Assembly: GCF_003515075.1 (NCBI RefSeq)
Contig: NZ_QWLV01000002.1
Location: forward strand, 1 to 64,000
Reading direction: 5' to 3'
Origin: Sphingomonas gilva
Lineage (GTDB): Bacteria; Pseudomonadota; Alphaproteobacteria; Sphingomonadales; Sphingomonadaceae
Length of the DNA: 64,000 nt
Each line of letters begins with the position of its first letter. Positions within the stretch are counted from its first letter, which is position 1. The notes under the pieces are model-generated. The model was given only the letters and a program-made list of their open reading frames with translations. It did no database searches and was not told the origin of the DNA. The position numbers and the translations under genes were made by a program. This document shows, piece by piece, positions 1 through 64,000 of this stretch.

Positions 1-343
1 TTAGAACAGGGTCGTGACGGAGCGGATTTTGGCGCCAGGCTAGGAGCAAGGAGGGAGCGATGCCGAAGCATCGTGACCGACGCGCGGCCGGGCCCCCGCA
101 AAGTAATACTTTGCGGGGAGCCCCGACGCCGCATGGCGCCAAAAGCCGCCCGCCGCCGGAGGCGGTCGCCCATGGAAGGCCACCGGATGTGCAGGTGGAA
201 CGATGCCCCGCATCGTTCCAGCCGTGTCCGGGGGACACGGCGGCCTGCACATCCGTCGCTTGCTTGCGCGTAGCGTCAGCTACGCGACTGCGCTGCGCTT
301 CTTGTCGGTGGCCTTCCATGGGCGATCACGATCCCTGTTCTAA
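1..343. repeat. Composite nested-palindrome element, non-coding
   Basis: No credible gene lies here. The stretch is bounded by near-inverted ends: TTAGAACAGGGTCGTGA at 1-17 and its complement, with one extra base, at 326-343. A second pair nests inside (22-37 with 134-149, one mismatch), and a perfect 19-bp pair encloses the right half (167-185 with 306-324). An 11-bp pair follows (185-195 with 244-254). Simple hairpins sit between these: 58-73 (6-bp stem), 94-118 (12-bp stem, 1-nt centre), 196-220 (11-bp stem, 3-nt loop), 222-240 (8-bp stem) and 268-285 (7-bp stem). Almost every base can pair. The element ends 13 bp past the stop of the neighbouring fusion-protein gene. Its left end coincides with the window edge, so it may extend further. 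Confidence 0.85.
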
Positions 344-356
344 CCGAGTTTGGAGC

Positions 357-1418
357 CTAGTTCCCTGCCTGCACTTGCGGCCGCGCCGGCTGCGCGTTCT
401 GCGCGCCCGCCAGGCGCACCCGCTGGCCGTCGGTCAGCTTGACCACGCCTTCGGTGACCACGCGCGTGCCGGGGCGCAGGCCGTCGGTCACCTCCACCAT
501 GCCGTTCTGGCGCAGCCCGGTTGCGACCTTGGTCCGCCGGGCGACGCCCTTGTCGAGCGTAAAGACGAAACTGTCCTGGCCTTCACCGACGATGGCGAGC
601 TCCGGCACCGCCGGCGAGGTGCGCGCGGCGGATTCGATGCCGACGGTCAGCAGCATGCCGGGCTTCAGCTTGCGATCAATGTTGGGCAGGATCGCGCGCA
701 CGGTGACCGCGCGGGTTTCGGGATTGAGCACGGGATCGATCGTGTCGATCGACCCCCGGAAGGGCTGTTCGGGATAGGCGGCCGAGCGCGCCTCGATCGG
801 CTGTCCGGGCGCGATCGCCGAGAGCAGGGTCTCGGGCACGGTGAAATCGAGCTTGATCCGCGAGATGTCGCTGATCGTCGCGATCTCCGTCCCCGCGCTC
901 ACCACCGCGCCCGCCGAGATGTTGCGAAGCGACGCATAGCCGCTGAAGGGCGCGCGAATGACCCGATCGCTGATCGAGGCGCGCGCTTCCGACGCCTGCG
1001 CACGCGCCTGGCCGGCGAGCGCGGTCTGCTGATCGACCGCGCTCGCGGTGGCGAAACCGCGGGCGCGCAACGCCTCCAGCCGATCGAGCTGCTTGTTCGC
1101 CTCGCGCGCCACGGCGCTCGCCTGGGCGAGCTGGGCGGTCTCCTGCCCCGTCGCCAGCGTGGCGATGGTCTGCCCGCGCGAGACATATTCACCGTCGCTG
1201 AAGTTCAAGCGGACGATGCGCTCGGTCACCGGCGCGGTGAGCGTCACCTGTTCGTTGGCGCGCGCCGTTCCGACCGCCTCGATCCGCTCGACGAAGCGGG
1301 TCGGCTGGACCGCGGCGGCGGTCACCAGCGGCGGCTCGCGACCGGCCTTGGTCTGGGCGTCCGAGTTGCCGCAAGCGGCAGTGGCGAGGGCGAGAGCGCC
1401 CAGAGCTAGGGTTCGCAT
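357..1418 (-). CDS. RND efflux periplasmic adaptor (membrane fusion lipoprotein)
   Basis: This 353-aa protein belongs to the HlyD/AcrA-type adaptors that link an inner-membrane RND pump to an outer-membrane channel. The start was placed at the ATG giving a lipoprotein signal, MRTLALGALALATAAC, with the lipidated Cys at residue 16; the frame is open further upstream but lacks signal character. The pattern that follows is a biotinyl-lipoyl-like half domain, an alanine/glutamine-rich helical hairpin (about residues 85-150), the second lipoyl half, and beta-barrel and membrane-proximal domains ending around residue 345. No pump or channel gene lies beside it in the window. The downstream side, where the pump would be expected, is occupied by the palindromic element, though a pump gene could lie beyond the window edge. 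It sits 46 bp behind tlyA and may be co-transcribed. Family certain, substrate unknown. Confidence 0.9.
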   Translation of the reverse strand: MRTLALGALALATAACGNSDAQTKAGREPPLVTAAAVQPTRFVERIEAVGTARANEQVTLTAPVTERIVRLNFSDGEYVSRGQTIATLATGQETAQLAQASAVAREANKQLDRLEALRARGFATASAVDQQTALAGQARAQASEARASISDRVIRAPFSGYASLRNISAGAVVSAGTEIATISDISRIKLDFTVPETLLSAIAPGQPIEARSAAYPEQPFRGSIDTIDPVLNPETRAVTVRAILPNIDRKLKPGMLLTVGIESAARTSPAVPELAIVGEGQDSFVFTLDKGVARRTKVATGLRQNGMVEVTDGLRPGTRVVTEGVVKLTDGQRVRLAGAQNAQPARPQVQAGN

Positions 1419-1464
1419 GGATAAGGTTGCCGCTACGGCGCGTGCGCCTTCTTGGCAAGCGGGG

Positions 1465-2208
1465 CTAGAATGCGGCGATCCGCGTCGCCGCGAGCAGGAA
1501 TTCAACATTACCCTCCGGTCCGGTAATCGGGCTGGGAACGACGCCCCCAACACGCCAGCCCCGAGACTGTATCCATTCAACCACTTGCTGAATGACGCGT
1601 TCATGAACGGCGGCGTCACGCACCACCCCGCCTTTGCCGACCTCATCGCGCCCCGCCTCGAACTGCGGTTTTATCAGCGCGATCAGCTGGCCGCCGGGTT
1701 TGACGAAATCGAGCGGCTTTTCAAGTACTTTCGCAAGCCCGATGAAGCTGGCGTCGCAGACGACCAGGTCGATCGGTTCCGGGATGTGCGCGGCGGTCAA
1801 GATGCGCGCGCTGGTTTTTTCATGGACGACGACGCGAGAATCCTGCCGCAGCTTCCAGGCGAGCTGGTTGGTGCCGCTGTCGACCGCATAGACGCGGGCC
1901 GCGCCTTTGGTCAGCAATACGTCGGTGAAGCCGCCGGTCGACGAGCCGACGTCGATCGCCACCGCGTCCGCGACGTCCCAGCCGAAATGGTCGAGCGCAT
2001 GGGCGAGCTTGATCCCGCCGCGCGACACCCAGGGGTGATCGCGCCCGCGCACATCGAGCGGCGCATCCGGCGAAAGCTGCTGCCCCGCCTTGTCGATCCG
2101 CCGGTCGCCCGAGAACACCAGCCCCGCCAGGATCAGCGCCTGCGCGCGCGCACGGCTTTCGACGAGCCCGCGATCGACGAGGAGTTGGTCGGCGCGGTGT
2201 TTAGGCAT
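1465..2208 (-). CDS. tlyA: TlyA family rRNA 2'-O-methyltransferase / hemolysin-like protein
   Basis: The 247-aa protein has an N-terminal S4 RNA-binding domain (about residues 3-60) followed by an FtsJ-like SAM methyltransferase domain. The SAM loop AIDVGSSTGGFTD starts near residue 83, and a VVCDASFI motif follows around residue 150. TlyA proteins 2'-O-methylate cytidines in 16S and/or 23S rRNA; some are annotated as hemolysins. The length fits the family. Its ATG lies 8 nt inside the end of the upstream vapC gene, so the two are probably translated together. No terminator is seen before the efflux adaptor gene downstream. Confidence 0.92.
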   Translation of the reverse strand: MPKHRADQLLVDRGLVESRARAQALILAGLVFSGDRRIDKAGQQLSPDAPLDVRGRDHPWVSRGGIKLAHALDHFGWDVADAVAIDVGSSTGGFTDVLLTKGAARVYAVDSGTNQLAWKLRQDSRVVVHEKTSARILTAAHIPEPIDLVVCDASFIGLAKVLEKPLDFVKPGGQLIALIKPQFEAGRDEVGKGGVVRDAAVHERVIQQVVEWIQSRGWRVGGVVPSPITGPEGNVEFLLAATRIAAF

Positions 2209-2605
2209 GGAAGGGATTCACGATGCGCAAACGGCCGTCGATGACGAGGCCGTGCTGCATGTCTTCCGAATAGAGGATGTCGCAATCCGCCATGAAAGCC
2301 GCGGCGACGATCATGCCATCATAAACGGACAGCCGCTTCTCGTCGGCGATCATCAGACCCAACCGATGCAGGTCGGTGTCGAGCGGCAAAATGGGATGGC
2401 ACAGTCCGGTGACAATGGAGAGCGCTTCGCCGATCCGGTCAAACCCCATACCGAGCTTGCGGCGCGCCACCGATGCAAACTCGTTGAGGCATTGTACGCT
2501 TATAGCGCCACCTTCCTCGAGAATGGCTTGAGCGCGCAGTGAACGCGGATCGGCGAAGGCATAGCCATAAAGCAGCACATTGCTGTCGAAGAAGGCCCGC
2601 CTCAA
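2201..2605 (-). CDS. vapC: VapC-like PIN-domain ribonuclease toxin
   Basis: This 134-aa PIN-domain protein would act as a Mg-dependent endoribonuclease. The expected acidic residues are visible: Asp7 in FFDSN, Glu42 in NEFAS, Asp96 in VYDGMIVAAA and Asp115 in SEDM. It overlaps the upstream AbrB-type antitoxin gene by 4 nt (2602-2605) and the downstream tlyA start by 8 nt, giving a tightly packed three-gene string. The AbrB partner makes this a VapBC-type toxin-antitoxin module. The cellular RNA target cannot be told from sequence. Confidence 0.92.
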   Translation of the reverse strand: MRRAFFDSNVLLYGYAFADPRSLRAQAILEEGGAISVQCLNEFASVARRKLGMGFDRIGEALSIVTGLCHPILPLDTDLHRLGLMIADEKRLSVYDGMIVAAAFMADCDILYSEDMQHGLVIDGRLRIVNPFHA

Positions 2606-2835
2606 CGCGCGTTCGCTTCATCGCGATCGAACTTGTAGTCCTTGGGGAAGGGTACGGCGAGCTTGCGCATGCGCTGGATCAGCGCCTTGCGGCGCTGCTG
2701 TTCGGTAATGATCGCCACAGCGCCCGAATCCAGCGCTTGCAAGTCGACATCGTCCCCTTCCTTCAATCCCAGTTCCCGCACGACATCGGCGGGAATGCGG
2801 ACGGCCAAACTATTGCCCCAGCGTGCGACGATCAT
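2602..2835 (-). CDS. vapB: VapB-like AbrB/MazE-fold antitoxin
   Basis: A 77-aa antitoxin. The N-terminal swapped-hairpin AbrB DNA-binding domain (about residues 1-48: MIVARWGNSLAVRIP, then GLKEGDDVDL) is followed by a charged C-terminal tail ending FDRDEANAR that would wrap the toxin. The start was chosen at the ATG with GGAGGAC five bases upstream, not the longer frame beginning inside the operator. A perfect dyad (2851-2874) just upstream of the ribosome-binding site is the likely autoregulatory site. The gene overlaps vapC by 4 nt. Confidence 0.92.
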   Translation of the reverse strand: MIVARWGNSLAVRIPADVVRELGLKEGDDVDLQALDSGAVAIITEQQRRKALIQRMRKLAVPFPKDYKFDRDEANAR

Positions 2836-2850
2836 GTTTTGTCCTCCATG

Positions 2851-2874
2851 GATATACATTCGCAAATGTATATC
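2851..2874 (-). promoter_or_regulatory. VapBC operator/promoter, perfect inverted repeat
   Basis: Two 10-bp arms, GATATACATT and AATGTATATC, flank a 4-bp centre in the immediate upstream region of vapB. The arms contain a TATACAT-like -10 element, so bound VapBC complex would cover the promoter. AbrB-type antitoxins typically bind such dyads cooperatively with the toxin. Binding here is inferred. Confidence 0.75.
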
Positions 2875-2942
2875 CTGCGCAAGTGGGAAGCAACGGTCTT
2901 CCGCTTGGCGCTCGACTGCCTCAAATCGTCGCGAGCCTATTG

Positions 2943-2959
2943 CCTACTAACTTAGTAGG
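2943..2959. promoter_or_regulatory. Perfect short palindrome between vapB and the hydrolase gene
   Basis: CCTACTAA and TTAGTAGG surround a single C. It lies in the AT-richer divergent region between vapB and the alpha/beta hydrolase, about 90 bp upstream of the latter's ATG. It has no T-tract, so an operator is more likely than a terminator. The binding protein is unknown. Confidence 0.4.
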
Positions 2960-3051
2960 AATTATGTAGGCGACAGGCGGGGATCGGTCGCGCGGGTCAG
3001 CTCCCCATTGCCGCGCGGCCGGTCTTCGGCTCCCATCCAACGGAGATCGAC

Positions 3052-3720
3052 ATGGCTCGCACCGACCATCCCGACGGCATCGAACCGGTGATCCTGACCG
3101 TGCCCGGCCTCAACGGCTCCGGTCCTTCGCACTGGCAGACATTATGGGAACAGTCGCGCCCGGACACGAGCCGGGTCGAGCTCGGCATGTGGGCGACGCC
3201 GCATCGCAACGCCTGGGTGACCAAGCTCGACCAGGCGATCCGCCAGGCGCGCTGGCCGGTGGTGCTGGCGGCGCACAGCCTGGGCTGCCTCGCGGTCGCC
3301 TGGTGGGCCGAGCTTTCGGGGCAGCCCTATGGCTGGCCGGTGGCGGGCGCGCTGCTGGTCGCGCCGGCCGATGTCGATCGCGAAACCGCCCCGGATTCGC
3401 TGAAGGCGTTCGCGCCCTCGCCGACGACCATCCTCCCCTTCCCCTCGATCCTGGTGGCGAGCAGCGACGATCCGTGGATCGAGATCGGCCACGCCCGCAA
3501 CCTCGCCAGCGCCTGGGGCAGCCATTTCGTCGACGCCGGCCCGCAGGGACATCTGAACGCCGCGAGCGGCATCGGCTGGTGGGAGGAAGGCCAGAAGCTG
3601 CTCGACCGCGTGATCCTGGCCTCGACCGCCGCCAAGGGCCGCCCCCGCCCGGTGAGCGAGGCGCGCACCATCCTGGCGATCAGCGGGACCGACGCGGCGA
3701 CGGAGCATTATCTGGGATAG
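3052..3720 (+). CDS. RBBP9/YdeN-type alpha/beta serine hydrolase
   Basis: The 222-aa protein opens with a first beta strand VILTVPGLNGSGPSHWQ, the hallmark of the RBBP9/YdeN family of small serine hydrolases. The nucleophile is Ser76 in AAHSLGC, the acid probably lies in ASSDDPW, and the histidine is in GPQGHLNA. These proteins hydrolyse small esters; natural substrates are mostly unknown. There is no signal peptide. GGAG lies upstream of the ATG. The C-terminal extension after about residue 185 is polar and not needed for the fold. It stands between two toxin-antitoxin pairs with no evident functional link to them. Confidence 0.88.
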   Translation: MARTDHPDGIEPVILTVPGLNGSGPSHWQTLWEQSRPDTSRVELGMWATPHRNAWVTKLDQAIRQARWPVVLAAHSLGCLAVAWWAELSGQPYGWPVAGALLVAPADVDRETAPDSLKAFAPSPTTILPFPSILVASSDDPWIEIGHARNLASAWGSHFVDAGPQGHLNAASGIGWWEEGQKLLDRVILASTAAKGRPRPVSEARTILAISGTDAATEHYLG

Positions 3721-3757
3721 CTTGCGGCCAGACCGGTAGCGCGCTACCTTTCCGCCG

Positions 3758-3985
3758 ATGAATGATCTGAGTCCCAAGCGCACCGACAAGTTTCGTGCAT
3801 ATCGCGCGCGCAAGCGGGCCCAGGGGTTACGCGAAATTCGGCTGTGGGTTCCCGATTTCCGAAATCCGGAGGTACGGGCGCGCATCGAGCGCGAAGCGGA
3901 GGCGATCAGAAACTCAGCCGGCGAGAAGGAAGCCCTCCGCTGGATCGAGGCGGTCGCTGCGGATAGTTGGAAGGATATTGATTGA
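3758..3985 (+). CDS. MazE-like antitoxin (DUF3018 type)
   Basis: A 75-aa basic, helical protein with the DUF3018 pattern: a KFRAYRARKRAQGLREIRLWVPD ribbon-helix-helix-like N-terminus (residues 11-33) and an acidic C-terminus (WIEAVAADSWKDID). Small proteins of this kind are encoded directly before MazF/PemK toxins. Its TGA overlaps the TTG start of the toxin, coupling the two. I assign the antitoxin role from family resemblance plus position. Confidence 0.85.
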   Translation: MNDLSPKRTDKFRAYRARKRAQGLREIRLWVPDFRNPEVRARIEREAEAIRNSAGEKEALRWIEAVAADSWKDID

Positions 3986-4308
3986 AGCGCGGCGATTTGG
4001 TCACCGTCGCGATGCATGGAACCTATGGCAAGCCGCGCCCGGCCGTCATCGTGCAATCAAATTTCCTGGATCACCTGGAAAGTGTCCTTGTCTGCCCGTT
4101 GACCAGCGATATCCAACCGCCCGCCGTCTATCGCATCGATCTTTTGCCGGACCAGAACAACGGCCTCCGCAAGCCGTCTCAGATTATGGTCGATAAGCTC
4201 TCGGCAGTGCCGCGCGACAAGGTCGATGAACATATAGGCGCACTCGATCCAGCGATCTTCGAAAAGCTGAACGGAGCACTTGCGGCGATCACGGGTCTGC
4301 TCGACTGA
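3982..4308 (+). CDS. MazF/PemK family mRNA interferase toxin
   Basis: A 108-aa MazF-fold protein. It shows the conserved start KRGDLVTVAMHGTYGKPRPAVIVQ, the strand SVLVCPLTSD, and the RKPSQIMVDKLSAVPRDKV segment in the position of the conserved catalytic/RNA-binding loop. MazF toxins cleave single-stranded mRNA at short motifs. The only start that fits is a TTG overlapping the antitoxin stop codon by 4 nt, which should keep toxin synthesis low and dependent on antitoxin translation. The C-terminus is complete. Confidence 0.9.
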   Translation: MKRGDLVTVAMHGTYGKPRPAVIVQSNFLDHLESVLVCPLTSDIQPPAVYRIDLLPDQNNGLRKPSQIMVDKLSAVPRDKVDEHIGALDPAIFEKLNGALAAITGLLD

Positions 4309-4314
4309 TCCCGC

Positions 4315-6237
4315 CTAAGCCCGCGCCTCCACCACGCCGCCAGAATTGTGGCGGAGCGCCTTCAACACCGTATCGACGATGTGCTGGGCGTTCAGTCCGG
4401 CCTCGTCATATTGCAGCTCGGGCTTGTCCTGGTCCTGGAAGGTGTCGGGCAGGCGCATGGTGCGCAGCTTGAGGCCCGCGTCGATCAGGCCCTCGTCGCT
4501 GGCGTAGGTCAGGACATGCGCGCCGAGGCCGCCGATCGCGCCCTCCTCGATCGTCACGCACACCTCGTGCGTCGCGAGCAGCCTGCGGATCAGCGCCTCG
4601 TCCAGCGGCTTGGCGAAGCGGAGATCGGCGACGGTGGTGGAGAGGCCCCGGGCGTCGAGCGCGTCGGCGGCCTTGAGCGCTTCGCCGAGCCGGGTGCCGA
4701 GCGAGAGGATCGCGACCTTGTGGCCTTCGCGGACGACGCGGCCCTTGCCGATCTCCAGCACCTGCGGAACCTCCGGCAGCGGCACGCCGACGCCGTTGCC
4801 GCGCGGATAGCGCACCGCGATCGGGCCGGCGTCATGTTCGGCGCAGGTCTTGACCATGTGCACCAGTTCCGCCTCGTCGGCGGCCGCCATCACGACGAAG
4901 TTGGGCAGGGTCGCGAGATAGGTGACGTCGAACGATCCGGCATGGGTGGCGCCGTCGGCGCCGACCAGCCCGGCGCGGTCGATGGCGAAGCGCACCGGCA
5001 GGTTCTGGATCGCGACGTCGTGCACCACCTGATCATAGGCGCGCTGGAGGAAGGTCGAGTAGATCGCGCAGAAGGGCCGCATCCCCTGCGCGGCGAGGCC
5101 CGCGGCGAAGGTGACGGCGTGCTGCTCGGCGATGCCGACATCGAAGGCGCGATCCGGATGCGCCTTCGCGAACTTGTCGACGCCGGTGCCCGAGGGCATC
5201 GCCGCGGTGATCGCGCAGATGCGATCGTCGGTCTCGGCGAGCTTCGCCAGCGTCTCGCCGAAGACGTTCTGATAGGCGGGCGGCCCCGGCGGCGCCTTGG
5301 CCTGCGCGCCGGTGATCACGTCGAACTTCTGCACGCCGTGATATTTGTCGGCCGACGCCTCGGCGGGGGCATAGCCCTTGCCCTTCTTGGTCACGACATG
5401 GACCAGGATCGGTCCCTGCTCGCTGTCGCGGACATTCTCCAGCACCGGGATCAGGTGATCGAGATTGTGGCCGTCGATCGGGCCGACATAGTAGAAGCCG
5501 AGCTCCTCGAACAGCGTGCCGCCGGTCACCCAGCCGCGGGTGAACTCCTCGGCCTTCTCCGCGGCGTTGTGGACGCGGCGCGACAGCCGCCGGGTGATCT
5601 TCTTGGCGAAGCTCCTGAGCCCCAGATATTCCGAGCTGGACACCATCCGCGCGAGATAGGCCGACAGCCCGCCGACCGGCGGCGCGATCGACATGTCGTT
5701 GTCGTTGAGGATGACGATCAGCCGGTTGCCCGCGGCTTCCGCGTTGTTCATCGCCTCATAGGCCATGCCGGCGGACATCGCGCCGTCGCCGATCACCGCG
5801 ATCGCCTTGCCGGGCGTGCCAGCCAGCTTGTTGGCGACGGCGAAGCCCAAAGCGGCGGAGATCGAGGTCGAGCTGTGCGCCGCGCCGAAGGGATCGTACT
5901 CGCTCTCGCTGCGCTTGGTGAAGCCCGACAGGCCGCCGCCCATGCGCAGCGTTCGGATGCGGTCGCGGCGGCCGGTCAGGATCTTGTGCGGATAGCATTG
6001 GTGGCCGACGTCCCACACCAGCCGGTCGCGCGGGGTGTCAAAGACGTAATGGATCGCCGTGGTCAGCTCGACCACGCCGAGCCCGGAGCCGAGATGCCCG
6101 CCGGTGACGCCGACCGCGGCGATCACCTCCGCGCGCAATTCGTCGGCGAGCTGGCGGAGCTGTTCGGGCTTCAGGCGGCGCAGGTCGACGGGGGTGGCGA
6201 CCGTGTCGAGCAGCGGCGTCGATGGACTATCTGACAT
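4315..6237 (-). CDS. dxs: 1-deoxy-D-xylulose-5-phosphate synthase
   Basis: This 640-aa thiamine-diphosphate enzyme condenses pyruvate with glyceraldehyde-3-phosphate to give DXP, the first step of the MEP isoprenoid pathway. It has full length for the family. Visible marks include [14 protein letters not shown], the TPP-binding segment [17 protein letters not shown] with NDNDMSI, the central transketolase domain (about residues 320-480, including [11 protein letters not shown]) and the C-terminal domain. The ATG follows MSDSPS and gives the normal N-terminus. It ends only 7 bp from the convergent mazF gene. Confidence 0.97.
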
Positions 6238-6310
6238 TGCCGATATTTAGCCCAGCCGAGAACCGGTGTCGATTGGCACCGGCGGCCGCCCGCCTCCCGG
6301 CCGGGAATGG

Positions 6311-6454
6311 CGCAAGTTGACGATTTTGAGAGGGCCGCGCCGGCGGCGGCGGGCAGCGCCGACACGCGGCTCGCAAGTTGACACATTCGAGGGTTTTGCC
6401 CCTCAAGCGCATGTTCTTCCCCGCCACGGAGCGGCGCGAGTTGACCCATTTGAG
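6311..6454. repeat. Three tandem-spaced 20-nt repeats in a 393-bp gene-free gap
   Basis: The gap between dxs and the zur-like gene (6238-6630) holds no plausible gene. It carries three related 20-mers at 6311-6330, 6372-6391 and 6435-6454, spaced 61 and 63 bp apart. The shared core is CGCRAGTTGAC followed by ATT and GAG. Each contains TTGAC, the -35 consensus. The third copy runs into TTTGAGAAATTTGAGGCTCAAA, which contains further inverted pieces. They could be repeated binding sites or repeated promoters; nothing decides which. Confidence 0.6.
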
Positions 6455-6557
6455 AAATTTGAGGCTCAAACCGATGCGCCCGCCATTCCGCCGCCGCCCC
6501 AAGGACAGGCGCATTGCCAGGAAGGTTCTGGAACGAATCACCCGAGTTTTCCGCATG

Positions 6558-6589
6558 CCTACATGATAACCTATATGGTTAGGTGTAGG
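6558..6589. promoter_or_regulatory. Dyad downstream of the zur-like gene
   Basis: Outer arms CCTACA and TGTAGG enclose inner arms TAACC and GGTTA around a TATAT centre. It sits 42 bp past the stop of the Fur-family gene. A run of A on the + strand (6596-6602) would be T on the + strand's complement but on the wrong side for a clean terminator of that gene. It may be an operator or a weak bidirectional terminator. Confidence 0.35.
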
Positions 6590-6630
6590 AAAGCGAAAAA
6601 AGCCTTGGAGTTCGTCCTTTCAGATCGCGA

Positions 6631-7113
6631 TCAGCCGGCCGCCTGATCGTCCTCGCAATCGGCGCATTTGCCGCGCACCTCGATCACCGGGCGGACGGGC
6701 GCGAAGCCGGTCGCCTTGGCGGCCGAGCGAACCGTCTTGGTGATGCTATCATCGTCGAGATGCGTCGTCTGCCCGCACGAATCGCACACCAGGAAGATGC
6801 AGTCGTGCAGGCAATCGGGATGCGCGTTGGCGATGTAGGCGTTCGAGCTTTCGACCCGCCGCGCGAGGTTGGCGCCGACGAACAGATCGAGGATGCGATA
6901 GACGGTGTTGGGCGCGATCCGCCGCCCCGCCGCCTTGGATACGCCATCGGCGATGTCATAGGCGCTCGCCGGCTTGTCGAACTTCGCCAGCACGTCGAAG
7001 ATCTGCGCGCGCAGATCGGTCCATTGCTCGCCCGCCTGCTCGAGCGTCGCCTGCGCGGCGCGCGACAGATCGGCGCCGTGATGCTCGTGATGGGTATGTG
7101 CGGAGGCGGCCAT
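6631..7113 (-). CDS. zur: Fur-family metal regulator, probably Zur
   Basis: A 160-aa Fur-superfamily repressor. After a His-rich leader (HTHHEHHGAD, residues 5-14) comes the winged helix with SKAAGRRIAPNTVYRILDLFV (about 58-78), then the dimerisation domain. Structural-zinc cysteines lie in CDSCGQ and at the C-terminus in GKCADCEDD; HPDCLHDC adds ligand candidates. Overall it resembles Zur more than Fur. The neighbouring MerC-like membrane gene, 41 bp downstream of a dyad-containing promoter and transcribed in the same direction ahead of it, supports a zinc or soft-metal role. Zur versus another Fur paralogue cannot be proved by eye. Confidence 0.8.
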   Translation of the reverse strand: MAASAHTHHEHHGADLSRAAQATLEQAGEQWTDLRAQIFDVLAKFDKPASAYDIADGVSKAAGRRIAPNTVYRILDLFVGANLARRVESSNAYIANAHPDCLHDCIFLVCDSCGQTTHLDDDSITKTVRSAAKATGFAPVRPVIEVRGKCADCEDDQAAG

Positions 7114-7154
7114 GGAGGAAATCTAGGCGCGCGGAACGCGCGCGGCAAGCGGCG

Positions 7155-7523
7155 TCAGATGACCGCGCGGCGGTTGAGATCGTGCCCCAGCGCGAGCAGG
7201 CCGACGCCGATCAAGGTGGCCAGGATCTCGCCCTCGCCGTGCGGCAGCGTCAGCGCGCCGGCCATCACGCCGAGCCCGAGCGAACCGATCGCCGGCGGCA
7301 TCATATAGCCGTGGGTGAAGATGCCCCGCCCCATCGCGACGATGCCGAAGACGAGCGCCAGCGCCAGCCCGCCCTCATGGATCAGCGGGCTCGACAATAT
7401 GCCCCCCAATGCCGAGGCGACGCCGAGCAGCACCGCCGTCGCCAGGCAATGCGCCAGGCAAATGCCCGAAAGGCCGATCGCCCACCGGTCAAGGCTGCGG
7501 AAGAGGGATTCGCTGTGCGCCAT
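7155..7523 (-). CDS. MerC-domain inner-membrane protein
   Basis: A 122-aa protein of four predicted membrane spans. The first contains GICLAHCLATAVLL, the paired-Cys motif (CxxxxC-like, here C..HC) of MerC mercury importers; later helices include LALALVFGIVAMGRG and EILATLIGVGLLALGHD. In sphingomonads MerC-domain proteins often sit beside Fur-family regulators rather than in mer operons, and no merA, merR or merP is present here. I therefore infer a housekeeping metal role rather than mercury resistance. The ATG at 7523 is preferred over a GTG three codons upstream. Confidence 0.8.
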   Translation of the reverse strand: MAHSESLFRSLDRWAIGLSGICLAHCLATAVLLGVASALGGILSSPLIHEGGLALALVFGIVAMGRGIFTHGYMMPPAIGSLGLGVMAGALTLPHGEGEILATLIGVGLLALGHDLNRRAVI

Positions 7524-7550
7524 GGCTGGCACGGATATGCCACCAATGAT

Positions 7551-7568
7551 GTGAGGTTACAATATCAC
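7551..7568 (-). promoter_or_regulatory. Candidate Zur operator upstream of merC-like gene
   Basis: GTGAGGTTACAATATCAC is an imperfect 18-bp dyad (GTGA/TCAC ends, 6 of 9 positions symmetric) lying 28-45 bp upstream of the MerC start. Its spacing and A/T-rich centre resemble Fur-superfamily boxes. The link to the adjacent regulator is inferred. Confidence 0.4.
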
Positions 7569-7636
7569 ATGAACAAATTTTCGCGCTGAGCGGGCGGTCT
7601 TGTCGCGGCGTGCCCGCGGCGGCATAGCGCGGCGTC

Positions 7637-8656
7637 ATGGAAACGCCTGCCGTTCGCCCCATCGCCATCGCCAACTGGCTGCTCGCGGTCGCGGTGCTGG
7701 TGTTCGCGATGGTGGTGGTCGGCGGGATCACGCGGCTGACCGAATCGGGGCTGTCGATCACCGAGTGGAAGCCGGTGACCGGCGCCATCCCGCCGCTCAG
7801 CCACGCCGAGTGGCAGGCGGCGTTCGACGCCTACAAGCAGATCCCGGAATATCGGCAGCTCAACCGCGGCATGACGCTGGGCGAGTTCCAGTTCATCTTC
7901 TTCTGGGAATATATCCACCGGCTGCTCGGCCGGCTGATCGGCCTCGCCTTCGCGCTGCCGCTCGCCTGGTTCGCATGGAAGCGGGCGATTCCCGCCGGCT
8001 ATGGCTGGCGGCTGGCGGCGCTGCTCGCGCTGGGCGGGCTGCAGGGCGCGGTCGGCTGGTGGATGGTCGCATCGGGCCTGAGCGAGCGGACCGACGTCAG
8101 CCATTTCCGCCTGGCGGCGCACCTCCTGACCGCGCTGTTCATCCTGGCGGGGCTGGTGTGGACCGCGCTCGACCTGCGCGCGCTGGCGCACGATCCGGCG
8201 GCGCGACCCGCCCGCCTGACGCGGCTGTCGGCGGTCGCCGGGCTGATCCTGTTCGTGCAGCTGCTGTTCGGCGCCTGGACCGCGGGGCTCAACGCCGGCC
8301 TCGTCACCGACGAGTGGCCGCTGATGAACGGCCGCTTCTTCCCCTCCGAGGTGATCGCCGCGCGGCCGCTGCTCGACGCGATCGCCAACGATCCCTTCCT
8401 GATCCACTGGATCCACCGCTGGTGGGCCTGGGTGGCGGTCGCCGCGCTGGTCGTGCTGGCGCGCGCGGCGAAACGCGCCGGAGACCGCCGGGCCTCGATC
8501 GCCCTGCACAGCGCGTTCGGCATCCAGATCATCCTGGGCATCGCGACGGTGTGGACGGGCGTCGCCATCACCCTCGCGGTGCTGCACCAGGCGGTCGGCG
8601 CGCTGGTCGTCGCCGGCGCCGCATGGGCCGCGCACGCCGCCGGACGCGCGCGATGA
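7637..8656 (+). CDS. ctaA: Heme A synthase (COX15/CtaA family)
   Basis: The 339-aa polytopic membrane enzyme oxidises the C8 methyl of heme O to heme A for aa3-type cytochrome oxidase. Eight membrane spans are visible. Conserved signatures include VVGGITRLTESGLSI (residues 29-43), FIFFWEYIHRLLGR with a heme-ligand His, GGLQGAVGWWMV, and the C-terminal half's FLIHWIHRWWAW and LAVLHQAVGALV with further ligand histidines. The length matches the alphaproteobacterial type-2 enzyme. Its stop overlaps the cutA start (ATGA, 8653-8656). Confidence 0.96.
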   Translation: METPAVRPIAIANWLLAVAVLVFAMVVVGGITRLTESGLSITEWKPVTGAIPPLSHAEWQAAFDAYKQIPEYRQLNRGMTLGEFQFIFFWEYIHRLLGRLIGLAFALPLAWFAWKRAIPAGYGWRLAALLALGGLQGAVGWWMVASGLSERTDVSHFRLAAHLLTALFILAGLVWTALDLRALAHDPAARPARLTRLSAVAGLILFVQLLFGAWTAGLNAGLVTDEWPLMNGRFFPSEVIAARPLLDAIANDPFLIHWIHRWWAWVAVAALVVLARAAKRAGDRRASIALHSAFGIQIILGIATVWTGVAITLAVLHQAVGALVVAGAAWAAHAAGRAR

Positions 8657-8994
8657 CCGATCTGGCCCTGGTCTATGCGGTGTTCGCCGACGCGGCCGAG
8701 GCCGAACGCATCGCCGCGCTGACGGTCGAGGAACGGCTCGCCGCCTGCGCCAACATCCTCGGGCCGATCCGATCGATCTATCGCTGGCGGGGCGAGATCG
8801 AGCGCGCCGACGAGATCGCCGTGCTGTTCAAGACCGACGCCGCCCATGTCGCCGCGCTGCGCGATCGGATCGCCGGGCTGCACAGCTACGACCTGCCCGC
8901 CATCGTCGATTGGCCCGCATCGGCGAGCGCCGCCTATGCGGGATGGGTCGCGGACGGCCTTCTCGACATGCCGGATCACGACCGGGTATCATAA
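8653..8994 (+). CDS. cutA: Divalent-cation tolerance protein CutA
   Basis: This 113-aa protein belongs to the trimeric CutA1 family, with the conserved ACANILGPIRSIYRWRGEIE core (about residues 33-52), EIAVLFKT and HSYDLPAIV. It is cytoplasmic. CutA was linked to copper tolerance genetically, but its molecular job is unsettled. It is translationally coupled to ctaA through a 4-nt overlap, so both probably share a transcript. Confidence 0.92.
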   Translation: MTDLALVYAVFADAAEAERIAALTVEERLAACANILGPIRSIYRWRGEIERADEIAVLFKTDAAHVAALRDRIAGLHSYDLPAIVDWPASASAAYAGWVADGLLDMPDHDRVS

Positions 8995-9000
8995 TACCCG
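8983..9000 (+). terminator. Hairpin at the cutA stop codon
   Basis: CGGGTAT and ATACCCG (7-bp stem, 4-nt loop) fold across the last codons and stop of cutA. There is no T-run, so if it terminates transcription it is not a classical intrinsic terminator; it may instead protect the mRNA 3' end. Confidence 0.4.
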
Positions 9001-9113
9001 TCAAGAAGCCCGCGCGCTGCTTGACTTTTCGCCCGCTCACCGCGAATAGGCCGCTCGTCAACGCCGCCTGTTCATCCGGGCGGCGTCATTCGTTTCGAAA
9101 AGGTCCATAGCCC

Positions 9114-9593
9114 ATGAAGGCGCTGTTGAAGACCACCAAGGCGGCCAAGCCGCACGAGGTGGAGAAGAAGTGGCATATCGTCGACGCCGACGGCCTGGTG
9201 GTCGGCCGCGCGGCGACGATCATCGCCAACGTCCTGCGCGGCAAGCACAAGCCGAGCTTCACCCCGCATGTCGATTGCGGTGACAATGTCATCATCATCA
9301 ACGCGGACAAGGTGCGCTTCACCGGCAAGAAGCTGGCCGACAAGGTCTATTACAAGCACACCGGCTATGCCGGCGGCATCAAGGGGATCACCGCGGGCAA
9401 GGTGCTCGAGGGCCGCTTCCCCGAGCGCGTGCTGGAAAAGGCGATCGAGCGGATGATCCCGCGCGGGCCGCTGGGCCGCCAGCAGATGCGCAACCTGCGC
9501 ATCTACAAGGGCAGCGAGCATCCGCACGAAGCCCAGAACCCCGAGGTCCTCGACATCGGCAGCATGAATCGCAAGAACAAGGTGGGCAACTGA
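9114..9593 (+). CDS. rplM: 50S ribosomal protein L13
   Basis: A 159-aa ribosomal protein with the family signatures [17 protein letters not shown] and [18 protein letters not shown]. It binds 23S rRNA early in large-subunit assembly. The last base of its TGA is the first base of the rpsI ATG, the usual L13-S9 arrangement. The 119-bp leader before it shows no obvious riboregulator. Confidence 0.98.
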
Positions 9594-10156
9594 TGTCCGA
9601 CAATCGCCAGTCCCTCGCCGATCTCGGCAACCTGACCAAGCAGGCGGCCGAAGCCCCGGCGCAGACCGCCCAGCCCGAAAGCGCGGCCCCGGCATCCGCC
9701 GATGCCGCCACCGAGGCCGTCGTCGCGCCCCAGCCCACCACCCCGCTGCGCGAGCAGCAGATCGACAAGCAGGGCCGCGCCTACGCCACCGGCCGCCGCA
9801 AGGACGCGGTCGCCCGCGTCTGGCTGAAGCCGGGATCGGGCAAGATCACGGTCAACGGCCGCGATCAGGAAACCTATTTCGCGCGCCCGACGCTGCGCCT
9901 GGTCATCAACCAGGTGTTCGACATCACCGATCGCCGCGAGCAGTATGACGTGGTCTGCACGGTCAAGGGCGGCGGGCTTTCGGGCCAGGCCGGCGCGGTG
10001 AAGCACGGCATCAGCCAGGCGCTGACCCGCTACGAGCCGGCGCTGCGCGGCCCCGTGAAGGCGGCGGGCTTCCTGACCCGCGACAGCCGCGCGGTCGAGC
10101 GCAAGAAGTACGGCCGCGCCAAGGCGCGCCGCAGCTTCCAGTTCTCGAAGCGCTGA
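9593..10156 (+). CDS. rpsI: 30S ribosomal protein S9 with N-terminal extension
   Basis: The C-terminal 130 or so residues are canonical S9 ([39 protein letters not shown]) ending in [11 protein letters not shown], the basic tail that reaches the P-site tRNA. Ahead of this is an extension of roughly 55 residues rich in Ala, Pro and Gln. The 187-aa length exceeds the usual ~130; longer S9 forms occur in sphingomonads. The start is fixed by overlap with rplM. A strong terminator follows. Confidence 0.97.
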
Positions 10157-10175
10157 GCGAATTCATTCGATTGCG

Positions 10176-10209
10176 AAGGGCGGTCCGACATGTCGGGGCC
10201 GCCCTTTTT
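10176..10209 (+). terminator. Intrinsic terminator of rplM-rpsI
   Basis: AAGGGCGG pairs with CCGCCCTT, with an inner CCGACA/TGTCGG stem, followed by a T-run ending at 10209. It lies 20 bp behind the rpsI stop. Confidence 0.9.
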
Positions 10210-10226
10210 GTTGCCTGCCACGATGC

Positions 10227-10323
10227 TGTCGCCCCTGCGAAGGCAGGGGCCTATCCAACCTCTCCAAGTCGCTCATCCCTGGATGGCGAGTGCTGATGGA
10301 CCCCTGCCTTCGCAGGGGTGACA
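10227..10323. repeat. Family-A inverted repeat, copy 1
   Basis: Left arm TGTCGCCCCTGCGAAGGCAG continues to 10251; the right arm (10298-10323) is its near-complement. Each arm is itself a GCCCCTGC/GCAGGGGC hairpin. The central part differs from other copies. It lies behind the rpsI terminator in a 299-bp gap without genes. Confidence 0.85.
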
Positions 10324-10396
10324 AAGCTTGGGCTGAAAAGACGGACACGAGTTTCATCGCGCCCAACAACGCAGGTCGGACCATCTGGAGAGATGG

Positions 10397-10417
10397 ATGC
10401 CGGAACAGGTCCGGCAT
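10397..10417. repeat. Family-B hairpin, single arm
   Basis: ATGCCGGA and TCCGGCAT flank a 5-nt loop, preceded by GGAGAGATGG. The same unit appears in the longer repeat at 14114-14204. It lies 39 bp past the stop of the metallophosphoesterase gene. Confidence 0.65.
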
Positions 10418-10455
10418 GACGGTAATGATGTGCGGTAGTGGGCAAAAAAGAGCGC

Positions 10456-11241
10456 CTAGCCCGCCGTCTCGATCTCCACCCCCTCCTCGACCGGCAGCTC
10501 GATCTCGGGCAGCGGCGACATCGTCCTGAGGATCGTCTCGATCTCGCCCTGGGCGATGCGCAGCTCGTTGAAGGCGGGCGGGCTGGCGCGGGTGCGTTCG
10601 GAGAGGGTGCCGGCGCCGATCAGGCGGATCGGCGCGCCGTCGACCTCATGCTCGACGTCGAAGGGATCGTGGACATGGCCGGTCAGCACCGCGTCCGCGC
10701 CCGCCCTGGCCAGCGCCGCCAATGCTTCGGCGCCGCCCGTCGTGTCGCCGCTCGAATGCGTGCCCTGGTCGATCAGCGGATGGTGGCAGGCGACCAGGAT
10801 CGCGGTCTCCTTGTCGATGCCGTCGATGATGGCCAGCGTCTTCGCCAGCTGCTTGCCGCTGACATGGCCCTTGGACCAGTTGAGCCGCCACTGGAACCGC
10901 GCCGTGGTGCGAAGCGGCACGATCGCCACGCCCTTGATGTCGAGCGGCCGCTCGACCAGCCGTTCGACCTTGCGGTAGCGGCGATAGGGCTGCGCGATGC
11001 GGGCGAAGGGGTTGAAATAAGGGAGGTCGTGGTTGCCGACCTCGACCGTCACCGGCACGCCGAGCGAGGCGAGCCACTCGCCCGCCTCCTCGAATTCGTG
11101 TGAGCGCGCCCGCATCGTCAGGTCGCCGGTCATGACGACGGCGTCGGGCCGCTCCTTGGCGACGCAGGCCTCGAACCAGGCGAGCGCGCCCGCATCCTCC
11201 GCGCCGAAATGGATGTCGCTGACATGGAATAGCCGGATCAT
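10456..11241 (-). CDS. Calcineurin-like metallophosphoesterase
   Basis: This 261-aa cytoplasmic enzyme carries the five metal motifs of the family: DIHFG (residues 9-13), VVMTGDLTMRA, VEVGNHDLPYF, VACHHPLID and VLTGHVHDPFD. The fold hydrolyses phosphomono- or diesters with a dinuclear metal centre; this subgroup resembles cyclic-nucleotide phosphodiesterase-like (CpdA-type) proteins, but the substrate is open. The ATG before IRLFHVSDIHFG is preferred to one 12 codons upstream because the family begins directly at the first strand. It diverges from a small exported protein gene, with a Pho-box-like site between. Confidence 0.88.
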   Translation of the reverse strand: MIRLFHVSDIHFGAEDAGALAWFEACVAKERPDAVVMTGDLTMRARSHEFEEAGEWLASLGVPVTVEVGNHDLPYFNPFARIAQPYRRYRKVERLVERPLDIKGVAIVPLRTTARFQWRLNWSKGHVSGKQLAKTLAIIDGIDKETAILVACHHPLIDQGTHSSGDTTGGAEALAALARAGADAVLTGHVHDPFDVEHEVDGAPIRLIGAGTLSERTRASPPAFNELRIAQGEIETILRTMSPLPEIELPVEEGVEIETAG

Positions 11242-11304
11242 GCCCGCGCCAACGCACGAATGCGCCGAATGGATCACGCAAATCCTCGACTTTGTGACGC
11301 AAAT

Positions 11305-11333
11305 ATGACATGAGAGTGTAACAAAACTGTCAT
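11305..11333. promoter_or_regulatory. Pho-box-like direct repeats
   Basis: ATGACAT, GTGTAAC and CTGTCAT occur at exact 11-bp steps (11305, 11316, 11327). PhoB sites are 7-bp CTGTCAT-like direct repeats with 11-bp period, so the match is suggestive. The last repeat ends only 14 bp before the downstream ATG, which is too close for normal PhoB activation of that gene; ATGACA/TGTCAT also form an inverted repeat. Confidence 0.35.
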
Positions 11334-11347
11334 GAACGGAGGATGCG

Positions 11348-11680
11348 ATGCGGATCGGATTTGCGGTGGCGGCGCTGGCGATGGTTTCGGCCCCCGCGTT
11401 CGCGCAGGAATATGGCTATCAGCAGATCGCCGACGGCAAGCTGCTGCTCGCCGAGAGCGAGCTTGACGCCGCGCGCGTCGCCGAGCCCGGCGAGCCTTCG
11501 GTGATGATCAACCTCGCCGCGATCTACGCGCGCACCGGCCGTACCGACCAGGCCAAGGCGATGTACCGGGAGGTGCTGGCGACCGACAACGTGCTGCTCG
11601 AGCTCGGCGATCACCGTCCGGCCTGGTCGCACGACCTCGCCCGTCTGGGTCTGCGCAAGAGCGAGATGGCGGCGCGGTAA
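11348..11680 (+). CDS. Small exported TPR-like protein
   Basis: 110 aa. A clear Sec signal (MRIGFAVAALAMVSAPAFAQ, cleavage after Ala-Gln region near residue 20) precedes about 90 residues with one to two TPR-like helix pairs, including PSVMINLAAIYARTGRTDQAKAMYREVL. A periplasmic scaffold role is likely but no specific function can be given. GGAGG precedes the ATG. Sphingomonads encode many such short TPR proteins. Confidence 0.8.
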   Translation: MRIGFAVAALAMVSAPAFAQEYGYQQIADGKLLLAESELDAARVAEPGEPSVMINLAAIYARTGRTDQAKAMYREVLATDNVLLELGDHRPAWSHDLARLGLRKSEMAAR

Positions 11681-11683
11681 GCC

Positions 11684-11774
11684 CGTCGCCCCCGCGAAGG
11701 CGGGGGCCGCAGGCGGCATGCGCGATGTCCGCTGTGCCACGAACACGGCGGCCCCTGCCTTCGCAGGGGCGACG
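11684..11774. repeat. Family-A inverted repeat, copy 2
   Basis: Arms of about 25 bp (11684-11708 and 11750-11774), GC-richer left arm CGTCGCCCCCGCGAAGGCGG. It fills the space between two convergent stop codons (11680 and 11778) almost exactly, so it would be transcribed from both sides. Confidence 0.88.
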
Positions 11775-11777
11775 GCG

Positions 11778-12779
11778 CTATTCCACCACTTGCTCGATCA
11801 CGCCGAAGATCGGGTGGTGGCGGTCGTCCTCCGCCCAGATGCGCACGGTGTCGCCGGCCTTGAGGAACGGCGTCACCGGCTTGCCGCCGGTGATCGTCTC
11901 GACCGTGCGGAGTTCCGCCAGGCACGAATAGCCGACCCCGCCTTCGGCGATCGGCTTGCCCGGCCCACCGCTCTCGTCGCGGTTGCTGACCGTTCCCGAT
12001 CCGATGATCGTCCCCGCCCCCAGCGCGCGCGTCTTCGCCGCGTGCGATAGCAACACACCGAAATCGAAGGTCATATCCTCCCCAGCCTCGGCCCGGCCGA
12101 ACGGCTCGCCGTTCAAATCGACCATCAGCTTCCTGTGCAGCTTGCCGCCCTGCCACCAGTCGCCGAGCGAATCGGGGGTGACGAACACCGGCGAGAAGGC
12201 GCTGGCCGGCTTGGACTGGAAGAAGCCGAAGCACTTGGCGAGTTCGCCGGGGATGAGGTTGCGCAAGGAAACATCGTTGGTGAGGCCGACCAGGCGAACC
12301 GCGTCCAGCGCCTCCTCGCGGCTGGCGCCAAGCGGCACGTCGCCGGTGACGACAACCACCTCGGCCTCCAGATCGCAGCCCCAGCTTTCGTCGGCGAGCG
12401 GGATCGGGTCGCGCGGGCCGAGAAAGCCGTCCGATCCGCCCTGGTACATCAGCGGATCGTGCCAGAAGCTGTCGGGCATCTCCGCCCCGCGCGCCTGCCG
12501 CACCAGCGCGACATGATTCACATAGGCGGAGCCGTCGGCCCATTGATAGGCGCGCGGCAAGGGCGCCGCCGCGTCGTGCTCGTGGAACCTCTCGCGAGGG
12601 ATCACGCCGTGATCGAGATCGGTCGCAAGGTTGCGGAGGTCGACTTCCAGCCGATCCCAATCGTCCAGCGCCCCCTGCAGCGTCGGCGCGATGTGCCCCG
12701 CATCGGCATACCAGGCGAGATCGTTCGAAACGACGACGAGCTTGCCGTCGCGGCCATGCTTGAGGCTCGCCAGTTTCAT
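11778..12779 (-). CDS. Fumarylacetoacetate hydrolase family protein
   Basis: A 333-aa FAH-fold hydrolase for the last step of tyrosine/homogentisate breakdown, splitting fumarylacetoacetate to fumarate and acetoacetate. Metal-site motifs are visible: DLEAEVVVVTGD (acidic ligands, about residues 132-143) and TIIGSGTVSNRDE. This is the shorter single-domain bacterial form with an N-terminal cap. Gene order hppD-hmgA-this gene, same strand, fits the pathway. No maleylacetoacetate isomerase gene lies in the cluster, so that step must be encoded elsewhere or the enzyme acts on the maleyl form. Confidence 0.9.
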   Translation of the reverse strand: MKLASLKHGRDGKLVVVSNDLAWYADAGHIAPTLQGALDDWDRLEVDLRNLATDLDHGVIPRERFHEHDAAAPLPRAYQWADGSAYVNHVALVRQARGAEMPDSFWHDPLMYQGGSDGFLGPRDPIPLADESWGCDLEAEVVVVTGDVPLGASREEALDAVRLVGLTNDVSLRNLIPGELAKCFGFFQSKPASAFSPVFVTPDSLGDWWQGGKLHRKLMVDLNGEPFGRAEAGEDMTFDFGVLLSHAAKTRALGAGTIIGSGTVSNRDESGGPGKPIAEGGVGYSCLAELRTVETITGGKPVTPFLKAGDTVRIWAEDDRHHPIFGVIEQVVE

Positions 12780-12800
12780 GGGCTCTCCCTGGTCAGTGGA

Positions 12801-14084
12801 TCAGCGTGATGGCAGCTGGGCCTTGGGAAAGCCACCCCATACCGCGTCGTAATCGGGCTGGGCGTGATCGAGCGCGAACCGCGTCGGCCGGTAGGCCCAG
12901 CAGCTCTCGACCATGAAGGCCATCGTCCCTTCGATCTTGTGCGGCTTGAGCGCGGCCTCGCTCGCGCCCTTCCAGCTGGCGACATCGGGGCCGTGGCCGG
13001 CCATCATGTTGTGGAGCGACAGCGCGCCGGGGGCGAAACCATCGGCCTTGGCGTCATAGGCGCCGTGGATCAGCCCCATCGCCTCCGACATGACGTTGCG
13101 ATGGAACCAGGGCGGGCGGAACGTGTCCTCCGCCACCATCCAGCGCGGCGGGAAGATGACGAAATCGGCATTGGCGCGGCCCGGCACGTCGCTGGGACTG
13201 GTGAGGACGGTGAAGATCGACGGATCGGGATGGTCGAAGCTGACCGTCCCGATCACGTTGAAGCGCGTCAGGTCATAGCGCCACGGCGCGAGGTTGCCGT
13301 GCCAGGCGACGACGTCGAGCGGCGAATGGTCGAGCGTGGTCGTCCAGAGCGAGCCGAGATATTTCTGGACCAGCTCGTAATCGCCCTCGACATCCTCGAA
13401 CCAGGCGACCGGCGTTTCGAAGTCGCGCGGGTTGGCGAGGCCGTTCGAGCCGATCGGGCCGAGATCGGGCAGGCGGAACAAACTGCCATGGTTTTCCGCG
13501 ACATAGCCGCGGGCGCCGCCATCGGGCAGCAACGCGCGGAAACGCACGCCGCGCGGGATCAGCGCGACCTGGCCGGGGGCGATATCGATGCGGCCCAGCT
13601 CGGTCAGCAGCGTCATCCGGCCCTGTTGGGGGATGAACAGCAATTCGCCGTCGGCGTCGACGAAGCAGCGGCGCTCCATATCGCTGTCGGCGCGGTAGAT
13701 GTGGACTGCGACGCCCTCCAGCGATGCGGGGTCTCGATTGGCGAGCATCGTCACCATGCCGTCGATCAGGTCGGTCGGTTCCTCCGGCATTGCGAGAGGA
13801 TCCCAGCGCAAGCGGTTGGGCGGCAGGGGATCGTCGACCGTGCCGGGGGCGAACAGCTTGGCGCCCTCGTAGCGCGCGTAAGGCGGATGCTCGGCGGAGG
13901 GGCGCAGGCGGTAGAGCCAACTCCGGCGGTTCTCATGCCGCAGCGCGGTGAAGGCGGTGCCGGAGAGCTGTTCGGCATAGAGGCCGAAGGCGGGCTTCTG
14001 CGGCGAATTGCGGCCGACGGGAAGCGCGCCGGCGATCGCCTCCGTGGCGATATGATTGCCGAAGCCGGGGATGAAGTCGGTCAC
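12801..14084 (-). CDS. hmgA: Homogentisate 1,2-dioxygenase
   Basis: The 427-aa iron enzyme opens the aromatic ring of homogentisate to maleylacetoacetate. Typical segments are [18 protein letters not shown] at the N-terminus, [15 protein letters not shown], and the C-terminal iron site around [20 protein letters not shown] and [14 protein letters not shown] chose the GTG at 14084, which has GGAG-type sequence upstream; the in-frame ATG further out lies inside the family-B repeat and would add 18 repeat-encoded residues. It is 21 bp upstream of the FAH gene. Confidence 0.95.
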
Positions 14085-14113
14085 TTGCGCCTGAACTCCA
14101 CGTGGTCCTCCAC

Positions 14114-14204
14114 CGTCATGCCGGACTCGTTCCGGCATCCATCATGCCTCAAACGGATGCCGTGCCTGTGGAGAGATGGACCCCGGAACAAGTCCGGGGT
14201 GACG
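14114..14204. repeat. Family-B inverted repeat between hppD and hmgA
   Basis: Left hairpin CGTCATGCCGGACTCGTTCC continues to GGCATCCAT; the right hairpin ACCCCGGAACAAGTCCGGGG is followed by TGACG. The outer CGTCA/TGACG ends pair across the whole. It occupies most of the 132-bp hppD-hmgA spacer, inside an operon. Confidence 0.8.
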
Positions 14205-14216
14205 ATCTCCTGTGGG

Positions 14217-15299
14217 TCAGGCTTCCGCCTTCGCCGGCACCACGCCGCGCCTGATCTGATCCAATTCGATCGATTCGAACAGCGCCTTGAAGTTGCCCTC
14301 GCCGAAGCCTTCATTGCCCTTCCTCTGGATGATCTCGAAGAAGATCGGGCCGACCATGTTCTCGGTGAAGATCTGCAGCAGCAGGCCGCCGCCGGTCTCG
14401 GGGGCACCGTCGATCAGGACCTTGCGCTTGCGCATCTCGGCGACGTCGTGGCCGTGGCCGGGCAGGCGCTTGTCGATCAGGTCGAAATAGGTATCGGGCG
14501 TGTCCTGGAAACGGATGCCGTTGGCGCGCAGCGCATCGACCGTCTTGAAGATGTCATCGGTCGCGAGCGCGAGGTGCTGGATGCCCTCGCCCTTATAGTC
14601 CTTGATGAACTCCTCGATCTGCGAATGCTCGTCCTGGCTTTCATTGAGGGGGATGCGGATCTTGTCGTCGGGCGCGGTCATCGCCTTGGAGAAGAGGCCG
14701 GTCGCCTGCCCTTCGATGTCGAAATAGCGGATCTGGCGGAAGTTGAAGATGCGTTCGTAATAGTCCGCCCAATAGTCCATCCGCCCGCGTTTCAGGTTGT
14801 GGGTCAGGTGGTCGAGCGTGTGGAGGCCGACGCTGTTGTCGTCCGCCGACGCGCCCGCGACGGGCTCGAAATCGACGTCGTAGATGGTCTCTCCGCCGTG
14901 GCGGTCGACGAGGTAGAGATTGGCGCCGCCGATCCCCTCGATCGCCGGGATGTCGAGCTCGCCGGGGCCGCGTTCGCCGCGCACCGGCACCGCGCCGCGC
15001 TCTGCCGCGAGTTCGAGCGCCTTGCGCGCGTCCGCGACGCGGAACGCCATCGCGTTGGCCGAAGGGCCGTGCGCCTCGCGGAAGCCGGCGACCTGGCCGC
15101 CGCTGTCCATGTTCAGGAGGAAGTTGATGTCCCCCTGCGCGTAGCGGCGGACGTTCTTCGACTTGTGCGTGGCGACGTGGGTGAAGCCCATCTTCACGAA
15201 CAGATCGGCCAGCGCTTCGGGATCGGGGCCGGTGAATTCGACGAATTCGAAGCCGTCCAGGCCCATCGGGTTTTCTCGAACTTCTCGATCTTCGCGCAT
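14217..15299 (-). CDS. hppD: 4-hydroxyphenylpyruvate dioxygenase
   Basis: A 360-aa Fe(II) enzyme converting 4-hydroxyphenylpyruvate to homogentisate. Two VOC-type halves are seen; the catalytic C-terminal half has the iron ligands in LHTLDHLTHN, GIQHLALATDDIF and FFEIIQRKG. The first gene of the tyrosine operon. Start at ATG 15299 follows GAGAT; the internal MGLDGFEF start is possible. It diverges from a MarR gene whose product probably controls it. Confidence 0.95.
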   Translation of the reverse strand: MREDREVRENPMGLDGFEFVEFTGPDPEALADLFVKMGFTHVATHKSKNVRRYAQGDINFLLNMDSGGQVAGFREAHGPSANAMAFRVADARKALELAAERGAVPVRGERGPGELDIPAIEGIGGANLYLVDRHGGETIYDVDFEPVAGASADDNSVGLHTLDHLTHNLKRGRMDYWADYYERIFNFRQIRYFDIEGQATGLFSKAMTAPDDKIRIPLNESQDEHSQIEEFIKDYKGEGIQHLALATDDIFKTVDALRANGIRFQDTPDTYFDLIDKRLPGHGHDVAEMRKRKVLIDGAPETGGGLLLQIFTENMVGPIFFEIIQRKGNEGFGEGNFKALFESIELDQIRRGVVPAKAEA

Positions 15300-15313
15300 G
15301 TGACATCTCGGCA

Positions 15314-15360
15314 ATAGTTTCAGTTGTTACTATATACGGGACTTGCCTGACCCGAGTCAA
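15314..15360 (-). promoter_or_regulatory. hppD promoter with MarR-type dyad
   Basis: On the minus strand TTGACT (15360-15355) and TATATA (15336-15331) are 18 bp apart. ATAGT (15314-15318) and ACTAT (15329-15333) form an inverted repeat overlapping the -10 and start region, suited to repression by the divergent MarR protein. Regulation is inferred. Confidence 0.55.
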
Positions 15361-15376
15361 AGGCTAGCATCGCGCG

Positions 15377-15841
15377 ATGCCCACGCCTCGCCTCAAGCTG
15401 GACGCCTTCCTGCCTTATCGGCTGTCGATCACCTCCAACATGGTGAGCGAGCTGATCGCCGGCGCCTATGAGGCGCTGTTCGGCCTGCGCGTGCCCGAAT
15501 GGCGGCTGGTGGCGGTGATCGCCGAGGCCGAGGCGATCAGCCAGCAGGCGATCGGCCGGCGCACGCGGATGGACAAGGTGACGGTCAGCCGCGCGGCGAT
15601 CGCGCTCGCCGATCGCGGGCTGATCAAGCGCACGCCCAACCCCGGCGACGCCAGATCGCACCTCCTGTCGCTGACGAGCGCGGGCGAGCAGCTCTATGCC
15701 GAGGTGATGCCCAAGGCGCTGGAGTATGAGAAGCGCATCTTCGCCAGCTTCAAGCCCGCCGAGATCGAGCGGCTGAAGATCATGCTCGCCCGCATCGAAG
15801 AGGTGGTCGAGGGCCTTGAGGCCGAGGCGGAGCGCGGCTAA
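15377..15841 (+). CDS. MarR-family transcriptional regulator
   Basis: A 154-aa winged-helix protein. The recognition region ISQQAIGRRTRMDKVTVSRAAIALADRGLIKRTPNPGDARSHLL spans about residues 54-97, with the conserved D-x-R of the wing (GDARSH). Dimerisation helices flank it. Divergent placement next to hppD suggests it senses a tyrosine-pathway intermediate and represses hppD-hmgA, as HmgR-type regulators do. Ligand unknown. Confidence 0.88.
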   Translation: MPTPRLKLDAFLPYRLSITSNMVSELIAGAYEALFGLRVPEWRLVAVIAEAEAISQQAIGRRTRMDKVTVSRAAIALADRGLIKRTPNPGDARSHLLSLTSAGEQLYAEVMPKALEYEKRIFASFKPAEIERLKIMLARIEEVVEGLEAEAERG

Positions 15842-15898
15842 GCGAGGTCCCTGCCCTCCCCAGGCCCGCATCGACGATCGCCCATAGTGAGGGAACAC

Positions 15899-18001
15899 AT
15901 GCCAGATCATGTCAGCCGCGCCGGCCTTTCGGTCGCCCCGGTTCTTGCCGATTTCATCGAGACGAAGGCGCTCACCGGCACCGGCATCGCGCCGGACGGC
16001 TTCTGGACGGGCGCGGCGGAGATCTTCGCGCGGTTCGCGCCGGAGAACCGCGCGCTGCTGGCCAGGCGCGACGAGATCCAGGCGAGGCTAGACGCGTGGC
16101 ATGCCGCCAATCCGGGTCCGATCACCGACCAGGCGGCGTATCAGGGCTATCTGCGCGAGATCGGCTATCTCGCGCCCGAGCCGGCGCCGTTCACCATCGG
16201 CACCGAGAATGTCGACCCAGAGATCGCGCGGATGGCGGGGCCGCAGCTCGTCGTCCCCTCCTTGAACGCCCGCTTCGCCCTCAATGCCGCCAACGCGCGC
16301 TGGGGCAGCCTGTACGACGCGCTGTACGGCACCGATGCGCTGCCCGGCGCAGCCAGGCCGGGCGGCTATGACGCGGAACGCGGCGCCGAGGTGATCGCGC
16401 GCGCAAAGGCGCTGCTCGACGAGATCGCGCCGCTTGCGCAAGGCAGCTGGGCCGACTGGACCGGCGGCGATCCCGAGCTGGCCGACGAATCGCTGCAGGC
16501 GGGGATGCGCGGGGCCAATCCGCTGCTGAGGCATCACGGGCTGCATATCGAGCTGGTGATCGACCGCGACCATCCGATCGGCCGCGACGATCCGGCGGGG
16601 ATCGCCGACGCCGTCCTGGAAGCGGCGCTGACGACGATCATCGACATGGAGGATTCGGTCGCCGCGGTCGACGCCGAGGACAAGGTCGCCGCCTATGCCA
16701 ACTGGCTGGGGCTGATGCGCGGCGACCTGGCCGACACCTTCGACAAGGGCGGGCGGCAGGTGACGCGGACGCTGAACGCCGATCGCGACTATGTCGCGCG
16801 CGACGGCAGCCATGCGACCTTGCCCGGCCGCAGCCTGCTGTTCGTGCGCAATGTCGGCCATCTGATGACTACCCCAGCGGTCCGCCTGGCGGACGGATCG
16901 GAGGCGCCCGAGGGCATGCTCGACGCGATCGTCACCAGCCTGATCGGGCTGCACGACCTGAAGCACCTCGGAAAGCTCAGGAACAGCCGCGCGGGATCGA
17001 TCTATATCGTCAAGCCCAAGATGCACGGGCCCGAGGAAGCCGGTTTCACCAACCGCCTGTTCGACGCGGTGGAGGACCTGCTGGGGCTGGAACGCCATAC
17101 CATCAAGGTCGGCGTGATGGACGAGGAGCGGCGCACCTCCGCCAACCTCGCCGCGTGCATCCATGCGGTGAAGGACCGCATCGTCTTCATCAACACCGGC
17201 TTCCTCGACCGCACCGGCGACGAGATCCACACATCGATGCGCGCGGGTGCGATGATCCCCAAGGGGGAGATCAAGGCGAGCGACTGGATCGCCGCCTATG
17301 AGGATCGCAACGTCCGCATCGGTCTGGCCTGCGGGCTTTCGGGCCGCGCGCAGATCGGCAAGGGGATGTGGGCCGCGCCCGACCGGATGGGCGACATGAT
17401 CGAGCAGAAGATCGGCCATCCACGCAGCGGCGCCAACACCGCCTGGGTGCCCAGCCCCACCGCCGCGACGCTGCACGCGCTGCATTATCACCAGATCGAC
17501 GTGTTCGCCCGCCAGCGCGCGATAAAGGGCGAAGCGGTCCCCGGTCTCGACCGGCTGCTGACCATTCCGGTCGCCGCGGGGCGCAACTGGACGCCTGACG
17601 AGGTGCGCCGCGAGCTCGACAACAATGCGCAAGGGATACTCGGCTATGTCGTGCGCTGGATCGATCAGGGCGTCGGCTGCTCCAAGGTGCCCGACATCAA
17701 CGATATCGGGCTGATGGAGGACCGCGCGACGCTGCGCATCTCATCGCAGGCGATCGCCAACTGGCTGCTGCACGGCGTGTGCACCGCCGAGGAGGTGGAC
17801 GCGGCGTTCGAGCGCATGGCGGCGAAGGTCGATGCGCAGAATGCGGGCGATCCGCTGTACCGGCCGATGGCGGGCAACGCGGCGACGAGCATGGCCTATC
17901 AGGCCGCGCGCGCGCTGGTGTTCGAAGGCGTGGACCAGCCCAACGGCTATACCGAACCGCTGCTGCATGCGTGGCGGGCCAAGGCGAAGGCGCGGGGGTG
18001 A
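15899..18001 (+). CDS. glcB: Malate synthase G
   Basis: At 700 aa this is the G isoform, condensing glyoxylate with acetyl-CoA to malate. Motifs include [47 protein letters not shown] and the C-terminal [17 protein letters not shown] with the catalytic Asp region. The ATG at 15899 follows GTGAGGG, and the reading frame's earlier GTG is discounted. It may let the cell use acetyl units from tyrosine-derived acetoacetate, but isocitrate lyase is not in the window. Confidence 0.97.
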
Positions 18002-18027
18002 GTTCGTCCGCTCATTATCTCAGCGTC

Positions 18028-18118
18028 CGTCGCCCCTGCGAAGGCAGGGGCCGCTGGGTTTGTGGCACATCCAGTACCGCGTATGCCGACTGAGGCCCCT
18101 GCCTTCGCAGGGGCGACG
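18028..18118. repeat. Family-A inverted repeat, copy 3
   Basis: Arms 18028-18052 and 18094-18118, perfectly complementary over CGTCGCCCCTGCGAAGGCAG and beyond. The centre holds the conserved GGGTTTGTGGCACAT block. It lies between the convergent glcB and ClC stops. Confidence 0.9.
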
Positions 18119-18138
18119 GCTATTCTTCGGAACAAGAC

Positions 18139-19908
18139 CTAGAACCGCGAGCGGACCTTTTCGCTGTGCTGCTGTCCCGCCCGCACGCGGAGCATGTCGT
18201 GGCGGGCGACGAGGCCGACCAGCTTGCGCGTGGCGCGGTCGACGACCGGCATTCGGCCGTAATCGGCCGCGATCATGCGGTCCGCGACCTCGCCGATCAG
18301 GTCATCGGGGCACGCCACCGCGAGCGAGGCGTCGGACATGCTTTCGGCGAGCGTCGCATCGGCGAGCTCGGGCTCTCCGCGCCAGCGCAGCGCGTCGCTG
18401 CGCGAGACCATGCCGACGGGGCGGCCTTCGCCATCGACCACCGGGTATGAACGGTGCAGCGCCGCGCTTTCGAAGAAGGCCACCGCATCGCGGACCGGCA
18501 TGTCCTGGGGCAGGGTCTCGACCGGCGCGACCATGATCTCCGAAACCGGGGTCAGCTCGATCGGGTTGACGCCGTATTCCTGGAGGACGTGACGCCCGCG
18601 CCGGGCGATCTTCTCGGTCAGGATCGATCGCTTGCTGATCAGGATCGTCACGGCATAGGCGGCTGCGGCCGCCGCCAATGTCGCGGGCAGCGCCTCGAAC
18701 CGGCCGGTCAGCTCGACGGCGAACAGCGCGCCGGTGAGCGGCGCGCGCATCGCGCCGGCGAGGATTCCGGCCATGCCGAGCAGCGCCCAGAAGCCGGGGC
18801 TTCCGGGGAGGAACTGCCCCTCCAGACAGCCGAGCGCGCCGCCGAGGATCAGGAGCGGCGCGACCACGCCGCCCGAGGTGCCCGATCCCAGCGCGATCAG
18901 CCAGACCACCGCCTTGACCACGAGCAGCAGCAGCAACGCGCGCACGATCATGTCGCCGTCGAGCAGCGCCTGGATGGTGCCATAGCCCGCGCCGAGCACG
19001 CGCGGGTCCAGAACCCCGCCCAGCCCGACCGCGACCGCGCCCAGCGCCGGCCACCACATCCAGTGGACCCGCAGGCGGTGGAACAGATCCTCTATCCGGT
19101 AGAGCATCGCGGACAGCCCCGCCGCCTGCGCGCCCGCGAGCGCGCCGACGCCGATCGCCAGCGCGATCACCGCCGCCGTGACCGGCATCGCCGAGGCGAA
19201 GGGGAACAGCGCGCCCTGATCGATCAGCAGGGGCCGCCAGGCGATCGCGACCAGCGCGCCGACCACCACAGGCACGAAGCTGCGCGGCTTCCATTCGAAC
19301 AGCAGCACCTCGACCGCGAGCAGCACCGCGGCGACGGGCGTGCCGAAGATCGCGGTCATCCCCGCCGCGGCGCCCGCGACCAGCAGCGTCTTGCGCTCCG
19401 CCGCGGTCAGGTGGAAGCATTGCGCGAACAGCGATCCGATCGCGCCGCCGGTCATGATGATCGGCCCTTCGGCGCCGAACGGGCCGCCGCTGCCGATCGA
19501 GATCGCCGAAGAGACGGGCTTGAGCACCGCGACCTTCGCCGACAGCCTGCTTTCGCCGTAGAGGATGGTCTCGATCGCCTCCGGGATGCCGTGGCCGCGG
19601 ATCTTCTCCGAACCGTAGCGGGCGATCAGACCGACGATCAGGCTGCCGATCACCGGGATGGCGACGCCGGCGAGGCCGACGGTGGTATCGGCGATATCGG
19701 TTTCGGCGACCGACAGCCGGCCGAACCAGGCGAGGTTGGTCACCAGCGCGATCAGCTTGAGCAGCAGCCAAGCCGCGAAGGCGCCGCCGGTGCCGACCAC
19801 GACCGCCATCGCCGCGAGCAGCAGCACGCGGCGATCGGTGGTGAAATCGCCGCGGCGGGCGCTGGGCTGGGCCGCATCGCTGCCGCCACGCAAGTGGATG
19901 CCTTGCAC
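18139..19908 (-). CDS. ClC-family chloride channel/antiporter with CBS domains
   Basis: 589 aa. The ClC membrane core spans about residues 30-430. The selectivity motifs are GSGGPFGAEGPI (variant of GSGIPE plus GREGP regions) and GSGTSGGVVAPLLILGGALG. Two CBS domains close the protein (from about residue 455, ...VSEIMVAPVETLP... and ...ATLAESMSDASLAV...). The start is a GTG with GGAGTAAC directly upstream. CBS modules usually sense adenine nucleotides. Whether it is a channel or H+ antiporter depends on the gating glutamate; GAEGP retains it. Confidence 0.92.
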   Translation of the reverse strand: MQGIHLRGGSDAAQPSARRGDFTTDRRVLLLAAMAVVVGTGGAFAAWLLLKLIALVTNLAWFGRLSVAETDIADTTVGLAGVAIPVIGSLIVGLIARYGSEKIRGHGIPEAIETILYGESRLSAKVAVLKPVSSAISIGSGGPFGAEGPIIMTGGAIGSLFAQCFHLTAAERKTLLVAGAAAGMTAIFGTPVAAVLLAVEVLLFEWKPRSFVPVVVGALVAIAWRPLLIDQGALFPFASAMPVTAAVIALAIGVGALAGAQAAGLSAMLYRIEDLFHRLRVHWMWWPALGAVAVGLGGVLDPRVLGAGYGTIQALLDGDMIVRALLLLLVVKAVVWLIALGSGTSGGVVAPLLILGGALGCLEGQFLPGSPGFWALLGMAGILAGAMRAPLTGALFAVELTGRFEALPATLAAAAAAYAVTILISKRSILTEKIARRGRHVLQEYGVNPIELTPVSEIMVAPVETLPQDMPVRDAVAFFESAALHRSYPVVDGEGRPVGMVSRSDALRWRGEPELADATLAESMSDASLAVACPDDLIGEVADRMIAADYGRMPVVDRATRKLVGLVARHDMLRVRAGQQHSEKVRSRF

Positions 19909-19995
19909 AGTTACTCCGAAAGAAGCGAGGGATGCGAGGCTAGTATGCCCGACGGCCGCAGATAACAATGCCGGCGGCGGCGCGCGGGCGCCCGG

Positions 19996-20781
19996 TCAAT
20001 CGAGCCGTTGCAGCTCGATCTTGCGGAATTCGACCGGGTGGCCCTCGCTCTGCAGCGCGATATAGCCGCGGGTCAGCTTCAGCATGCCGCCCATCGCGGC
20101 GATGCGCGGCTTGGCATCGGCATCCGCCGGGTCGAGCTCGGCATGGTCGTAGCGGAGGACGGCCTCGCCATCGATGCGGTGGGTGATCTTCCCGTCCGGC
20201 AGCACCTCTATCTCCGCCCGGGTCCAGCGGCCGACGGGCATCAGCGGCGAGGACGACAGGATGCAGTGCCGCGGATCAAGCTTGCCGTCGATATGGACGG
20301 TGGTGCCCGGCGTGCAGAGATTCCCGCTCGGTTCGCGCGTCGGCCGCGGAACGGCGAGCAGCTGCATTTCGAGGCTGACGGGGAAGGCCTGGTCGCGGCG
20401 CATCGTCTCGGGCGGCTGGGCGTGGAACATCACGCCGCTGTTGGTGTGCTGCCAGACCTTCACGCCGGGCAGCGTGTCGCCGAACAGGCGGTATTCGAAC
20501 CGCAGGCGATAGGCGCCGAGCGGCTCCTTCCAGAACAGGTGGCCGAACTCGCCCTCGAAGCGCGGATAGTTGGCGTGGGATATGCGGATCGCGCCGTCGT
20601 GCACGACGAACATGGCGAGCGGGTCCTCGCCGACCGCGCGGCCGGTGATCTTCGGGGTCCAGCCATCGAGCGTCCTGCCGTCGAATATCGGCTGCCACCG
20701 GGGCTCCGGCGCGGCGCCGAGCAGCGCCAGCAGGGGGAGGAAGGCCAGCGCCTTCGCGGCTCGCTTGCCGAACATGTCCAT
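19996..20781 (-). CDS. Exported DUF1080 (3-keto-disaccharide hydrolase-like) protein
   Basis: A 261-aa exported protein: signal peptide about residues 1-22 (AKALAFLPLLALLGAAP), then a concanavalin-like beta-sandwich with the family opening WQPIFDGRTLDGWTPK, SHANYPRFEGEF and NSGVMFHAQPP. DUF1080 proteins cleave or bind 3-keto-glucosides and related sugars. GGGGGAC precedes the chosen ATG. It follows fghA by 10 bp on the same strand, so it is the tail of the formaldehyde operon by position, though the functional tie is unclear. Confidence 0.85.
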   Translation of the reverse strand: MDMFGKRAAKALAFLPLLALLGAAPEPRWQPIFDGRTLDGWTPKITGRAVGEDPLAMFVVHDGAIRISHANYPRFEGEFGHLFWKEPLGAYRLRFEYRLFGDTLPGVKVWQHTNSGVMFHAQPPETMRRDQAFPVSLEMQLLAVPRPTREPSGNLCTPGTTVHIDGKLDPRHCILSSSPLMPVGRWTRAEIEVLPDGKITHRIDGEAVLRYDHAELDPADADAKPRIAAMGGMLKLTRGYIALQSEGHPVEFRKIELQRLD

Positions 20782-20791
20782 TATCGTCCCC

Positions 20792-21634
20792 CTATCGCCG
20801 CAGCCGCTCCGCATGCCATTCGATATGGCTGCGCATGAAGCTGCCGATGAAATAATAGCTGTGATCGTAGCCCGGCTGGATGCGGAGCGTGAGGTCGATG
20901 CCGGCCTCGCGGCAGGCGGCCTCGAGCAGCTCGGGCTTGAGCTGTTCCTTTAGGAAGACGTCGGCGTCACCCTGATCGACCAGCAGCTCCTTCACCCGCG
21001 CGCCTTCGCGGATGAGCGTGCAGGCGTCGTAGAGGCGCCACGCCTCGCGGTCCGCGCCGAGATAGCCGGAGAGCGCCTTTTCGCCCCAGGGGCAGTTGGT
21101 GGGCGACGCGATCGGCGCGAAGGCCGACACGCTTTTGAAGCGATCGGGATTGCGCAGCGCGATGGTGAGCGCGCCGTGGCCGCCCATCGAATGGCCGGTG
21201 ATCGACTGGCGCTGCATGTCCGCGCAGGCGAATTCGCGCGCGATCAGGCCGGGCAGTTCCTCCTCGATGTACGATTTCATGCGGAAATGCTCGGCCCAGG
21301 GCGCTTCGGTCGCATCGACGTAGAAGCCCGCGCCCTGGCCGAAGTCGTAGGCATCGTCGTCGGGCACGCCTTCGCCGCGCGGGCTGGTGTCCGGGGCGAC
21401 GAAGATGACGCCGTGATCGACGCAGGCGCGGCGATATTCGCCCTTGTCGGTGACGTTGGCGTGGGTGCAGGTGAGGCCCGAGAGATACCAGAGCACCGGC
21501 AGCTTCGCGCCGTCCTCGTGCGGGGGGACGAAGACCGAGAAGGTCATCGGCGTGCCGGTGACGGCGGAGGCGTGGCGGTACACGCCCTGCGTGCCGCCGA
21601 ACGCCCTGGCCTCGCTCACCGTTTCCATGCTCAT
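20792..21634 (-). CDS. fghA: S-formylglutathione hydrolase
   Basis: This 280-aa esterase-D-type serine hydrolase releases formate and glutathione from S-formylglutathione. Seen: LPVLWYLSGLTCTHANVTDKGEY, the nucleophile motif TGHSMGGHGAL, the acid in DQGDADVFL, and the histidine in QPGYDHSYYFI. Its start overlaps the purU stop by 4 nt. With frmA upstream it completes formaldehyde oxidation to formate. Confidence 0.96.
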   Translation of the reverse strand: MSMETVSEARAFGGTQGVYRHASAVTGTPMTFSVFVPPHEDGAKLPVLWYLSGLTCTHANVTDKGEYRRACVDHGVIFVAPDTSPRGEGVPDDDAYDFGQGAGFYVDATEAPWAEHFRMKSYIEEELPGLIAREFACADMQRQSITGHSMGGHGALTIALRNPDRFKSVSAFAPIASPTNCPWGEKALSGYLGADREAWRLYDACTLIREGARVKELLVDQGDADVFLKEQLKPELLEAACREAGIDLTLRIQPGYDHSYYFIGSFMRSHIEWHAERLRR

Positions 21635-22470
21635 CGAAACACCACCGTCCTGTTGCCGTTCAAGAGAACGCGCCGCTCGCCGATCCAGGCGACCGCGCGG
21701 GCGAGCACCTGCGCCTCTATGTCGCGGCCGATGCGGATCATGTCCTCGACCGAGGCGCGGTGATCGACGCGCTCCACCGCCTGCTCGATGATCGGGCCCT
21801 CGTCGAGATCGCTGGTGACGAAATGCGCGGTCGCGCCGATCAGCTTCACCCCGCGTTCGTGCGCGCGGTGATAGGGCCGCGCGCCCTTGAAGCCCGGCAG
21901 GAAGCTGTGATGGATGTTGATGCAGCGCCCCGCCAGCCGCTCGACCAAAGCGGGCGACAACACCTGCATGTAGCGGGCGAGGACGAGATAGTCGGCGTCC
22001 GCCATCAGCGCATCGAGCGCGGCCTCCTGGCTTCCGCGGGTGTCCTCGTTCACGGGCAGGTGGTGGAAGGGCAGGCCGTGCCATTCGACCAGCGGGCGGA
22101 GCGTCTGGTGGTTGGAGACGACGCCCGCGACCTCGACCGGCAAGGCGCCGGTCTGGCGGCGGTGGAGCAAGTCGTTCAGGCAGTGCGAGCCCTTCGACAC
22201 CGCGATCAGCACGCGCGGGCGGTCCTCGGCGCGGGTCAGCGACCAGTCGAAGCCGAAGCGATCGGCCACCGGGGCCAGCGCCGCGCGCGGATCGCCGCCG
22301 CCGGTGAAGGCGAGGCGCATGAAGAAGCGCCCCGTCTCCAGATCGGCATATTGCTGGCTGTCGAGGATGAACCCGCCGATCGCCGCGAGCGCGCCGGTGA
22401 CGCCCGCGACGATGCCGACGCGGTCTTCACAGGTGAGCGTCAGGACGTGGGCGTCGCGGGTATCGGCCAT
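21631..22470 (-). CDS. purU: Formyltetrahydrofolate deformylase
   Basis: A 279-aa enzyme hydrolysing 10-formyl-THF to formate and THF. The N-terminal ACT domain (HVLTLTCEDRVGIVAGVTGALA) is followed by the formyltransferase fold with SKGSHCLNDLLHRR, VARYMQVLS and the catalytic INIHHSFLPGFKGA. It is flanked by 1-nt and 4-nt overlaps with its neighbours. Placement inside a formaldehyde operon suggests shared management of one-carbon units. Confidence 0.95.
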   Translation of the reverse strand: MADTRDAHVLTLTCEDRVGIVAGVTGALAAIGGFILDSQQYADLETGRFFMRLAFTGGGDPRAALAPVADRFGFDWSLTRAEDRPRVLIAVSKGSHCLNDLLHRRQTGALPVEVAGVVSNHQTLRPLVEWHGLPFHHLPVNEDTRGSQEAALDALMADADYLVLARYMQVLSPALVERLAGRCINIHHSFLPGFKGARPYHRAHERGVKLIGATAHFVTSDLDEGPIIEQAVERVDHRASVEDMIRIGRDIEAQVLARAVAWIGERRVLLNGNRTVVFR

Positions 22471-22850
22471 CAGGCGACGCGGTGCATCGCGCAGATCTTG
22501 TTGCCGCACGGATCGCGCAGATAGGCGAGATAGAGGCTGCCGAAGGCGCCCTCGCGGATGCCGGGCGGGTCTTCGATAGCGGTGCCGCCGGCGGCCAGCC
22601 CCGCCTCGTGCCAGGCGTCGGCGGCTTCGGGGTTGTCGGCGGCGAAGCCGATCGTGCCGCCATTGGCATGGCACGCCGGCTCACCGTCGATCGGCTTGGA
22701 CAGCATGAAGACGCCGCCATTGTGCATGTAGAAGACGCGGCCCTTGTCGTCCTCGCGGCCCGGCCGGCCGCCCAGCGCGGTGATCGTCGCATCGTAGAAT
22801 GCCCTGGACGCCGCCATGTCGTTGGCGCCGAGCATCACATGGCTGAACAT
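22470..22850 (-). CDS. VOC (glyoxalase/bleomycin-resistance) family protein
   Basis: 126 aa, a single VOC-fold unit: FSHVMLGANDMAASRAFYDA, then VFMLSKPIDG, NGGTIGFAA and the C-terminal strand YLAYLRDPCGNKICAMHRV. A His early in the chain and Glu/His near the ends could form a metal site. The reaction is not known. Position between frmA and purU, coupled by a TGATG overlap, hints at handling of a glutathione or formaldehyde adduct. Confidence 0.82.
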   Translation of the reverse strand: MFSHVMLGANDMAASRAFYDATITALGGRPGREDDKGRVFYMHNGGVFMLSKPIDGEPACHANGGTIGFAADNPEAADAWHEAGLAAGGTAIEDPPGIREGAFGSLYLAYLRDPCGNKICAMHRVA

Positions 22851-22872
22851 GTCAGTCTCTCCCCTGGTTGAT

Positions 22873-23985
<1,113 letters not shown>

Positions 23986-24067
23986 GCGATCACTCTCCTG
24001 CTATGGGCGTCCGGCGGGGCGCGTCACCCGGTTGCACCTCTCGCCCCGCCATGCCATCGCCGCCCGC

Positions 24068-24556
24068 ATGGCCGCAAGCGACCTTGCCGACAATTTCCGC
24101 CGCGCGATGCGCACGATCGCATCGACCGTGCATATCGTCACCATCCATGTCGACGGCACGCCGATGGGCATCACCGCGACGGCGGTGTCGAGCCTGGCGA
24201 TGGAGCCGCCCAGCCTGCTGGTGTGCATCAACGAACGCGCCGCGATCCATCAGGTGATCGGCACGCGCACGCATTTCTGCGTCAACGCGCTGCACCGCGA
24301 CGATGTGGAGCTGGCGCATCACTTCTCCGACTATCGCATGCGCGAGCTGCGCTTCCGCACCGGCACCTGGCTGACCGACGGCGAGGGCCCGCCGCGCCTG
24401 GCCCACGCCCAAGCCTCGATCGTCTGCGCGCTGAGGCAGGAGCACCGCTTCGGCACGCACAGCATCTTCATCGGCGAGGTCGAATCGGTCGCGGTGCGCG
24501 AGGACACCGATCCGCTGGTGTATCTGGATGGGGTGTTCGGGGGGTTTGGGGGTTAG
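24068..24556 (+). CDS. Flavin reductase-like FMN-binding protein
   Basis: A 162-aa split-barrel flavoprotein: AMRTIASTVHIVTIHVDGTPMGITATAVSSLAMEPPSLLVCIN is the FMN/phosphate region, followed by FCVNALHRDD and the C-terminal GEVESVAV. Members are NAD(P)H:flavin reductases that feed monooxygenases, often aromatic hydroxylases. No monooxygenase lies beside it. It diverges from frmA across 82 bp. Confidence 0.88.
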   Translation: MAASDLADNFRRAMRTIASTVHIVTIHVDGTPMGITATAVSSLAMEPPSLLVCINERAAIHQVIGTRTHFCVNALHRDDVELAHHFSDYRMRELRFRTGTWLTDGEGPPRLAHAQASIVCALRQEHRFGTHSIFIGEVESVAVREDTDPLVYLDGVFGGFGG

Positions 24557-24569
24557 TTCGCGGGTGCGT

Positions 24570-25055
24570 TCACTTCGCGGCCTTTGTTATTCGTCGAAAA
24601 AGCAGGAAATCTGCACCGCGCGGCTGTTCGATGAGCAACGTCCTGTCGGATCCTTGGCTGGCGCATTCGGCAACATGACTCCCCGATTCTCCACATAGCC
24701 AGGGAAGCCGGTCGCGCTCGTCCTGCGACACGTCGAGATGCTCCAAGATAGAGTAACGCTGCTGCCGCTCGGACCATCCTTGAAAGCATCGTTCGCCCTC
24801 TCGGACGCGCCAACTTGCAGCAAAATGCCCATCGCCTTCAACATCACGTAGACGCGTCACGCCCGAACACCCTGAAAGACCGAACTCACGCGATAGCTTC
24901 GCGGCATCCCGGTCGCTTACCGGCGTCTCCTTCTCGGCCACTGTCGTTGTCGGACGGGGTTCCCTTGTCTCGACCACGCGCTGTTCTGGCGCATCAGGCT
25001 GAGCGCAACCGCATGACATCGCGATGGCGATTATGATGATCGCGTGTTTCAACAT
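24570..25055 (-). CDS. Hypothetical lipoprotein
   Basis: 161 aa. The N-terminus LKHAIIIIAIAMSCGC is a lipoprotein signal with Cys near residues 15-17. A polar Thr/Pro/Glu stretch to about residue 50 is followed by a compact domain with four Cys (GCSG, RCFQG, LCGES, ECASQ), perhaps disulfide-bonded. I do not recognise the family. Base composition here is lower in GC than the neighbours (start region and C-terminal third), a mild sign of different origin. Confidence 0.7.
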   Translation of the reverse strand: MLKHAIIIIAIAMSCGCAQPDAPEQRVVETREPRPTTTVAEKETPVSDRDAAKLSREFGLSGCSGVTRLRDVEGDGHFAASWRVREGERCFQGWSERQQRYSILEHLDVSQDERDRLPWLCGESGSHVAECASQGSDRTLLIEQPRGADFLLFRRITKAAK

Positions 25056-25084
25056 GCGCCGGTCATTGTGATCAGCCTCCAAAT

Positions 25085-25609
25085 CTAGTCCAGCCGCCGC
25101 AGTTCGGCCGAGAATTGTTTCGCCTTTGCGACATAGTGCGCGGCGGAGGCCTTGAGGATCGCGCGCTGCGCCTCGTCTAGCGTGCGGATCGCCTTGGCGG
25201 GGGCGCCTACGATCAGGCTGTTGGGCTCGAACCGCTTGCCCTCGGTCACCAGCGCGCCCGCGCCGACGATGCAGCCGGTGGGGATCACCGCGTTGTTGAG
25301 CACGGTCGCCTTCATGCCGATCAGCGCCTCGTCCTCGATGGTGCAGCCGTGGAGCATGGCGTGATGCCCCACCGTCACGTCCGCGCCGACGGTGCAGGGC
25401 ACGCCGTAATCGGAGTGCAGCATCGCGCCTTCCTGGATGTTCGAACGGTTGCCGACCGAGATCACGGTGTTGTCCGCGCGGATGCACGCGCCGAACCACA
25501 CGCTCGCCTCATGCCCCAGCACCACCTCGCCGATCAGATCGGCGGAAGGCGCGACCCACGCGTCGAAGCCGAGCTGGGGGCGTTTGCCGGCGATTTCGTA
25601 GAGGGGCAT
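25085..25609 (-). CDS. Gamma-carbonic anhydrase family protein
   Basis: A 174-aa left-handed beta-helix of hexapeptide repeats. Zinc ligands are the histidines in AMLHSDYG and VGHHAMLHGC; the repeats run to IVGAPAKAIRTL, followed by the usual C-terminal helix. Relatives are carbonic anhydrases or PaaY/CaiE-like proteins; PaaY has thioesterase activity. The catalytic role here is not settled. Confidence 0.9.
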   Translation of the reverse strand: MPLYEIAGKRPQLGFDAWVAPSADLIGEVVLGHEASVWFGACIRADNTVISVGNRSNIQEGAMLHSDYGVPCTVGADVTVGHHAMLHGCTIEDEALIGMKATVLNNAVIPTGCIVGAGALVTEGKRFEPNSLIVGAPAKAIRTLDEAQRAILKASAAHYVAKAKQFSAELRRLD

Positions 25610-25628
25610 GGGGAGTTTCCCTTATTGA

Positions 25629-25732
25629 CTCCCCTCCCTGGATAGGGAGGGGCTGGGGGGTGGGTCGATGCCACAGACGATACGTTTGCGGAGAGGAACC
25701 CACCCCCGGCCCCTCCCTTTCAGGGAGGGGAG
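25629..25732. repeat. Family-C inverted repeat, copy 1
   Basis: CTCCCCTCCCTG at the left pairs with CAGGGAGGGGAG at the right, and the arms extend inward through CTGGGGGGTGGGTC / GAACCCACCCCCGG. It fills the 127-bp gap between the SDR gene's stop and the carbonic-anhydrase ATG. Confidence 0.85.
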
Positions 25733-25736
25733 GTGA

Positions 25737-26519
<783 letters not shown>

Positions 26520-26533
26520 TCTTTCTCCCTTTC

Positions 26534-26625
26534 CGTCGCCCCTGCGCAGGCAGGGGCCTCAGTCGGCAAGCGCAGGTGTCGTATGTGCCACAAACCCAGA
26601 GGCCCCTGCCTGCGCAGGAGCGACG
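26534..26625. repeat. Family-A inverted repeat, copy 4
   Basis: Arms CGTCGCCCCTGCGCAGGCAG (26534-) and 26601-26625. The centre is in the opposite orientation to copies 3, 5 and 6 (it reads CTCAGTCGGCA ... TGTGCCACAAACCCA). It separates the thiolase stop from the SDR start within one transcription direction. Confidence 0.88.
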
Positions 26626-26629
26626 GACA

Positions 26630-27832
26630 TTACGCCGCCTTCGCCTCCTCCACCGGCGCGTCGACCCGCTCGATGATGGTGACATTGGCGATGCCGCCGC
26701 CTTCGCACATCGTCTGGAGCCCGTAGCGGCCGCCGCGCTGCTCGAGCGCGTTGAGCAGGGTCGCCATCAGCTTGGTGCCCGACGCGCCGAGCGGATGGCC
26801 CAGCGCGATCGCGCCGCCGTTGACGTTGGTCTTCTCATGGGCAGCGCCGGTGTGCTTCATCCACGCCATCGGCACCGGCGCGAACGCCTCGTTGACCTCG
26901 GCGACGTCGATATCGTCGATGGTGAGGCCGGCCTTCTTCAGCGCCTTGTCGGTGGCGAACAACGGCTCTTCCAGCATGATCACCGGATCGCCCGCGGTGA
27001 CCGTCACGTTGACGATGCGCGCGCGGGGCTTGAGGCCGTATTTCCTGAGCGCATCGCCCGAGACGATCAGCACCGCGCTCGCCCCGTCGCAGATCTGGCT
27101 GGCGTTGGCGGCGGTGATCGCCCCGCCCTCCTGCAGCAGCTTGACGCCCTGGATGCCCTCCAGCGTCGCATCGGCGCGAACACCTTCGTCCGCGCTGTGC
27201 TTCGCCGGGCCTTCGGGCGTCTCGATATCGAGCGGGACGATCTCGTTGTCGAACCGGCCCTCCGCCGCCGCCCTGGCCGCGCGCCTGTGCGATTCGAGCG
27301 CATAGGCGTCGAGCTCGTCCTTGGAAAAGCCGTGCTTCCTGGCCACCATCTCGGCGCCGATGAACTGGCTGAACATGATGCCGGGGAATTTCTCCTCCAG
27401 CCGCGGCGACTTGTAGTTGCCCAGCCCCTCCTTGGCGTGGAACGCACCGGTCGAGCCCATCGGCACGCGCGTCATGCTCTCGACGCCCGCGGCGATCACC
27501 ACGTCCTGCGTGCCCGACATCACCGCCTGGGCGGCGAACTGCATCGCCTGCTGCGAGGATCCGCACTGGCGGTCGATGGTGACCGCGGGGACGCTGTCGG
27601 GCAGCTTGTGCGAGGCGAGCACGCAGTTGCGGCCGACCTGGAAGCTCTGCTGCCCGCCCTGCATGACGCAACCCATGATGACGTCATCGACGATGGCGCC
27701 GTCGATCCCGGTGCGCTCGACGATCGCGTCGAGCACCGCCGCGCCCATGTCCACCGGGTGGGTGCCGGCGAGCCGCCCCCCGCGCTTGCCGCCCGCGGTG
27801 CGCACCGCATCGACGATATAGGCCTCGGCCAT
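26630..27832 (-). CDS. Acetyl-CoA C-acyltransferase (thiolase)
   Basis: A 400-aa thiolase for the last step of beta-oxidation. Catalytic Cys in TIDRQCGSSQQAMQFAAQ, His in GAIALGHPLGASGTKL, and the C-terminal Cys in MCEGGGIANVTI. The ATG is preceded by AAGGAGAGCGAGA; the frame stays open more than 1 kb upstream but that part overlaps the aldehyde dehydrogenase gene and is a frame shadow. Broad degradative thiolase rather than the biosynthetic type, judged from context. Confidence 0.94.
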   Translation of the reverse strand: MAEAYIVDAVRTAGGKRGGRLAGTHPVDMGAAVLDAIVERTGIDGAIVDDVIMGCVMQGGQQSFQVGRNCVLASHKLPDSVPAVTIDRQCGSSQQAMQFAAQAVMSGTQDVVIAAGVESMTRVPMGSTGAFHAKEGLGNYKSPRLEEKFPGIMFSQFIGAEMVARKHGFSKDELDAYALESHRRAARAAAEGRFDNEIVPLDIETPEGPAKHSADEGVRADATLEGIQGVKLLQEGGAITAANASQICDGASAVLIVSGDALRKYGLKPRARIVNVTVTAGDPVIMLEEPLFATDKALKKAGLTIDDIDVAEVNEAFAPVPMAWMKHTGAAHEKTNVNGGAIALGHPLGASGTKLMATLLNALEQRGGRYGLQTMCEGGGIANVTIIERVDAPVEEAKAA

Positions 27833-27913
27833 TCTCGCTCTCCTTGAGACTCGGTCGTGATTTGAAAACAGAGTATGGTGCGTGCGCCGCTTTACGCAAG
27901 CGTAAACCACCAT

Positions 27914-28004
27914 CGTCGCCCCTGCGCAGGCAGGGGCTTCTGGGTTTGTGGCACATCGGGCGTTTCGCATGCCGCCTGAGGCCCCTCCCTTCGCAGGGGC
28001 GACG
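27914..28004. repeat. Family-A inverted repeat, copy 5
   Basis: Arms 27914-27938 and 27980-28004; centre with GGGTTTGTGGCACAT. The right arm has one change (CCCCTCCCTTCGCAGGGG). It starts 82 bp upstream of the thiolase ATG and ends at the stop of the next gene. Confidence 0.88.
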
Positions 28005-28005
28005 A

Positions 28006-29421
28006 TCAGCCGATCTGCTGCCGGATCGTCTTGGCCGTCGCCTTGCCGTAGGGCGGCTTCAGGCCGGCGAGCCTGGCGACGTCCAGCTTCGACTGGCGGA
28101 ACACCGCGCGGGCATGGCTGAAGGTCTTGAAGCCGTCGCGGCCGTGATAGGCGCCCATGCCCGATGGACCGACGCCGCCGAAGGGCAGGTCCTCCATCGA
28201 GACGTGGAAGATCACGTCGTCGAGCGTGACCCCGCCCGATATCGTCCGGTCGAGCACGCGGCGGCGCTCGGTGCTGTCTCCGCCGAAGTAATAGAGGCCG
28301 AGCGGACGGTCGCGGCGGTTCACCTCGGCGATGGCGTCGTCGAGGTGCTTGTAGGTCCGCACGGGGAGGATGGGGCCGAAGATTTCCTCCTGCATCACGG
28401 TCATGTCGTCGGTGGCGCCGCGCACGATGTGGAGCGGCATCTTGCGCGCGTTGCTGGTGGCGAAATCCTCGTTCGACGGGTTGACCGTGACGATCTCGGC
28501 GCCCTTCGCGCGCGCATCGTCGAGCCAGGCGGAAAGCCGCGCGAAGTGGCGATCGTTGATGATCGCGGTATAGTCCGGGTTGTTGAGCAGCCAGGGATAT
28601 TGCGCGCTCGCCGCGGCGACCAGCCCGTCGACCACCTGCTGCTCCTGCGCTTCGGGCGCCAGCATGTAATCGGGCGCGAGACAGATCTGGCCGGCGTTCA
28701 TCATCTTGCCCGTCACCACCCTGTCGGTCGCGCGGGCGATATCGGCGCCGCGTCCGACGATGGCGGGGGACTTGCCGCCCAGCTCCAGCGTGACGGGCGT
28801 CAGATTGTCCGCCGCGGCGTGGAGGATGTGCCGGCCGATCCCGGTCGCGCCGGTGAAGATCAGGTGGTCGAAGGGCAGCTCGGCGAAAGCCTTGCCGACC
28901 TCCGGCCCGCCCGAGACGAAGGCGAGCTCGCTCGCGTCGAAATATTCGGCCGCGAGCACCTGAAGCGCGGCGGCGACGGCGGGGGTGTATTCGGACGTCT
29001 TGACCATCGCCCGGTTGCCCGCGGCGAAGATGCCGGCGAGCGGCCCCATCACCAGATTGACCGGGAAGTTCCATGGGCTGATCACGCCGACCACGCCCTT
29101 CGGCTGGTACTCGACCCACGCGCGCGCGCCGAGCAGCCCGAGCGGGAACTGCACCGATCGCCGCTCGCTCCTCGCCCAGCCGGCGGCATGCTTCATCGCG
29201 TGGCGCAGGGGGCCGATCGAGGCGGCGATGTCGGTGATCATCGATTGCTCGCGGCTGCGATGGCCGAAATCCTCCGACAGCGCGTCGCACAGGCGCGGCG
29301 CATTGTCCTTCACCATCGCGATGGCGCGGCGCAGCCGGTCCTTGCGGAGGGAAATCGCCACCGGCAGATCGGCGTCGAACGCCGTGCGCTGCACGTCCAG
29401 CATCGCGCGCAGATCGGTCAT
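28006..29421 (-). CDS. calB: Coniferyl aldehyde dehydrogenase
   Basis: 471 aa, aldehyde dehydrogenase superfamily. Marks: GVISPWNFPVNL, the GATGIGRHIL NAD turn, catalytic-Glu strand VTLELGGKSPAIVG, catalytic Cys in NAGQICLAPDY, and PFGGVGPSGMGAYHG. The overall form (short N-terminus, DLRAMLDVQRTAFDADL) matches the coniferyl-aldehyde/fatty-aldehyde group, which oxidises coniferyl aldehyde to ferulate. Substrate assignment is by family only. Confidence 0.85.
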   Translation of the reverse strand: MTDLRAMLDVQRTAFDADLPVAISLRKDRLRRAIAMVKDNAPRLCDALSEDFGHRSREQSMITDIAASIGPLRHAMKHAAGWARSERRSVQFPLGLLGARAWVEYQPKGVVGVISPWNFPVNLVMGPLAGIFAAGNRAMVKTSEYTPAVAAALQVLAAEYFDASELAFVSGGPEVGKAFAELPFDHLIFTGATGIGRHILHAAADNLTPVTLELGGKSPAIVGRGADIARATDRVVTGKMMNAGQICLAPDYMLAPEAQEQQVVDGLVAAASAQYPWLLNNPDYTAIINDRHFARLSAWLDDARAKGAEIVTVNPSNEDFATSNARKMPLHIVRGATDDMTVMQEEIFGPILPVRTYKHLDDAIAEVNRRDRPLGLYYFGGDSTERRRVLDRTISGGVTLDDVIFHVSMEDLPFGGVGPSGMGAYHGRDGFKTFSHARAVFRQSKLDVARLAGLKPPYGKATAKTIRQQIG

Positions 29422-29482
29422 CGGCCCCTCCCGTTGCTTATCGCAACCGAATAGAGCCTAAGTCGCACGCTTGAGCAACTAT

Positions 29483-29573
29483 CGTCGCCCCTGCTCAGGC
29501 AGGGGCCGATGGGTTTGTGGCACATTCGACGCTGCATATGCCGATAAAGGCCCCTGCCCGCGCAGGGGCGACG
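29483..29573. repeat. Family-A inverted repeat, copy 6
   Basis: Arms 29483-29507 and 29549-29573; centre with GGGTTTGTGGCACAT as in copies 3 and 5. It lies 62 bp upstream of the calB ATG and 2 bp past the stop of the next gene. Confidence 0.88.
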
Positions 29574-29575
29574 GT

Positions 29576-29845
29576 TCAGCTTGCATTCTCCGACGGATCG
29601 TCCTTGCGCCAGAGATAGCGGTACACGCCGAGCGCGTTGATGCCGAACAGCACGATGTTCTGCACCGCCAGCGCATTCTCGCCGGTCAGGAAGCCCGAGA
29701 TGATCCAGGCGACCGAAGCGCCGAGGAACACGACGAATCCCCAGCCGGTCAGCCGCCGCCCGCCGTTCCAGGCGATCATCGCGGCGGCGATCATGCCGCC
29801 GATCGAAGCGGTCCATTTGAGGATTTCCATCGCGCTGCCGTCCAT
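29576..29845 (-). CDS. Small three-span membrane protein
   Basis: 89 aa with three hydrophobic segments (about 10-25, 32-52 and 58-75), the last being NIVLFGINALGVYRYLW. The layout resembles small transporter-like or CBU_0592-type membrane proteins, but I cannot place it firmly. AAGGAGACGCC precedes the chosen ATG. Confidence 0.65.
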   Translation of the reverse strand: MDGSAMEILKWTASIGGMIAAAMIAWNGGRRLTGWGFVVFLGASVAWIISGFLTGENALAVQNIVLFGINALGVYRYLWRKDDPSENAS

Positions 29846-29936
29846 TGGCGTCTCCTTGTCGCCGTCGCTTAGCGCATCGCGGCACGCAGCGCATTGACCG
29901 CGCGCAACCGGATGTGGCAACGCGTCGGCCGCGCGG

Positions 29937-30010
29937 GCGGGTGTAGCTCAATGGTAGAGCAGAAGCCTTCCAAGCTTACGACGGGGGTTCGATTCCCCTC
30001 ACCCGCTCCA
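29937..30010 (+). tRNA. tRNA-Gly (UCC anticodon)
   Basis: A 74-nt tRNA with acceptor stem GCGGGTG/CACCCGC, D-arm GCTCAATGGTAGAGC, anticodon loop CTTCCAA giving UCC, T-arm GGGGGTTCGATTCCCCT and encoded CCA. It stands alone between opposite-strand genes. Confidence 0.97.
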
Positions 30011-30103
30011 GGTCGCGCCGCGCGACGATCCAGCAAAGCTGGATCGCGCTATTTGCGGCGCGACCGGCCGGCGGCGCCGACCGACGACGCGGGCTTTGCC
30101 CGC
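30011..30103 (+). terminator. Stem-in-stem palindromes behind tRNA-Gly
   Basis: GGTCGCGCCGC (30011-30021) pairs with GCGGCGCGACC (30055-30065), enclosing a 9-bp hairpin CGATCCAGC/GCTGGATCG. A further hairpin GCGGGC-TTT-GCCCGC follows at 30089-30103. No T-run is present. The first structure starts immediately after CCA and may set the pre-tRNA 3' end. Confidence 0.55.
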
Positions 30104-30112
30104 GGCGCTTTG

Positions 30113-30883
30113 TCAGATCCCATCGCTCACAACGACGTGCCCGGCCTCCGTCAGCCGCTCGCGCAACTCACACAGGCAGGCCTCCAGCGCCGCCCTTTCC
30201 ACCGATCGCACGACGAAATTCGCGCCCACCCGGCCTTCGCGAAAGAATGGGTAGCTGCCGATCGCCGCCGCCGGATGGGCCTTCTCCACCGCGCCGAGCA
30301 GATCGGCCACCTCGCTCTCCGCGACCCAGACGCCGATCGTCGCGGACAGCACGGGCAGTCCGCCCTCCAGCGTCCCGGTGAGCGAATCGAGCATCCCGGC
30401 GGTGATGTGCGGCACCCCCGCCATCACGAAGATGTTGTCGATATGGATGCCGGGCGCGCCGGACATGCGGTTGGGGATCAGCGCCGCCCCTTCCGGCACG
30501 CGCGCCATGCGCATCCGCGCCTCGGTCAGCCCGCCGCGAGTCTCGTAATAGCGCTGCAGCACCGCCAGCGCGTCCGGGTGATAGGTCACGGCGAGGCCCA
30601 GCGCTTCGGCGATCGCATCGACGGTGATGTCGTCGTGCGTCGGCCCGATGCCGCCGGTGGTGAACAGATAGTCGTTGCGCGCGCGCAGGGCATTGACCGC
30701 CGCGACGATCGCCGCGGTGTCGTCCGGCACCACGCGCACCTCGACCAGGCGGATGCCCTGGACGTTCAGCCATTTGGCGACCTGTGCGACATTCTTGTCC
30801 TGGGTGCGGCCGGACAGGATCTCGTCGCCGATCACCGCCAGGGCCGCGGTCCAGATGCGCGTCTCGCTCATGCTCGCGGCCAT
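30113..30883 (-). CDS. CinA-like molybdopterin-binding domain protein
   Basis: 256 aa with the MoCF/CinA N-terminal domain: LAVIGDEILSGRTQDKN, DYLFTTGGIGPTHDDIT and the downstream AVPEGA-type loop MARVPEGAALIPN. The C-terminal amidase domain of full CinA is absent; such proteins act on nucleotide cofactors such as ADP-ribose in some organisms. Two starts (30883 or 30871) are equally plausible. It diverges from map. Confidence 0.85.
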   Translation of the reverse strand: MAASMSETRIWTAALAVIGDEILSGRTQDKNVAQVAKWLNVQGIRLVEVRVVPDDTAAIVAAVNALRARNDYLFTTGGIGPTHDDITVDAIAEALGLAVTYHPDALAVLQRYYETRGGLTEARMRMARVPEGAALIPNRMSGAPGIHIDNIFVMAGVPHITAGMLDSLTGTLEGGLPVLSATIGVWVAESEVADLLGAVEKAHPAAAIGSYPFFREGRVGANFVVRSVERAALEACLCELRERLTEAGHVVVSDGI

Positions 30884-30937
30884 AGACCCGTCCCGGCCCC
30901 CTCGCAAAGCGCGGACTGCCGCGCTATATCGGGGGGC

Positions 30938-31755
30938 ATGACCGAATATGTGACGATCGGCGCCGCCGATGCACCACTGCGCACCGGTGCGATCAAGCTG
31001 CACGGCCCCGAAGGCTTCGAAGGAATGCGCCGCGCGGGCCGGCTGGCGGCGGAGGTGCTCGACATGCTCGCGCCGCATGTCGTCCCCGGCGTTTCGACCG
31101 AGGCGCTAGACGACATGGTCCGCGAGCATATGCTGCGCGGCGGCGGCATTCCCGCGACGCTCGGCTATCGCGGCTACACGCACAGCTCCTGCATCTCGAT
31201 CAACCATGTCGTCTGCCACGGCATCCCCTCGGCCAAGACGCTCAAATCGGGCGATATCGCCAATATCGACGTGACCGTGATCGTCGACGGCTGGCATGGC
31301 GACACCAGCCGCATGTTCCTGGTCGGCGACGTGCCGATCAAGGCGCGCCGGCTGGTCGACGCGACCTATGAGGCGATGATGCTCGGCATCGAGCAGGCGC
31401 GGCCCGGCAACCATCTTGGCGACGTCGCCAACGCCATCCAGCGCTACGCCGAAAGCCACCGCTACGGCGTCGTCCGCGATTTCTGCGGCCACGGCGTCGG
31501 CCGGCTGTTCCACGACGCGCCCGAGGTCGTCCATGTCGGCCGCCCCGGCACCGGGCCCGAGCTCAAGCCGGGCATGTTCTTCACCATCGAGCCGATGATC
31601 AACATCGGCCGCCCCGACGTGAAGGTGCTGGACGACGGCTGGACGGCGGTGACGCGCGACCGGTCGCTCTCCGCGCAGTTCGAGCATTCGGTGGGGATCA
31701 CCGAAACCGGCTGCGAGATCTTCACCAGGAGCCCCGCAGGACTCGACCGCCCGCC

Positions 31756-31762
<7 letters not shown>
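30938..31762 (+). CDS. map: Methionine aminopeptidase, type I
   Basis: A 274-aa dinuclear-metal enzyme removing initiator Met. Ligands are seen in NIDVTVIVDGWHGDTSRMF (two Asp), FCGHGVGRLFHDAP (His), FTIEPMI (Glu) and SAQFEHSVGIT (Glu). The substrate His lies in YTHSSCISINHVVCHG. The N-terminal 25 residues are longer than in E. coli MAP. It overlaps the convergent nfi gene by 7 nt. Confidence 0.96.
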
Positions 31763-32981
<1,219 letters not shown>

Positions 32982-32992
32982 AAACCTAGAAG

Positions 32993-33067
32993 GTCGCCCC
33001 CGCGAAGGCGGGGGCCCCTGGGCAGTGAAACACCAACATACCGGCCCCCGCCTTCGCGGGGGCGACG
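32993..33067. repeat. Family-A inverted repeat, copy 7 (short), inside glnB-glnA
   Basis: GC-rich arms GTCGCCCCCGCGAAGGCGGG (32993-) and 33043-33067 with a shorter centre. It occupies most of the 106-bp glnB-glnA spacer and ends 20 bp before the glnA ATG, so it would form a stable hairpin in the operon mRNA. Confidence 0.88.
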
Positions 33068-33087
33068 CACGAGGGAAAGCGAACGAA

Positions 33088-34500
33088 ATGGCCAACACCG
33101 CCAACGACATCCTGCAGATGATCAAGGACCAGGAGATCGAATGGGTCGATCTCCGCTTCACCGATCCCAAGGGCAAGTGGCAGCACCTGTCGATGGTCGC
33201 ATCGGGCCTGGACGAGGACCAGCTGACCGACGGCCTGATGTTCGACGGCTCCTCGATCGCCGGGTGGAAGGCGATCAACGAATCGGACATGATCCTGAAG
33301 CCCGATCTGGACGCGGTGTGGGTCGATCCCTTCTCGGCGACGCCGATGCTGATCCTGGTCTGCGACATCGTCGAGCCCTCGACCGGCGACCTCTATGACC
33401 GCGATCCGCGCTCGACCGCCAAGCGCGCCGAATCCTACCTGAAGAGCACCGGCATCGGCGACACCATCTATGTCGGCCCCGAAGCCGAGTTCTTCATGTT
33501 CGACGACGTCAAGTTCGAGAACAGCTACTCGTCGAGCTATTTCAAGATCGACGATGTCGAGCTGCCGGAGAATTCCGGTCGCGACTATGAAGGCGGCAAT
33601 CTCGGCCACCGCCCGCGCGCCAAGGGCGGCTATTTCCCGGTCGCGCCGGTCGACTCCGCGGTCGACATCCGCGCCGAGATGGTCTCGACCATGCTCGAAA
33701 TGGGCCTGCCGTGCGACAAGCACCATCATGAGGTCGCCGCCGCGCAGCACGAGCTGGGCCTGACCTTCGGCACGCTGGTGACGACTGCGGACCGCATGCA
33801 GATCTACAAGTACGTCGTCCACCAGGTCGCGCACGCCTACGGCAAGACCGCGACCTTCATGCCCAAGCCGATCAAGGACGACAACGGATCGGGCATGCAC
33901 ACGCACATGTCGATCTGGGACGGCGGCAAGCCGCTGTTCGCCGGCAACGGCTATGCCGGCCTTTCGGAAACCTGCCTGTTCTTCATCGGCGGCGTGATCA
34001 AGCACGCGCGCGCGCTGAACGCCTTCACCAATCCCACCACCAACAGCTACAAGCGGCTGGTGCCGGGCTTCGAGGCGCCGGTGCTGCTCGCCTATTCGAG
34101 CCGCAACCGCTCCGCCTCGTGCCGCATCCCCTACGGCACGGGCGACAAGGCCAAGCGAGTCGAGTTCCGCTTCCCCGACGCGCTCGCCAATCCCTACCTC
34201 GCCTATGCGGCGCTGCTGATGGCTGGTCTCGACGGCATCCAGAACAAGATCCATCCGGGCGAGGCGATGGACAAGAACCTGTACGACCTGCCGCCCGCCG
34301 AGCTGGTCAACGTGCCGACGGTCTGCGGCTCTCTCCGCGAGGCGCTGATCGCGCTTCAGGAGGACAACGAGTTCCTGCTGCGCGGCGACGTGTTCACCAA
34401 GGACCAGATCGAATCCTATGCCGAGCTGAAGTGGGAAGAAGTGATCCGCTTCGAAACCACGCCGAGCCCGGTGGAATACGATATGTACTACAGCTCGTAA
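33088..34500 (+). CDS. glnA: Glutamine synthetase type I
   Basis: The 470-aa dodecameric enzyme makes glutamine from glutamate, ammonia and ATP. Signatures: [26 protein letters not shown], the ATP loop [18 protein letters not shown], and the adenylylation region with [10 protein letters not shown] (target Tyr). Thus it is probably the GSI-beta type controlled by GlnE. The start ATG follows GAAAGCGAACGA; the frame is open upstream through the repeat. A strong terminator follows. Confidence 0.98.
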
Positions 34501-34537
34501 ACGCGGCCACGCCCGCGTCGTTGACGAAAAGACAAAG

Positions 34538-34569
34538 GGGGCGCCCGAAGCTGTTCGGGCGCCCCTTTT
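34538..34569 (+). terminator. Intrinsic terminator of glnBA
   Basis: GGGGCGCCCGAA pairs with TTCGGGCGCCCC over a 4-nt loop, followed by TTTT. Confidence 0.95.
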
Positions 34570-34726
34570 CATGTCCTCTTTCTCGAGCCGCGACATCAGG
34601 CGCCCCGCCTTTGGATGATCCGAAGATCGACCGCCGCTCCGTGTCTTTCGAATTGACTTCAACGATCAGATTCGCAACGATCTTCCCAAGGTCGCAACGA
34701 TATCCATTCTCGGGGGGAGAACGGTT

Positions 34727-35242
34727 GTGGCCAAGCCTGCGTTCAACGCGATGTGGCTGAACTATCCAAAAGGCGATCCCAAGTCGGTATTCACGCATAT
34801 CGGCTGGGGCGAGTTCTACGGCAAACCGGGTTGGGAGAACACCTGCGCGCTGCGGATGAGCATTGCCCTTGGCCTGAGCGGCGTCGCCATCAAGAGCAGC
34901 GCCGGAATGCGTGCGCTCGCCGGGCCGCTCAAGGGCAAATGGATCGAACCGCGCCAGGACAGGCTATCCGAAAATCTGCGGGAAATCTGGGGCGAGCCGC
35001 TGAAATGCGATGCGGCGCTGGGGAACAGGAGGCTCGCCGGGACCGACGGCGTGATCAGCTTCTGGCAGATCGCGGGCTATGACGTCGGCGGCCAGCTGGG
35101 CGGCCATATCGATCTGATCGACGGTTCGGTGGTGGAAGAAAAGGACTGGTGGGGCCACGTCATCGATCGGACCATCAGCTACCGCACCGCCCACGGCAAC
35201 TATATGGACAAGTGCAAGAGCATCTGGTTCTGGAAGCTGTGA
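34727..35242 (+). CDS. Tae4-like peptidoglycan amidase (T6SS effector family)
   Basis: 171 aa, starting at GTG behind GGGGGGAGAAC. The pattern is that of the Tae4 amidases, NlpC/P60-related enzymes cutting gamma-D-Glu-mDAP bonds: PAFNAMWLNYP at the N-terminus, catalytic Cys40 in NTCALRMSIALGLSGVAI, then GVISFWQIAGYDVGGQLGGHIDLIDG with His127, an acidic patch (Glu137-Asp140) and a terminal IWFWKL. Family identity is my recognition of these motifs. There is no signal peptide, as expected for an effector injected by a type VI system, yet no T6SS gene is in the window. The upstream 150 bp are AT-rich for this region. Its stop overlaps the next gene's ATG (TGATG). Confidence 0.8.
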   Translation: MAKPAFNAMWLNYPKGDPKSVFTHIGWGEFYGKPGWENTCALRMSIALGLSGVAIKSSAGMRALAGPLKGKWIEPRQDRLSENLREIWGEPLKCDAALGNRRLAGTDGVISFWQIAGYDVGGQLGGHIDLIDGSVVEEKDWWGHVIDRTISYRTAHGNYMDKCKSIWFWKL

Positions 35243-35799
35243 TGTTGCGCAGGCTATTGTCCGGCGTGATCGCGCTGGCGCTCCTCGGCGGCGGGTGTTC
35301 GGCCGGACAGCCGTCCGCCGCGACGCAGCCCGAACAGTCCGCCGATGTCGCCTGTGACTATGTGATCGAGCCTCCCGGGGCCGATGGCGTCGCCATGCTG
35401 CGAGGAACCTGCGACGCTCCGGCCGAGGGCTTGGCCCGAACCCTGCGCGGCGCCGAGTCGCTAGCGGGCGCGCGCCAGCTGGCGCTCGGTCGCACGGCCT
35501 TGGCCGCAGGCGGAATCTTCGATCATTGTGCGCTGTTGGCGCGGCTCGCCCGCGATCCTCGTTGGAAGGACGGTATCGACAGCGCCGGGGCCGCGGGGCC
35601 GCTGAACGACGCGCTCAATGCCGCCGGACCGGTCGCGCCGGTCGAAGCGGCGCTGGCCGCGCATGGTCTGCGCGTCGCCAATATTCAGGCTGAGATGGTG
35701 CTCATCGCGGGCTCTCCCGCAGCCGGTTGCCCGGCGAGCCCTCGAACGGTCCCCTCCGAAGCGCAGATATGGCTGATGCTCGAACGAGAGGCGCCCTGA
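35242..35799 (+). CDS. Lipoprotein coupled to the Tae4-like amidase; candidate immunity protein
   Basis: 185 aa with a lipobox (LLSGVIALALLGGGC, Cys near residue 19). The mature part is mostly helical and Ala-rich, with cysteines in VACDYV, GTCDAP, DHCALLARLARDP and AGCPASP. Known Tai4 immunity proteins are small helical periplasmic proteins that bind Tae4; this one is longer and I see no convincing sequence match. The immunity role rests on translational coupling, periplasmic address and fold character. Confidence 0.65.
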   Translation: MLRRLLSGVIALALLGGGCSAGQPSAATQPEQSADVACDYVIEPPGADGVAMLRGTCDAPAEGLARTLRGAESLAGARQLALGRTALAAGGIFDHCALLARLARDPRWKDGIDSAGAAGPLNDALNAAGPVAPVEAALAAHGLRVANIQAEMVLIAGSPAAGCPASPRTVPSEAQIWLMLEREAP

Positions 35800-35867
35800 G
35801 AGCGGGCGTTCGCCAAACATGACGCGGTGAGGGGCACGGCGAGTCGGTCCGGCCGCCCCCCTCCGCT

Positions 35868-36506
35868 CTAGCGCTGCGCGAGCAACCCGCGCCGGCCGGC
35901 CGCCATGAACGCGCCGAGCAGGACCGCCGCCGCGGCGAGCGCGACGACCCCCAGCGGATCGATCGCGGGAAGATGGCCGAGATGGGCGAGCCCCGCCCAC
36001 AGGATCAGCGCCGGCAGCAGCAGGTGCATCGCGAAGGCCGAACCTTCCCATGACAGCTGCCGCCAGAGCTCGTCATAAAGCCGCCATTGCCGCAGATAGA
36101 TCGCGATGTTGATCGCGATCGATGCGAGCATCGCCGCGATCGCCACCCAATCCGCCACGAAGCCGCCGGCGCCGGCCGCGGCGAGCAACAGCAGCATCGC
36201 GCCGAACGCGCCCATGGAGAGCGCGCTGCCCGACAGGATCGCACGCTGCTCGCGCAGTTCCTCCGCATCGCCGACGTTGAGCACGCGCGCGCCGAGCGAC
36301 GGCGCAAGAATGCCGAAGCCGACGAACAGCCCCGTCAGCAGATAGACGAATCCTACGCCGCTCAAGGCGATACGCCCCCCGCTCCAGCTCGCGGAAACCT
36401 CGCCGCCCAGATTGAGGAAGCCCATCATCGCGCCGAACCCGAACAGGGCGCCGATCGCGGCGCTGATCACCGGCTTGCGCCATGTCCTTTGCGCTGGCTT
36501 GTTCAT
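35868..36506 (-). CDS. Multi-span membrane protein paired with an XRE regulator
   Basis: 212 aa with about six hydrophobic spans, paired as hairpins. A cytoplasmic loop RVLNVGDAEELREQRAILSGSAL lies between spans 2 and 3. I do not recognise a named family, but membrane proteins of this layout often follow a 70-aa XRE repressor in sphingomonads. The chosen ATG overlaps the regulator's stop by 4 nt, so regulator and membrane protein are one unit. Confidence 0.75.
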   Translation of the reverse strand: MNKPAQRTWRKPVISAAIGALFGFGAMMGFLNLGGEVSASWSGGRIALSGVGFVYLLTGLFVGFGILAPSLGARVLNVGDAEELREQRAILSGSALSMGAFGAMLLLLAAAGAGGFVADWVAIAAMLASIAINIAIYLRQWRLYDELWRQLSWEGSAFAMHLLLPALILWAGLAHLGHLPAIDPLGVVALAAAAVLLGAFMAAGRRGLLAQR

Positions 36507-36715
36507 TGTCCATCCTCCGGTTGCCATTCGTCGATGAAAAGATCGGGCACCGCGACGCCGAACAGCCGCGCCATGCGCAGCGCCAACGGCAGGCTCGGGT
36601 CATATTTGTCGGTCTCGACCGCGTTGATCGTCTGCCGCGACACGCCGAGGCGGTTGGCCAGTTCGCCCTGGCTCCATCCCCGTCCTTCGCGGAACTCGCG
36701 AACCTTGTTGAGCAT
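36503..36715 (-). CDS. XRE-family (YozG-like) small repressor
   Basis: 70 aa, almost entirely an HTH_3 domain: LNKVREFREGRGWSQGELANRLGVSRQTINAVETDKYDPSLPLALRMARLFGVAVPDLF. It closely follows the short-regulator pattern that controls an adjoining membrane gene. Two 20-bp palindromes directly upstream (36731-36784) are its probable operators, giving autoregulation. Confidence 0.92.
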   Translation of the reverse strand: MLNKVREFREGRGWSQGELANRLGVSRQTINAVETDKYDPSLPLALRMARLFGVAVPDLFIDEWQPEDGQ

Positions 36716-36730
36716 CTGCGCCTCGATTGC

Positions 36731-36784
36731 CTGTAAAGAGCTCTTTACAGCGACGCACCCAGACCTGTCAAGAACTCTTTACAG
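36731..36784 (-). promoter_or_regulatory. Twin 20-bp operators of the XRE repressor
   Basis: CTGTAAAGAGCTCTTTACAG (36731-36750) is a perfect palindrome. CTGTCAAGAACTCTTTACAG (36765-36784) repeats it with two changes. Centres are 34 bp apart, about three helical turns, so two dimers could bind the same DNA face. They sit 16 bp upstream of the repressor ATG. Confidence 0.85.
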
Positions 36785-36833
36785 CACATCGCGCTGGAGG
36801 CCGTGCGGGCGCTTCGCGGATTTCGCTTTATTT

Positions 36834-36847
36834 GTAGGAAATCCTAC
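36834..36847 (+). promoter_or_regulatory. GTAGGAAATCCTAC palindrome
   Basis: A perfect 14-bp palindrome 16 bp upstream of the HTH-like gene at 36863. The GTAGGAAAT half recurs at the S24/Cro switch (49941-49949) and, inverted, at 37342-37350 and 49965-49973. Confidence 0.55.
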
Positions 36848-36862
36848 GTCATTGTTCTTTAT

Positions 36863-37435
36863 ATGTTCCCCTCCGACTCGCCTGACGACCTGCTCCTCTT
36901 CACCCCCGTCCCGCTCGGCCGGGCGACGGCGGCGGACTGGCATCCGCATGTCCAGCGCGAGTTCATCCGCGCGCTCGTCAGGCTGGGCGTGGTCGCCGCG
37001 GCGGCGCGCAGCGTCGGGCGGTCGGCGCGTTCCGCCTATCGGTTGCGCGCCCGGCCCGGTGCCGAGAGCTTCGCCGCCGCGTGGGACGAGGCGCAGGCGA
37101 TCGCCGCGAGCCGCGCCTGGGATACGGTGGTTGCGCGCGGCTTCGGCCCGATCGAGCGGCCGGTCTTCCATCGCGGACGGCAGGTCGGCGTGCGCCAGCA
37201 TTATGACAACCGCCTGCTCACCTCGGCGCTGTTCGCCCAGGATCGCGCCGCGGACCGGCTCGCCGCGGCCCATGGCCACGCCGCACCCGAGGAGATCTTC
37301 GCCGAGGCGATGGCGCTGATCGGCAGCGGCGACGCAACGAAATTTCCTACCCGCGCAACGCAATGTCCGAACACCCGCGACTCTTGCGACGCACGGTCGG
37401 GCCCGGATGGATCGGAGGCGCGTCCGGCCCGTTAG
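36863..37435 (+). CDS. Helix-turn-helix-like protein, terminase-small-subunit-like layout
   Basis: 190 aa. Residues 25-70 (HVQREFIRALVRLGVVAAAARSVGRSARSAYRLRARPGAESFAAAWDEA) look like a helix-turn-helix that inserts as in phage terminase small subunits and related chromosomal proteins common in sphingomonads. The C-terminal 40 residues are low in structure and rich in charged and Cys residues. No terminase large subunit or other phage gene is adjacent. Function unknown. The ATG at 36863 is the first without a Cys/Lys-rich upstream tail. Confidence 0.65.
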   Translation: MFPSDSPDDLLLFTPVPLGRATAADWHPHVQREFIRALVRLGVVAAAARSVGRSARSAYRLRARPGAESFAAAWDEAQAIAASRAWDTVVARGFGPIERPVFHRGRQVGVRQHYDNRLLTSALFAQDRAADRLAAAHGHAAPEEIFAEAMALIGSGDATKFPTRATQCPNTRDSCDARSGPDGSEARPAR

Positions 37436-37460
37436 GGGTTCAGCTCAAGGAGAAACCCCC

Positions 37461-38069
37461 ATGACCGTCACCGCCATCGCCATCAACTGCACCCTCAAGG
37501 CCGAGGGCGAATCCTCGACCGACGCGATGATCGCGGTGCTTGGGAAAGCCTTCACCGAACATGATGTGCGGATCAGCGAGACGATCCGCATCGCGGAGCA
37601 TGACGTGAAGCCCGGCGTCACCTCAGACGAGGGCGAGGGCGACGCCTGGCCGGCGATCCGCGCGAAGATCCTGGCGCACGATATCCTGATCTTCGGCGGG
37701 CCGATCTGGATGGGGCAGATCGGCAGCATCGCCAAGCGCGTGCTCGAACGGATGGACGCCTTCCTCTCCGAGACCGACGACAGGGGCCGCATGCCGAGCT
37801 ACGGCAAGGTCGCGGTCGCGGCGATCGTCGGCAACGAGGACGGCGCGCACTGGTCGTCGGCGCAGCTGTTCCAGTCGCTGAACGATACCGGTTGGACCAT
37901 CCCGGCCGGCGCCGCCTGCTATTGGGTCGGCGAGGCGATGGGATCGGTCGACTTCAAGGACCTGCCGGAGACGCCCGACAAGGTGACCCAGACGGCGGAA
38001 ATGCTCGCATCGAACGCCGTGCACCTGGCCGGCCTGCTCAAGGAGAGGACCTATCCTGGTCAGGGATGA
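37461..38069 (+). CDS. Flavodoxin/NADPH-dependent FMN reductase-like protein
   Basis: 202 aa. Flavodoxin fold: TAIAINCTLKAEGESSTDAMI (phosphate loop variant), DILIFGGPIWMGQIGSIAKRVLERMDAF (the second FMN loop) and KVAVAAIVGNEDGAHWS. AAGGAG precedes the ATG. Cytoplasmic oxidoreductase of unknown partner. Its stop abuts the convergent lipoprotein gene with no spacer. Confidence 0.85.
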   Translation: MTVTAIAINCTLKAEGESSTDAMIAVLGKAFTEHDVRISETIRIAEHDVKPGVTSDEGEGDAWPAIRAKILAHDILIFGGPIWMGQIGSIAKRVLERMDAFLSETDDRGRMPSYGKVAVAAIVGNEDGAHWSSAQLFQSLNDTGWTIPAGAACYWVGEAMGSVDFKDLPETPDKVTQTAEMLASNAVHLAGLLKERTYPGQG

Positions 38070-38600
38070 TCAGGGCAGCGCCTCGGCCAGCGCCTCGATC
38101 GATTTCGCTTCGGGCGCGCTGTCGAACCTGCCGGACAAGCCCTCGTCCACCTGCCAGCCCTCTGCCGCGCGCCGCAGGACGACCGCGGTATGAAAATCGG
38201 CATTGGGCGATCCGACATCGTAGAGCAGGCCGATGCGTTGCGCAGCGTCATCGGGCGGCAACGCGCCGGCGCCGGTGAGCCGATAGCAGGTGTAGACCTC
38301 GGTCTCGCCCGTTCCGATCGTGACCAGGCGCTTGCCGTCGATCGTGACGCCGCACTGCGAGTCGGACAGCCCCCGCTTCTCTACCGTGCGAAACGGTACG
38401 ACGGTCACCGTCCCTTCCGCGCCAAGGCTGATCGTTCGCGCCGATCCGTCAGCCTTTTCGGCCTTTTCCGCCTCCGCTTGTCCGGAAGGAAGCGGCGCGG
38501 AGGTGGCCGACCGTTCGTTCGCTGGCCGCGGGGCCGATTGGCCGCAAGCGGAGAGTGCGAATAATGCTGCGAACGAAGCGAACATCGCGAGCCTTTCCAT
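38070..38600 (-). CDS. Lipoprotein coupled to a muramidase; candidate immunity protein
   Basis: 176 aa. Lipobox AALFALSAC gives Cys near residue 19, then a 30-residue Ala/Glu/Pro linker and a beta-rich domain (about 55-165) including TVEKRGLSDSQCGVTIDG, ETEVYTCYRLTG and SPNADFHTAVVLR; the two Cys may pair. No family recognised. It is translated directly after the muramidase gene (TAATG overlap at 38600), a typical enzyme/inhibitor order. Confidence 0.65.
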   Translation of the reverse strand: MERLAMFASFAALFALSACGQSAPRPANERSATSAPLPSGQAEAEKAEKADGSARTISLGAEGTVTVVPFRTVEKRGLSDSQCGVTIDGKRLVTIGTGETEVYTCYRLTGAGALPPDDAAQRIGLLYDVGSPNADFHTAVVLRRAAEGWQVDEGLSGRFDSAPEAKSIEALAEALP

Positions 38601-39472
38601 TATCGCACCGGCGCGCTCAGCCGCTCATAAGCGCGGCGCATCTTCCCGTCATAATCGTTGCGCGCATATTGAGGGCCATTATAGCGCCGCGCAAAGCTCG
38701 TCCAATCCTTGTCGCGGATCGCGCGGGTGAGGTTGGCGTCGGCCGAGACAAAGGCGACGAACGCGGCGAGGTGATCGGCCTGGCTGTTCATCATCGCCGT
38801 CACTAACGCCTCCACCGTGCCGTGCCCCGCAGCAACGTGATTCTCGCCGAGAATCTGGAACAACCCCCACGAAGCGGATTTGAGCGCCGCGGCCTCATCC
38901 AGCATCGCCGCGCGGCGCAGCCGGCCATATTGCGCCGAAGACCGGCCATAGCCGCCCCAATCGGGGTGCGAGATATCGCTGTGCGTGCGGTCGAAGCGGC
39001 CATTGGTCCAGCGCCTGAACTTGTGCCGTTCGAACAGGATGATCGGGCGTCCCATCGAATCCCACGCCTCGTCCCGCGCCTCGGTTTCGGCGACGGCGCG
39101 GATCGCCGCGGCTTCGCACGACAGGCGCGTGGCGGCGGCGGCATAATCGGCGGCGGTCAGCGTATCGCCGAAATGGCCCCAGCACAGATTGTGGAAGATG
39201 CGGTGCTGCGGCCCGATGATCGCGGAAAGATTGAGCCGCGACAAGGTGAAGCCGCGCGGATCGACCCTGCCGTCGGGCCGGGCAAGCGCCGCACCATCCG
39301 CCTGAAAACCGACGATTGCGGCGGCGGTGGCCTGATCGAACTGGCCGCTGGCCTGCGGGGCTGGAACGCCGTTCAACCAGCGGCTGTGCCGAATCAGCAG
39401 ATCCTGGATGATGCGGACATCGGCGGGCGCATTCGTCGCGCCCGGGCCCACCGCTGCGGAAATCTCGGGCAT
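38600..39472 (-). CDS. N-acetylmuramidase domain protein (DUF3380) with peptidoglycan-binding domain
   Basis: 290 aa. Residues 15-80 form a PG_binding_1-like helical domain (DVRIIQDLLIRHSRWL, FDQATAAAIVGFQ). Residues 100-285 match the DUF3380 muramidase family: AVAETEARDEAWDSMGRPIILFERHKFRRW with catalytic-Glu candidates 129/131 and the FERH signature, then SWGLFQILGENHVAAG. Such enzymes occur as phage endolysins and as effectors. No signal peptide or holin gene is present. AAGGGAAGCGCG precedes the ATG. The lipoprotein gene follows at once. Confidence 0.88.
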   Translation of the reverse strand: MPEISAAVGPGATNAPADVRIIQDLLIRHSRWLNGVPAPQASGQFDQATAAAIVGFQADGAALARPDGRVDPRGFTLSRLNLSAIIGPQHRIFHNLCWGHFGDTLTAADYAAAATRLSCEAAAIRAVAETEARDEAWDSMGRPIILFERHKFRRWTNGRFDRTHSDISHPDWGGYGRSSAQYGRLRRAAMLDEAAALKSASWGLFQILGENHVAAGHGTVEALVTAMMNSQADHLAAFVAFVSADANLTRAIRDKDWTSFARRYNGPQYARNDYDGKMRRAYERLSAPVR

Positions 39473-39544
39473 CGCGCTTCCCTTTTTTCCTCTTGGTCAA
39501 AGGGTTTGTGCGCCCGCGGCGTTACAATGACAAGTCAGACCCGC

Positions 39545-40519
39545 CTAGGGAATCAGCAGCGACGCGCCCCTGGTCTCGCCCGCCTCCAGCGCGCGGTGGG
39601 CCTCGGCGGCGTCGGTCAGCGCGAAGGTCTGGCCGATCTCCGGCGCGATCGCCCCCGAACGCAGCATCTCCCACAGCCGCGCGACTCCGGCCTCGCGCTC
39701 CTCGGGCGTGATGTAATAGTCGAACAGCGTCGGCCGGGTGACGAACAGCGATCCGTGCCGTGCCAGAACTCCCAGCCCCACGCCCTCCACCGCGCCGCCG
39801 GCATTGCCGAAGCTGACGATCATCCCGCGCCGCGCCGCCGCCTTGAGCGACATCTTCCACATCGCCATGCCGACGCCGTCGAACACCACGTCCACGCCGC
39901 GCCCGTCGGTCAGTTCGCGCGCCCGCGCGGCGACATCCTCCTGCTTGTGCAGCAGCACATGATCTGCCCCGGCCGCTCTCGCCCGTTCCGCCTTCTCCTC
40001 GCTGCCGACGCTGCCGATCACGGTCGCGCCCACCGCCTTGAGCCAGCCGACCAGCAGATGCCCGACCCCGCCCGCCGCGGCGTGGACCAGCGCGGTCTGG
40101 CCCGCCTCGACGCGCGCGCAGCGTTCGACGAGGAACTCGGTGGTGCAGCCCTTGAGCATGATCGCCGCCGCGGTGCGGTCGTCGATGTCGTCGGGCAGCT
40201 TGAACAGCGACGACGCCGCGACGTTGCGCGCGGTGGCGTAGGCGCCGAGCCCGGGACCGAAGGTCGCGACGCGGTCCCCCGGTGCGAGGGCGGAGACGCC
40301 CGCTCCCACCGCCTCGACCGTGCCGGCGGCTTCGGACCCGAGGCCGCTCGGCAACTGCACCGGATAGAGGCCGGAACGGTGATAGGTGTCGATATAGTTG
40401 AGGCCGACCGCGGTGTGGCGCACGCGCACCTCGCCTGCGCCGGGTTCAGGCAGATCGGCCTCGCGCCACTCGATCACCTCGGGCCCGCCCGTCCGTTCGA
40501 TCACCGCACTTCGCGCCAT
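39545..40519 (-). CDS. Quinone oxidoreductase (zeta-crystallin/MDR family)
   Basis: 324 aa, zinc-free medium-chain reductase: ERTGGPEVIEWREADLPEPGAGEV, HRSGLYPVQLPSGLGSEAAGTVEAVG and the NADPH motif HAAAGGVGHLLVGWLKAVGATVIGSV. One-electron or alkene reduction of quinones is typical. GGGAGACCGGCA precedes the chosen ATG. Diverges from the aldehyde dehydrogenase. Confidence 0.92.
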   Translation of the reverse strand: MARSAVIERTGGPEVIEWREADLPEPGAGEVRVRHTAVGLNYIDTYHRSGLYPVQLPSGLGSEAAGTVEAVGAGVSALAPGDRVATFGPGLGAYATARNVAASSLFKLPDDIDDRTAAAIMLKGCTTEFLVERCARVEAGQTALVHAAAGGVGHLLVGWLKAVGATVIGSVGSEEKAERARAAGADHVLLHKQEDVAARARELTDGRGVDVVFDGVGMAMWKMSLKAAARRGMIVSFGNAGGAVEGVGLGVLARHGSLFVTRPTLFDYYITPEEREAGVARLWEMLRSGAIAPEIGQTFALTDAAEAHRALEAGETRGASLLIP

Positions 40520-40604
40520 TGCCGGTCTCCCTTTCACCTTGCAACGCGCTTTGCGGCGCGCCATGTCAGCCACCATACCTGATATTCGATCGACGGAGGC
40601 GAGG

Positions 40605-42029
40605 ATGAAGAGCTACCTCAACCACTATATCGGCGGCCGGTGGGTCGAGAGCGAAGGTGGGAAGCGCCACGAGGTGATCAACCCCGCCACCGAGGAATCC
40701 TGCACCGAGATCACGCTGGGCAGCGCCGCCGATGTCGACAAGGCCGTCGCCGCCGCGCGCAAAGCCTTCGACAGCTTCAGCCGCACGACCGTCGACGAAC
40801 GCGTCGCGCTGCTCGAGGCGATCCTGGCCGAGTACAAGAACCGCAGCGGCGACATCGCCGAGGCGATCGCGATGGAGATGGGCTGCCCGATCTCGATCGC
40901 GAAGACGGCGCAGGTGGGCAGCGGCATCGGCCATTTCATGGCGGCGATCGCGGCGCTGAAGGAATTCGAGTTCACCGAGAAGGCCGGCAACAGCCTGGTG
41001 GTGCATGAGCCGATCGGCGTCGTCGCCCTCATCACCCCGTGGAACTGGCCGATGAACCAGATCGTCGCCAAGGTCGCCCCCGCGCTCGCCGCCGGCAACA
41101 CGATGATCCTCAAGCCCAGCGAGGAATGCCCCGGATCGGCGGCGATCTTCGCCGAGGTGATGGACAAGGCGGGCGTCCCCGCGGGCGTGTTCAACCTGGT
41201 CCAGGGCGACGGCCCCGGCGTCGGCACCGCGCTCAGCACGCATCCCGATATCGACATGGTCAGCTTCACCGGCTCGACCCGCGCCGGGGTGATGGTGGCC
41301 AAGGCCGCCGCCGACACCGTCAAGCGCGTGCATCAGGAACTGGGCGGCAAGTCGCCTTCGGTGGTGCTGCCCGGCGCAGACCTCTCCCGCGCGATTCCCG
41401 GCACGCTGATGAGCGTGCTGGTCAATTCCGGCCAGAGCTGCATCGCCCCCACCCGCGTGCTGGTCCACAAGGACCAGGCGGACGAAGCCGTCGCAGTGGC
41501 GAAGCAGGTGCTGCAGGCGACCCAGACCGGTGATCCGATGGCCGAGGGCCGCCATATCGGCCCCGTGGTCAACAAGGCGCAGTTCGACAAGATTCAGGGC
41601 CTGATCGCCAAGGGCATGGAGGAGGGCGCCAGGCTGGAGACCGGCGGCCCGGGCCGGCCCGACGGCGTCGAGACCGGCTATTATGTCAAGCCGACCTTGT
41701 TCTCCGGCGTCACCAACGACATGACCATCGCGCGCGAGGAGATCTTCGGCCCCGTCGTCACCATCATCCCCTATGCGGATGAGGAGGAGGCGGTGCGAAT
41801 CGCCAACGACACCAATTACGGCCTCTCCGCGGTCGTGTTCGGCGATGCCGAGGGCGTGCGCCGCGTCGCGCCGCGACTGCGCGCGGGGATGGTCTATGTG
41901 AACGGCGGCCAGCCCGATCCCGGCGCGCCGTTCGGCGGCTACAAGCAATCGGGCAATGGCCGCGAATACGGCAAATACGGCCTTCGGGAGTTCATGGAGG
42001 TGAAGTCGGTGATCGGCGAATACGCCTAA
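40605..42029 (+). CDS. Aldehyde dehydrogenase family protein
   Basis: 474 aa. Full ALDH layout: ALITPWNWPMNQIVAK, GSTRAGVMVAK (NAD), catalytic Glu strand HQELGGKSPSVVLPG, catalytic Cys in NSGQSCIAPTR, and EEIFGPVVTIIPY. It resembles betaine/salicylaldehyde-type NAD ALDHs. GGAGGCGAGG precedes the ATG. Substrate unknown. Confidence 0.93.
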   Translation: MKSYLNHYIGGRWVESEGGKRHEVINPATEESCTEITLGSAADVDKAVAAARKAFDSFSRTTVDERVALLEAILAEYKNRSGDIAEAIAMEMGCPISIAKTAQVGSGIGHFMAAIAALKEFEFTEKAGNSLVVHEPIGVVALITPWNWPMNQIVAKVAPALAAGNTMILKPSEECPGSAAIFAEVMDKAGVPAGVFNLVQGDGPGVGTALSTHPDIDMVSFTGSTRAGVMVAKAAADTVKRVHQELGGKSPSVVLPGADLSRAIPGTLMSVLVNSGQSCIAPTRVLVHKDQADEAVAVAKQVLQATQTGDPMAEGRHIGPVVNKAQFDKIQGLIAKGMEEGARLETGGPGRPDGVETGYYVKPTLFSGVTNDMTIAREEIFGPVVTIIPYADEEEAVRIANDTNYGLSAVVFGDAEGVRRVAPRLRAGMVYVNGGQPDPGAPFGGYKQSGNGREYGKYGLREFMEVKSVIGEYA

Positions 42030-42031
42030 CC

Positions 42032-42122
42032 CGTCGCCCCTGCGAAGGCAGGGGCCTCTGTCGGCATAAGCGACACCGGGTGTGCCACCATACCGGCGGC
42101 CCCTCGCCTTCGCAGGGGCGAT
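42032..42122. repeat. Family-A inverted repeat, copy 8
   Basis: Arms 42032-42056 and 42098-42122 (one insertion, CCCCTCGCCTTCGCAGGGG); centre begins CTCTGTCGGCATA. It sits between two convergent stops (42029 and 42127). Confidence 0.88.
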
Positions 42123-42126
42123 GGGT

Positions 42127-42441
42127 TCAGTCGAACAGATCCTCCAGGAAGCTCTTCTTGCGCTTCTTGTGATAGCGCGGATCGTAGCCGCGTTCGCCAT
42201 AGCCGCCCGTGCCGCGCTGTTCGTAGCCGCCCGCGCCCCAGGGCTGGGGCGCGGCCTGCGGCGCCGGCGGCGCGGTCTCCGCGCCCGAACGCTCGATGAT
42301 CTTGTCGAGCTCGCCGCGGTCGAGCCACACGCCGCGGCATTGCGGGCAATAGTCGATCTCGACGCCCTGGCGGTCGCTCATATGGAGGCCGACCTTGCAG
42401 ACCGGGCAGAGCATCGCGGCGACGGCTTCGGGGGAACGCAT
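42127..42441 (-). CDS. TFIIB-type zinc-finger protein
   Basis: 104 aa. Four-Cys zinc ribbon CPVCKVGLHMSDRQGVEIDYCPQCRGVWLD at residues 12-41 (zf-TFIIB), followed by a helix, a Gly/Tyr/Arg-rich flexible region and a basic-then-acidic tail KKRKKSFLEDLFD. Function unknown. AAGGAGACACGATCC precedes the ATG. Confidence 0.88.
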   Translation of the reverse strand: MRSPEAVAAMLCPVCKVGLHMSDRQGVEIDYCPQCRGVWLDRGELDKIIERSGAETAPPAPQAAPQPWGAGGYEQRGTGGYGERGYDPRYHKKRKKSFLEDLFD

Positions 42442-42500
42442 GGATCGTGTCTCCTTCGAGTGGTTGATGGGCGAACGCGCCGCCCGGGCGAATGGCTCCG

Positions 42501-45500
42501 TCAATAATCCTTCGACACGCGCGCGTTGATGCTCTGGCGGCCGAGCGTCGAGATGCTGGCGAGGACCGAGAGCCAGCGGGTGATCTGGAACTCGACCTGC
42601 GTCGCCGAATAGCCCTGCCCGTCGGTGATGATCTCCACGAAGGTGTTGCGGGTGATGTACTTGCCCGCGGCGATGGCGGTCCCCTGCCCGCGCGTCGGGT
42701 CGGCGGGGAGGATGCGGAGGCGATCGAGCCCGGCGGCGTCGCGCACCGCGTTGATCGGATTGAGCCCGCCGCCCCCGCCCTGCAGCGAGGCGACGGCGGC
42801 GGCGAGCTGCAGCGCCTCGGGCGCCGACAGGTTGGTGATCGAGGTGCCGAACAGCAGCCGCGACAGCAGCTCGTCCTCGGGCAGCGCGGGCACGCTGGTG
42901 AAGCCGATGATCGGTCGCTGGCCGGTGCCGGTGACGCGGATCGTCGCGTTGATCCCCTGCGCGTTGGCGTTGGCCGCGATGTCGAGCGTCGGATCGGCCG
43001 GAACCTGCCCGCTGAAGCGGATCGAGCCGCGTTCGAGCTCGAAGGTGCGGCCGGCAAACTCATACTCGCCGCGCACCAGGTCCGCCCGTCCCCTGATCTG
43101 GGGCGCGGTGACGGTGCCGCCGATATCGAGATCGGCGCTCCATTCGCTTTCGAGGCCGAGGCCCGAGACCTGCAGCCGGTTGGGCGCGCGCGCCTTGAGA
43201 TCGAGCCGCCATGGCTGGGTGACCAGCTCCTGCTCGATCTCCTCGCCGCGGCGATTGATCTCGCGCACGTTGATCCTGGGGAGCACCGAGGCGGCGGTGG
43301 CGCGGCCGAGGGTGAAGCGGCTGCGGTTCATCACCACCTCGCCCGAGATCAGCCCGCCCGATCCGTCCGAGCGGATGCGCAAGGGTCCGGTGACGGTCGC
43401 GCCCAAAGTGTCGAGGTCCATCAGCTCGGCATTGTCGGCCTGGATCTGCAGGTCCATGCCGAAGCCGCGCGCGGCGGCGAGGTCGAACACGCCGCGCCCC
43501 GAGACGTTGCCCGGCCCGGCGCGCGCGGTGAACTGATCGATCACCAGTCGCGACCCGCCGAAGCGGCCCTCTGCCTTCATCTCGGTCAGCACGGTGCCGG
43601 TCAGGGTGCTTTCGAGCCGCATGTTCTGCGTGCGGAGCGTACCGCGGATCTGCGGATCGGCGAGGCGGCCGGTGGCGTCCGCGCCGACCGCGAGATCGCC
43701 GCCGAGATCGAATATCTCGATGCCGGTCAGCCGCCACAGCGTGTTGGCCGGGCCGTTGTAGCGCAGCTGCGCGAACAGCGGCGCGTTGGCGAGCCGGGTG
43801 GCGAGATCGCCGCCGCCGAGCGGCGACAGGCGCGCCTGGGCGCGGCCGATCGTCCTGCCGCCGCTTGCCGCCACCGCGCGCATCGCGGCGCTGTCCGCGC
43901 GCAGCACCGCCGCGACGCCGAGGTCGATCGGTTGCGAGGTGAGGACGAGGCCCGAACGGGTGAGGCCGCGGACGGTGATGTTGGCGCTTCCGGTCGGCGC
44001 GGCGCCGGCGATCTGGTTGTAGGTCAGGCGGCCCGACGCGGCGCCGCCGAGCCCCAGCCCGTCATAGGCGATGTCGAGGATCGACAGCGGCATCCGCTGG
44101 AGCTGCGCGTTGACGCTGGTCGATTCGGCGCCGAACAGGCCACTCAGGGCAAGGCGCCCGCCGGCATATTCGAGCGTCGCGGGAGCAAGCCGCCAGCCGC
44201 CATCCTCGCGCGTCAGCACGGCGGGAGAGCTGAGGGCGATCGGCCGGTCATCGAGCTCGCCCGACGCCTCGATGGCGATGCGGCCCGGCGCGATCTGTGC
44301 GACGCCCTGCAACTCGAAGGACTGCCGCCGGCTGCCCTCCACGGAAGCGCGCACCGTGCCGCTGCCGTTACGCAGCTGGGCGGTGGCTTCGAGGCGGGAG
44401 AAGCGCAAGCCTCCGCGCCTGAGCCCGCGCGCGTCGATCTTCGCATCGATCGTCTGGCCGTCGGGATCGAGCACGATGGTGCCGTCGACCGTGCCCCGCC
44501 GCACGAAGAGGTTGGCTACGCCGCCCAGTTGCGCGCGTTCCAACCGCAACGCGGCGATAATCGCCTGGTTTTCGCCGCGCGGTTCGAAGGTGAGCGTGCC
44601 CGAAACGCCGCCGCCGGCGAGCGCGATCTGCCCGTCGAAGCCGCCGGTGACGACGCGCAGATCGCCGTTGGCGCGGAAGCCCGAAACCTGCAGGTCGGCG
44701 ACGGCTATGGTGGCATTGCCGCCGCGCGGCAGCAGGATCGCGCCGTTCGATGTGAAGGGACCGAGCGTGGATGTGCCCTGGGCCTGGTAATCGAACCCCG
44801 CCTCGGTCGGGTCGAGCAGGACACGCACGTCCTTCAGCCCCAAGGCGGGGAGCGGGCTGGCGAGCAGGATGTCGAGCTTGGGCCGGTCGATCCGGCCGTC
44901 GAGCTTGAGCTGGAACGGGCCGTATTGCGCCTGCCGGCCCTCGCCTTCGAAATAGAAGGTGCCGTCGCGCCGGCGGTAGCCATTGCCTGTCGCGGTGATC
45001 GCGGGCGCGGTGATGCGGACGCCGCGGAGATAGAGGACGCCGTCAGGCCCGCGTTCGAGCGCGGTGGTGATGCGCGGCAGCCCGCCCGCAAGGCTCCTCA
45101 GGAAGCCGTTGTCGAGCCGGCGGACGATCGCCTCGCCGCGCCCGACGACGCGGATGCCGCGTCCGCCGGGGCCGGGAATGACGCGCAGCTCGGTCCTGAC
45201 GTCGACTATGCCGAGGCCGGGGATCAGATAGCGGCCGAGCTGGCCGTTGAGGCTGATCGAATAGTCGCCGGTCTCCAGATTGACCATCAGGCCGATGCGG
45301 CTGGTCAGCTTGTCCGAGCGCAGCCGCAGATCGTCGCCGATGATGGTCGTCGCGCTGACGCGGAGGACACCCTCGACCGAGAGGTTGCGGAGGATACCGC
45401 CAGCGACCTCGCCCACGCCGGTGACCGCCTGCGCGGTGAAGCGCAGCGGCACGGAGACGGGACTGTCCGACAGCCGCCCGCGTCCGGCGGCGCGCGCGTT

Positions 45501-46676
45501 GATCAGCCCGGTTTGGCCGAAGGCAACGCGTGGGGCGAGCAGGCGATAGTCGAATTGGGCCGTGTCGAAGGCGCCGTCGAGCAGCAGGCGCAGCTCGATG
45601 TCCCGCCCGGTCATGTCGGCGAGGAGATCGCCCGGGCGCAGCAGGCGCGCGGTGACCTGCATGTTGTCGAAGGCGTTGCGGCCGAGATCGACGATGCCCT
45701 CCGCCTCGATCGCCAGCGCCGCCGAGCGCAGCGACAGCGTGCCATCGAGCCGGCGGTCGGCGAACGTCGCGGCGCCGTTGATCGCGATGCGCGGCGAGGC
45801 GAGTTGGCGGATGCGCGCGCCGGCGATGTCGCCCGGCTGGATCGCGCCCGAAAGCGTGTAGCGCCCCTGATCCACCCCCAGCCGCAGATCGGCGAAGCGC
45901 TGGCCCGCAATGTCGGCGATCGCGGTCCCCTCCCAGGCGGACCAGCGGCCGTCGCCCGCGATGTCGAGCGAGATGGAGCGGTTCAGGCCGGCAAGCTTCG
46001 CCACCACGCCGTCCGCCGTGCCGCGCACGCGGGCGGCGAGGTCGAAGCGGTCGCCATCAGGCTCGGCGTCGAGCCTGAGCATCACACTGTCGCTGCCCTG
46101 GACGAGCGCATCGAGCGAGACCATCGCCCGGCCCGAGCGGATATCGGCGCGCCCGGCGATGCGCCCCTGCCGCGCGACGCCGTTGCCCGTCACCGCCGGC
46201 GCGACGGTCAGCCGGTCGATGCGCAGCTCGCCGATGCGGATGTCGAAGCCGGGAAGGATCGGCCCCTCTTCACCCGACGGCACCAGTTCGGGCAGCTTGT
46301 GCAGCGTCGCGCGCGGCGCGATCAGCCGGTCGATGGACAGGCGGTTGTCGAGCCAGGCGAGCGGCGTCCAGTCCAGCAAGATGTCGGGCGAGGAGAAGAT
46401 CAGCCCCTTGTTGTCGCTGATGCGCAGGTCGCGGATGCGCGCGACCGAATAGATCGATCCGTCGATCCGGCCGATCTTGATCCTGAGGCCCGAAGCCGGC
46501 GCGAGCGCCGCGATGCGATTGGCAATGAAACGGTGGCCGACCCCGGTATCGAGCACATAGAGCGCGGCGACGATGATCGCGGCGAGCGCGAGCAGGAAGC
46601 CGAGCGCCCATTTGGCGATGCGCCCCCAGATGCCGGCGCGCGGGCGTTCAGCCGGCGATGCCCCCTCCTCCGCCAT
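42501..46676 (-). CDS. tamB: Translocation and assembly module subunit TamB
   Basis: 1391 aa. An N-terminal membrane anchor (AKWALGFLLALAAIIVAALYVLDTG) is followed by the long repetitive beta-helical periplasmic domain and the C-terminal DUF490 region (from about residue 1040, ending ISTLGRQSINARVSKDY). With TamA it bridges inner and outer membrane and carries phospholipid and/or outer-membrane proteins. The ATG shares one base with the tamA stop. The antisense strand also stays open across the gene, which is a codon-bias effect. Confidence 0.95.
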   Translation of the reverse strand: MAEEGASPAERPRAGIWGRIAKWALGFLLALAAIIVAALYVLDTGVGHRFIANRIAALAPASGLRIKIGRIDGSIYSVARIRDLRISDNKGLIFSSPDILLDWTPLAWLDNRLSIDRLIAPRATLHKLPELVPSGEEGPILPGFDIRIGELRIDRLTVAPAVTGNGVARQGRIAGRADIRSGRAMVSLDALVQGSDSVMLRLDAEPDGDRFDLAARVRGTADGVVAKLAGLNRSISLDIAGDGRWSAWEGTAIADIAGQRFADLRLGVDQGRYTLSGAIQPGDIAGARIRQLASPRIAINGAATFADRRLDGTLSLRSAALAIEAEGIVDLGRNAFDNMQVTARLLRPGDLLADMTGRDIELRLLLDGAFDTAQFDYRLLAPRVAFGQTGLINARAAGRGRLSDSPVSVPLRFTAQAVTGVGEVAGGILRNLSVEGVLRVSATTIIGDDLRLRSDKLTSRIGLMVNLETGDYSISLNGQLGRYLIPGLGIVDVRTELRVIPGPGGRGIRVVGRGEAIVRRLDNGFLRSLAGGLPRITTALERGPDGVLYLRGVRITAPAITATGNGYRRRDGTFYFEGEGRQAQYGPFQLKLDGRIDRPKLDILLASPLPALGLKDVRVLLDPTEAGFDYQAQGTSTLGPFTSNGAILLPRGGNATIAVADLQVSGFRANGDLRVVTGGFDGQIALAGGGVSGTLTFEPRGENQAIIAALRLERAQLGGVANLFVRRGTVDGTIVLDPDGQTIDAKIDARGLRRGGLRFSRLEATAQLRNGSGTVRASVEGSRRQSFELQGVAQIAPGRIAIEASGELDDRPIALSSPAVLTREDGGWRLAPATLEYAGGRLALSGLFGAESTSVNAQLQRMPLSILDIAYDGLGLGGAASGRLTYNQIAGAAPTGSANITVRGLTRSGLVLTSQPIDLGVAAVLRADSAAMRAVAASGGRTIGRAQARLSPLGGGDLATRLANAPLFAQLRYNGPANTLWRLTGIEIFDLGGDLAVGADATGRLADPQIRGTLRTQNMRLESTLTGTVLTEMKAEGRFGGSRLVIDQFTARAGPGNVSGRGVFDLAAARGFGMDLQIQADNAELMDLDTLGATVTGPLRIRSDGSGGLISGEVVMNRSRFTLGRATAASVLPRINVREINRRGEEIEQELVTQPWRLDLKARAPNRLQVSGLGLESEWSADLDIGGTVTAPQIRGRADLVRGEYEFAGRTFELERGSIRFSGQVPADPTLDIAANANAQGINATIRVTGTGQRPIIGFTSVPALPEDELLSRLLFGTSITNLSAPEALQLAAAVASLQGGGGGLNPINAVRDAAGLDRLRILPADPTRGQGTAIAAGKYITRNTFVEIITDGQGYSATQVEFQITRWLSVLASISTLGRQSINARVSKDY

Positions 46677-48661
46677 CAGAAGGCCTGGCCCAGCGAGACA
46701 TAGACGGCGATGCGGGGATCGCCGGGCGCCGGATTGATCGGGGTGCCGACATCGATGCGGATCGGCCCGAAATTGCTGTAGTAGCGCGCGCCGATGCCGG
46801 CACCGATGCGCAGATTGTCGAAGCCGGGCAGCGATCCTTCGGAGATGTTGCCGGCGTCGACGAACGGCACCACGCCGAAAGTGCCGAAGCGCACGCGCGC
46901 CTCCAGGCTGAACTCGGCCAGGCTCTTGCCGCCGATCGGATTGTTGTCGGCGTCGCGCGGGCCGATCGCCTGATAGGAATAGCCGCGCACCGATCCGCCG
47001 CCGCCGGCATAGAAGCGCCGCGACGGCGCGATCGAATCGCGCGAGGCGCCGGCGATGGTGCCCAGCCGCGTGCGGCCGGCGAGCACGACGCGCTCGCCGA
47101 AGGGAATATAGACGCTGCCGTCGACCTGGGTGCGGGCATAGCCGAAGACATCGTCCTGAAGCGACAATTCGGGCGACAGCCGCCCGCCCAGGCGGAAGCC
47201 GCGCGTGGGGTTCAGCAGATCGTCTGTGCCGTCATAATAGAGGCTGCCGGGCAGCGCCGCGATGAAGAAGGTGCGCCGCCGCTCCTCGCCGGTGGTGACG
47301 ATCGTGTCGCGCTCGTCGCTCGCCAGCAGCTCGGCGCCGATCGACCAGGTCCAGGGTTTCTGGAAGATGAGATTGGACTGGAGCTCCAGCCCGCCCGAAA
47401 GCGACAGCGTCTTCGCATCGAAAGCGTTGCGGTTGATGTTGGCGGCGGAAACCTGGGCGGTCAGCACCCGGTCGCGCGCGTGGAAGTTATTGCGGCGGAA
47501 GCTTACCGAGGCGAGCTGCTCCTCGGTACCGGCAACGCCGCGCAGGGTGAGCGCGCCTTCCGGCTTGAACAGGTTGCGGTGCGTCCAGCTCACCTCGGCG
47601 CGGAACCCCTCGCCGGTGCCGTAGCCGAGCTCGCCGGCGATGGTGCGCGGCGGTGCGGGATCGAGATCGACCGCGATGTCGACCGTGTCGGGCGTGGCGC
47701 CCGGCACGGGCTCCACATCGGCGGAGGAGACGAGGCCGGTCGCGATCAGCGCGCGCCCAAGATCGGTCACGTCGTCCGAATTGTACAGCTCGCCGCGTTC
47801 GAAGCGCGCAATGTCCATGACGTGATCGCCGTCGAACACTTGCGTATTGGCCATGCGGATCGCGCCGTAGCGCCGCTGCGTGCCCGGATCGACCGCGACG
47901 TTCAGCCGCGCGGTGCGGTTCTCGTGATCGACCACCAGCTCGGGCTCGCCGACCTTGGCGAAGGGGAAGCCCTGGCGGCCGACCTCGGCACGCAGCGCCT
48001 CTTCGCCGGCCACGATCTTGTCGGCATTGGCGGGATCCTGCTTCTCGACGCCGAACGCCTCGACCAGCTCGTCGGTGCGGTCGCCGGCCTGCGCCACGCC
48101 GGCGAGATCGACATCGGTCAGCTGGTAGATCTCGCCGAGCCGCACGCGTAGCGTGACGACCAGGCGCTCACCCTCGGGCTCGACATCGGGGCGGACGCGA
48201 GCGTCATAATAGCCTTCGGCGCGCAGCAGCTCGACGAGCAATTCGGCGTCCTCTCGCGCGCGGCGATCGATCTGCGCGCCGTTGGCGGGCTCTCCGTCAT
48301 TCTGCTTGAGCACCGACAGTTCGTCGAAGCGGCTGCGGAGCAGGTCGCTCCTGACTTCCTCGATACCGTCGATCCGCACCGAATATCGGCGCTCGGCGGG
48401 GCCAGCCGAAACGGTCTCGGCGGGCAGCTGGCCATCAATGAGCTCGTCCGACCGGTCCTCCAGGTCGGGCCAGGCGACGCCGAGATCGGGCAGCGGCGCG
48501 AGCGGATCGGAGGGGTCAAGAGCAGGGGGCGGCGTTTGCGGCGTCTGCGCCGCCGGTGGCTGCGCGCCGGCGTCCTGCGCACGCGCGGCTTCGGATGCCG
48601 CCAGCATCATTCCGGCGGCCATGAACAGATACGCGCCGCGCGGCAGCACAGGAACCGACAT
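46676..48661 (-). CDS. tamA: Outer-membrane assembly factor TamA (Omp85 family)
   Basis: 661 aa. Signal peptide (residues 1-28, GAYLFMAAGMMLAASEAARA), a Pro/Ala-rich linker to about residue 55, three POTRA domains (about 80-330), then the 16-strand barrel with the conserved Omp85 motif FYAGGGGSVRGYSYQ and a terminal aromatic strand ending GQAF. It is the partner of tamB immediately downstream. Confidence 0.95.
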   Translation of the reverse strand: MSVPVLPRGAYLFMAAGMMLAASEAARAQDAGAQPPAAQTPQTPPPALDPSDPLAPLPDLGVAWPDLEDRSDELIDGQLPAETVSAGPAERRYSVRIDGIEEVRSDLLRSRFDELSVLKQNDGEPANGAQIDRRAREDAELLVELLRAEGYYDARVRPDVEPEGERLVVTLRVRLGEIYQLTDVDLAGVAQAGDRTDELVEAFGVEKQDPANADKIVAGEEALRAEVGRQGFPFAKVGEPELVVDHENRTARLNVAVDPGTQRRYGAIRMANTQVFDGDHVMDIARFERGELYNSDDVTDLGRALIATGLVSSADVEPVPGATPDTVDIAVDLDPAPPRTIAGELGYGTGEGFRAEVSWTHRNLFKPEGALTLRGVAGTEEQLASVSFRRNNFHARDRVLTAQVSAANINRNAFDAKTLSLSGGLELQSNLIFQKPWTWSIGAELLASDERDTIVTTGEERRRTFFIAALPGSLYYDGTDDLLNPTRGFRLGGRLSPELSLQDDVFGYARTQVDGSVYIPFGERVVLAGRTRLGTIAGASRDSIAPSRRFYAGGGGSVRGYSYQAIGPRDADNNPIGGKSLAEFSLEARVRFGTFGVVPFVDAGNISEGSLPGFDNLRIGAGIGARYYSNFGPIRIDVGTPINPAPGDPRIAVYVSLGQAF

Positions 48662-48716
48662 AGCGCGCCGGTCTAAACCCTTGTCCTGTGATGCGACAGC
48701 CCTTTCGGGCGGCCAT

Positions 48717-48929
48717 TCAGTGGATTGTGCCGGGCGCGCGCCGTTCCGCCATCAGATCGATCAGCCGCGCGACCTGCCGCCAGCGGCAGAAATGGATGTG
48801 ATTGCCCAGGCCCCGGCTGCGATGCGCGCGCTTCGCCGCCTGCGCCGCCGCCGCTTCGCCATGATCGCGGATCAGCGCCACGGCGTCGGCCACGGCGCTG
48901 CGATCGTCGAGATAGGGCATCGGCGGCAT
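48717..48929 (-). CDS. Small hypothetical protein, sphingomonad type
   Basis: 70 aa: DRSAVADAVALIRDHGEAAAAQAAKRAHRSRGLGNHIHFCRWRQVARLIDLM. It resembles short proteins common in this group that pair an HGE/AAA helix with a W-R-I/V-x-x-L helix. Cytoplasmic, no known function. AGGAGCGCCC precedes the ATG. The frame is open another 65 codons but that part has no support. Confidence 0.7.
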   Translation of the reverse strand: MPPMPYLDDRSAVADAVALIRDHGEAAAAQAAKRAHRSRGLGNHIHFCRWRQVARLIDLMAERRAPGTIH

Positions 48930-49065
48930 GGGCGCTCCTGTATCGGGGAAGGAGGCGATCGATAGCGCGCGGGGGTTACGACGGCGCGCACGGGCAAGGT
49001 TGACGAGCGGTTGACCATCGCGCCGCCGGCTGGCGCCCGGCGCCGTCCCGTGGCAAGGGCGGCAG

Positions 49066-49242
49066 ATGACCACCCCCTCCCCCCGCGAACCGCGCGCCGC
49101 CGGCGGCCTGATGGCGATAGCCATATTGGGCGGCGTGGTGATCGGATCGATCCTGGGCCAGCCGACGATAGGCTTCCTTGTGGGCGCGGCGATCGGCGTG
49201 GGACTGCTGGCGGCGTTCTGGGTGATCGATCGGGGGCGGTAG
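49066..49242 (+). CDS. Very small two-span membrane protein
   Basis: 58 aa: a charged 12-residue N-terminus then two Gly/Ala/Ile-rich helices (GLMAIAILGGVVIGSILG and IGFLVGAAIGVGLLAAFWVI) joined by a QPT turn, ending DRGR. The GxxxG-rich pair looks like a small membrane hairpin. A weak purine run (AAGGGCGGCAG) precedes the ATG. A terminator-like hairpin follows 12 bp after the stop. Confidence 0.65.
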   Translation: MTTPSPREPRAAGGLMAIAILGGVVIGSILGQPTIGFLVGAAIGVGLLAAFWVIDRGR

Positions 49243-49253
49243 GTGGGGCCTAC

Positions 49254-49274
49254 ACCTCCCCGGAACGGGGAGGT
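49254..49274. terminator. Bidirectional hairpin between convergent genes
   Basis: ACCTCCCCG and CGGGGAGGT with GAA loop, between the stops at 49242 and 49282. It belongs to the family-C sequence style. Confidence 0.6.
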
Positions 49275-49281
49275 ATTGGTG

Positions 49282-49905
49282 CTACCTGAACCGCCGCACC
49301 GACCGCACCACCCTGCCCTTCAGCTCCATGCGCGCTGCGTCGAACGCGCCGGGATCGGGCTCGTCGGGATTGTCGCTCGCCACCGTCCAGCCGCGCCCCT
49401 GGCGCTTCAGCCGCTTGACCATCAGCGTGTCGTCGACCGTCATCACCCATAGCCCCTCACGCACCCGGATCGGCGGGGTGGCGTCGACCAGGATCTCGTC
49501 GCCGTCGAACAGGGTCGGGGACATCGAATCGCCGGTGACGCGGATGTAGCTCAGATGCTCGGGTGCGATGCCCGGCACCTCCTGCCGCGCGAGATGGGTG
49601 ATGCCGCGCGCGGCCTCACCCTCGACGAAGGCGCCGGGGCCCGCCGACGCCGCCACCGCGAGGTGCGGCACGGCGATGGTTTCGGCGGCAATACCGCCCT
49701 CGCCGCCCAGCGCCGAATCGGCGACGCCGAAGAAGCGCGCCAGCCGCCGGCGATATTGCTCGGGCAAGAGGCGCGGCGATCCGCGCTTCATATATTGCTG
49801 GATATAGGCGGGATTGCAGTCGAGCAGCCGCGACAGCCCGGCATAATCATGCCCGCCCGCATCGATCAGCGCCTGCAAGGCGGCGCGCTGTTCGGTCCCG
49901 TCCAT
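49282..49905 (-). CDS. S24/LexA-like phage-type repressor
   Basis: 207 aa. An N-terminal HTH-like region (LSRLLDCNPAYIQQYMKRGSPRLLPEQYRRRLARFF, about residues 24-59) is joined to an S24 peptidase domain with nucleophile Ser127 (GDSMSPTL) and base Lys164 (DTLMVKRLKR). The hinge ASAGPG (Ala88-Gly89) could be the self-cleavage site. This is the CI/LexA design, so the repressor may be inactivated in the SOS response. The start at 49905 has GAGAT six bases upstream. It diverges from a Cro-like gene across TAGGA/TCCTA operators. Confidence 0.9.
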   Translation of the reverse strand: MDGTEQRAALQALIDAGGHDYAGLSRLLDCNPAYIQQYMKRGSPRLLPEQYRRRLARFFGVADSALGGEGGIAAETIAVPHLAVAASAGPGAFVEGEAARGITHLARQEVPGIAPEHLSYIRVTGDSMSPTLFDGDEILVDATPPIRVREGLWVMTVDDTLMVKRLKRQGRGWTVASDNPDEPDPGAFDAARMELKGRVVRSVRRFR

Positions 49906-49921
49906 GCGCATCTCATAGCGA

Positions 49922-49973
49922 TAGGATTTTTCCTAGACAAGTAGGAAATCGAGTCTGATAGGATATTTCCTAC
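49922..49973. promoter_or_regulatory. Divergent operators of the S24/Cro-like switch
   Basis: TAGGATTTTTCCTA (49922-49935) and TAGGATATTTCCTA (49959-49972) share the form TAGGA-N4-TCCTA. A half site GTAGGAAAT lies at 49941-49949. The first covers the S24 leader and the last the Cro-like promoter region. This is the usual arrangement of a bistable lysogeny-type switch. Confidence 0.8.
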
Positions 49974-49996
49974 AGCGACTCGAACGGAGACAGGAC

Positions 49997-50176
49997 ATGG
50001 CGCTGCTGCGCGAAATCCAGGGATATATACGATCGACGGGCATGAAACCGACGGTGTTCGGCCGCGCCGCGGTGAACGATCCGCGGCTGGTGACCGACCT
50101 GAAAAGGGGCCGCGAACCCGGCGCGCGGCTGTCCGCGCGCGTGCGCGCCTTCATCGCGGCGGAGGGCGGACGATGA
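49997..50176 (+). CDS. Cro-like small DNA-binding protein
   Basis: 59 aa. The core KPTVFGRAAVNDPRLVTDLKRGREPGARLSARVRAFIA has the small-regulator pattern in which a first helix is followed by the recognition segment FGRAAVNDPRLVTDLKRGR. GGAGACAGGAC precedes the ATG. It is divergent from the S24 repressor, like cro opposite cI, and overlaps the next gene by 4 nt (50173-50176). Confidence 0.8.
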   Translation: MALLREIQGYIRSTGMKPTVFGRAAVNDPRLVTDLKRGREPGARLSARVRAFIAAEGGR

Positions 50177-50484
50177 AGGGGTATGACGAACGCGATGCGG
50201 CGCGCGCGCTGATCGCCGCGCTGACCGCGGCCGCGCTGGCGGCGCAGATCACGCTCACCATCACCGAGGCGCGCGAGCGCCCCTGGGCCAGCGCCACCTT
50301 CCACGGCGCGCGGCACGTCCTGTCGGTCGGGGTTGCGGGCGACGTCGCGACCATCGAAGGATGGCTGGCGGCCTTGCCCGAACATCCCTTTGCGATGGCG
50401 CACCACATCGTCGCCGACATCGCGGTGGTTCGGAGCGCGAACGCGGATGTGGTGATCGAGGCGCTGACGGTGGCGAACGATTGA
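50173..50484 (+). CDS. Hypothetical protein coupled to the Cro-like gene
   Basis: 103 aa. DERDAARALIAALTAAALAAQITLTITEARERPWASATFHGARHVLSVGV then a second alpha/beta half with TIEGWLAALPEHPFAMAHHIVADIAVV. It is a compact soluble alpha+beta protein without a known family. Translation is coupled to the Cro-like gene, and both share the switch promoter, so it is probably the switch's output or a partner of the repressor. Confidence 0.75.
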   Translation: MKGYDERDAARALIAALTAAALAAQITLTITEARERPWASATFHGARHVLSVGVAGDVATIEGWLAALPEHPFAMAHHIVADIAVVRSANADVVIEALTVAND

Positions 50485-50492
50485 CCGATTCC

Positions 50493-50645
50493 CGTCGCCC
50501 CGGCGAAGGAGTGTCGGGTTGTGCACGCCCCGCGTGCGCAAGAATTGCCTGGGAGGCAATCCGACCCGACGCTGGCCTCTGTCGGCAAGCGCCGCGACCG
50601 GTGTGCCGCAAGACCTGGAGGCCCCTGCCTGCCCAGGGGCGACGG
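50493..50645. repeat. Family-A inverted repeat, copy 9, enlarged
   Basis: Left arm CGTCGCCCCGGCGAAGGAGTG is interrupted after 20 bp by about 60 extra bases, which contain TTGCCTGGGAGGCAA and GTCGGGTTGTGCAC. The right arm (50620-50645) is normal. It lies between convergent stops at 50484 and 50649. Confidence 0.75.
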
Positions 50646-50648
50646 GCT

Positions 50649-51341
50649 TCAGCCCGCGCGGCGCAATCCGTTCAGCCGCTCGACCGCTTCGCAGAAGCCG
50701 GGATCGAGCGGGCGGCGGCCGAGCGGCCCCAATTGCTCGCTGGCGATCGCCGCCTCCAGCCGTTTGAGCAGGTTGGGCACCGTCGGCTCTGCATCGAAGA
50801 TCGGATCGCGCGCACGGGGGCCGCGCGGGCGGCGGCGGCGATCGGGGATATAGACCCCGCCGACCAGCTCGACCATGTCGGTCACCCGCTCGGGCTGGGC
50901 GGCTGGCGCGGGCTTCCTGGATGGCGCATCCGCGGAGACCGACAGGAAAGGCGCGCCGAGTTCCTCGTGCGCGGCGATCGGGCGCGGCTTCGCCTGCTTC
51001 TCCGCCAGCTGCGGGACCAGCCCGTCGAGCCTGACCTTGTGGATCCGCGGACGCGGCGTCCGCACGCGCAGGCGCCGCCGGCCATAGGCATAGGACAGCG
51101 GGACCTGAACGACCGCCGCGATCAGCAGCGCCAACGATACCGTCACCAGCGCGCGCGCGGTCAGCCCCAAGGGCGGCTCGGCGGCGGAGATCAGGGCGGG
51201 CAGGCCGCTCCCCATCACCAGGCCTTCGAACAGCGGCGCGGGCAGCGTGCCGACGACGATCGCGATGCCGAAGCCGATCGATCCGGCGAGTGCCGGCGCG
51301 AGCGGAAGCGAGATGCCTTGCGGGCGCGTGAGCATGTCCAT
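50649..51341 (-). CDS. Hypothetical protein with two N-terminal membrane spans
   Basis: 230 aa: spans at about residues 15-33 and 60-82, then a basic linker (YGRRRLRVRTPRPRIHKVRLDG) and a cytoplasmic or periplasmic tail with a basic RRRRPRGPRARDP cluster. The C-terminal 45 residues look helical. No family recognised. It precedes the glycosyltransferase's convergent partner set, so a surface-polysaccharide link is only positional. Confidence 0.65.
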   Translation of the reverse strand: MDMLTRPQGISLPLAPALAGSIGFGIAIVVGTLPAPLFEGLVMGSGLPALISAAEPPLGLTARALVTVSLALLIAAVVQVPLSYAYGRRRLRVRTPRPRIHKVRLDGLVPQLAEKQAKPRPIAAHEELGAPFLSVSADAPSRKPAPAAQPERVTDMVELVGGVYIPDRRRRPRGPRARDPIFDAEPTVPNLLKRLEAAIASEQLGPLGRRPLDPGFCEAVERLNGLRRAG

Positions 51342-51351
51342 GGGCGCGATC

Positions 51352-52551
51352 CTAGGACCGATGCGCTAACTCTTGGTAAACGGGTTCGTAACGGCTGATA
51401 TTCCGCGCCCAGTCGCGTTCGCGGGCGACATAGGCGCGGGCGGCGGCGCGGCGGGCATCCCAGCTCGACCGGGCGGCGAGCAGTCCGGCAAGCGCAGCGG
51501 CGATGCCCGCGGGATCGCCGGCGGGGAACAGCGTGCCGGTCACGCCATCCTCGATCAGCTCACGGTGCCCGCCGACGTCCGACGCGGCGACCAGCCGGCC
51601 CTGCGCCATCGCCTCGAGCGGCTTCAGCGGCGTCACCAGGTCGGTCAGCCGCATCGCCTTGCGCGGATAGGCGAGGATATCGGTCAGCGCGTAATAGCGC
51701 TCGACCTCTCCATGCGGCACGCGGCCGGCGAAATGGATGCGCTCCGCGACCGGTGAGGCGGCCGCCTGCGCGGTGAGGCCGTCCGCCATCGGCCCGCCGC
51801 CGACGAGCAGCAGGTGCGCCCGCGGCCGGAGCGCGACCAGCGCCGGCATCGCGGCGATGAGGTCGTCCAGCCCCTCATAATCGTAGAAGCTGCCGATGAA
51901 GCCGATCACCTCGGCATCCGCCAGACCAAGATCGGCGGCGAACGCCTCGTCGCGCGGAGGCGGATCGCCGAACAGGCCCATATCGACCCCGTTGGGCACA
52001 ACGAAGATCTTCGCCGGATCGACGCCGCGCGCGATCAGGTCACCGCGCAATCCCTCGCAGATCACCGCAACACCGTCCGCCTGCCATGCCGCCCGGGTCT
52101 CCAGCGCGCGGGTCGCGCGGTACTTGAGGGAACCCTCGCGCCCAGTGCCGTTGCCGACCGCCGCGTCCTCCCAGAAGGCGCGGATCTCATAGATCAGCGG
52201 AAGGCCCAGCCGCCTCGCCGCGCGCCGTGCGGCCATCGCGTTCAGCACCGGCGAATGGGCGTGGAGGATGTCGGGCTGGAACATCCGTGCGACCGCCTCG
52301 ACGCGTTTCGCCAGCGCCGATATCTCGGCCAGCTCGCGAAACGGCGCAGGCAAGGCGCGGGCGTCGCCGGCCCGGTAGAAGGTCAGCCCGTCGACCGTCT
52401 CGACCGCGCTGGTGGTCCGCCCCTGCCGCACGCCGGTGACGCCCGCCACCCGCCAGGCGCGGGCGGCCTGCGCGGTCATGATCGCGCGCGTGCGGAAGGT
52501 GTAGCCGCTGTGGAGCGGCAGCGAATGATCGAGGACATGAAGCACGCGCAT
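51352..52551 (-). CDS. Glycosyltransferase, exosortase-A-associated (GT4 type)
   Basis: 399 aa. GT-B fold: N-terminal domain MRVLHVLDHSLPLHSGYTFRTRAIM and DILHAHSPVLNAMAARRAARRLGLPLIYEIRAFWEDAAVGNGTGREGSLKYR match the family seen beside exosortase A gene sets; the C-terminal half has the nucleotide-binding GFIGSFYDYEGLDDLIAAM and KPLEAMAQGRLVAASDVGGHREL with the EX7E-type glutamates. It would add a sugar to a lipid-linked exopolysaccharide. The exosortase itself is not in the window. Confidence 0.85.
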   Translation of the reverse strand: MRVLHVLDHSLPLHSGYTFRTRAIMTAQAARAWRVAGVTGVRQGRTTSAVETVDGLTFYRAGDARALPAPFRELAEISALAKRVEAVARMFQPDILHAHSPVLNAMAARRAARRLGLPLIYEIRAFWEDAAVGNGTGREGSLKYRATRALETRAAWQADGVAVICEGLRGDLIARGVDPAKIFVVPNGVDMGLFGDPPPRDEAFAADLGLADAEVIGFIGSFYDYEGLDDLIAAMPALVALRPRAHLLLVGGGPMADGLTAQAAASPVAERIHFAGRVPHGEVERYYALTDILAYPRKAMRLTDLVTPLKPLEAMAQGRLVAASDVGGHRELIEDGVTGTLFPAGDPAGIAAALAGLLAARSSWDARRAAARAYVARERDWARNISRYEPVYQELAHRS

Positions 52552-52616
52552 GGCGGGAACCTCCTGCCACGTCGCCCTTAACGGCGCGTCAACCGCGCGG
52601 AGGTAAGGCGCCTTTC

Positions 52617-52739
52617 ATGGTCGACAATTTCTCGCTTGCGGTCGCGCACGCCCTGATCGCGCTCGCGATCTGGCTGCTGCTCGGCCGTGACGATCTGGAT
52701 GTCGAGCCGCCGGTCGAACGGCGCGACCCCGATGCGTGA
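52617..52739 (+). CDS. Forty-residue single-span protein upstream of the ligase
   Basis: MVDNFSLAVAHALIALAIWL begins a single membrane helix (about residues 6-22), followed by an acidic tail LLGRDDLDVEPPVERRDPDA. GGAGGTAAGG lies eight bases before the ATG. The stop lies 5 nt inside the ligase gene, overlapping its start by 8 nt, so the two are translated in tandem. It diverges from the glycosyltransferase. I do not know a function; a small partner of the ligase is plausible. Confidence 0.6.
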   Translation: MVDNFSLAVAHALIALAIWLLLGRDDLDVEPPVERRDPDA

Positions 52740-54096
52740 CCTCATCTTCCTCGCCTTCATCCTCGCGATCATGGGCGCGGGGCTGAAGCGGCCGTTCCTG
52801 TTCGTGCTGCTCTATGTCTATATCGACATCGTGGCGCCTCAGCGGCTGACCTACGGCTTCATGACGGTGATGCCGATCTCCGCGATCGCAGTGGGCATGG
52901 CGGTGATCGCCTGGATGATCGCGGACGACAAGCGCGATATGCGGGTGAATGTCCGCCAGGGGCTCATCGCGCTGCTGCTGGGTTGGTGCTGGTACACGAC
53001 GCGGAACGCCGATTTCCCGATCGAGGCGCTGACCAAGTGGGAATGGGTATGGAAGGCGCTGGCCTTCGCCATCTTCCTCCCCCTCACCCTGCGTACGCGC
53101 CTCCGGATCGAGGCGCTGCTCCTGTTCATGACGCTGTCGATCGCCGCGATCGCCATCACCGGGGGGATCAAGACGCTGGCCGGCGGCGGCGGATACGGAT
53201 CGCTGCAATTGCTCGTCGCGGAGAATTCGGGCCTGTACGAAGGCTCCATCATCTCGACCGTCGGCATCGCGATGATCCCGATCATCCTGTGGTTCACGCA
53301 TAGCGGCACGATCTTTCCGCCCGATTGGCGGGTGAAGCTGTTCGGCTACGCGCTGACCTTCGCCTGCCTGCTGTTGCCGGTCGGGACGCAGGCGCGCACC
53401 GGTCTGCTCTGTATCGGCCTGCTCGCCGTGCTGATGCTGCGCGACGTCAAGCGGCGGATGCTCTATTTGGTCGGCGCAGGTCTGCTCGGCCTCGCGGCCA
53501 TCCCATTCCTGCCGCAGAGCTTCACCCAGCGGATGGACACGATCGGCGAATACAAGGCGGACGCCTCAGCCTCGACACGGATCGAGGTGTGGAAATGGAC
53601 GTGGGACTACGTCAAGACGCATCCGCTGGGCGGCGGGTTCGAGGCGTATCGCCAGAATTATATCCGCTACGACAAGATCAAGGTCGACGATGTCGCGGGC
53701 AACAACGCCACGGTCGAACGCACGCTCGAGGTCGATCGCGGCCGCGCCTATCACAGCGCCTATTTCGAGATGCTCGGCGAACAGGGCTGGCCCGGCTTCA
53801 TCCTGTGGATGCTGATCAACCTGGGCGGGCTCTACCGCATGGAGGTGCTGCGGCGGCGCTACCGCGAGGGCGCGGACGCCTGGGCCGGCAGGCTCGCCAC
53901 CGCGCTGCAGCACGCGCACCTGATCTACCTGCTGGGCGCGGTGTTCGTCGGAATCGCCTTCCAGCCGGTGCTGTTCATGCTGATCGGCGCGCAGATCGGG
54001 CTCGACACCTATCTCGCGCGACGGCGCAAGGAAGCGGCGTGGAACCCGATCCGGCGGAAGAAGCGGGCGGGGCCGGTTTTGGTTGAAGCGGGCTGA
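52732..54096 (+). CDS. O-antigen-ligase-like protein, exosortase-A-associated
   Basis: 454 aa with about ten membrane spans. MRDLIFLAFILAIMGAGLKRPFLFVLLYVYIDIVAPQRL and NADFPIEALTKWEWVWKALAFAIFLP are typical of the family named as probable O-glycosylation ligase associated with exosortase A; the long periplasmic loop follows span 8 (RMDTIGEYKADASASTRIEVWKW ... HPLGGGFEAY ... HSAYFEMLGEQGWPG) and carries the ligase motif H-S-x-Y-F-E-x-L-G-E-Q-G. It would polymerise or attach exported glycan. The ATG overlaps the small ORF before it. Confidence 0.88.
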   Translation: MRDLIFLAFILAIMGAGLKRPFLFVLLYVYIDIVAPQRLTYGFMTVMPISAIAVGMAVIAWMIADDKRDMRVNVRQGLIALLLGWCWYTTRNADFPIEALTKWEWVWKALAFAIFLPLTLRTRLRIEALLLFMTLSIAAIAITGGIKTLAGGGGYGSLQLLVAENSGLYEGSIISTVGIAMIPIILWFTHSGTIFPPDWRVKLFGYALTFACLLLPVGTQARTGLLCIGLLAVLMLRDVKRRMLYLVGAGLLGLAAIPFLPQSFTQRMDTIGEYKADASASTRIEVWKWTWDYVKTHPLGGGFEAYRQNYIRYDKIKVDDVAGNNATVERTLEVDRGRAYHSAYFEMLGEQGWPGFILWMLINLGGLYRMEVLRRRYREGADAWAGRLATALQHAHLIYLLGAVFVGIAFQPVLFMLIGAQIGLDTYLARRRKEAAWNPIRRKKRAGPVLVEAG

Positions 54097-54138
54097 CCCT
54101 GTCGAAACGCGCTTAGCGGGCGGAAGCTGCTCGTGCCG

Positions 54139-54283
54139 GCCCCTCTCAACTGCGACTAGGGGCGTTGCCCCAAGTCTTCGTATCTCTCCCCTGAAGGGGA
54201 GAAAGAAATCATAACCTCTCTCCCCTTCAGGGGAGAGATACGGAGGCCGGGAGCATAGCGACCTGGCCGAAGTTGAGAGGGGC
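54139..54283. repeat. Family-C inverted repeat, copy 2, nested
   Basis: Inner arms TATCTCTCCCCTGAAGGGGA (54181-) and 54217-54240 form one hairpin around AAGAAATCATAACC. Outside, GCCCCTCTCAAC (54139-54150) pairs with GTTGAGAGGGGC (54272-54283). The gap between the convergent ligase and PfpI genes (216 bp) holds nothing else. Confidence 0.8.
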
Positions 54284-54312
54284 TTCAGCGAAGGGTGTGA
54301 TCTTAGCTATCG

Positions 54313-54870
54313 TCACACCGCCTCGGCCACGTCCTCGCGCAGCTTCTCCAGCAACGCCTTGCTGAACGCCGGAATATCATCGGGTTTGCGGCTGGTGATA
54401 AGATTGCCGTCGATCACCACCTCCTCGTCGACCACGTCGGCGCCGGCGTTGACCAGATCGGTGCGCACCGACGGCCACCCCGTGACGCGGCGGCCGTCGA
54501 CCACGTCCGCCTCGACCAGCATCCAGGGGGCGTGGCAGATCGCCGCGACGGTCTTCCCATCGTCCATGAAGTCCTCGACGATGTTCACCGCCGTTTCCTC
54601 CAGGCGCATCTTGTCCGGGTTGCCGACGCCGCCGGGCAGCAGCAGCGCGTCGTAGTCATCGATATCGACCTGATCGAGCGTCAGGTCGGGCGCGATCGTC
54701 CGCCCCTTTTCGCTGTCGTTGACCACGCCCTGGATCGGATCGGTCCCGATCGAGGCGAGCGTCACCCTGACGCCTGCATCGAGCAGCGCCTGGCGCGGCT
54801 CGAACAGCTCGGACTCCTCGAAACCGTCGGTCGCGAGGATCAGCACATGCTTGTCGTTGAGGTCGGCCAT
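54313..54870 (-). CDS. DJ-1/PfpI family protein
   Basis: 185 aa, single domain: HVLILATDGFEESELFEPRQAL, LLLPGGVGNPDKMR and the nucleophile elbow AAICHAPWMLVEA (Cys-His). The subgroup resembles PfpI/YhbO protein/nucleic-acid deglycases or stress-response hydrolases; exact activity is debated. Cytoplasmic. Confidence 0.93.
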   Translation of the reverse strand: MADLNDKHVLILATDGFEESELFEPRQALLDAGVRVTLASIGTDPIQGVVNDSEKGRTIAPDLTLDQVDIDDYDALLLPGGVGNPDKMRLEETAVNIVEDFMDDGKTVAAICHAPWMLVEADVVDGRRVTGWPSVRTDLVNAGADVVDEEVVIDGNLITSRKPDDIPAFSKALLEKLREDVAEAV

Positions 54871-54979
54871 GATGGGTCTCCGATGCTGGGTGTCCGCCCC
54901 TCAACAGGCGCGACACGCGCAAGTTCCGGAACGATGCGATGGCCCTGCGCATTGGAAGGCCCAAGCAAAAGGAGCAGCG

Positions 54980-55981
54980 GTGGCCACCAAGATCGCCTAT
55001 GTCGACGACGGCCTGCCCGGCATCACCCGCCGGAAGGCGGGCAAGGGTTGGGCCTATTTCGACGCCAAGGGCAAGCGCATCACCGATCGCGACGAGATCG
55101 ACCGGCTGAACGCGGTCGGAATGCCGCCGGCCTATCGGGACTGCTGGTTCTGCCCCTCCGCCGACGGACATATCCAGGCGACCGGTTATGACGACAAGGG
55201 CCGCAAGCAATATCGCTATCATCTCGAATTTCGCGCCCGGCAGGAAGCCGCCAAATACGACCTGTGCGCCGATTTCGGGCGTGCGCTGCCGCTGCTGCGC
55301 GCGCGGGTGGAAAGCGATCTCAGGCGCAGACGGCTCGGCCGCGATCAGGCGATCGCATCGGTGGTGCGGCTGCTCGATCTGGGGCGCGTGCGCGTGGGCA
55401 ACGAAGGCTATGCGAAGGAGAACAAGAGCTTCGGGGCGACGACGCTGCGCAAGCGCCATGCCGATGTTCGCGGCAAGACGCTCAGCCTCGAATATCGCGC
55501 CAAATCCGGCAAGCTGCGCGTGATGAAAGTCACCGACGGCACTCTCACCCGCTTCGTCAAGCAGATGCAGGACCTGCCCGGCCAGCAGCTGTTCAAATGG
55601 ACCGACGAGGACGGCGCGTGCCATGTCGTCACCTCGACGATCGTCAACGACTATATCCGCGAGGCCATGGGCGAGGATTTCACCGCCAAGCATTTCCGCA
55701 CTTGGGGCGCAAGCGTGCTCGCCTTCGAAGCGCTGGCGGAAGCGAAGGAGCCGCTCAGCCTCGCGGCGATGCTCGATCCGGTGATCCAGGCGCTGGGCAA
55801 TACGCCGGCCATCGCGCGCAAATCCTATGTCCATCCCCGCTTGATCGACCTGACCAAGACGGGCCAGAAGGCGTTCCGCGAGGGGCTGAAGCTGCCCCGC
55901 GCGACCCGCTATCTATCCCGCCACGAGCGCGGGCTGATCGAGCTGCTCGACAGTCCCGCGCCCCGCGCCAAGGCCGCCTAA
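54980..55981 (+). CDS. topIB: DNA topoisomerase IB, bacterial type
   Basis: 333 aa. Starts at GTG behind AAAAGGAGCAGCG. Bacterial topoisomerase IB of the poxvirus size class: DDGLPGITRRKAGKGWAYFD and PPAYRDCWFCPSADGHIQATGYDDKGRKQYRYH, then the catalytic core with LGRVRVGNEGYAKENKSFGATTLRKRH (Arg-Lys), HFRTWGASV (Arg) and the nucleophile Tyr in ARKSYVHPRLID. Full length. It relaxes supercoils without ATP. It is followed 10 bp later by mscS. Confidence 0.95.
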   Translation: MATKIAYVDDGLPGITRRKAGKGWAYFDAKGKRITDRDEIDRLNAVGMPPAYRDCWFCPSADGHIQATGYDDKGRKQYRYHLEFRARQEAAKYDLCADFGRALPLLRARVESDLRRRRLGRDQAIASVVRLLDLGRVRVGNEGYAKENKSFGATTLRKRHADVRGKTLSLEYRAKSGKLRVMKVTDGTLTRFVKQMQDLPGQQLFKWTDEDGACHVVTSTIVNDYIREAMGEDFTAKHFRTWGASVLAFEALAEAKEPLSLAAMLDPVIQALGNTPAIARKSYVHPRLIDLTKTGQKAFREGLKLPRATRYLSRHERGLIELLDSPAPRAKAA

Positions 55982-55991
55982 CAGGAGACCC

Positions 55992-57173
55992 ATGAGCAAC
56001 ACCGCCGCCGCCAACACGAGCGCGACCGCGCGCCCGGACCTGGGACCGCAGCTGCAGGTTATGTGGAACGACAGCGCCATCTGGTTCCAGACGCACTGGC
56101 TGCAGATACTGATCGCGGTAGCGGTCGCGACCGGCATCGTCCTGCTGCTCTACTTCCTGCGCCGGATGGGCGTGAAGCTGTGCGAGCGCGATCCGCGCCA
56201 CACCGGCTGGCCGACGGTGTTCGGCCGCGCGATCAGCAAGACCGGAAGCTTCTTCATCATCATGGCGGCCGCCAGGCTCGTCTCCGGCTACGCCCAGCCG
56301 CCGGCGGTGGTGATGACGACGATCGAGTTCCTGTGGACCGTCGCCGCGGTGTTCCAGGCAGCGATTTGGGCGCGCGAGCTGATCCTGGGTTTCATCGAAC
56401 ATCGCACCGGGGCCGAAGGCTATCGCGGCGAGGCGCTGATCAACGCGATGGGCATCATCCGCCTGCTGGTGACGGTCGCGCTGTTCGCCATCGCGCTGAT
56501 CGTCGTGCTCGACAATCTCGGCGTCAACGTCACCGGCCTGGTGGCGGGCCTGGGCGTCGGCGGCATCGCCATCGGCCTCGCCGCGCAGGGCATCTTCGCC
56601 GATCTGTTCGCGGCGCTGTCGATCATCTTCGACAAGCCTTTCCGGCGCGGCGACAAGGTGACCTATGACCAAACGACCGGCGTTATCGAGGCCATCGGCC
56701 TAAAATCGACGCGCATCCGCGCCTTCACCGGCGAAGAGCGGATCATCTCCAACAAGCAGCTTCTGGACAAGGAAATCCAGAACATCACCAATCGTGACCA
56801 TATTCGCATCCAGCTCGTGATCGGCGTCGCCTATGAAACCCCGCCCGAAAAGCTGGAGGCGCTGCCCGACATGCTGACGGGCATTGTAGAAGCGGCGAAC
56901 GCGACCCTCGCACGTGCAAGCTTCGAGGCGTTCGGCGCGAGCTCGGTCGATTTCGCCCTGTGGTTCGACATCCCGGGCAACGATTGGCCCACCGCGCACA
57001 AGATTCGTGATGCGGTGATGATCGAGGTGCTCCGCCGTTTCGCCGCGGAGAAGATCAGCATCCCCTATCCGACGCAGACGACCTACACCGCCGCGCCGGA
57101 CGGAACGATCGTCATGCCCTATCCCGAGGTCCAGCCGGTGCGCCGCGTGGACAAGGGCGAAGACGAGGAATGA
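55992..57173 (+). CDS. Small-conductance mechanosensitive channel (MscS family)
   Basis: 393 aa. Two to three N-terminal spans, then the pore helix and beta domain: GVNVTGLVAGLGVGGIAIGLAAQGIFADLFAALSIIFDKPFRRGDKV at about residues 178-224 is the conserved TM3/Sm-like core. A C-terminal domain with RIQLVIGVAYETPPEKLEALPD follows. An osmotic release valve in the inner membrane. Confidence 0.94.
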   Translation: MSNTAAANTSATARPDLGPQLQVMWNDSAIWFQTHWLQILIAVAVATGIVLLLYFLRRMGVKLCERDPRHTGWPTVFGRAISKTGSFFIIMAAARLVSGYAQPPAVVMTTIEFLWTVAAVFQAAIWARELILGFIEHRTGAEGYRGEALINAMGIIRLLVTVALFAIALIVVLDNLGVNVTGLVAGLGVGGIAIGLAAQGIFADLFAALSIIFDKPFRRGDKVTYDQTTGVIEAIGLKSTRIRAFTGEERIISNKQLLDKEIQNITNRDHIRIQLVIGVAYETPPEKLEALPDMLTGIVEAANATLARASFEAFGASSVDFALWFDIPGNDWPTAHKIRDAVMIEVLRRFAAEKISIPYPTQTTYTAAPDGTIVMPYPEVQPVRRVDKGEDEE

Positions 57174-57185
57174 GGAGAGACTGCC

Positions 57186-57560
57186 ATGCTGAAGGACAAG
57201 TCATCATCCGCTATCGTCGGCGCAAGCGATCTTGAGCGCGCGCGCGATTTCTACGCCAACACGCTCGGCCTCGAACTTGCCGAGGACATGGACGGCGCGC
57301 TGACCTTCAGGACTGGCGATACCTGGCTGGTGGTCTACCAATCCGAGGGCTTCAAACCGAGCACCGCCAACGCCGTGGCGTGGGGCGGCGGCAAGGACGT
57401 CGAGACGATCGCGGACGACCTGCGTCGCAGGGGCGTGCGGCTGGAGGAGTATCCCGACATGGGCATGGAGGTCGACAACGGCGTCCACAAGGACGACGAT
57501 TTCCGCGCGATCTGGTTCAAGGACCCCGACGGCAACATCCTGCACGTCAACAGCATGTGA
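57186..57560 (+). CDS. VOC family protein
   Basis: 124 aa, a single VOC unit: SAIVGASDLERARDFYANTLGLELAEDM, DTWLVVYQS and the closing AIWFKDPDGNILHVNS. Glyoxalase or dioxygenase-like fold without known substrate. It is 12 bp behind mscS on the same strand. Confidence 0.85.
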   Translation: MLKDKSSSAIVGASDLERARDFYANTLGLELAEDMDGALTFRTGDTWLVVYQSEGFKPSTANAVAWGGGKDVETIADDLRRRGVRLEEYPDMGMEVDNGVHKDDDFRAIWFKDPDGNILHVNSM

Positions 57561-57561
57561 T

Positions 57562-57652
57562 CGTCGCCCCTGCGCAGGCAGGGGCCTCAGTCGGCATACG
57601 CGGCGGTCGATTCCTCATAACCCAGCGGCCCCTGCCTGCGCAGGGGCGACGG
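57562..57652. repeat. Family-A inverted repeat, copy 10
   Basis: Arms CGTCGCCCCTGCGCAGGCAG (57562-57586) and 57627-57652; centre begins CTCAGTCGGCATACGC. It exactly fills the space between the convergent VOC stop (57560) and the putA stop (57656). Confidence 0.9.
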
Positions 57653-57655
57653 TTG

Positions 57656-60600
57656 TTATATGCCGGCGACATCGTCCATGCTGAGCAGCGTGGCATTGCC
57701 GCCGGCGCTTGTGGTGTCGGTCGAGGTGACGCGTTCTGCGGCAAAGCGCGGCAGGTAGTTGGGGCCCCCAGCCTTGGGGCCGGTGCCCGACAATCCCTCT
57801 CCGCCGAACGGTTGCGATCCCACCACCGCGCCGATCATCGTGCGGTTGACGTAGATGTTCCCCGCCTCGCCCAGCGCCTCCATGATCTCGGCCGATCGGG
57901 CGATGCGGCTCTGCAGGCCCATGGTGAGACCGTAACCCTTGGCGTTGACCCGCTCGATCGTCTCGGCCAGCTCGCCCGCCTTCCATGTCGCGACGTGCAG
58001 CACGGGCCCGAACCATTCCTGGGTGAGATCGTCGATCGATTCGAGCCGGATCATCGTCGGCGGGACGAACAGGCCGTCGACGGGCACGTCGATGGTCTTG
58101 ATCCAGCGCGGCTTCATGCTCTCGCGATAGGTCATCAGCCGGTCATAGGCGGCCTGGTCGATCACCGGGCCGATATCGGTTTCGGGATTGCCCGGATCGC
58201 CGACGTTGAGCAGGTCCATCGCCCCGTCCAGCATCTCCATCGTGCGCTCGGCGACATCCTCCTGGATCAGCAGCAGGCGCAGCGCCGAGCAGCGCTGCCC
58301 GGCCGACTGAAAGGCGGATGCGACCACCGCGGCGGCGACCTGCTCGGGCAGCGCGGTCGAATCGACGATCATCGCGTTGATGCCGCCGGTCTCCGCGATC
58401 AGGGGAACGATCGGGCGGGCGTCGTCCTCCAGCAGCGACCGCGCGATGCGCCTGGCGGTGGCGGTGGAGCCGGTGAAGGCGACGCCGGCAATGCGCGGAT
58501 CGGCGACCAGCGCCGCACCCACCTCCGGCCCGCCGGGAGCGAGGATCAGCGCGTCCTCCGGCACGCCCGCGCGGTGCGCCAGGCGGACCGCGGCCGCGGC
58601 GATGCGCGGCGTCTGCGGCGCCGGCTTGGCGACGACGGTGTTGCCCGCGACCAGCGCGGCGACGGTCTGGCCGAGGAAGATCGCCAGCGGGAAGTTCCAC
58701 GGCGCCACCGTCGCCCATACGCCGCGCCCGCCATAGCGCAGCACGTTGCGCTCGCCGGTCGGTCCCGGCAGCTCCAGCGGCACGAACTTCAGCCGCGCTT
58801 GGGCGGCGTAATAGCGGCAGAAGTCGACCGCCTCACGTACCTCACCCAGCGCATCGGGGATGGTCTTGAAGGCTTCATGGACGCAGATCGCCATCAGCTC
58901 GGTGCGGTTCTCCTCGAGCAGGTCGGCGAGCCGTTCGAGGCAGGCGGCGCGCGCTTCGACGGGGGTTTGCGACCAGGCGGGAAAGGCGGTGTGGGCCCTT
59001 CCCACAACCTTCCCAACGCCGTCGGTGTCGAGCGAAGTCGAGACACCTTTCCCTGCGGTACGTCTCTCGGCTTCGCTCGAAGCGAACGGATGATTGCGAA
59101 TGTCGGCGGCGGTCTTATCCAGCACCGCCCGATCATACAGATCCAGCCCCTCGCTATTGGCCCGCTCCGGGCGGAATAGATCGATCGGCAGCGGAATGCT
59201 CGGATGCCGCGCCCCGCCGACCGCGACGATCTTCTCCACCGGATCGGCGAGAATCTCGGCATCGGTCAGCCGCTCGTCGGCAAGCTGATGGACGAAGCTC
59301 GAATTGGCGCCGTTTTCCAGCAACCGCCGGACGAGATAGGCGAGCAGGTCGCGGTGGCCGCCGACCGGCGCGTAGATGCGGCAGTGGTAGCCCTCTTCGC
59401 GCACCAGCCGTTCGTAAAGCCCCTCGCCCATGCCGTGGAGGCGCTGGAACTCGAAGTCGCGGCTGTCGCCGGCCCATTCGAGCACGGTCGCGACGGTCAG
59501 CGCGTTATGCGTCGCGAAAGCCGGGTAGATATGCGGCGCGGCGAGCATGTCCTTGGCGCATGCCAGATAGCTGACATCGGTCGCCGCCTTGCGGGTGAAC
59601 AGCGGATAATCGGCGAGGCCCTGCTCCTGCGTCTTCTTGATCTCGCTGTCCCAATAGGCGCCCTTGACCAGCCTGACCGCGAGCCGGCGACTGGTCGCCG
59701 CCGCCATCTCCTCCGCCCATTCGACCGTGCGGCGCGCGCGCTTGCCATAGGCCTGGACCGCCATGCCCAGCCCGTCCCAGTCCTGGAGATCGGGATGGCG
59801 CGCGAGCGCCTCGATGATCTCCAGGCTCATCACCAGCCGCTCGCTCTCCTCGGCGTCGATGGTGAAGCCGATGTCGAGCGCCGCGGCGCGGCGAGCGAGC
59901 GGCAACAGGATGTCGATCAGCTCGGGAATGCAGCGCCGCCACTGGGCGACCTCATAGCGCGGATGGAGCGCGGAAAGCTTGATCGAGACCGAATGGCCGG
60001 CATCCTTGACCTTCCCCACCGCCTCGATGGCGTCGAGATAGGCGTGGCCGTAATTCTCCGCATCGGGCCAAGTGCGCGCCGCCTCGCCCAGCATGTCGAA
60101 GCTGGCGGTGAAGCCCTTGTTCTCGCCCTTGCCCATGCGGCGGATGGCTTCGTCGATGGTGCGGCCCATGACGAAGACCTCCCCCATCATCTTCATCGCC
60201 GCGCCCACCGCCTGGCGGACGAACGGCTCGCCCGCGCGGCTGATCAGGCGGCGCAGCGCGCCCGCCTTCTGGGTCTCGCCGACCAGCGCGCGGCCCATCA
60301 CCAGCCCCCAGGTCGCCGAGTTGACCAGCGCCGAGTTGGACTTGCCGGCATGCGCGCGCCAATTGGCGTCACCCAGCTTGTCGGCGATCAGCGCGTCGGC
60401 GGTGTCGGGATCGGGCACGCGCAGGAAAGCTTCGGCCAAGCTCAGCAGCGCGACGCCTTCGGACGAGTTCAGCCGATATTCCTGGAGGAACTGGTTGACC
60501 CAGCCCGAACCTTGTGCCGCGCGCAGATCGGCGAGTAGGCCGAGCGCATGGCCCTCCACGCCGCGACGCTCGGCGGCATCGAGTCGGGCATGGGCGATCA

Positions 60601-60682
60601 GCGATTTTAGAACTTCGGGTTCGGCGGCGCGATGCAGTTTGCGCAGGCCTTCGCGGGCGGAGGACGTTACGTCGGCGGTCAT
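57656..60682 (-). CDS. putA: Bifunctional proline dehydrogenase / P5C dehydrogenase
   Basis: 1008 aa. The proline-dehydrogenase barrel covers about residues 80-490 (SIKLSALHPRYEVAQW, RLVKGAYWDSEIKKTQEQG, GHRDLLAYLVRRLLENGANSSFVHQL), and the NAD-dependent glutamate-semialdehyde dehydrogenase about 500-1008 (GVWATVAPWNFPLAIFLGQ, AFTGSTATARRI, Cys in SAGQRCSALRLL). It turns proline into glutamate. There is no N-terminal ribbon-helix-helix, so it does not self-repress. Residues about 531-553 are encoded by a repeat insertion in the linker. Diverges from maoC. Confidence 0.95.
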   Translation of the reverse strand: MTADVTSSAREGLRKLHRAAEPEVLKSLIAHARLDAAERRGVEGHALGLLADLRAAQGSGWVNQFLQEYRLNSSEGVALLSLAEAFLRVPDPDTADALIADKLGDANWRAHAGKSNSALVNSATWGLVMGRALVGETQKAGALRRLISRAGEPFVRQAVGAAMKMMGEVFVMGRTIDEAIRRMGKGENKGFTASFDMLGEAARTWPDAENYGHAYLDAIEAVGKVKDAGHSVSIKLSALHPRYEVAQWRRCIPELIDILLPLARRAAALDIGFTIDAEESERLVMSLEIIEALARHPDLQDWDGLGMAVQAYGKRARRTVEWAEEMAAATSRRLAVRLVKGAYWDSEIKKTQEQGLADYPLFTRKAATDVSYLACAKDMLAAPHIYPAFATHNALTVATVLEWAGDSRDFEFQRLHGMGEGLYERLVREEGYHCRIYAPVGGHRDLLAYLVRRLLENGANSSFVHQLADERLTDAEILADPVEKIVAVGGARHPSIPLPIDLFRPERANSEGLDLYDRAVLDKTAADIRNHPFASSEAERRTAGKGVSTSLDTDGVGKVVGRAHTAFPAWSQTPVEARAACLERLADLLEENRTELMAICVHEAFKTIPDALGEVREAVDFCRYYAAQARLKFVPLELPGPTGERNVLRYGGRGVWATVAPWNFPLAIFLGQTVAALVAGNTVVAKPAPQTPRIAAAAVRLAHRAGVPEDALILAPGGPEVGAALVADPRIAGVAFTGSTATARRIARSLLEDDARPIVPLIAETGGINAMIVDSTALPEQVAAAVVASAFQSAGQRCSALRLLLIQEDVAERTMEMLDGAMDLLNVGDPGNPETDIGPVIDQAAYDRLMTYRESMKPRWIKTIDVPVDGLFVPPTMIRLESIDDLTQEWFGPVLHVATWKAGELAETIERVNAKGYGLTMGLQSRIARSAEIMEALGEAGNIYVNRTMIGAVVGSQPFGGEGLSGTGPKAGGPNYLPRFAAERVTSTDTTSAGGNATLLSMDDVAGI
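59024..59090. repeat. In-frame repeat insertion within putA
   Basis: GGTGTC and GACACC (59024-59029, 59042-59047) flank the core TCGAGCGAAGTCGA; a second unit with TTCGCTCGAAGCGAACGG follows to about 59090. The style is that of intergenic repeats in this group, and it encodes ERRTAGKGVSTSLDTDG, unlike any PutA consensus, between the two enzyme domains. Confidence 0.7.
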
Positions 60683-60776
60683 TTTCGAGCATCCGGTGCG
60701 GTTACGCTTGCCGAGGCGGCAGGCATGGGCCAAAGAGATGCCGCTCCATTACGCAAAAGCATCGGGAGGGAAAGCT

Positions 60777-61235
60777 GTGGCCGAGACGATCGCCGTAACA
60801 GACATGCCGGGCCGCGTGGGCCAGGAGGCGGTGTCCGACTGGGTCGAGGTCAGCCAGGAGATGATCGACAAGTTCGCCGATGCGACCGGCGATCACCAGT
60901 TCATCCATGTGAATCCGCAGATGGCGGCGATGACGCCCTTCGGCGGCACCATCGCGCATGGTTTCCTGACGCTTTCTTTGATGCCGCTGCTTGCTTCGAA
61001 GACCGAGCAGCCGAAGATCGACGGCGTCAGGATGGGCGTCAACTATGGGGGCAACAAGGTTCGTTTCCTCACGCCCGTCCGCTCGGGCAAGCGTGTGCGC
61101 GGGCGGTTCAAGCTGCTCTCCTTCGAGGAGAAGCGCCCCGGCCAGTGGCAGCAGACCAACGAGTTCACCGTCGAGATCGAGGGCGAGGACAAGCCCGCGA
61201 TGATCGCCGAATGGATCAGCCAGATTTTCGTTTAA
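60777..61235 (+). CDS. MaoC-family (R)-hydratase/dehydratase
   Basis: 152 aa, hot-dog fold: FADATGDHQFIHVNPQMAAMTPFGGTIAHGFLTLSL carries the hydratase motif with Asp (GDHQFIH) and His (HGFLTL). These hydrate or dehydrate acyl-CoA. GTG start behind GGGAGGGAAAGCT is chosen; an ATG 38 bp upstream is in frame but has no such signal. It precedes a thiolase gene, fitting acyl-CoA metabolism. Confidence 0.88.
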   Translation: MAETIAVTDMPGRVGQEAVSDWVEVSQEMIDKFADATGDHQFIHVNPQMAAMTPFGGTIAHGFLTLSLMPLLASKTEQPKIDGVRMGVNYGGNKVRFLTPVRSGKRVRGRFKLLSFEEKRPGQWQQTNEFTVEIEGEDKPAMIAEWISQIFV

Positions 61236-61238
61236 TCA

Positions 61239-61346
61239 AAGCCCCTCCCCTTCAGGGGAGGGGTTGGGGTGGGGCATGTCATCGGGCGACGACCTCGGTG
61301 AGACACATTCCCCGCCCCCAACCCCTCCCCTGAAGGGGAGGGGCTT
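61239..61346. repeat. Family-C inverted repeat, copy 3, perfect 31-bp arms
   Basis: AAGCCCCTCCCCTTCAGGGG continues through GAGGGGTTGGGG (61239-61269) and is exactly complementary to 61316-61346. It spans the whole maoC-thiolase gap and would fold into one large hairpin in a shared mRNA. Confidence 0.9.
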
Positions 61347-61363
61347 AAAGAGGAGACCACCCC

Positions 61364-62542
61364 ATGCGCACCGCCGTCATCGTTTCCACCGCCCGCACGC
61401 CGATCGGCCGCGCCTATCGCGGGGCGTTCAACAACACCACCCCGCAGAAGCTGTCCGGCCACGCGATCGAACACGCGGTGAAGCGCGCCGGGATCGACGG
61501 CGCCGAAGTCGACGACGTGATCTGGGGCGCGGCGCTGCAGCAGGGCCACCAGGCGGGCAATATCGCGCGCCAGGCGGGACTTATGGCGGGGCTGCCGACC
61601 TCGGTCGCGGGCATGTCGGTCGACCGGCAATGTGCGAGCGGCTTGATGGCGATCGCAACCGCCGCCAAGCAGATTATCGTCGATGGCATGGATGTCGTCG
61701 TCGGCGGTGGGGTGGAGAGCATCTCGATGGTGCAGACCCCGCAGATGCGCGTCGGAATGGACAGCGAACTCGTCGCCAGGCACCCCGACATCTACATGCC
61801 GATGCTGCAGACCGCAGAGGTCGTCGCCACGCGCTACGGCATCGGCCGCGACGCGCAGGACGCCTATGGTCTCCAGTCGCAGCAGCGCACCGCCGCGGCG
61901 CAGGCCGCGGGCAAGTTCGACGACGAGATCGTCCCGCTCGCCAGCGTTATGAACGTCGTCAATAAGGAGACCAAGGAGGTCTCCACCAAGGAGGTGACGC
62001 TCGCCAAGGACGAGGGCAATCGCGCGGACACCACCGCCGAGGGGCTCGCTGCGCTGCAGCCGGTCGTCGGGCCGCAGGGTCACATCACCGCAGGCAACGC
62101 CAGCCAGCTTTCGGACGGCGCATCGGCGAGCGTGCTGATGGAAGCCTCGATCGCGGAGAAGAAGGGCCTGGCGCCACTCGGCCGCTATGTCGGCATGGCG
62201 GTCGCCGGCACCAAGCCCGACGAGATGGGCATCGGCCCGGTCTTCGCCGTGCCCAAGCTGCTCGAGAAGAACGGGCTTTCAGTGGGTGATATCGGCCTGT
62301 GGGAGCTGAACGAGGCCTTCGCGGTGCAGGTGATCTACTGCCGCGACAAGCTGGGCATTCCCGACGAGTTGCTCAACGTCAACGGCGGCGCGATCTCGAT
62401 CGGCCATCCCTATGGCATGTCGGGCGCACGCATGACCGGACACGCGCTGATCGAGGGCAAGCGCCGCGGCGCCCGATATGTCGTCGTCACCATGTGCGTC
62501 GGCGGCGGCATGGGCGCGGCGGGACTGTTCGAGGTATTGTGA
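61364..62542 (+). CDS. Acetyl-CoA acetyltransferase (thiolase)
   Basis: 392 aa. Nucleophile Cys90 in [16 protein letters not shown], His in [17 protein letters not shown] and C-terminal Cys in [12 protein letters not shown]. The group resembles acetoacetyl-CoA/branched degradative thiolases rather than beta-ketothiolase PhaA, but this is a judgement. It follows maoC on the same strand. AAAGAGGAGACC precedes the ATG. Confidence 0.92.
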
Positions 62543-62671
62543 TATCGAGCTCAGTTTCGCAATAATCAGACACTGATATCGCTACCAACGCACATATTGT
62601 GCGATCGTCTGCTTGACGCTATCAGTCGCGCCGACCGTGCCCGTAAAGGCAAGGCGGGGGAGAGAGACGCT

Positions 62672-63625
62672 ATGGGGGGCGACGCCTTGGGGCTCGTGGC
62701 CGATGTCGGTCGCGTATCGGTGCGGTTCGGGCTGACGGGCGGCGGCAAGGGGCTTGCCCCGCGCAACGTGCGCAGCTTCCACACGGGCGAGCATTCGACC
62801 TTCACCAGCGCGCTCGTCGCCTATCTGGCCGAACTGCGGCTGGAGGACACGCCGCTTCCCAGCGCGCTGGCGATCGCCGGCGCGGTGAATGGCGACGTCA
62901 TCAACCTGACCGGCAGCCGCTGGTACATCTCCCTGTCGGGGGTCGAGGCGGTGCTGCGCACCCGGCCCCGCGCGCTCAACGAATGCGCCGCCAAGGCGTT
63001 GGCGCTGACCGCGCTGCCCCAGTCCGCGATCTCCCCCCTGCCCGGCCCGGCGAGCAAGCCCGTCGCGGAGGGCGGCAACTATCTGGTGGTCAGCATGGGA
63101 ACCGGCCTGGGCGTCGCGGCGCTGATTTCCGAATCGGGTCGTTTCGTGCCGGTGGCGAGCGAGGCGGGGCACATGGCATTCTCCCCCCGCAGCGCAGACG
63201 AGGAGGCCCTTGCGCAGGCGATCGCGGCCAAGGGCCAGTCGGTCAGCGCCGAATCGCTGCTGAGCGCGGGCGGCCTCGTTGCCGCCTATGCGGCGCTCGG
63301 CGCCGGCAAGACAGTGGACAAAGCTGAGGAAGTGACCCGCCGCAATGCCGGCGACGAGACCGCCAGCCGCACGACGGCGATGTTCGTCGAGTATCTGGGC
63401 GCTTATGTCGGCGATCTCGCGCTCGCTTTCACCGCCTGGCAGGGCGTCTACCTCACCGGCCCGATCGCGCGCGCGCTTCAGGCGCAACTGGCCGCGCCCG
63501 CCTTCCGCCGGCGGCTGGAAGACAAGGGGGTTTTCCGCCGCCAGCTGGCGAGCGTGCCGGTCTCGGTCGTCTCCAGCAGCGATCTCGAGCTGATCGGCGC
63601 CGCCGCGGCGCTCAACCGGCGCTGA
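62672..63625 (+). CDS. Glucokinase-like protein with altered catalytic motifs
   Basis: 317 aa, the size and layout of Glk. The ATP loop DVGGTNAR of active enzymes is DVGRVSVR here, and the region of the catalytic Asp (NDFTA in E. coli Glk) reads NECAA, replacing Asp with Glu. Elsewhere the fold is kept: SMGTGLGVAALISESGRFVPVASEAGH and EDKGVFRRQL. GGGGGAGAGAGACGCT precedes the ATG. It may be a weak kinase or a regulatory non-enzyme. I do not call it glk for that reason. Confidence 0.8.
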   Translation: MGGDALGLVADVGRVSVRFGLTGGGKGLAPRNVRSFHTGEHSTFTSALVAYLAELRLEDTPLPSALAIAGAVNGDVINLTGSRWYISLSGVEAVLRTRPRALNECAAKALALTALPQSAISPLPGPASKPVAEGGNYLVVSMGTGLGVAALISESGRFVPVASEAGHMAFSPRSADEEALAQAIAAKGQSVSAESLLSAGGLVAAYAALGAGKTVDKAEEVTRRNAGDETASRTTAMFVEYLGAYVGDLALAFTAWQGVYLTGPIARALQAQLAAPAFRRRLEDKGVFRRQLASVPVSVVSSSDLELIGAAAALNRR

Positions 63626-63681
63626 TCGACGGAAACTCTCGCCGCGCCAGCCGTTCTCTCCGCAACCCCAGCAACGGAGAA

Positions 63682-64000
63682 ATGGACATGCAGGCTCAGC
63701 AGGAACAGGACGCCGAAGTCCGCGCGCGGATGTGGAAGGAAATGGGCAAGAGCCCCTTCGTGATGATCGGCCTGATCGGCAGCCACGATCACCGCGAGCC
63801 GATGACTGCGCAACTGGACGAAGACGCGCGCGGCCAATTCTGGTTCTATTGCAACCGCGACAATCGCGTCGCCAGGGGCGGCGAGGCGATGGCGCAGTTC
63901 GTCTCCAAGGGGCACGAGATCTTCGCCTGCATCCACGGCACGTTGACCGAGGAGACCAGCGAGGCGATCAAGGACAAATATTGGTCCAACATCACCGAAG
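63682..64000 (+). CDS. Pyridoxamine-phosphate-oxidase-fold general stress protein (5' part)
   Basis: 106 codons are visible before the window ends, with no stop. MWKEMGKSPFVMIGLIGSHDHREPMTAQLDEDARGQFWFYCNRDNRVARG matches the general-stress-protein-26/PNPOx-like family that bind FMN or FAD. AACGGAGAA precedes the ATG. The gene continues past 64000. Confidence 0.85.
   Translation, partial: MDMQAQQEQDAEVRARMWKEMGKSPFVMIGLIGSHDHREPMTAQLDEDARGQFWFYCNRDNRVARGGEAMAQFVSKGHEIFACIHGTLTEETSEAIKDKYWSNITE

Follow-up and report, generated by a model that had tools for sequence, protein, structure and literature searches.

A palindromic mobile element of Sphingomonadales with a conserved folded core, variable arms and IS5-like tips

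In ordinary MITEs, the ends are kept and the interior is variable. For short palindromic repeats of Alphaproteobacteria, among them the CGTC REPs, no mover is known (PMC3733652). The insertion sequences (ISs) of the IS427 group in Paracoccus measure about 830–865 bp, and most of them produce 2-bp duplications (PMC3281130). Here, we describe a palindromic element that is unusual in that its middle is conserved, its arms are variable yet still complementary, and other hairpin elements are nested inside it. Its tips point to a concrete enzyme family, and its empty insertion sites are plain. A literature search found no description of this element; subscription journals were mostly outside the coverage of that search.

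The window copy and its nested modules

The window is the whole analyzed stretch of 64,000 nucleotides, i.e., positions 1–64,000 of contig C10 in a 3.54-Mb assembly of 17 contigs (hereafter, the host genome, G000). A sequence-only reading had described positions 1–343 as nested palindromes too ordered to be chance. Nested inverted repeats are indeed present: the inner pair (166–185/306–325) is perfect, although it spans 20 bp and not the 19 bp claimed, and further perfect 12-mer pairs stand at 94–105/107–118 and 184–195/244–255. Folded as a single strand, 1–343 reached −239.2 kcal/mol, compared with −153.6 ± 6.4 for 100 dinucleotide shuffles, none of which was equally good (0/100; z = −13.3). 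This rules out chance GC-rich pairing as the source of the self-complementarity, in line with the claim of order beyond chance. The end arms of 1–343 pair with one bulged base in the fold, but the palindromic stretch, real as it is, does not coincide with the element: judged from other copies, which read AGGG...CCCT, each end lies about 15 bp beyond the stretch.

The right end of the element is at 358, with CTAG at 357–360, and the left end lies beyond the window. The final 127 bases of contig C16 are identical to window 1–127, and the left arm on C16 is the same arm variant as the right arm in the window, found nowhere else among the loci examined. From these 127 identical bases and the common arm variant, we infer that the end of C16 and the start of the window are parts of one copy (joined copy, L025), a join made from sequence. 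Window 1–358, with boundaries set from other copies and flanks, is one copy of a palindromic mobile element of about 270 bp, as far as it lies in the window, enlarged by two inserted hairpin modules.

All parts of this copy are given on the plus strand. The outer stem P1 begins with the inner part of its left arm (1–18, from the fold), of which about 15 bp lie on C16. The P2 domain (19–150; stem about 19–36/135–150, from the fold and alignments A1/A2) contains the conserved stretch AGGAGCAAGGAGGGAGCGATG at 42–62 (95% mean pairwise identity in A1/A2) and the first module, a hairpin at 86–123, which is missing from most other aligned copies. P3, a small hairpin supported by the fold and the consensus, occupies 150–165. 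P4 (166–325) consists of the inner inverted-repeat pair, also present in the consensus, plus a tip, and holds the second, Y-shaped module (186–253; stem GATGTGCAGG/CCTGCACATC and two hairpins), directly followed by CGTC at 254–257. The right arm of P1 (326–358) has the outer end ...GAGTTTGGAGCCT, an IS5-like tip. Open frames are present in this copy.

Both modules were recognized by comparing copies with and without them. For the Y-module, the comparison involved orthologous copies in relatives: L200 carries the module, and L196 has five bases instead, adjoining CGTC. Other Y-modules with different stems occur at other sites in L021, L036, L083, and L139. Sequences related to module 86–123 stand alone elsewhere in the host genome and in G003. 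Small stand-alone hairpin repeats akin to this module were seen at L039–L044, L078, and L079, the first six of which adjoin CGTC/GACG. Two further observations concern other repeats. A second palindromic repeat of about 155 bp (L101, 6640–6794), multicopy in the three genomes searched, seems to lie within a hairpin loop, the hairpin being short in L184 and L191. In L027, a solo end-like piece (TTGGGTTTGGACCCTAG) stands in the right flank about 33 bp past an intact copy.

The neighboring HlyD/CusB-type membrane-fusion (adaptor) gene (357–1418, minus strand; PF16576, 1.5e-33) lies outside the element and ends in the TAG stop provided by the CTAG at the insertion border. It had been called an orphan, but this was an effect of the contig break: across the element, on C16, an AcrB-type pump gene on the same strand begins five bases past the element's other end (start TTG, as given by the ORF listing). 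Via the putative C16–C10 join, the window copy would be an insertion between two genes of an RND efflux pair. The arm variant of this copy places GGAG eight bases before the TTG of the pump, and it is a guess that this GGAG acts as the ribosome-binding site of the pump. Elsewhere in the window (2201–2865), PIN-domain and MazE-type genes stand side by side, likely a toxin–antitoxin pair.

Dispersed copies, empty sites and insertion target

We found at least 53 BLAST matches to the window stretch in the host genome, where 40 of 81 candidates were scored. The genome holds about 17 copies of the element: 13 complete at both ends, L038 in truncated form, and six contig-end parts, which were counted as about three copies. 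Six of the 34 contig ends of the assembly lie inside element copies (C4, C9, C10, C11, C13, and C16), and the assembly breaks at these contigs because element copies are there; the element thus explains these contig breaks.

In a first search of relatives, 26 of 61 genomes matched, some in a module only. Of 296 genomes of the order searched with a covariance model of P2 (E = 1e-4), 49 matched; because scoring covered about 11 candidates per genome, the copy numbers are lower bounds. Across the class, the P2 model matched 13 of the 289 genomes searched, the host genome among them. Beyond the order, the full architecture is present in L280 (TTT^AGGAGCC..GGCTCCT^AAG, carets marking the borders), and L279, L292, and L286 have a compact form of about 105 bp; in the 14 others of the 18 class-wide loci inspected, a motif scan run apart from the exact model hits came upon no recognizable element. 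An exact 21-mer of P2 occurred in 81 stretches of named genomes, and its carriers among the matches listed belong to Sphingomonadales, except one Arthrobacter. That record, titled Arthrobacter sp. TPD3018, contains the element (L124) and is possibly mislabelled. Plasmids and phages gave no match to window 1–360, and viral contigs contained no exact 21-mer.

Insertion was examined with 30 loci fetched from four related genomes (Sphingomonas mali, S. asaccharolytica, S. pruni, and a pasture MAG). The joined flanks of 15 copies with script-placed ends served as queries; a sixteenth copy, L220, was unplaced. For all 15 queries, one or more of the three other genomes contained a matching uninterrupted (empty) site, with identities of 74–76% for L206 and best identities of 84–93% for all others. 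For thirteen copies, the fetched empty sites were aligned base by base at the junction. For example, L194 reads GGTT^AGGG..CCCT^ACC, and the empty site reads GGCT^AGC in three genomes; and L217 was inserted in GAGGCCCTAGGGCCG. The center of the empty sites is not always TA (T^G in L127, A^T in L198). Apart from these copies, L101 has empty sites in two genomes. A miniature mobile element had been one of the natures proposed for the stretch, with further copies and empty sites as the checks; the dispersed copies and empty sites bear this proposal out, and the finding that would have spoken against it, a lack of further copies, is contradicted. The element has features of a MITE, namely a length below 500 bp, terminal inverted repeats, many dispersed copies, and insertion demonstrated by empty sites.

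In the flanks of copies, element borders read (C/T)T^AGGG ... CCCT^A(G/A). Over 190 borders, position −2 is C or T and position −1 is T (63%), ahead of an A that is biased by the finder, which required A. The insertion sites tend toward CT^AG. Because CTAG is palindromic, duplications of 0, 2, or 4 bp would give identical sequence there. A reading without duplication, based on 96% A inside versus 63% T outside the border, was dropped because the finder itself required A; a by-eye count in A1 gave about 60/64 for the inner and about 48/64 for the outer border positions. When stop codons were considered as the target, an open frame ended exactly at the border in 39 of 119 callable flanks (of 210), with border frames of 54:35:30; this slight excess may stem from the T before AG. 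Flanking genes pointed toward the element in 64 cases and away from it in 94, and 48 were not callable, using a rough GC3 method.

Conserved core, variable arms and IS5-like tips

The consensus, built from 32 insert-free copies of 13 genomes, is a junction at which four parts meet: P1, the outer stem; P2, a long arm whose helix is irregular and purine-rich; P3, a small hairpin; and P4, another long arm. Of 3,121 cells in the consensus stems, 97.7% are paired. The four terminal bases and AGGAGC..GATG of P2 have a mean pairwise identity of 95%, compared with 58% and 56% for the two arms. Element length was 262–275 bp in 80 of the 106 elements placed by the finder script in all loci examined by then, mostly 267–272 bp; longer elements carry inserts, and shorter ones are without parts. 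P4 is shortened or absent in several shorter relatives (about 150–215 bp) and, from these, looks like a module.

Changes on both sides occur at 55 of the 98 consensus pairs, the covariation score is 0.379 (0.127 after shuffling; no more than 0.069 when partners are slid), and G-U pairs are nearly fixed at two inner sites (30/32 and 31/32 copies). These features would be expected of a dispersed functional RNA or RNA-level regulator under selection for RNA pairing. We nevertheless regard this reading as quite improbable. Across the outer 31 pairs of 97 distinct elements, 2,776 of 2,959 cells are Watson–Crick (96 gaps set aside), and the others comprise 85 A-C, 44 G-U, and 54 further cells, whereas RNA selection on this strand should favor G-U; taken for the opposite strand, these counts would amount to a 2:1 excess of G-U, which leaves RNA transcribed from that side possible. 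Moreover, L028 and L077 carry the P4 tip in inverted orientation, and Rfam gave no match on the element up to E = 1 and none at gathering scores on 7 loci. The earlier suggestion of a structured RNA is thus not favored by pair statistics or Rfam.

Arms differ widely among near-equal cores. Between L021 and L035 of the host genome, the first 66 bases of P2 are 98% identical and the arm 59%; between L022 and the window copy (L025), the P2 start is 95% and the arm 50% identical. In nine comparable pairs of elements with 96–98% identical P2, arm differences are two-sided at 47 positions and one-sided at 23, and the ratio of both-sided to one-sided changes in single pairs ranges from 0:1 and 1:5 to 15:2. 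Such pairs permit asking whether an arm swap also swaps the mobilizing transposase. Together with the conservation of the folded middle, its irregular purine-rich helices, and the two nearly fixed G-U pairs, these differences would also suit a mover other than an IS transposase, i.e., an unknown enzyme or host repair recognizing the folded single strand or cruciform, with IS5-like tips as remnants or convergence. We consider this unlikely, as the tips match IS5 ends beyond their first six bases, including ends found independently of the arms.

This match was assessed with 83 distinct AGGG/AGGC arms compared with 15 IS5 ends over 20 bases, the null keeping the first 6 arm bases and shuffling the remainder. 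The mean best identity was 14.3/20 (null, 11.0), and 35 of the 83 arms reached at least 15/20 with an IS5 end (null, 1.7–1.75%), with 48 below this value. Without the four IS5 ends found by arm search, 28 of 83 arms did so (null, 1.3%); when the set was restricted to the eight ends from loci retrieved via transposase, 25 of 83 did (null, 1.1%). These eight were selected by eye because they start with TAGG, a feature that the null retains. Of the nine IS5 loci retrieved in this way, four had ends placed and the other five had none. When near-identical arms were counted once, 10, 7, and 6 of 40 arms qualified for the three end sets (null, 0.9–1.2%). The IS match concerns the outer arm halves, with the inner halves matched to no IS. 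The claim that the stretch does not look like a known insertion sequence therefore holds for the middle, but not for the tips, which resemble the terminal repeats of an IS5-family IS.

Searching plasmids with an arm of 37 bases yielded seven weak hits (E about 1–5); a second arm gave no hit and a third four weak hits. Of the four plasmid hits inspected, all in Alphaproteobacteria, L316, L317, and L319 run from about 18–23 matched bases into an IS5-family transposase, and L318 showed no IS5-family transposase. Plasmid L317, from Sphingomonadaceae, holds two different IS5 copies, with ends AGGGTCCAAACTCAATCA and AGGGTCAGGACCCATTGAT, which resemble arms of copies from two different hosts: the former is like the main arm class of the host genome, and the latter is like the arms of the S. 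adhaesiva copies (L091 and L105, 17/20 each). The transposase pieces on this plasmid belong to the IS5 family (NCBIfam NF033580; Pfam DUF4096/DDE_Tnp_1) and lie in three frames, so the IS copy is probably decayed. One IS on this plasmid is 829 bp; this size and the CTAG-leaning target fit the IS427 group. By tblastn against the fetched loci and the window, IS5 transposase pieces appeared in only three plasmid loci and, weakly, in one locus from the IS110 search; among the stretches of the host genome covered (its fetched loci and the window), none gave an IS5 transposase match.

In favor of a MITE of the IS630/Tc1-mariner type are the TAGAG start of 9 of 10 IS630-family ISs with placed ends and a 184-bp relative in L105 that matches an IS630 end at 17/20. 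However, the 83 AGGG/AGGC arms scored 10.1/20 against 20 IS630 ends (null, 10.0), i.e., without similarity beyond six bases, one of six AGAG arms reached 15/20 with an IS630 end, and PF13358 had no match in the host genome (matches in 9 of 37 genomes); we judge this type of MITE very improbable. IS630 as the source of the main arm class, suggested by the IS ends of L254, did not hold up in the shuffled-arm tests.

The same core thus occurs with different arms, many of them like several IS5-family ends and at least one like an IS630 end, and it is found also outside the order. One tentative reading, which we hold possible without favoring it, is that the conserved foldback core swaps its ends, as one passenger riding several transposases, and that the core is the selected, recognized unit.

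Proposed mobilization and comparison with known systems

We propose that this is probably a non-autonomous, MITE-like element moved in trans by an IS5-family transposase, with the trans step read from the likeness of the ends. The element would consist of a foldback core (P2, P3, and P4) between complementary arms of about 36 bp, the outer 18 bp or so of which are, by resemblance, IS5-family (IS427-group-like) terminal inverted repeats. A transposase acting in trans would recognize both matching tips and insert the element at CTAG-like sites. Both arms would change together since both tips must fit the same enzyme, and this fit of both ends to one transposase would explain the paired change of the tips. 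Recombination among copies may additionally exchange arms and loop modules, and such exchange would explain the change of arms en bloc.

Among known systems, REPINs (REP with RAYT), as described in PMC3116915, are likewise palindromic and dispersed, and show compensatory changes in hairpin stems, including those in REPIN spacers. On these grounds, a REPIN/RAYT-type element moved by a Y1 tyrosine transposase might be considered, but we find it scarcely credible: the present element is much larger, its ends are variable and its middle conserved (the reverse of REPINs), and the Y1 family model PF01797 matched 8 of the 37 genomes searched and had no match in the host genome, which rules out a resident RAYT visible to that model. 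A resident IS110 or retro-element mover visible to the family models is likewise ruled out by the lack of matches in the host genome to the IS110 DEDD transposase (PF01548, 0) and reverse transcriptase (PF00078, 0) models.

The CGTC-tagged REPs of Alphaproteobacteria (PMC3733652) resemble only the nested modules, through the CGTC tag that follows the Y-module and the CGTC/GACG beside L039–L044. The Tn3-derived TIMEs, according to PMC4133298, are similar in measuring about 260 bp, lacking a transposase gene, having matching transposon ends, and adopting a stable predicted fold; they have Tn3-type 38-bp ends and are usually single copy, whereas this element has IS5-like tips and many copies. MITEs of the IS5 family (IS427 group) and the IS427 group itself share with the element tips like AGGGTCCAAACTCAATCA, a CTAG-leaning target, and, for the MITEs, a length below 500 bp. 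In contrast to IS427-group MITEs, the element has complementary arms of about 36 bp that are highly variable, a conserved folded core (compared with IS interiors within the fetched loci only), and nested palindromes.
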